Below, piece by piece: positions 1 to 18,037 of a stretch of 18,037 nucleotides of DNA. The position numbers and the translations under genes are program-made. The notes beneath the pieces were generated by a model. It saw nothing but the letters and a program-made list of their open reading frames with translations. It was not told the DNA's origin and did no database searches. This stretch comes from Candidatus Vogelbacteria bacterium CG22_combo_CG10-13_8_21_14_all_37_9 (lineage in GTDB: Bacteria > Patescibacteriota > Minisyncoccia > Phycocordibacterales > XYD1-FULL-46-19): positions 5,435-23,471 of the forward strand of contig PCSX01000023.1 of assembly GCA_002772495.1 (NCBI GenBank), in the 5' to 3' direction. The first letter of the stretch is position 1, and every line of letters starts with the position of its first letter.

Positions 1-740
1 TTTGCTTCAGCTACTAAAGCAAAACCCGCTTTTTTGACTTCTCTTTCTTCGACAAAGCCAATAATAGCTTTCAATTGAGTGATCATAATCTCGATTGATT
101 TTTCCAGAGCCGCTCGAGGAGAAACCGAACCATCAGTTTCTAAATGAATTCTAAGTTTATTGTAATCAGTTTGATCACCAACGCGCATATGTTCTACCTC
201 ATAAGCGACCCGACGAATAGGAGTATAGATGGCATCGATCGCAATGGTACCGATATCCACTTTTTCTTTTTGGTGAACTTCCTTAGGGACATAACCTAAA
301 CCTTTTTCCAAAGTAATTTCAAGATCAAGAATAGTATTTTTATCAGTGATAGTGGCAATCAATTGCTCTGGGTTCATTATTTCTACTTGACCAGAAGTTT
401 TAATATCAGCGGCGGTCACTTCTTTTATTTCTTTAACTTTCAAATGTAAGGTTTGAGCTTCATCACCCACCACTTTAAATCTAATTCGTTTAAGATTGAG
501 AATGATTCCAATCACGTCTTCTTTAACTCCATCAATCGTGGAAAATTCATGACTAATGCCATCAATTTTGATTTTAGTAATAGCAAAACCAGGTAGAGAA
601 GATAGAATAATTCTTCGCAAAGAATTACCCAAGGTGTGACCATAACCAGGATAAAGACCGTCAATTTCATAGACCCCAGAAAATTGATCTTCAGAAACGA
701 CTAAAGGCTTAGATGGCAGAATGATGTTAAAATCAGGCAT
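1..740 (-). CDS. rpoA: DNA-directed RNA polymerase subunit alpha, partial (C-terminal end off the window)
   Basis: Alpha subunit of RNA polymerase; its dimer is the platform on which beta and beta' assemble. The frame opens with ATG at 738-740 and stays open to the left edge, giving about 246 residues, which covers the N-terminal dimerisation/assembly domain. The translation begins MPDFNIILPSKPL and contains the family hallmark GYGHTLGNSLRRI near residues 38-50, followed by SSLPGFAIT and later AIYTPIRRVAYEVEHMRVG, all typical of alpha. The alpha C-terminal DNA-binding domain would lie beyond position 1 and cannot be judged. It sits 43 nt downstream of rpsD in the usual order rpsM-rpsK-rpsD-rpoA, so co-transcription is likely. 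No Shine-Dalgarno sequence is evident. Identification is secure; only completeness is unknown. Confidence 0.97.
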   Translation of the reverse strand, partial: MPDFNIILPSKPLVVSEDQFSGVYEIDGLYPGYGHTLGNSLRRIILSSLPGFAITKIKIDGISHEFSTIDGVKEDVIGIILNLKRIRFKVVGDEAQTLHLKVKEIKEVTAADIKTSGQVEIMNPEQLIATITDKNTILDLEITLEKGLGYVPKEVHQKEKVDIGTIAIDAIYTPIRRVAYEVEHMRVGDQTDYNKLRIHLETDGSVSPRAALEKSIEIMITQLKAIIGFVEEREVKKAGFALVAEA

Positions 741-783
741 AAAATTTAAGACAAATAGCTTATAAGCTTATAAAAAATAAAAA

Positions 784-1398
784 TTAAACTCGGCTGTAAT
801 ATTCAAGAATCGCCCCAAAATTAAGGGTTAATTCACTGGAGCCTAAACCGGGTAAACCTTTAACTTGACCTTCGTTTTTAACTAAATCGTAAACTAACCA
901 TTCTGGAATAGTGGCTGTTTTTAAACGTTCTTCTAATTCTTTAAATTTGCCATTATCTCGACTCCCAGGTCGAATTTGAATTACCTCATCTTTTCGAATC
1001 TGATAAGAAGGAATAGTCACTTTCTTGCCATTAACTAAAATATGGCCATGCGAAACAGTTTGTCGAGCGGCTAAACGAGTAGCGGCTAAACCTAAACGGT
1101 AAACGGTATTATCTAAACGACTTTCTAATAATTTATAAAGTTCAGTATTAGGATCACCACCTTTAGTCGCTCGGGCTTTTTTGACATAATTAGAAAAAGT
1201 TCTTTCAGTCAAAGCATAGGTCATTCGGGCTTTCTGCTTTTCTAAAAGCTGTTGACCATATTCACTTTGACCACGTCGACCTCTCTTACTAATTACTTTT
1301 TTAGCTGTACCAGAGACAGTAAATTTAGTCGTTTGGCATTTACCAAAGACTCGATCTCCTAAACGACGACAAATTTTGTAACGTGGTCCGATTTTCAT
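784..1398 (-). CDS. rpsD: 30S ribosomal protein S4
   Basis: Primary 16S rRNA-binding protein that nucleates 30S assembly and in many bacteria represses its own operon. 204 residues, a normal length. The S4 RNA-binding domain spans about residues 92-155 (SRLDNTVYRLGLAATRLAARQ, then SHGHILVNGKKVTIPSYQI). The N-terminal part has only two cysteines, C10 and C21, rather than the four-cysteine zinc site of C+ type S4 proteins, so this is a zinc-free form. It begins 147 nt after rpsK, an unusually long gap for this otherwise compacted operon, and has no visible Shine-Dalgarno sequence. By analogy with other bacteria, the AT-rich spacer could hold a regulatory or promoter element, but I cannot show one. 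Family call is certain. Confidence 0.98.
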   Translation of the reverse strand: MKIGPRYKICRRLGDRVFGKCQTTKFTVSGTAKKVISKRGRRGQSEYGQQLLEKQKARMTYALTERTFSNYVKKARATKGGDPNTELYKLLESRLDNTVYRLGLAATRLAARQTVSHGHILVNGKKVTIPSYQIRKDEVIQIRPGSRDNGKFKELEERLKTATIPEWLVYDLVKNEGQVKGLPGLGSSELTLNFGAILEYYSRV

Positions 1399-1545
1399 AA
1401 AGATAATTTAAAATGAAAACATTAAACTGAAAAATTACAATTTAAAATACAAAATGAACTAATTTCAAAATTGGTTTTTGAATTTAGATAATTATCAGAT
1501 TTTTTTCTGTCATTTTCCATTTTGATTTTTAAATTTTTACTTATT
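1399..1545. repeat. AT-rich low-complexity spacer between rpsK and rpsD
   Basis: 147 nt almost entirely made of A/T runs with phrases such as AATTTAAAA, CAAAATG and AAAATTGG, some of which recur in inverted orientation (for example CATTTTG near 1519 against CAAAATG near 1449). The arms are imperfect, so I see a degenerate inverted-repeat structure rather than a clean hairpin. Similar A/T phrases occur at 5356-5385 and inside mnmA at 7929-7965. It holds no ORF. Confidence 0.45.
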
Positions 1546-1977
1546 CTAAACGCGACGAGGTTTAGGTCGCTTAGGTCCATTAAAAGGCACTGGGGTAACA
1601 TCTTTGATATTATTAATCACAAAACCACGAGCCACAAAAGCTCGGATCGCTGATTCCCGACCAGCGCCAATACCTTTGAGAATAATATCGACTTCTTTTA
1701 CCCCCATATCGGTCGCCCGATCAGCTAAAAGCTCACCGACTTTACCAGCGGCAAAAGGTGTCCCCTTTTTAGAGCCTTTAAAACCTAAGGAACCAGAAGA
1801 GGACCAAGCCACCACTCGACCTTCCTTATCGCTTAAATTGACGGTGGTATTGTTATAAGAGGCGTTGATGTGCATAACAGCATAATCCAACTTCTTTTTA
1901 GCCGACTTTGAAGAAGAGCGAGTTTGTTTACCCTCTCCTTCACCACCTGATTTTTTAATAACCCGTTTTTTTCCCAT
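1546..1977 (-). CDS. rpsK: 30S ribosomal protein S11
   Basis: Small-subunit protein of the platform, next to the Shine-Dalgarno/anti-Shine-Dalgarno helix. 143 residues, slightly longer than usual because of a lysine/serine-rich N-terminal tail of about 30 residues. The core is unmistakable: ASYNNTTVNLSDKEG near 39-53, AWSSSGSLGFKGSKKGTPFAA near 57-77, and GAGRESAIRAF and DVTPVPFNGPKRPKPRRV at the C terminus. The usual GPGxGRE loop reads GIGAGRE and the common NGCRPPKRRRV tail is NGPKRPKPRRV. The start ATG is 3 nt after the rpsM stop, so translational coupling within the alpha operon is likely. Confidence 0.98.
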   Translation of the reverse strand: MGKKRVIKKSGGEGEGKQTRSSSKSAKKKLDYAVMHINASYNNTTVNLSDKEGRVVAWSSSGSLGFKGSKKGTPFAAGKVGELLADRATDMGVKEVDIILKGIGAGRESAIRAFVARGFVINNIKDVTPVPFNGPKRPKPRRV

Positions 1978-1980
1978 ATT

Positions 1981-2361
1981 TTATTTCTTTTCAACTTTCT
2001 TCTTACCAGAACCCATTGTTTTACGAACATTACCGCGTCTGGTTCGAGAATTAGTTTTAGTGCGTTGACCCCGAGAAGGTAGAGAATGTAAATGACGTGA
2101 ACCGCGATAAGATTTGATGTCTTTCAGCCGTTTGATATTGTTGGAAATTTCTCGTTTGAGATCACCCTCGGTTTTTAAAGCTTCAATTATTCGACGAAGT
2201 TTATTTTCTTGATCAGCATCTAGTTTACCGGCTTTTAAACCTGGCTCTAATCCAGACTCAATAATTATTTTTTGAGCCAAAGGACGACCAATCCCGTAAA
2301 GACTGGTTAAAGCGATTTCTAAACGCTTTTCATTAGGTAAAGTGACACCGGAGATTCTCAT
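1981..2361 (-). CDS. rpsM: 30S ribosomal protein S13
   Basis: Head protein of the 30S subunit that bridges to the large subunit and contacts tRNA through its basic tail. 126 residues, normal length. It starts MRISGVTLPNEKRLEIALTS, continues with the helix-hairpin-helix LYGIGRPLAQKII, and ends with the diagnostic SYRGSRHLHSLPSRGQRTKTN motif and the basic TRRGNVRKTMGSGKKK tail. The start lies 2 nt after the rpmJ stop and the stop lies 3 nt before the rpsK start, consistent with one polycistronic message. No Shine-Dalgarno sequence is visible, so coupling to the upstream gene is probably how it is translated. Confidence 0.98.
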   Translation of the reverse strand: MRISGVTLPNEKRLEIALTSLYGIGRPLAQKIIIESGLEPGLKAGKLDADQENKLRRIIEALKTEGDLKREISNNIKRLKDIKSYRGSRHLHSLPSRGQRTKTNSRTRRGNVRKTMGSGKKKVEKK

Positions 2362-2363
2362 AT

Positions 2364-2480
2364 TTAAGCTTGTTTTTGTTTATGACGAGGTTTATTCGGA
2401 CAAATAATATATAAATGGCCACGTCGTTTGACCATTTTACATTGAGCACAACGTTTTTTGATTGTTGATTTAACTTGCAT
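2364..2480 (-). CDS. rpmJ: 50S ribosomal protein L36
   Basis: Smallest large-subunit protein. The reading frame from ATG 2478-2480 to TAA 2364-2366 gives 38 residues, beginning MQVKSTIKKRCAQCKMVKRR and ending CPNKPRHKQKQA. The zinc-ribbon ligands are present: C11, C14, C27 and H33. The last spacing, Cys-x5-His, is one residue longer than the usual Cys-x4-His because of an extra lysine. The gene sits between infA (14 nt upstream) and rpsM (2 nt downstream), its standard position, which supports the call despite its size. Confidence 0.96.
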   Translation of the reverse strand: MQVKSTIKKRCAQCKMVKRRGHLYIICPNKPRHKQKQA

Positions 2481-2494
2481 AAAAAAATGGCAAC

Positions 2495-2728
2495 CTATAA
2501 ACGACGGGTAATTCTCCCTTTACCCCCATAGATGTCGAGGACTAAAGAAACTTTATCCCCAACCAAGACTCGAATGCGATTAAGTCGCATTTTGCCCGCT
2601 ATATAAGCGAGAACCTCTTTTCCATCTGGTTCAACTTTAACCTTGAATAAAGTGTTGGGGAGAGCCTCAACTACTACACCCAAGACTGACTCATCGGATT
2701 TAGCCGATGACTGATTTTGATCATTCAT
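2495..2728 (-). CDS. infA: Translation initiation factor IF-1
   Basis: Small OB-fold factor that blocks the ribosomal A site during initiation. 77 residues. After a polar N-terminal extension of about 14 residues the family signature follows: [17 protein letters not shown], then [24 protein letters not shown] and GRITRRL at the end. The start ATG at 2726-2728 is preceded by a short AGG 5 nt upstream, a weak ribosome-binding site. A good promoter lies just upstream (2742-2771), so infA probably heads the alpha-operon transcript here. In many bacteria secY-adk-map precede infA; here the neighbour is the baseplate-J-like gene. Confidence 0.97.
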
Positions 2729-2741
2729 TATTGCCTGATAT

Positions 2742-2771
2742 ATAGTAACAAATTATAGACCTAAAAGTCAA
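2742..2771 (-). promoter_or_regulatory. Predicted promoter for infA and the alpha operon
   Basis: On the minus strand there is a TTGACT -35 box (2766-2771), an 18-nt spacer, and a TACTAT -10 box (2742-2747) preceded by TG at the extended -10 position. Predicted transcription starts about 9 nt before the infA ATG, giving a very short leader. Based on consensus matching only. Confidence 0.55.
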
Positions 2772-2785
2772 GGTTAATTAGTGGA

Positions 2786-4153
2786 TTAGGGCCTTTTACT
2801 ATCATTATTGATACTAAGGTTTATTTTAGCCGGATTCTTGGGGAAAGTCCAGAGCCAAGGCGGGAAAAAGCTTGGGGTAACCGTATTAATAGCCGGGAAT
2901 TCTGAAGCTAAAATTTTATGCATTTCACTACTACTAACTCCGGCTAAGCGAGCCTTTAACTTATCAAGATCAAAGAGCCAAACTAAATGAGCTTTTCCTT
3001 CTAGACTGAAGAACATTTTTTCCACCTTAGAAAAATCAAGTAAGTCTTTATTTTGAAGCGTAAATTGGAGTTGATCTAAATTGGTGATATCCACTGGTAA
3101 GCCATCATAATTAGGGCTCCACTGTTTGGCTAAATATCGAGCTAATTCTTGTCGATCAAAGATCAAACCTGACAAATCAGCTCGTAAAGCCACGTAAGTT
3201 TTTCCGGCTGGTAACTGGCTTTGATCAGAAATAATGACATCAGTAAATTTTATTTGAATAGCATCAGGGAAAAGAACAAACTTGGCTGGTAAATCTTGAC
3301 GAGCTTTTTTAATAATTCTCTCTCGTAGAATTTTCTGTAAAGCTTGATGGTTCGACTCTAGATCAACGGTCGAGACTTTTTTGACGGTTCCTACAAAGCC
3401 ACCACTGATATCGGTTTTAGAGCGAGCAAAGAAACCTTGAAATTTAGGGCTACCCACAAAACCCGGAATAGTAAAATCAGTATTAGAACGATTATATTCC
3501 ACTCCAGCTTTATCAGCAAAAACAGTGACCTCAATCTGACCGGGAATAATCTCGGAACCTTTTTTAGTATAACCTGGTACAGTTACAGACTTTTGAATGC
3601 GGTAAATTTTACCATCAGGCGCTTCAAAGCGAGTATTAGTAACTAGAGACTGTTTAGCGGTGCTATATTTATTGTAAATAATAATTTGCCCTTGAGCTTT
3701 TGTCGAAACTTTTTCTTGACCAGTGGCATCAACAATCCTTTTTTCAGTATCTTGAATACCTGAAATAGTGCTAAAAGTCAGAGCGGGGTCGGTCGTGCTA
3801 GCAGTGGTGGTTGATAAAATAGCCGGAATCAAACCACTTAAAAAGATATCCCCTTGAGTCGGAATAATCACCAAACTAACTCGGCCGAAAATTTTAGTAA
3901 AAGCAAAGAGACCTAAAACAAAAATTAGTAGAACAACAACCAAGCCAGTCCAAAACTTCCAGTCGTATTTACTAGTACGATTGGAACTAACTGAATTCCG
4001 ATACCAATCTTTTTCTGATTCATTTATTTGATCACTATTGTTACCACGTCCATTACCACGATAAATCTCTTCTATTTCGGTAGCTCGACTAACAGTCTTT
4101 TTTTCTGGACTCTTAGATTCTTTAGCGGTTTTTTTAGAATTGATATCTTTCAT
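2786..4153 (-). CDS. Membrane-anchored baseplate J-like protein of unknown function
   Basis: 455 residues. Residues 1-65 are charged, serine/lysine-rich and predicted cytoplasmic; one transmembrane helix spans about 68-87 (TGLVVVLLIFVLGLFAFTK); the rest should be outside the membrane. The middle contains a pattern I associate with baseplate-J/gp47-like proteins of CPR genomes: IIIYNKYSTAKQSLVTNTRF, then APDGKIYRI, VTVPGYTKKG, VTVFADKAGVEYN, TIPGFVGSPKFQGFFARS and GGFVG. That family link is from memory of similar proteins, not a database search. It starts 6 nt after the PilM-like gene ends, so the two are probably co-transcribed and may act together at the cell envelope. No Shine-Dalgarno sequence is seen. 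The function is unknown; an envelope or pilus-like assembly role is inference. Confidence 0.7.
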   Translation of the reverse strand: MKDINSKKTAKESKSPEKKTVSRATEIEEIYRGNGRGNNSDQINESEKDWYRNSVSSNRTSKYDWKFWTGLVVVLLIFVLGLFAFTKIFGRVSLVIIPTQGDIFLSGLIPAILSTTTASTTDPALTFSTISGIQDTEKRIVDATGQEKVSTKAQGQIIIYNKYSTAKQSLVTNTRFEAPDGKIYRIQKSVTVPGYTKKGSEIIPGQIEVTVFADKAGVEYNRSNTDFTIPGFVGSPKFQGFFARSKTDISGGFVGTVKKVSTVDLESNHQALQKILRERIIKKARQDLPAKFVLFPDAIQIKFTDVIISDQSQLPAGKTYVALRADLSGLIFDRQELARYLAKQWSPNYDGLPVDITNLDQLQFTLQNKDLLDFSKVEKMFFSLEGKAHLVWLFDLDKLKARLAGVSSSEMHKILASEFPAINTVTPSFFPPWLWTFPKNPAKINLSINNDSKRP

Positions 4154-4159
4154 TATTGT

Positions 4160-5329
4160 TTATTTAGGGTTATTAGCCAAGAATACAGCCACCAGACGCA
4201 GAAGCGGTGAGGCACTAGAATTCATTTTAAGCTCTTTTGGTAATAAATTCAATAAGCTTTCGGCAGTGGATAACCTTAACGACCCTCGATTAATCACTAA
4301 AGCTTGGATAGCTTCGTCTCGTAAAAATTCGCGAAAGAAAAAATTAGCATAATCATCACCCAATAAATAAATATGGGGAAAGATAAAAGTTTGTTCACTA
4401 ATTTTTTTTAAAGCTTGGATAAAGTAATCTAACCAGATTTTTTGTTCAACGACTAAAATATCAGTTAGTCGATCTCGCGCCTTAGTTTCCAATTTACCTT
4501 CATAATAAAGTCGCAAACTTTCACCCGCTTCGGTCAAATTGGTATTAGCTCCGGTGGCAATTTTTTTTAATAAATAATTCAAACCATAAGGAAAAGAAAA
4601 GTGGCTAGAAAAATGCCGGTTATGAACCGCGATTAGATCGGTCAGTTCTCCACCCGCATCTAAAATTAGATAGTCATCCGGCTTAGCCTCCAATAAATGA
4701 TCTAGGGCTTGATAGGCAAGCAAGGGAAAAGTGGCAAACTTGATTTGATTAACTTGAGTTGATACTTTAACAGCATCAGCCAAACGCGATAAAACTTTTT
4801 TAGAACCTAAGCTTAGATATTGTTTGGCTCTGAAAAATTTTATTTTTTGACGAAGGGCCGTCTTCATCGGATAACCATTAATTTCCAAAGACATGACTTT
4901 ATTTTCAATCAAAACATTTTTATCTCCCTTTAAAACGGAGAACAAAAGTGGCTCTTTAGCTAAATAATCACTAGCCGATTTACTAGCTAAAACATCTAAT
5001 TTAGTTTGATCAAAAAGCCAAGCTTGATCAGAATTTTGACTTAAAGTTTTGGAAACAGCCAAAAAAAGTGGAGCGGGTAGAATAATTTGATACTTTTCTG
5101 GCTTCGGATTAAGAGTTAGTGGGATTTCAGCTAAACTAGTTTTAATTACATCCTCGGCTTCAGTTAAAAAAGTTTCTAGATTATCGGAAGCCCGAGCTTT
5201 AAAAGTCTTGAGAGCCGACCAAATAATTTGGCCGGTCGAGTTAACAATCACCAAAGATACTGATCCGGAGCCTAAATCAATTAGACCAATACTTTGTTTA
5301 GTTTTTTTCGGCCAAGAAAAAAAAGACAT
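4160..5329 (-). CDS. PilM/FtsA-like actin-fold ATPase
   Basis: 389 residues with the nucleotide-binding signatures of the actin/Hsp70 (ASKHA) superfamily: phosphate-1 loop IGLIDLGSGSVSLVIV at about 14-29, phosphate-2 loop YLILDAGGELTDLIAV at about 220-235, and an adenosine-type motif HIYLLGDDYANFF near 319-331. The order and overall length fit PilM/FtsA-type proteins, which sit at the inner face of the membrane and connect to a membrane partner. The next gene, 6 nt downstream, encodes a single-helix membrane protein with a cytoplasmic N-terminal tail, a plausible partner. Sequence is too divergent to say pilM itself, and no other pilus genes are in the window. The start ATG at 5327-5329 lies 6 nt after a TATAAT box, suggesting a leaderless mRNA. 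Confidence 0.7.
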   Translation of the reverse strand: MSFFSWPKKTKQSIGLIDLGSGSVSLVIVNSTGQIIWSALKTFKARASDNLETFLTEAEDVIKTSLAEIPLTLNPKPEKYQIILPAPLFLAVSKTLSQNSDQAWLFDQTKLDVLASKSASDYLAKEPLLFSVLKGDKNVLIENKVMSLEINGYPMKTALRQKIKFFRAKQYLSLGSKKVLSRLADAVKVSTQVNQIKFATFPLLAYQALDHLLEAKPDDYLILDAGGELTDLIAVHNRHFSSHFSFPYGLNYLLKKIATGANTNLTEAGESLRLYYEGKLETKARDRLTDILVVEQKIWLDYFIQALKKISEQTFIFPHIYLLGDDYANFFFREFLRDEAIQALVINRGSLRLSTAESLLNLLPKELKMNSSASPLLRLVAVFLANNPK

Positions 5330-5334
5330 AGGTA

Positions 5335-5355
5335 AATTATAACATAGTTATAATT
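5335..5355 (-). promoter_or_regulatory. Extended -10 promoter inside a perfect palindrome, upstream of the PilM-like gene
   Basis: The minus strand holds TATAAT (5336-5341) preceded by TGT, a full extended -10 element, only 6 nt before the ATG. No good -35 box is seen. The same bases form a perfect inverted repeat: 9-nt arms AATTATAAC and GTTATAATT around a 3-nt centre. A regulator bound here would cover the -10 box, so it may be an operator; that is inference. Confidence 0.55.
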
Positions 5356-5390
5356 GAAAATTAAAGATTAAAAATAAAAGATCAAAGATA

Positions 5391-7166
5391 CTATTCTAAA
5401 ATTGCTTTAATCCGGCGGACACCAGCTGATATCGCTTCTTCTTTAATAATTTTAAAATGACCTAGCTCGCCAGTATTAGTAACATGAGGACCGCCACAAA
5501 ATTCTTTCGAATAAGCCGAGGCTAAATCCGAACCAATAAAATAAACCGACACCTCGTCACCATATTTTTCCGAAAAAAGATGATGCGCCCCAGATTGCTC
5601 CGCTTCGGCTTTTGGTAAAATGACTTGTTGAACTGACAAACTAGCTTGAATTTTTTCATTGACAATCTTTTCTACCGCTTGTTTTTGTTCGTCGTTTAGT
5701 TTGGCTGAATAGGCAAAATCGAAGCGTAGGCGCTCATCAGTGATATTGCTCCCCTTTTGGACTACTTCTGGGCCTAAGACATCTCGGAGGGCCTGATGAA
5801 GCAAATGGGTAGCGGTATGATAACGGATAATTTGTTCACTATTACCACCCAAACCACCTTTAAACTTTTGGTCAGAACCAGCTTTAGATAGTTCTTGGTG
5901 AGATTTCATAGCTAAATCAAAACCCTTAATATCGACAGTGATATTTTTTTCCCGGGCTAAATCTATAATAATATCAATCGGTAGACCATAAGAAGAATAG
6001 AGGGCAAAAGCTTCTGGGGCCGAAAGAGATTTTTTTCCTTTAATATTTTTTTCAAACTCAGTCAAACCTTTTTCTAAAGCACTACGGAATTTTTCTTTTT
6101 CACTTGTAAATACTGTAATAATTTTTTCTTCGTTAGTTTTTAATTCAATATAAAAATCGCTATACTGAATGATAATTTGTTTAATTAAATCAACCAAAAA
6201 ATCTGCCGGTAAAACTAATTGATCGGCAAAGCGAATGGCTCGACGAAGTAAACGACGTAAAATATAACCGCGATCAGTATTGGCAGGTAGTACCCCATCC
6301 GCCATCATAAAAACTCCCGCTCGCAAATGATCGACAATTATTCGCTCGGCTTTTTGATCTGAAACCTTGGCTTGACTTTGGATACTAGAAATTAAAGTTG
6401 AAAATAAATCTGTTTCGTAAACATTAGTTTTCTTTTGTAGAACCATCGCTAAGCGTTCGAGACCAGCACCCGTATCAACATTTTTTTGGGTCAGTTTACC
6501 AATCACTAGTCCGTCTTTCTTTTCATATTCCATGAAAACATCATTCCAAATTTCTACCACTTCCCGACGAGTATCGGCTACTAAAAATTCGGCTAGTGAT
6601 AAATCACCCAAACCTTTTTCGGTCACATCATAAAACATTTCCGTATCTGGGCCACAAGGACCATTGGCTCCCGGACTCCACCAATTATTTTCAGCTGGTA
6701 GAGCATAAATTCGATGGGCTGGAACACCGATCGATTGCCAGATCTGCTTTGATTCTTCATCTAGGGGCGAATTATCATCACCAGCAAAAATCGTCACATA
6801 CAATCGCTTTGGATCAAGACCAAAACCTTCTTCCTTACTGATCAATAATTCATAGCTCCATTTAATCGCCTCTTCCTTGAAATAGTCTCCGAGCGACCAA
6901 TTACCCAGCATCTGGAAAAAAGTGAGGTGGGTATTGTCACTAATATCATCAATATCAGTGGTCCGGACGCATTTTTGGACATCCACTAATCGCGTTCCAG
7001 CCGGATGAATTTGACCCAAAAGATAAGGTCCTAGGGGTTGCATTCCAGCCGTAATAAACAAGACCGATGGATCATTTTCCGGGATTAAGGAAGCCGAGGG
7101 AATAATCGTATGGCCTCGAGCAGTAAAAAATTTTAGAAACCGATCACGAATTTCATTAGAATTCAT
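5391..7166 (-). CDS. alaS: Alanyl-tRNA synthetase, short form lacking the C-Ala domain
   Basis: Class II synthetase that charges tRNA-Ala and hydrolyses mischarged tRNA. The catalytic domain is complete: motif-2 region VDVQKCVRTTDIDDISDNTH (62-80), FFQMLGNWSLGDYFK (83-97), NGPCGPDTEMFYD (168-180) and DTGAGLERLAM (231-241). The tRNA-recognition region follows, then an editing domain from about 445 with the metal ligands H450 and H454 (HTATH) and C557 and H561 (CGGPH). The protein stops at GVRRIKAILE, the end of the editing domain. At 591 residues it is far shorter than the roughly 875 of standard bacterial AlaRS, and the C-Ala oligomerisation/tRNA-binding domain is absent. The clean end suggests a natural short form, not a frameshift. 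It is the last gene of a run starting at 11149 and lies 19 nt after mnmA. Confidence 0.96.
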   Translation of the reverse strand: MNSNEIRDRFLKFFTARGHTIIPSASLIPENDPSVLFITAGMQPLGPYLLGQIHPAGTRLVDVQKCVRTTDIDDISDNTHLTFFQMLGNWSLGDYFKEEAIKWSYELLISKEEGFGLDPKRLYVTIFAGDDNSPLDEESKQIWQSIGVPAHRIYALPAENNWWSPGANGPCGPDTEMFYDVTEKGLGDLSLAEFLVADTRREVVEIWNDVFMEYEKKDGLVIGKLTQKNVDTGAGLERLAMVLQKKTNVYETDLFSTLISSIQSQAKVSDQKAERIIVDHLRAGVFMMADGVLPANTDRGYILRRLLRRAIRFADQLVLPADFLVDLIKQIIIQYSDFYIELKTNEEKIITVFTSEKEKFRSALEKGLTEFEKNIKGKKSLSAPEAFALYSSYGLPIDIIIDLAREKNITVDIKGFDLAMKSHQELSKAGSDQKFKGGLGGNSEQIIRYHTATHLLHQALRDVLGPEVVQKGSNITDERLRFDFAYSAKLNDEQKQAVEKIVNEKIQASLSVQQVILPKAEAEQSGAHHLFSEKYGDEVSVYFIGSDLASAYSKEFCGGPHVTNTGELGHFKIIKEEAISAGVRRIKAILE

Positions 7167-7185
7167 ATAGATAATTCAACTTATT

Positions 7186-8376
7186 TTAACTTATTACTCC
7201 TCCACCGACAACCAGTTCATTATCATACACCACCACCGATTGGCCTAAGGCTGGAGAAGTAACTGGAGTTAAAAATTTTAAGTCCCAATCATTATTTTTA
7301 TTTTTTTGTAATTGACAGGGGCTTAAGGGAGCGCGATAACGCAAGCGAGCTTGGTAAATTTTAGCTTGAGTTGGTTCAAAAAACCAATTAGTATTTTTTA
7401 ATTTAAGAATTTCTGTTGCTATTGGATTACCGATTGTTTTTACTTCATGAGCGACAGTCAAAGTATTAGCCAAGCTATCTTTGGCAATAATATACCAAGC
7501 TTCGCCACTTCGATCGTCACTAGTAATAGTAAAGCTATGTCTCTCCCCAATAGTATAAAAATGGGTACCTAGATGTTGACCAATAGTCTCACCAGCTGAA
7601 TTTAAAACTGAACCCGGTTTTTCACCCAACTCTTCTTTTAAAAATTCTTTAAAATCAAAATCACCAACAAAACAAAGACCCTGACTATCTTTCTTGTCCG
7701 CGTTGGGTAATTGATATTTTTTAGCCAGCTGTCTGACTGCGGTTTTAGTCAAATGGCCAATGGGAAATAAAATTTTTGCTAATAAATCTGGTTTAATCGC
7801 CCACAAAAAATATGATTGATCTTTATTACTATCAACAGCAGTAGCTAAAACTGGTTGTTGATCAACTCCAAACAAGTTTAAAAACCCAGACCCATGCCCA
7901 ACCATTTTTAAACTTGTCTGGAGTTGATTCTCATTTTTAATTTTTAATTTTAAATTTTTAATTTGACAGTAGTGTCCAGTGGCCACAAAATCCGCTCCCA
8001 ATTCAAAAGCTTTATCCGCAAAAGCCCCAAATTTAATTTTTTGATTACAAACGACATCCGGATTGGGTGTTCGACCGACTTGATATTCAGCCAACAAATA
8101 GTCAATCACCGCTTGTTTGTATTCAGCCGACAAATCTAAAGTATAGAGAGGGATATCCAAAGTCGCTGCTACCGCAAAAGCCGAACGACGTTCAACACGC
8201 CATGAACAAAGTCGCCCGCGCGCTTTACCTTGAGCCGATTCAGACGGATCCCAAACTTTAATAAACACTCCAATGACATTGTAACCCGCCTGTTTCAGGA
8301 GAAGGGCCGAAACCGCCGAGTCTACTCCACCAGAGAGACCAACGAAAACTGTGTTATTTTTTTTCTCTTTCACCAT
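7186..8376 (-). CDS. mnmA: tRNA-specific 2-thiouridylase MnmA, with an in-frame insertion
   Basis: Makes 2-thiouridine at tRNA wobble position 34 (Lys, Glu, Gln tRNAs), using ATP and a sulfur carrier. The PP-loop SGGVDS is at residues 15-20 and the active-site regions NPDVVCNQKIKFG (D107, C110) and DSQGLCFVGDF (C235) are intact, so the enzyme should work. Between ATGHY and DSNKDQSYFL there are about 45 residues where the E. coli enzyme has about 16; the extra part is encoded by a palindromic element (7861-7928) and an adjacent A/T tract. I chose ATG 8374-8376 because GGGG lies just upstream. A TTG at 8383-8385 would add three residues but has no ribosome-binding site. It follows the exonuclease gene by 10 nt. 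Confidence 0.95.
   Translation of the reverse strand: MVKEKKNNTVFVGLSGGVDSAVSALLLKQAGYNVIGVFIKVWDPSESAQGKARGRLCSWRVERRSAFAVAATLDIPLYTLDLSAEYKQAVIDYLLAEYQVGRTPNPDVVCNQKIKFGAFADKAFELGADFVATGHYCQIKNLKLKIKNENQLQTSLKMVGHGSGFLNLFGVDQQPVLATAVDSNKDQSYFLWAIKPDLLAKILFPIGHLTKTAVRQLAKKYQLPNADKKDSQGLCFVGDFDFKEFLKEELGEKPGSVLNSAGETIGQHLGTHFYTIGERHSFTITSDDRSGEAWYIIAKDSLANTLTVAHEVKTIGNPIATEILKLKNTNWFFEPTQAKIYQARLRYRAPLSPCQLQKNKNNDWDLKFLTPVTSPALGQSVVVYDNELVVGGGVIS
7861..7928 (-). repeat. Palindromic element inserted in frame within mnmA
   Basis: Two 24-nt arms, 7861-7884 and 7905-7928, are reverse complements with a single mismatch, separated by a 20-nt G-rich loop (minus strand TGGTTGGGCATGGGTCTGGG). The element reads through in the mnmA frame as about 23 residues (NQLQTSLKMVGHGSG followed by FLNLFGVD). 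It lies exactly where MnmA is longer than its relatives. An A/T tract (7929-7965) flanks it. This is the architecture of the palindromic elements known to insert in reading frames in Rickettsia. No second copy is in this window. Confidence 0.8.
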
Positions 8377-8386
8377 AAACCCCAAT

Positions 8387-8944
8387 CTACAGGTTCAGGA
8401 GCTTTCTGTAAATTTCGAAAGTCACTTGAATATCCGCTAAAGCCGAATGAGCTTTAGGATTGCTAATACCATAATGTTCAGCTAAAGCCCCTAAATTATA
8501 ACGCTCTAAGGGTTTATTGACTTCATGATAATTTTTCATAAAGGCCATGGTGATTAAATCAACTTTATGATAATGTATTGGCCATTTCAGCTGATGTTTT
8601 TTAAAAGCGTATTGAAGAAAACCCCAATCAAAAGACACATTTTGTCCCACCATCATACAGTCTTTAGTTTTCTCGGCGATAATCGGTAAAATTTGTTTTA
8701 AATCATGAGCAAATAGCCAATCAGTTTCATTATAACTATTAACTCGCAGAGCTTCTGGTTCGGCAGTCTCTAGATGTTCCGGTTTTATTTTAAATTCAAA
8801 CTGATCAATAATTTCTAAATCAGGACCTCGGCCAGCCACTGTCACTGGTTTGGCAATAATACCTCCAATTTCAATAATCTCGTGTTGATCAGGGTCTAAA
8901 CCGGTTGTTTCTAAATCAATAAAAGCTAATTTGTTGTATTTCAT
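8387..8944 (-). CDS. DEDDh-family 3'-5' exonuclease (DnaQ/RNase T-like)
   Basis: 185 residues, a stand-alone exonuclease domain. All five DEDDh residues are visible: D10 and E12 in AFIDLETTGLDPDQHE, D106 in VGQNVSFDWGFLQ, and H166 and D171 in NPKAHSALADIQVTFEIY. The catalytic arrangement is that of the proofreading epsilon subunit of DNA polymerase III and of RNase T and oligoribonuclease; the exact substrate, DNA or RNA, cannot be told from sequence. No polymerase or helicase domain is attached. It lies between mltG (9 nt upstream) and mnmA (10 nt downstream) in a tightly packed run. No Shine-Dalgarno sequence precedes the ATG at 8942-8944. Confidence 0.9.
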   Translation of the reverse strand: MKYNKLAFIDLETTGLDPDQHEIIEIGGIIAKPVTVAGRGPDLEIIDQFEFKIKPEHLETAEPEALRVNSYNETDWLFAHDLKQILPIIAEKTKDCMMVGQNVSFDWGFLQYAFKKHQLKWPIHYHKVDLITMAFMKNYHEVNKPLERYNLGALAEHYGISNPKAHSALADIQVTFEIYRKLLNL

Positions 8945-8953
8945 AATCAGAAA

Positions 8954-9964
8954 TTAAGTCCCTAAATATTTCTTCTTATTTTTTAGATGTTCTCCGTAAG
9001 TAACAGCGTAGTGCATCAAACCTTTTTTATCGGATAGATAAAAAAGATAATCAGATTCTTTAGGAGTCAGCGCCGCGAAAATTGAATCTAAACCGGGATT
9101 AGTAATCGGCCCAGGCGGTAAACCCTTATATTTATAAGTATTGTAGGGTGAATCATAATTTAAATCTTTTTTTGTTAATTCAAAAGTATTTTTATTAATT
9201 AAAAAGGGAAAAACGGCATCGACTTGTAATTTCATCCCTTGATCTAAACGTTTCCACAAAATCCCAGCCACCATTCGCCGAACTTCATGATCCTTGGCTT
9301 CTTCTTCCAAAAGCGAAGCCATGGTTAAAATTTCATTTTCAGTATGACCAGATTGTTTGATTAACATTCGCAAGGGTTGGATTTTTTCCAAATAAGAATC
9401 ATTAAGACGTTCGACAATTTGTTCGGTCGTGGCTAGAGGAGAGAGAAAATAAGTATCGGGAAATAGACGACCTTCCAAATTTAAACTAACCGTTTTATAA
9501 ACTTCGATTTCAAAATCAGGTAGAGCTTTATCTAAAATTAAACCAACCTCGTGATTATTGGCTCCCTCCGGAATAGTAACCTTCACTAATTTAACCCCAA
9601 AATCACCCGTTCGTAATTGCCAAATTATTCTTAATAAATTTTCTGGTTCCGTAAAAAGATAGATGCCAGTTTGAATGTGACGATCAGATTTAGATAAACG
9701 CATTAAAGAATTAAAGAGAGCTTGGGAGCGAATAACATTCGAATCAAGCAAGGCCTGGCTAACCGCCGGCAGAGTAGCCCCTTTTTTTATCTCTAGTTTT
9801 ACTCCCTTAGGCGGTAGGGGTTTAGCGGAAATAATTAAAATAAACAAAAAACCTAAAATAATTAGAACCGTGCTAATTCCGATTAATAAATGCTCCCAGC
9901 GTTTGATTTTAAGATCCCTAGCTTGAGCCAGTTTAATTTTATTATTATTTAAATTAAAAAACAT
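8954..9964 (-). CDS. mltG: Endolytic murein transglycosylase MltG
   Basis: Membrane-bound YceG/MltG-like lytic transglycosylase that cuts nascent peptidoglycan strands and so ends glycan synthesis. 336 residues. A basic N-terminal tail precedes one transmembrane helix at about 26-46, with the catalytic part outside. The family core is clear: GRLFPDTYFL (165-174), the catalytic segment MASLLEEEA with the likely catalytic Glu at 220, GILWKRLDQGMKLQVDA (234-250), and SPYNTYKYKGLPPGPITNPG (272-291). The start ATG is 3 nt after the stop of the upstream membrane protein, so coupling is likely. The presence of MltG implies that this organism makes a peptidoglycan wall. Confidence 0.95.
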   Translation of the reverse strand: MFFNLNNNKIKLAQARDLKIKRWEHLLIGISTVLIILGFLFILIISAKPLPPKGVKLEIKKGATLPAVSQALLDSNVIRSQALFNSLMRLSKSDRHIQTGIYLFTEPENLLRIIWQLRTGDFGVKLVKVTIPEGANNHEVGLILDKALPDFEIEVYKTVSLNLEGRLFPDTYFLSPLATTEQIVERLNDSYLEKIQPLRMLIKQSGHTENEILTMASLLEEEAKDHEVRRMVAGILWKRLDQGMKLQVDAVFPFLINKNTFELTKKDLNYDSPYNTYKYKGLPPGPITNPGLDSIFAALTPKESDYLFYLSDKKGLMHYAVTYGEHLKNKKKYLGT

Positions 9965-9967
9965 AAT

Positions 9968-11149
9968 TTAGACCGGTAGATTAACGGGCGGTTCCCCTCG
10001 TTTAGATGGAATTCGTTCCAGAGTCGGAGTAGTCGCTACCTGACCAGGAATATGGAACAGGGTGGCCAATTCTTCAGTGGTCATCACCATTGGTTTTTTG
10101 CTAGCTGGAGGATAATGATAAGACCGATAAACATAATTTTGGAAAAATTTTCGTCTGATCCTTGGGACTCGAAAACCGAACGGATCTTGCCAAGGATAAT
10201 CAAGGCCGGCCGTCATAAGAGGTTTAAAGCTATTTAAATTTTGAGCCCCAAATTGTTTATAGTTAGTCATAATACCGACAAAAATAGGAATTCTAACTGT
10301 ATCATCTCGAGATAAATACAACACCCGTAAACCCGAATTAAAAGCGAGTTTGGCTAAACTTTTTTCGACGGCTTTTACTTTTTCACGTTCACCAGAAGAT
10401 AGGGCAAATTCACCCCAACTCATATCCCCTTCTTTTTTAGGTTTATCCCGTTTAAGTAATTTATCTAATTCTTTTTGAACTGAATCTTTCCAAGATTTAG
10501 GCGCGGGCGTAATAATCAATTGAGACCAAATCTGATGAGTCGCTTCAATACTGCCGATAAACTCTAAAAAAGAAGTAATGGGATCAATTTTAAATTCTTC
10601 TTTAGGGTCTTTATCCAAACCATAATCAACATAAGTTTTGATTGGGTAAGAATCAGCTTCGGTAAATTTAAACTCCACTCCTCGCAATTCCCAGACTGAA
10701 CCTTGATTACCAAAATCAACCGCCTTGGTGTAATCTTCCACAGCATAGACTTCGGCTTCTGGGTATTGAGCATAGATTGCCGATTCCACAATGTTCTGGA
10801 AAAATTTTGGCGTCCAAATATAAAAATGGATCTTACCAGCAATAGAAGTAATTTCTAAGGAAAAAGAGGCTGGGGTTCGACCCTTGATATACTGATCAAT
10901 CAAAGTACCAGAGCTAGCTTGATGGAGAGCAGTAATCACCAGCTCCATCGCTAAGGGTGACTTAAAAACTTCCCGCGGTAATTTAATTTCTAACAAAACA
11001 GCTATATTTTCTTTCAACCATTTAGCCCGAATGTAGTAAAGATAAGTCTCCCATAACAAAAAAGCTAATAAAAATGGTGACCAGAGCAAAAAAAATTGGC
11101 CAGCTGATAAAAGTAAATCTAAAATTGATTGAAGAAATAAATCAGACAT
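9968..11149 (-). CDS. N-terminally membrane-anchored protein, possibly type IV secretion-related
   Basis: 393 residues. A hydrophobic N terminus (about 5-40) gives one long or two short membrane helices; the rest is soluble and mixed alpha/beta, with a lysine-rich stretch near 230-245. The C terminus TTEELATLFHIPG, then a proline-rich ERIPSKRGEPPVNLP, resembles a segment I remember from CPR proteins that accompany or are fused to VirD4/TraG-type or VirB4-type ATPases. Here no ATPase domain follows: there is no Walker A motif. I therefore give only a tentative link to a conjugation-like or DNA-transfer envelope machine. It is the first gene of the run leading to mltG, and a promoter lies in the hairpin just upstream. 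A wall hydrolase next to an envelope-spanning complex would make sense, but that is inference. Confidence 0.5.
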   Translation of the reverse strand: MSDLFLQSILDLLLSAGQFFLLWSPFLLAFLLWETYLYYIRAKWLKENIAVLLEIKLPREVFKSPLAMELVITALHQASSGTLIDQYIKGRTPASFSLEITSIAGKIHFYIWTPKFFQNIVESAIYAQYPEAEVYAVEDYTKAVDFGNQGSVWELRGVEFKFTEADSYPIKTYVDYGLDKDPKEEFKIDPITSFLEFIGSIEATHQIWSQLIITPAPKSWKDSVQKELDKLLKRDKPKKEGDMSWGEFALSSGEREKVKAVEKSLAKLAFNSGLRVLYLSRDDTVRIPIFVGIMTNYKQFGAQNLNSFKPLMTAGLDYPWQDPFGFRVPRIRRKFFQNYVYRSYHYPPASKKPMVMTTEELATLFHIPGQVATTPTLERIPSKRGEPPVNLPV

Positions 11150-11154
11150 ATTAA

Positions 11155-11198
11155 TTTTAAAACCCTTCTTTCATTATACTGAAAGAAGGGTTTTAAAA
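11155..11198. terminator. 19-bp hairpin terminator after the sigma-4/HARE gene
   Basis: Perfect inverted repeat, arms 11155-11173 and 11180-11198, loop of 6 nt. The core stem pairs CCCTTCTTTCA with TGAAAGAAGGG and is followed by TTTT on the minus strand (and symmetrically on the plus strand), the form of a Rho-independent terminator. It lies 24 nt after the stop of the gene at 11223-12257 and ends only 5 nt before the ATG at 11147-11149. Confidence 0.8.
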
Positions 11199-11201
11199 CA
11201 A
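11173..11201 (-). promoter_or_regulatory. Predicted promoter embedded in the terminator hairpin
   Basis: Minus strand: TTGTTT at 11196-11201 as a weak -35, a 17-nt spacer, and a perfect TATAAT at 11173-11178 lying almost wholly in the hairpin loop. Initiation about 7 nt downstream would leave AAGGG near the 5' end of the mRNA as a ribosome-binding site for the ATG at 11149, free of the upstream hairpin arm. Consensus match only. Confidence 0.5.
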
Positions 11202-11222
11202 ACTCTAGCGACTCTGAACTAA

Positions 11223-12257
11223 TTAGATATTAGAATAATTACCCTGCTTATCCTTTTTAAACAATTTAGAATTTTGAAGATTAACTAAAATAGTGTTTTC
11301 TTTGACATGACGTTCTTTCAGAACTTTAGCGATAATATCATTTTTAGCTAAAGAACCAGTTTTACTTAAAATACTTTTGATCACCTCCGCCACCGTCCCT
11401 CGAGAATAGCCCCATTCCACTAAAGCGTACAAACCTCGACCAACTAAAACAAAGCGTTGATCTTTAATTAATTCATTATGACAAGTAGCCGGATGGGCTT
11501 TACGACCAAAACGTTTTCCAATCGCTTTAGCTACTTCAGAAAAATGCATCGGTGAACCATTTTGTCGTAAAACTAAATAGGCATAGTCCCGAATCCCTCG
11601 CATTTTAACATTAGGTGATTTAGTTAAACCCCATTCCCCTAATGGATTTTCAGAAATTTGCTTGGATAATTTCAACCATTTAGCCGCAAAAGTGGCGACT
11701 TTAGGATCTTTAGAAATATCTTTTAATTCTAGTAAAAAACGAGCAATTAATTCACTTTCCGACACAAGGTCATTATCATTTAAATTACTACAAAGATGTC
11801 GCAATGATTCGTGAACTTTTTCGGCTAAAGCTTTATCCGTCGTCCAACGATGATGGAATTCGTCATCTTCTTTAATTTTGAAAAAAGCGTCAGAAATAAC
11901 TAACAAGAAATGAAGATGATTTTTTGTTGAAGCGTCTCGAGCCATATCGGCCAAAAATCCTTCCTCATGAACAATTCCACCATAAGCTTCAATTTTCTCT
12001 TTTAATTCCACAAAAACTGGATCAAGAGGATCATAAGTTTTAGCCTTACGAATAGCGGTCAAACCGAAATTTTCAATTTGACGAACTCGTTCTCGAGTAA
12101 TTTTATAACTAGAACCAATTGACTCTAGAGTTGATCGTTTAATATCAGCACCCAAACCATAACGTCGAATCAAAATTTCTTTAATTCGAGTCGACAAAGG
12201 ATTAAGTAAATGTTTAGTTACTTCTTTCGGTTTAAAATTAAAAAAGTCTTTGGTCAT
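11223..12257 (-). CDS. Sigma-70 region 4-like and HARE-HTH transcription protein
   Basis: 344 residues with two recognisable DNA-related parts. Residues about 20-75 are a sigma-70 region 4 helix-turn-helix: LSTRIKEILIRRYGLG, then RSTLESIGSSYKITRERVRQ and IENFGLTAIRKAK, as in the -35-reading domain of primary sigma factors. Residues about 217-290 look like a HARE-HTH winged helix (GSPMHFSEVAKAIGKRFGRK, later GRGLYALVEWGYSRGTV), the type found in the delta subunit of RNA polymerase. A further small helical region (290-344) may be another winged helix. No sigma region 2 is present, so it cannot open promoters alone; an RNA-polymerase-associated regulator is the likeliest role. It has its own promoter upstream and a strong terminator downstream, so it may be monocistronic. 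No Shine-Dalgarno sequence is seen. Confidence 0.8.
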   Translation of the reverse strand: MTKDFFNFKPKEVTKHLLNPLSTRIKEILIRRYGLGADIKRSTLESIGSSYKITRERVRQIENFGLTAIRKAKTYDPLDPVFVELKEKIEAYGGIVHEEGFLADMARDASTKNHLHFLLVISDAFFKIKEDDEFHHRWTTDKALAEKVHESLRHLCSNLNDNDLVSESELIARFLLELKDISKDPKVATFAAKWLKLSKQISENPLGEWGLTKSPNVKMRGIRDYAYLVLRQNGSPMHFSEVAKAIGKRFGRKAHPATCHNELIKDQRFVLVGRGLYALVEWGYSRGTVAEVIKSILSKTGSLAKNDIIAKVLKERHVKENTILVNLQNSKLFKKDKQGNYSNI

Positions 12258-12274
12258 AAGTGTTGATATCTATA

Positions 12275-12303
12275 CTTTTATCATTAAAACAATAATAAGT
12301 CAA
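12275..12303 (-). promoter_or_regulatory. Predicted promoter for the sigma-4/HARE gene
   Basis: Minus strand TTGACT (12298-12303), 17-nt spacer, TAAAAG (12275-12280) preceded by TG one base away, an extended -10 form. The -10 hexamer itself is poor. The predicted start is roughly 10 nt before the ATG at 12257. It lies in the 57-nt gap after leuS. Confidence 0.4.
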
Positions 12304-12314
12304 TAGTGGATAAA

Positions 12315-15300
12315 TTAAGCCAAAACTAGATTCAATAACTTGTCTGGTACATAAACCATTCTACTGATTTTTTGATCCTTTGTCCACTGGATAATAATCG
12401 GCCGAAGTAGAGCCAATTTTTTAATTTCTGCTTCACTTGTCCCCACCTCAACTTGGAAACTATCTCGAACCTTACCATTAATCTGGATAATAATTTTGAA
12501 AGAATTTATCTTAATTTTACTTGGCTCAAAAATCGGCCAAGTGGCTAGATGAATTGAACGTTTTTCGCCTAAATTAGACCACAATTCTTCAGTTAAATGT
12601 GGTGCTAGAGGAGCCAGTAACTTCAAAAAATCTTTAAATAAACTCCTGGAAATTGTTTCTGCTAATTCTAAATTATTAGCCATAATCATCAAAGTAGAAA
12701 CAGCAGTATTGAAAGAAAAATTTTCAATATCCTGACTGACTTTCTGAATTGTTTTTTGCTGGAGTGATTCTAAATCACTAGCAATCTTAATATCAGTCTT
12801 AGAAACTTTAAATGATAGACGCCAAACTCGATCAAGAAAACGTCTCACCCCCATCAAGTTATCACTATTCCAATTTTTGGATTGCTCAAACGGTCCCATA
12901 AACATTTCATATAAACGCAGAGAATCAGCCCCGTAATCTCGAACGACGTCATCAGGATTAATGACATTAGACCAACGTTTACTCATCTTTCGTCCATCTG
13001 GTCCCAGAACTAAACCTTGATTCTTTAATTGCGAAAAAGGTTCAGATCCGGGAGCAATTTTTAAATCAAATAAAAACTTATGCCAAAAACGAGCATAAAT
13101 TAAATGCCGAGTAGCATGTTCCACTCCTCCCACATACATCGATACCCCACCGATATTTGCCTGAGACAAATTTCGAAGGGGCGAGCCGGCACCAAGCCAC
13201 GCTTGAAGTTTTTTAGGATCGGCTAAAAATTTTTTATTAGTCGGATCAATAAAACGTAAATAATACCAAGATGAACCAGCCCATTGAGGCATCGTATTGG
13301 TTTCGCGTTTCGCCCAAGCTCCACAAACAGGACACTTAACCCTGACCCAATTAGTAATATCAGCTAAAGGTGATTCACCAGTTCCAGTCGGCGCGTAGCT
13401 TTTCACCACTGGTAATTTTACTGGTAAATCTTTTTCCGGCACTGGAACAATTCCCCGTCCAACTGGATTATTTAAAACACAGTTTGCACAATGAATAATC
13501 GGAATCGGTTCGCCCCAATAACGTTGGCGCGAAAAAACCCAATCGCGTAATTTATATTTAGTTACTAAATGCCCCCGAACAAATTTAGTAATCGCAATTT
13601 TAGCTTTCTGATTACTTAAACCACTAAAATTATCAGAATTAACTAAAATTCCTTCACCGACATAAGCTTGCTCTAAAACATCCTCTACTATTTGAGAACT
13701 CTTATCGGTTAATTTTTGCCGATCCCAAATTACTAATTTAATTGGTAGTTTAAATTTTTTAGCAAAGACCCAATCTCGCTGATCATGAGCTGGCACCGCC
13801 ATGATGGCCCCAAAACCATAATCAACTAAAACATAGTCAGCGATATAAATTGGAATAATTTCTCCATTAGCGGGATTAATCGCTTCTAGACCTTCAATCT
13901 TAACGCCGGTTTTATCTCGACCTTCAGCTGTTCGTTCAATTTCAGTTCGTTTTTTAGTTTTAGTAAGATAATTTTTGATCGCTGGTAAATTTTTAATTTT
14001 TTTCGATGGCTGACGGATTAAATTTTGAATAATTTGATGTTCTGGAGCTAAAACTAAATAAGTCGCTCCAAATAAAGTATCTGGCCGAGTGGTGAAAATT
14101 TTTATTTTTTCTAAACAATGTTCCAAAACTACTGGTTCCACCTTGCCACAAACATGAGCTTTTTCCGCTTCAAATTCAATTAAGTCCCCACCTAATTCTT
14201 GTTGGATTCTCAGACCTTGATTATCAGCGATCAGTGGATCTTTCAGATCTCGTAGAATTTTGACCCAACCAGCATTTTTCTTAATTTTAGGCCAAGTAAA
14301 ACGCCAATTAAATATCAGTCGGAGAGGCCATGACTCACGATTTTTAACTGCTGGCTCAATTAAACCCGCAACTAAAATGGTTCCGGCAATCGGGGTTTTT
14401 AATTTTTCTAAAATTTTTAAAGCTACGACTGCTCCCCAACTGTGCCCCACTAAAATAGTGTCTGGTCCAAATTTCACTTGTTTTAGAACTGCTTCTATTT
14501 GATTAGCAATATTGGGAATTCGAGCATCAGGCAGATCAAGGGCTTGAACACTATGACCTTTGGCTTCTAATTCTCGTTTAAGCCACGGGAAAAAAGAGCG
14601 CTTAGAATTAGAGGCGAAACCCGGCAATAAAACATAGTGCCGTTTGTTAGCTAGAGGAAAATCAATTTCTGCCCCTTCACTTTTACCAATCCAATTTCGT
14701 TGAGCTTCTTTAACTGATTCTGGCCACTTTAATTGATCTAAGTCAGTCAAAAGTCGTTCGGCGTAATTTGTAATTTTAAGTACCCACTGTCGCATAGGTT
14801 TTTTTTCAACCACTGTGCCACAGCGTTCACACTTTCCGTCTTCCAAATCTTCATTTGCTAAACCAGTCTGACAAGAAGGACACCAATTGATCGGTTCATA
14901 AGATTCATAAGCTAAACCTTGTTTATAAAGTTGGAGAAAAATCCACTGGGTCCAACGATAATAATCCGGATTAGTGGTATTAATTTCTCGAGACCAATCA
15001 TAAGATAGACCAATCGATTTAATTTGTCGGCGGAAATTATCAATATTTTTTTTAGTCGAAACGGCTGGATTAACTTTATGCTTAAGCGCGAAATTTTCCG
15101 CTGGCAAGCCAAAAGCATCCCATCCCATCGGATGAAGAACATTGTTTCCTGTCATTCTCAAATAACGACTATAGATATCTGTCGCGGTATAGCCTAAAAT
15201 ATGCCCGACATGCAGGCCTTCTCCCGAAGGGTACGGAAACATATCTAAAACGTAGGCCTTAGGTTTAGAAGATTTATCGTTGGTTTGATAAATTTTTTTC

Positions 15301-15425
15301 TCAGCCCAAACTTTCTGCCATTTAGTTTCTATTTTTTGATGCGGATAATTCTGACCAGCTAGTTTTGTAGCCGGAGAAATTTTAGCAGTTTTAATTTTAG
15401 TTTTAGAAATTTTAACTTTAGACAT
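12315..15425 (-). CDS. leuS: Leucyl-tRNA synthetase with an inserted RBBP9-like serine hydrolase domain
   Basis: Class I synthetase that charges tRNA-Leu. 1036 residues against the usual 800-880. All standard parts are there: PYPSGEGLHVGH (64-75, HIGH motif); zinc-type cysteines C182, C185, C199, C202; editing domain with FTTRPDTLFGATY (444-456) and AVPAHDQRD (543-551); a second cysteine set C646, C649, C698, C701; KMSKR (813-817) in place of KMSKS; and the C-terminal domain beginning near IIIQINGKVRDSF. Between GAEIDFPLANK and KIKIFTTRPDT, about residues 261-439, a foreign domain is inserted. It begins RHYVLLPGFASNSKRSFFPW, carries the nucleophile elbow GHSWG (S329), and has a candidate acid D396 and base H424. 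Order and spacing match RBBP9/YdeN-type alpha/beta hydrolases. The frame is unbroken. It lies 14 nt after the four-helix membrane protein gene. Confidence 0.96.
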   Translation of the reverse strand: MSKVKISKTKIKTAKISPATKLAGQNYPHQKIETKWQKVWAEKKIYQTNDKSSKPKAYVLDMFPYPSGEGLHVGHILGYTATDIYSRYLRMTGNNVLHPMGWDAFGLPAENFALKHKVNPAVSTKKNIDNFRRQIKSIGLSYDWSREINTTNPDYYRWTQWIFLQLYKQGLAYESYEPINWCPSCQTGLANEDLEDGKCERCGTVVEKKPMRQWVLKITNYAERLLTDLDQLKWPESVKEAQRNWIGKSEGAEIDFPLANKRHYVLLPGFASNSKRSFFPWLKRELEAKGHSVQALDLPDARIPNIANQIEAVLKQVKFGPDTILVGHSWGAVVALKILEKLKTPIAGTILVAGLIEPAVKNRESWPLRLIFNWRFTWPKIKKNAGWVKILRDLKDPLIADNQGLRIQQELGGDLIEFEAEKAHVCGKVEPVVLEHCLEKIKIFTTRPDTLFGATYLVLAPEHQIIQNLIRQPSKKIKNLPAIKNYLTKTKKRTEIERTAEGRDKTGVKIEGLEAINPANGEIIPIYIADYVLVDYGFGAIMAVPAHDQRDWVFAKKFKLPIKLVIWDRQKLTDKSSQIVEDVLEQAYVGEGILVNSDNFSGLSNQKAKIAITKFVRGHLVTKYKLRDWVFSRQRYWGEPIPIIHCANCVLNNPVGRGIVPVPEKDLPVKLPVVKSYAPTGTGESPLADITNWVRVKCPVCGAWAKRETNTMPQWAGSSWYYLRFIDPTNKKFLADPKKLQAWLGAGSPLRNLSQANIGGVSMYVGGVEHATRHLIYARFWHKFLFDLKIAPGSEPFSQLKNQGLVLGPDGRKMSKRWSNVINPDDVVRDYGADSLRLYEMFMGPFEQSKNWNSDNLMGVRRFLDRVWRLSFKVSKTDIKIASDLESLQQKTIQKVSQDIENFSFNTAVSTLMIMANNLELAETISRSLFKDFLKLLAPLAPHLTEELWSNLGEKRSIHLATWPIFEPSKIKINSFKIIIQINGKVRDSFQVEVGTSEAEIKKLALLRPIIIQWTKDQKISRMVYVPDKLLNLVLA
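14110..14645 (-). other. Inserted RBBP9/YdeN-like alpha/beta hydrolase domain within leuS
   Basis: Codons for LeuRS residues 261-439. About 179 residues, the length of a whole stand-alone RBBP9-family protein. It has an oxyanion-type LLPGF at the first strand, FFPWLKRELEAKGHSVQALD as in the family, DTILVGHSWGAVVALKILE around the nucleophile S329, TILVAGL on the next strand, D396 in LKDPLI and H424 in EKAHVCG. All three triad positions are filled, so it may be active. Its substrate is unknown. Confidence 0.85.
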
Positions 15426-15439
15426 ACACCAACAAAAAT

Positions 15440-15994
15440 TTAGTCCTGGAATTTTTTAACACCGAGCCAAATTAAGAAAGCTAAAGCTAAGGCTAGAATA
15501 ATTACTCGCCAATAATCATTAAGGATAGACCAGTAACGTATAGAAGCAATAATGAAAGATAACAAACCGCCCAAAGACAGTCCGGAAGAGACAACTACTG
15601 CCGAGTTAGTTAAAGCAAAACCAATCCCCACTGAAACGGCACCTAAAACGATCAAAACAATAAAAGCGTTGCGATCGTAAGACTTTCGAGCCTCATCATA
15701 TTTTTTTTGACAAGTAAAATTAGGGTCACAGTAACCAGTCGTTCGAGGAGTGGAGATTTCAACTGGTACTGGCATTCTCAAATTTTTATTATAAGACTGA
15801 TCTTCGGTCCAAGCTCCACCACCAGCCACACATTGTTTCTGATCTTGAGGAACCACTTTTACTTGTTCATTTTTACAAAAATCTTGATATTGAGGTTCCT
15901 GATAAACTAATTGTAAAGAAAAATTAAAAAAAAGATTGAGCACAATGACAATAGCGATAATGAGAGCCCAACGTAAAATTAAAGGATTTTTCAT
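15440..15994 (-). CDS. Four-helix membrane protein of unknown function
   Basis: 184 residues. One transmembrane helix at about 8-32, then a loop of about 75 residues containing four cysteines (C40, C56, C90, C95, in FCKNEQ, KQCVAGGGAW, GYCDPNFTC), then three closely spaced helices at about 108-128, 131-152 and 160-180. The cysteines sit in the part expected outside the cell and could form two disulfides. Proteins of this layout, with a W-rich GGxW segment and paired CD/C motifs, are familiar to me from CPR genomes, where they carry no known function. It is the first gene of the transcript leading into leuS, with a clear extended -10 promoter upstream. No Shine-Dalgarno sequence before the ATG. 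Confidence 0.75.
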   Translation of the reverse strand: MKNPLILRWALIIAIVIVLNLFFNFSLQLVYQEPQYQDFCKNEQVKVVPQDQKQCVAGGGAWTEDQSYNKNLRMPVPVEISTPRTTGYCDPNFTCQKKYDEARKSYDRNAFIVLIVLGAVSVGIGFALTNSAVVVSSGLSLGGLLSFIIASIRYWSILNDYWRVIILALALAFLIWLGVKKFQD

Positions 15995-16024
15995 AAAAAT
16001 AAATTAATTATTAATATAACAAAA

Positions 16025-16052
16025 ATAATACCACAACTTAGACTTAATTCAA
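16025..16052 (-). promoter_or_regulatory. Predicted promoter for the four-helix protein and leuS
   Basis: Minus strand TTGAAT (16047-16052), 16-nt spacer, TATTAT (16025-16030) with TGG directly upstream (extended -10). It is back to back with the plus-strand promoter at 16064-16092; the two -35 boxes are 11 nt apart, so the promoters are divergent and could influence each other. Confidence 0.55.
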
Positions 16053-16063
16053 ATTGCTAAAAT

Positions 16064-16092
16064 TTGACAATAGTTAAAATTCTGTTTATTGT
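16064..16092 (+). promoter_or_regulatory. Predicted promoter for the 91-aa plus-strand gene
   Basis: Perfect TTGACA -35 box (16064-16069), 17-nt spacer, TATTGT -10 box (16087-16092, four of six consensus bases). Transcription would start near 16099, leaving a leader of about 47 nt before the ATG at 16147. Confidence 0.6.
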
Positions 16093-16146
16093 TAAAAATA
16101 GATTGGTCTAAACTAATAACGATAAACAACGGGAAGGGTGCTCAAA

Positions 16147-16422
16147 ATGAATGATATCATTCTGCCGGCGCGTTTTGAAATGTTTGACGATAATTCCCAC
16201 GGCTGGATTATTTATTCAGACAGAAGAAGATCAAAATCGAGCAGAACAATGCTAGAAGCGTTCATTCAAGTAGATTATCTATTCGAAAAAGGTGAACTAC
16301 TTGAAATAGAAGCAATCGAATTGCTCAAACAAATCGCCGATTCAGATCTTCCTCCATTTCCATATGATGAAATGAATATGGCTTTAATCTCCCATTCTCG
16401 TTTCGTTCATAGCCTTAATTGA
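16147..16422 (+). CDS. Hypothetical protein, 91 residues, unknown family
   Basis: I do not recognise this protein. It begins MNDIILPARFEMFDDNSHGW, has an arginine/serine-rich stretch near residues 26-33, a likely amphipathic helical centre (LEAFIQVDYLFEKGELLEIE, then AIELLKQIADSD), and ends FPYDEMNMALISHSRFVHSLN. It is acidic overall, with no membrane helix and no cysteine. ATG 16147-16149 is preferred over a GTG at 16138 because GGGAAGGG lies 8 nt upstream, the best Shine-Dalgarno sequence in the window. It has its own TTGACA promoter and a palindromic terminator, so it is a complete single-gene unit on the opposite strand to its large neighbours. Four arginines are AGA codons. These traits suggest a gene acquired separately. 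Confidence 0.8.
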   Translation: MNDIILPARFEMFDDNSHGWIIYSDRRRSKSSRTMLEAFIQVDYLFEKGELLEIEAIELLKQIADSDLPPFPYDEMNMALISHSRFVHSLN

Positions 16423-16433
16423 GGCTTTACTTT

Positions 16434-16463
16434 CCCCGCAAAATCAAGCTTGATTTTGCGGGG
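16434..16463 (+). terminator. Palindromic terminator-like hairpin after the 91-aa gene
   Basis: A perfect 30-nt palindrome with 15-nt arms (CCCCGCAAAATCAAG and its complement) 11 nt after the TGA at 16420-16422. The base is GC-rich and is followed by ATTCGTTTT, a broken T tract, so it is a plausible if imperfect Rho-independent terminator for the plus-strand gene. Confidence 0.65.
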
Positions 16464-16490
16464 ATTCGTTTTACTTAGATCCTAAACTCT

Positions 16491-16519
16491 ATGACACTGC
16501 CATCTTCACATGGTACAAT
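16491..16519 (+). promoter_or_regulatory. Strong predicted promoter for the 56-aa membrane peptide
   Basis: ATGACA (16491-16496, five of six), 17-nt spacer, TACAAT (16514-16519, five of six) with TGG directly upstream (extended -10). The -10 box ends 6 nt before the ATG at 16526, so transcription is expected to begin at the start codon itself. Confidence 0.65.
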
Positions 16520-16525
16520 ATTGCC

Positions 16526-16696
16526 ATGAGGTTTATACTTAAAATAATTCAAGTTCTGTTTATCATATACATTGTCATCGGAGTTATTCTACTCCTAATA
16601 ACTTTTCCGCCTGAATCATTTTCAGAAGTTTTAATGACTGTTTTTGCTTGGCCATACTATGTACTCCTAGGTTTTGTGGCTGCGAGTCTTCTTTAG
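16526..16696 (+). CDS. Small two-helix membrane protein, 56 residues
   Basis: An open frame from ATG 16526-16528 to TAG 16694-16696. It encodes a short hydrophobic protein starting MRFILKIIQVLFIIYIVIGV: helix one spans about 3-26, a short polar turn TFPPESFSE follows, and helix two spans about 34-55 and ends the protein at ASLL. No Shine-Dalgarno sequence is present, but a near-consensus promoter is placed so that the mRNA would be leaderless. Its TAG overlaps the TAA of ychF on the opposite strand, so the genes converge tail to tail. The coherent two-helix pattern and the promoter support a real gene. Function is unknown; a small regulator, a toxin-like peptide or an immunity peptide are all possible, with no evidence to choose. 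Confidence 0.6.
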   Translation: MRFILKIIQVLFIIYIVIGVILLLITFPPESFSEVLMTVFAWPYYVLLGFVAASLL

Positions 16697-17787
16697 ATCT
16701 TAAACTCAATCACATCACCATCTTTGACGAGGTAGTCCTTGCCTTCGGTTCGTAATAAACCTTTTTCTCGAGCTTGAGCATAAGAACCGGCATTAAGTAA
16801 ATCTTGATAGCCAATTATTTCGGCTCGAATAAATTTCTCTTGAAAATCGCTATGAATCGCTGAACCAGCTTCTGGAGCAGTCGAACCTTTTTTAATTGTC
16901 CAAGCTCGAGTCTCATCGATCCCAGTGGTGAAAAAAGTGATTAAACCCAGTAATTTATAAGACGCAGTAATGAGATCATTGATTCCGTCATCAACGACTC
17001 CTAATTCTTGTTTAAATTCTGCTCGATCGCCGACTTCCAACTCAGCTAACTCCCCTTCTATTTTAGCATCAACAATCACCCACTGGGCTTTTAAATTTTT
17101 TAAATAAACAAAAACTGGTTCCAAATCAATAGTCTCAGCCCCCTGCTTTTTATTTAAGACATACAAAATTGGTTTGGCCGACAATAGATGCAAACTTTTT
17201 AAAATCTTCAATTCCTCATCCTTATAAACTTGAGTTTGTAGAGATGAGGAATTTATTAACTGACCGGCTTTGAGTGATATTTCTAATTTTTCTAATAAGG
17301 CTTGTTCAAATAAGGCTAGCTTATCACCCCGTTTGGCATCGCGAGCGACAGTAGTAAGTCGTTTAGCGACAGTTTGTAAATCAGCTAAAATTAATTCTAA
17401 ATTAATAGTTTCAATATCAGAAATAGGATCTGGTTGACCAGAAACATGAATAATATTTTTATCAATAAAAACTCGCACCACTTCCGCAATCGCATCCACT
17501 TCGCGAATATGGGACAAAAATTGATTACCCAAACCTTCACCATCAGAAGCACCTTTGACCAAGCCGGCGATATCGACAAATTCGATCACGGCCGGAATTT
17601 TTTTAGCTGATTGAGAAAAAGTATTGAGTTGCTCAACTCGTTCATCCGGCACCGGGACAATTCCCACCGCTGGGTCAATAGTACAAAAAGGATAATTTTC
17701 CGCCGGCACCCCTTTTTGAGTTAAAGCATTAAAAAGCGTGGACTTCCCCACGTTTGGCAAACCGACAATTCCGATAGAAAGTGACAT
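16693..17787 (-). CDS. ychF: Ribosome-associated ATPase/GTPase YchF (Obg-like)
   Basis: P-loop enzyme of the Obg family that binds ribosomes and acts in translation and stress responses. 364 residues, the usual length. The P loop is GLPNVGKST (9-17), the G3 motif DIAG (72-75) is followed by LVKGASDGEGLGNQFLSHIR (76-95) as in all YchF proteins, and the C-terminal TGS domain occupies about 280-364 (FFTTGIDETRAWTIKKGSTA, ending VKDGDVIEFKI). The specificity motif, normally NxxE in YchF, reads NKKQ (212-215), with Gln replacing Glu. The start at 17787 aligns with the family N terminus. Just upstream is a small ORF repeating this N terminus. The stop overlaps that of the plus-strand membrane peptide. 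Confidence 0.97.
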   Translation of the reverse strand: MSLSIGIVGLPNVGKSTLFNALTQKGVPAENYPFCTIDPAVGIVPVPDERVEQLNTFSQSAKKIPAVIEFVDIAGLVKGASDGEGLGNQFLSHIREVDAIAEVVRVFIDKNIIHVSGQPDPISDIETINLELILADLQTVAKRLTTVARDAKRGDKLALFEQALLEKLEISLKAGQLINSSSLQTQVYKDEELKILKSLHLLSAKPILYVLNKKQGAETIDLEPVFVYLKNLKAQWVIVDAKIEGELAELEVGDRAEFKQELGVVDDGINDLITASYKLLGLITFFTTGIDETRAWTIKKGSTAPEAGSAIHSDFQEKFIRAEIIGYQDLLNAGSYAQAREKGLLRTEGKDYLVKDGDVIEFKI

Positions 17788-17798
17788 ATATAGTAAGT

Positions 17799-17885
17799 TT
17801 ATGACCCACGCTTGCCCCGTAGACAGACCTGCTGTTTTTTGGGGTTTGGCAAACCAACAATTCCAATATTAAGAGTATTCGTCAT
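17799..17885 (-). pseudogene. Short ORF duplicating the ychF N terminus (remnant or leader peptide)
   Basis: Reads ATG to TAA as 28 residues. The first part, MTNTLNIGIVGLPN, matches the YchF start MSLSIGIVGLPN, and the DNA over GGAATTGT-GGTTTGCCAAAC is identical except for one base. After this the sequence diverges into PKKQQVCLRGKRGS and stops, losing the P-loop lysine and serine. It is in a different frame from ychF and ends 11 nt before the ychF ATG. It begins right after a predicted promoter, so it may be transcribed and translated as a leader. Either a decayed partial duplication or a functional leader peptide. Confidence 0.6.
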
Positions 17886-17894
17886 ACGTTGCAA

Positions 17895-17922
17895 ATTATA
17901 CATTTTTTGAGATTTTTCTCAA
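17895..17922 (-). promoter_or_regulatory. Predicted promoter for ychF with an inverted repeat over the -35 region
   Basis: Minus strand TTGAGA (17917-17922), 16-nt spacer, perfect TATAAT (17895-17900). The -35 box is one arm of an inverted repeat, TTGAGA and TCTCAA with a 4-nt centre (17907-17922). The start point is predicted at or 1-3 nt before the ATG of the small ORF at 17885. Confidence 0.55.
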
Positions 17923-17981
17923 CAAGATTTTACAACCTTTATCCTCGTATAGTGTATTTACCATACATAGATTTAAGTAAT

Positions 17982-18037
17982 ATGATTAACGCCATTACTA
18001 TCACAATACAGTTTTTAGTGGTATGGTGTATATACAT
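17982..18037 (+). CDS. Possible start of a plus-strand ORF running off the right edge
   Basis: A frame opening at ATG 17982 remains open for 18 codons to the edge and reads as a hydrophobic start, MINAITITIQFLVVWCIY, like a membrane anchor. There is no Shine-Dalgarno sequence and no convincing promoter, and so short a frame can be chance. Recorded only as a lead. Confidence 0.22.
   Translation, partial: MINAITITIQFLVVWCIY

Follow-up and report, generated by a model that had tools for sequence, protein, structure and literature searches.

The familiar insertion of class Ia aminoacyl-tRNA synthetases is a single editing domain. On the host side, the closest described system is bacterial leucyl-tRNA synthetase (LeuRS) with its CP1 editing domain (TIGR00396, PF13603). 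The model ileS_w_GNAT (NF040702), compared here by its name alone, also joins a class Ia synthetase, an isoleucyl-tRNA synthetase (IleRS), to an extra enzyme domain, which is however another enzyme, an N-acetyltransferase. Lineage-specific insertional domains of RNA polymerase have, going by the title of their description, entered an essential enzyme polyphyletically (PMC11515920); the host differs, and the guests described below are known catalytic families in synthetases. On the guest side, the closest system is the RBBP9/YdeN family of serine hydrolases (PF06821). Human RBBP9 was shown to hydrolyse aminoacyl groups as a serine aminopeptidase, for which the substrate must have a free α-amine; in cells, the amino acids captured by its Ser75Dap trap were Leu/Ile, Met, Phe, Tyr and Trp, and aromatic residues are preferred in vitro (PMC8866121).

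In this study, we analysed a stretch of 18,037 nucleotides, hereafter the window, from Candidatus Vogelbacteria bacterium CG22_combo_CG10-13_8_21_14_all_37_9 (GCA_002772495.1, contig PCSX01000023.1, positions 5,435-23,471). Its LeuRS resembles other bacterial LeuRS in its intact charging and editing motifs, but it has a second hydrolase domain inside CP1. By profile, size, motif order and Ser-Asp-His triad this domain belongs to the RBBP9/YdeN family, from which it differs in being embedded in LeuRS and not free. Our literature search, which covered titles and abstract starts and had most subscription papers outside its coverage, returned no description of a serine hydrolase or NUDIX domain inserted in LeuRS, in line with the sequence-only reading, which had known of no synthetase-hydrolase fusion of this kind. 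Some of these proteins are entered in databases as leucine--tRNA ligase or as alpha/beta fold hydrolase; annotation thus reveals the architecture, which is, as far as we have seen, undescribed.

An RBBP9/YdeN-type domain within CP1 of LeuRS

The LeuRS gene (12315..15425, minus strand) is one continuous open frame of 1036 amino acids that encloses the hydrolase domain. TIGR00396 (leuS_bact) matches the product with 967.8 bits (cut-off 548.4) in two stretches, the better of which covers residues 437-1035, and the charging and editing motifs HVGH, KMSKR, TTRPDT and HDQRD are all present in the translation. The sequence-only reading, which took LeuRS to be unbroken on both sides of the insert, was thus right. 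We place the hydrolase domain at 14106..14648 (minus strand, residues 260-440, about 180 residues); it is flanked by GAEIDF and KIFTTRPDT; its earlier limits, 14110-14645 (residues 261-439, about 179 residues), needed only slight revision. The distance from the W(I/L)GxS motif to F-TTR is 194 residues in the window, whereas among 40 measured insert-less loci it is 16-30 residues in 39 and 50 in one, so the domain is extra to LeuRS as had been claimed.

Taken alone (14105-14645), the insert matches the Pfam family Ser_hydrolase (PF06821), as had been expected, with 35.1 bits (cut-off 22), over profile positions 1-92 of 172 only, and Abhydrolase_6 with 35.6 bits (cut-off 26.3). Support for the second half comes from a profile built from nine inserts, the window's own among them. 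Against solved structures this profile matches YdeN (1uxo) with an E-value of 3.2e-25 over positions 8-164 of 185, and RBBP9 (2qs9) with 2.2e-18 over positions 5-170.

The insert lies in what we take to be the first hairpin of CP1, just ahead of the threonine-rich editing strand, judging by LeuRS anatomy and the sequence. The earlier placing within the editing domain thus stands, but "hinge" was imprecise, and the site is probably better called the first β-hairpin of CP1. The G+C content of the insert (0.398) is close to that of the remaining LeuRS (0.370). Because inserts with an open frame recur across many separate assemblies, an assembly or frame artefact is ruled out. The window therefore encodes a LeuRS with intact charging and editing motifs and, inside CP1, an RBBP9/YdeN-type domain whose predicted Ser-Asp-His triad is complete.

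Two neighbouring genes, both on the minus strand, have features of their own. In the gene at 7186-8385, which we take to be MnmA-like, GHYC is followed by a lysine-rich stretch that is unusual (QIKNLKLKIKNENQLQTSLKMVGHGSG) and may be a further small insertion. The frame at 5391-7166, presumably AlaRS-like, has only 591 amino acids, which is short for a bacterial AlaRS.

Hosts, insertion sites and descent

A search with residues 240-460 found at least 1730 proteins with an E-value of 1e-3 or better among 8000 scored candidates. The 120 listed of these all carry LeuRS, and nearly all of them an alpha/beta-hydrolase family by Pfam. In the long frames that were read, with positions named from motifs, the hydrolase sits at four LeuRS positions: site A, the first CP1 hairpin and the window's site; site B, after the editing core; site C, after SRQRYWGxPIP in the zinc-knuckle region; and site D, about 20 residues before NWIG. 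The insert position in valyl-tRNA synthetase (ValRS) corresponds to LeuRS site C, and in two IleRS the insert is inside CP1. At least 20 ValRS with the hydrolase (P0131-P0150) were found in the protein database search. Three Gracilibacteria loci (L010, L011 and L012), translated with genetic code 25, have the hydrolase at LeuRS site D.

Most long frames with a listed hydrolase match are synthetases. Among 285 genomes, 18 of the 19 such frames of at least 500 amino acids are synthetases (12 LeuRS, 4 ValRS and 2 IleRS), the exception being a hydrolase followed by a region that its sequence suggests is phospholipase-D-like. Among 379 genomes the figure is 34 of 35, all LeuRS; the exception, L195 (2208-5183), is a glycosyltransferase-like frame with the hydrolase in the middle. 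When both draws, each of which includes the window's genome, are merged, 51 of 53 listed long frames are, as a raw count, LeuRS, ValRS or IleRS. A frame of 24,995 amino acids in G642 was discarded as the product of a masked run of N, and locus L140 (genome G046) gave no hydrolase match when examined.

In a tree of 143 hydrolase domains, in which 55 of the main lineage's LeuRS rows were used and the bootstrap was not fully settled, one clade (100/98) holds the 55 LeuRS domains and 4 nested ValRS domains, with no free protein inside. The rows of this main lineage comprise 169 from LeuRS site A, five from LeuRS site C and four from ValRS. In these data, the lineage is confined to patescibacterial synthetases, namely LeuRS, where it occupies two sites, and four ValRS proteins. 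The 42 free proteins of the main set group separately (80/100). A clade of their own (100/99) unites the remaining 20 ValRS rows; a pair of LeuRS site-C domains that are of a different type adjoins it (93/92). The two IleRS domains form another clade (100/100). Site-D domains group with L004 (100/98), and L126, L129 and L130 with one free protein (100/98). Since the starred branches of the tree force at least two changes of the free label, the hydrolase has been captured or released more than once.

Among 379 genomes drawn from the phylum, at least 29 have the main lineage inside a LeuRS frame; it sits at site A in 25 of them and at site C in 4. The insert is present in 4 of 16 genomes from the family to which the window belongs, and six others that were measured are insert-less, with hairpins of 19-24 residues. 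On a LeuRS tree of 159 rows, for which only every fourth P-numbered protein was used, 17 changes are required to explain the site-A insert, and shuffling gives 45.7 on average; the distribution of the insert is clustered yet patchy, and the 17 changes speak against a single vertical gain. Insert and backbone distances nevertheless correlate (r 0.38, permutation maximum 0.07). Taken together, these two results mean that inheritance of the insert is partly vertical, with losses or exchange.

We also compared genomes with and without the insert. A further hydrolase match is present in 11 of 29 genomes with it versus 176 of 350 without it, among matches listed that may include other synthetase inserts; there is no clear displacement that would let the insert be read as a replacement of the free hydrolase. 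The D-aminoacyl-tRNA deacylase DTD (PF02580) occurs in 42 of the 379 genomes and is absent from the window's genome. It is present in 3 of 29 main-lineage genomes (all site C, 0/25 at site A) and in 39 of 350 others, a weak contrast that is confounded by kinship.

Active-site residues of the hydrolase and of CP1

The putative nucleophile Ser329 in GHSWG (codon 14439..14441), Asp396 (14238..14240) and His424 (14154..14156), all on the minus strand, fall in the columns of RBBP9 Ser75, Asp138 and His165, so that the triad proposed by the sequence-only reading is supported residue by residue. The check it proposed on relatives came out in favour of a conserved triad as well. In the alignment of the 120 proteins listed of the 1730, Ser is kept in 119, and Asp, His and a Glu six residues past the catalytic His (Glu430; codon 14136..14138, minus strand) in all 120. 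Pro268 (codon 14622..14624, minus strand) is replaced by His, in an HG motif, in 114 of the 120 relatives; RBBP9 also has Pro here.

Column counts were also made over 169 LeuRS rows of the main lineage. The nucleophile is Ser in 168 rows, the acid is Asp in 155, Glu in 9 and Tyr, Phe or Cys in 5, and His is invariant. A complete set of Ser, Asp/Glu and His is present in 163 of 164 rows at site A and in none of five at site C; of the six that fall short, one is a site-A row lacking Ser, and the others are the five at site C, where the acid is missing. These five (L172, L176, L184, L185 and P0152) have Tyr, Phe or Cys in the acid column and keep Ser, His and Glu430, so catalysis may have been lost or rearranged there. 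The 169-row set, like a set of 174 LeuRS rows used below, contains repeated genes (160 and 164 distinct); among the 160 distinct rows, Ser is kept in 159, Asp/Glu in 155, and His and Glu430 in all 160. In the other captures, Ser, Asp and His are present in 24 of 24 ValRS rows; the minor groups from LeuRS and IleRS, with 16 rows between them, have Ser, Asp/Glu and His throughout.

Two further positions stand out. Every one of the 174 main-lineage rows that reside in LeuRS has Glu430, whichever of the two sites it comes from, whereas the four ValRS-resident rows all lack it. In free proteins this column is uncertain, with Glu in 10 and a gap in 19 of 48 in one alignment and Leu in 34 of 46 in another. 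Position 309 is Gln in 49 of 55 main-lineage rows, including the window, versus the family's Trp in 45 of 46 free rows. Glu430 and Gln309 point to specialisation after capture. The column of Glu108, the anchor of the α-amine in RBBP9, has Pro in the window and in 32 of 55 lineage rows and no conserved Glu, although the column is uncertain because the alignment length varies there. That Glu430 might stand in for Glu108 is speculation.

The CP1 editing site follows closely. TTRPDT of the editing pocket (residues 445-450, 14076..14093, minus strand) comes directly after the insert, and DQRD (residues 548-551, 13773..13784, minus strand) lies further on. Over the 169 rows, the conserved counts are 168 for T445, T446 and R447, 167 for D449, 169 for T450, 168 for D548, and 169 for R550 and D551. 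With editing residues kept in 167-169 of 169 rows at eight columns, the idea that the hydrolase substitutes for lost CP1 editing is ruled out for the main lineage. Since the editing and charging motifs are intact, the hydrolase domain would add a function. Two loci differ in this region. In L194 (859-4116), a different capture with the hydrolase at site D, TTRPDT is changed to HFEAFMADT and a loss of CP1 editing is possible, while the editing-domain profile still matches. In L176, a site-C member, the TTR..T pattern was not found.

Other guests of synthetases and the possible role of the hydrolase

We favour the reading in which the insert is an active accessory aminoacyl hydrolase that acts in cis beside leucine charging, and we hold it as a serious possibility that stops a little short of probable. 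Ser329 would attack the carbonyl of an amino acid with a free α-amine, an aminoacyl-enzyme would form, and water would resolve it. The substrates would be esters or amides that arise around leucine charging, such as mischarged or damaged aminoacyl-tRNA, aminoacyl adducts, and leucine esters or short peptides, and the domain would work in addition to CP1 editing, not instead of it. The aminoacyl ester of tRNA is an aminoacyl bond with a free α-amine. Since RBBP9 cleaves aminoacyl bonds of this kind, an accessory aminoacyl hydrolase is favoured. The nearly invariant triad at site A, the hosts that are nearly all synthetases, the synthetase-only clade and the tracking of the host by Glu430 support it indirectly, as does the chemistry of RBBP9. 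Against it stand the other enzymes at the same sites, the absent acid at site C, the lack of a conserved Glu108, the absence of the insert from most genomes, its patchy distribution and the two long frames that are not synthetases. The missing acid in the five site-C copies leaves the window's site untouched, and our judgement stands unaltered. The earlier proposal that the hydrolase acts on a substrate linked to charging thus gains indirect support, from the host set, one lineage at different sites, Glu430 and the activity of RBBP9.

The hydrolase is one of several enzymes housed in this way. Among the 23 listed hydrolase-free LeuRS frames above about 930 amino acids, 20 were read (G411, G415 and G494 were left out), and 16 of these have a NUDIX domain at site B (L198, L199, L201-L205 and L208-L216); L217 has no resolved insert, and the inserts of L200 and L207 are unnamed by Pfam. 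A regular expression found the NUDIX box in 8 of 10 extracted domains. In 192 genomes the NUDIX profile gave at least 25 frames above 100 bits, namely 20 LeuRS, one ValRS (L218, 1271-3919) and 4 that were not read; they form a distinct high-scoring group, the top free protein among the matches listed scoring 75. Insertion of NUDIX into CP1 of LeuRS is thus common in the phylum. NUDIX and the hydrolase occur together in 32 of 119 proteins. A weaker NUDIX match was seen at the end of a glycosyltransferase-like frame, L220 (2242-3948).

Pfam also places a methyltransferase (L206), HAD domains (L191, L219 and L221), Ham1 (L122 and L219, elsewhere in the chain than the hydrolase sites) and histidine phosphatases (ValRS L107 and IleRS L125) inside synthetases. 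One LeuRS frame of 1795 amino acids, L219 (3177-8561), has HAD, Ham1, NUDIX and a nucleotidyltransferase-like match. At the window's own insertion site, two Nomurabacteria loci (L008 and L041) have DUF559 by Pfam; the peptides on either side of it resemble repeats, TPTLPQEKGE in L041 being an example. In L024, L077 and L004 the same CP1 hairpin codes short repeat-like peptides (LTPSPSPLQGEGG, CHSEGAQATEESN and LDSRLRGNDN), which we take to be palindromic repeats. The picture of a single fusion, from which the sequence-only reading had started, was thus too narrow: further small enzymes, for which no connection to aminoacylation is evident, are housed in the synthetases of these bacteria.

These guests bear on the reading that comes next in probability, which we regard as quite possible. 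LeuRS, ValRS and IleRS of Patescibacteria would tolerate whole domains at a few sites, and the hydrolase would be an uncoupled house-cleaning enzyme that keeps its own job. The other guests, from NUDIX to DUF559, are the strongest argument that the synthetase hosts are merely tolerant; the bias of NUDIX to LeuRS and ValRS resembles that of the hydrolase, so that the choice of host may reflect host tolerance. The repeat-like peptides that fill the same hairpin in a few loci and the patchy distribution (17 changes on the LeuRS tree) point the same way. Tolerance alone accounts less well for one hydrolase lineage that sits at different synthetase sites and was never free among the rows examined, or for a residue, Glu430, that tracks the host. 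A plain fusion might also predict displacement of free copies, which is not clear here (11/29 versus 176/350).

A third reading, which we consider improbable, sees in the domain an aminopeptidase that supplies leucine by cutting it from peptides or esters near the site of synthesis, which would be useful to bacteria that import peptides. In its favour, the hosts are the three branched-chain synthetases, and RBBP9 is an aminopeptidase whose trap captured Leu/Ile; against it, RBBP9 prefers aromatic residues in vitro (PMC8866121), and any channelling would be conjecture. A fourth reading, which we consider very improbable, takes the domain for a folded spacer or a surface that handles tRNA, in which catalysis is no longer relevant. 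The 6 of 169 rows that lack part of the triad speak for it, but 163 of 164 rows at the window's site keep Ser, Asp/Glu and His.

The accessory aminoacyl hydrolase, favoured over these three readings, could be part of a wider pattern. LeuRS, ValRS and IleRS of Patescibacteria might carry a synthetase-specialised serine hydrolase as a further aminoacyl-hydrolysing centre, working by covalent catalysis alongside CP1 editing, and this would be one of several guests (NUDIX, Ham1, HAD and histidine phosphatase) that turn the synthetases into multi-enzyme sanitation platforms. We offer this wider proposal only tentatively and think it rather unlikely in its full extent.

In conclusion, CP1 of a LeuRS contains an additional hydrolase of a different fold whose active site is kept, and related hydrolases are found in three related synthetases. 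Should aminoacyl esters be its substrates, the domain would give a synthetase a proofreading or clean-up centre based on serine. Should they not be, essential synthetases of Patescibacteria are still shown to harbour small enzymes. In both cases, enzymes hidden inside synthetases escape the gene counts of these tiny genomes. The same or a similar arrangement in many related ultra-small bacteria points to an undescribed accessory activity beside protein synthesis.
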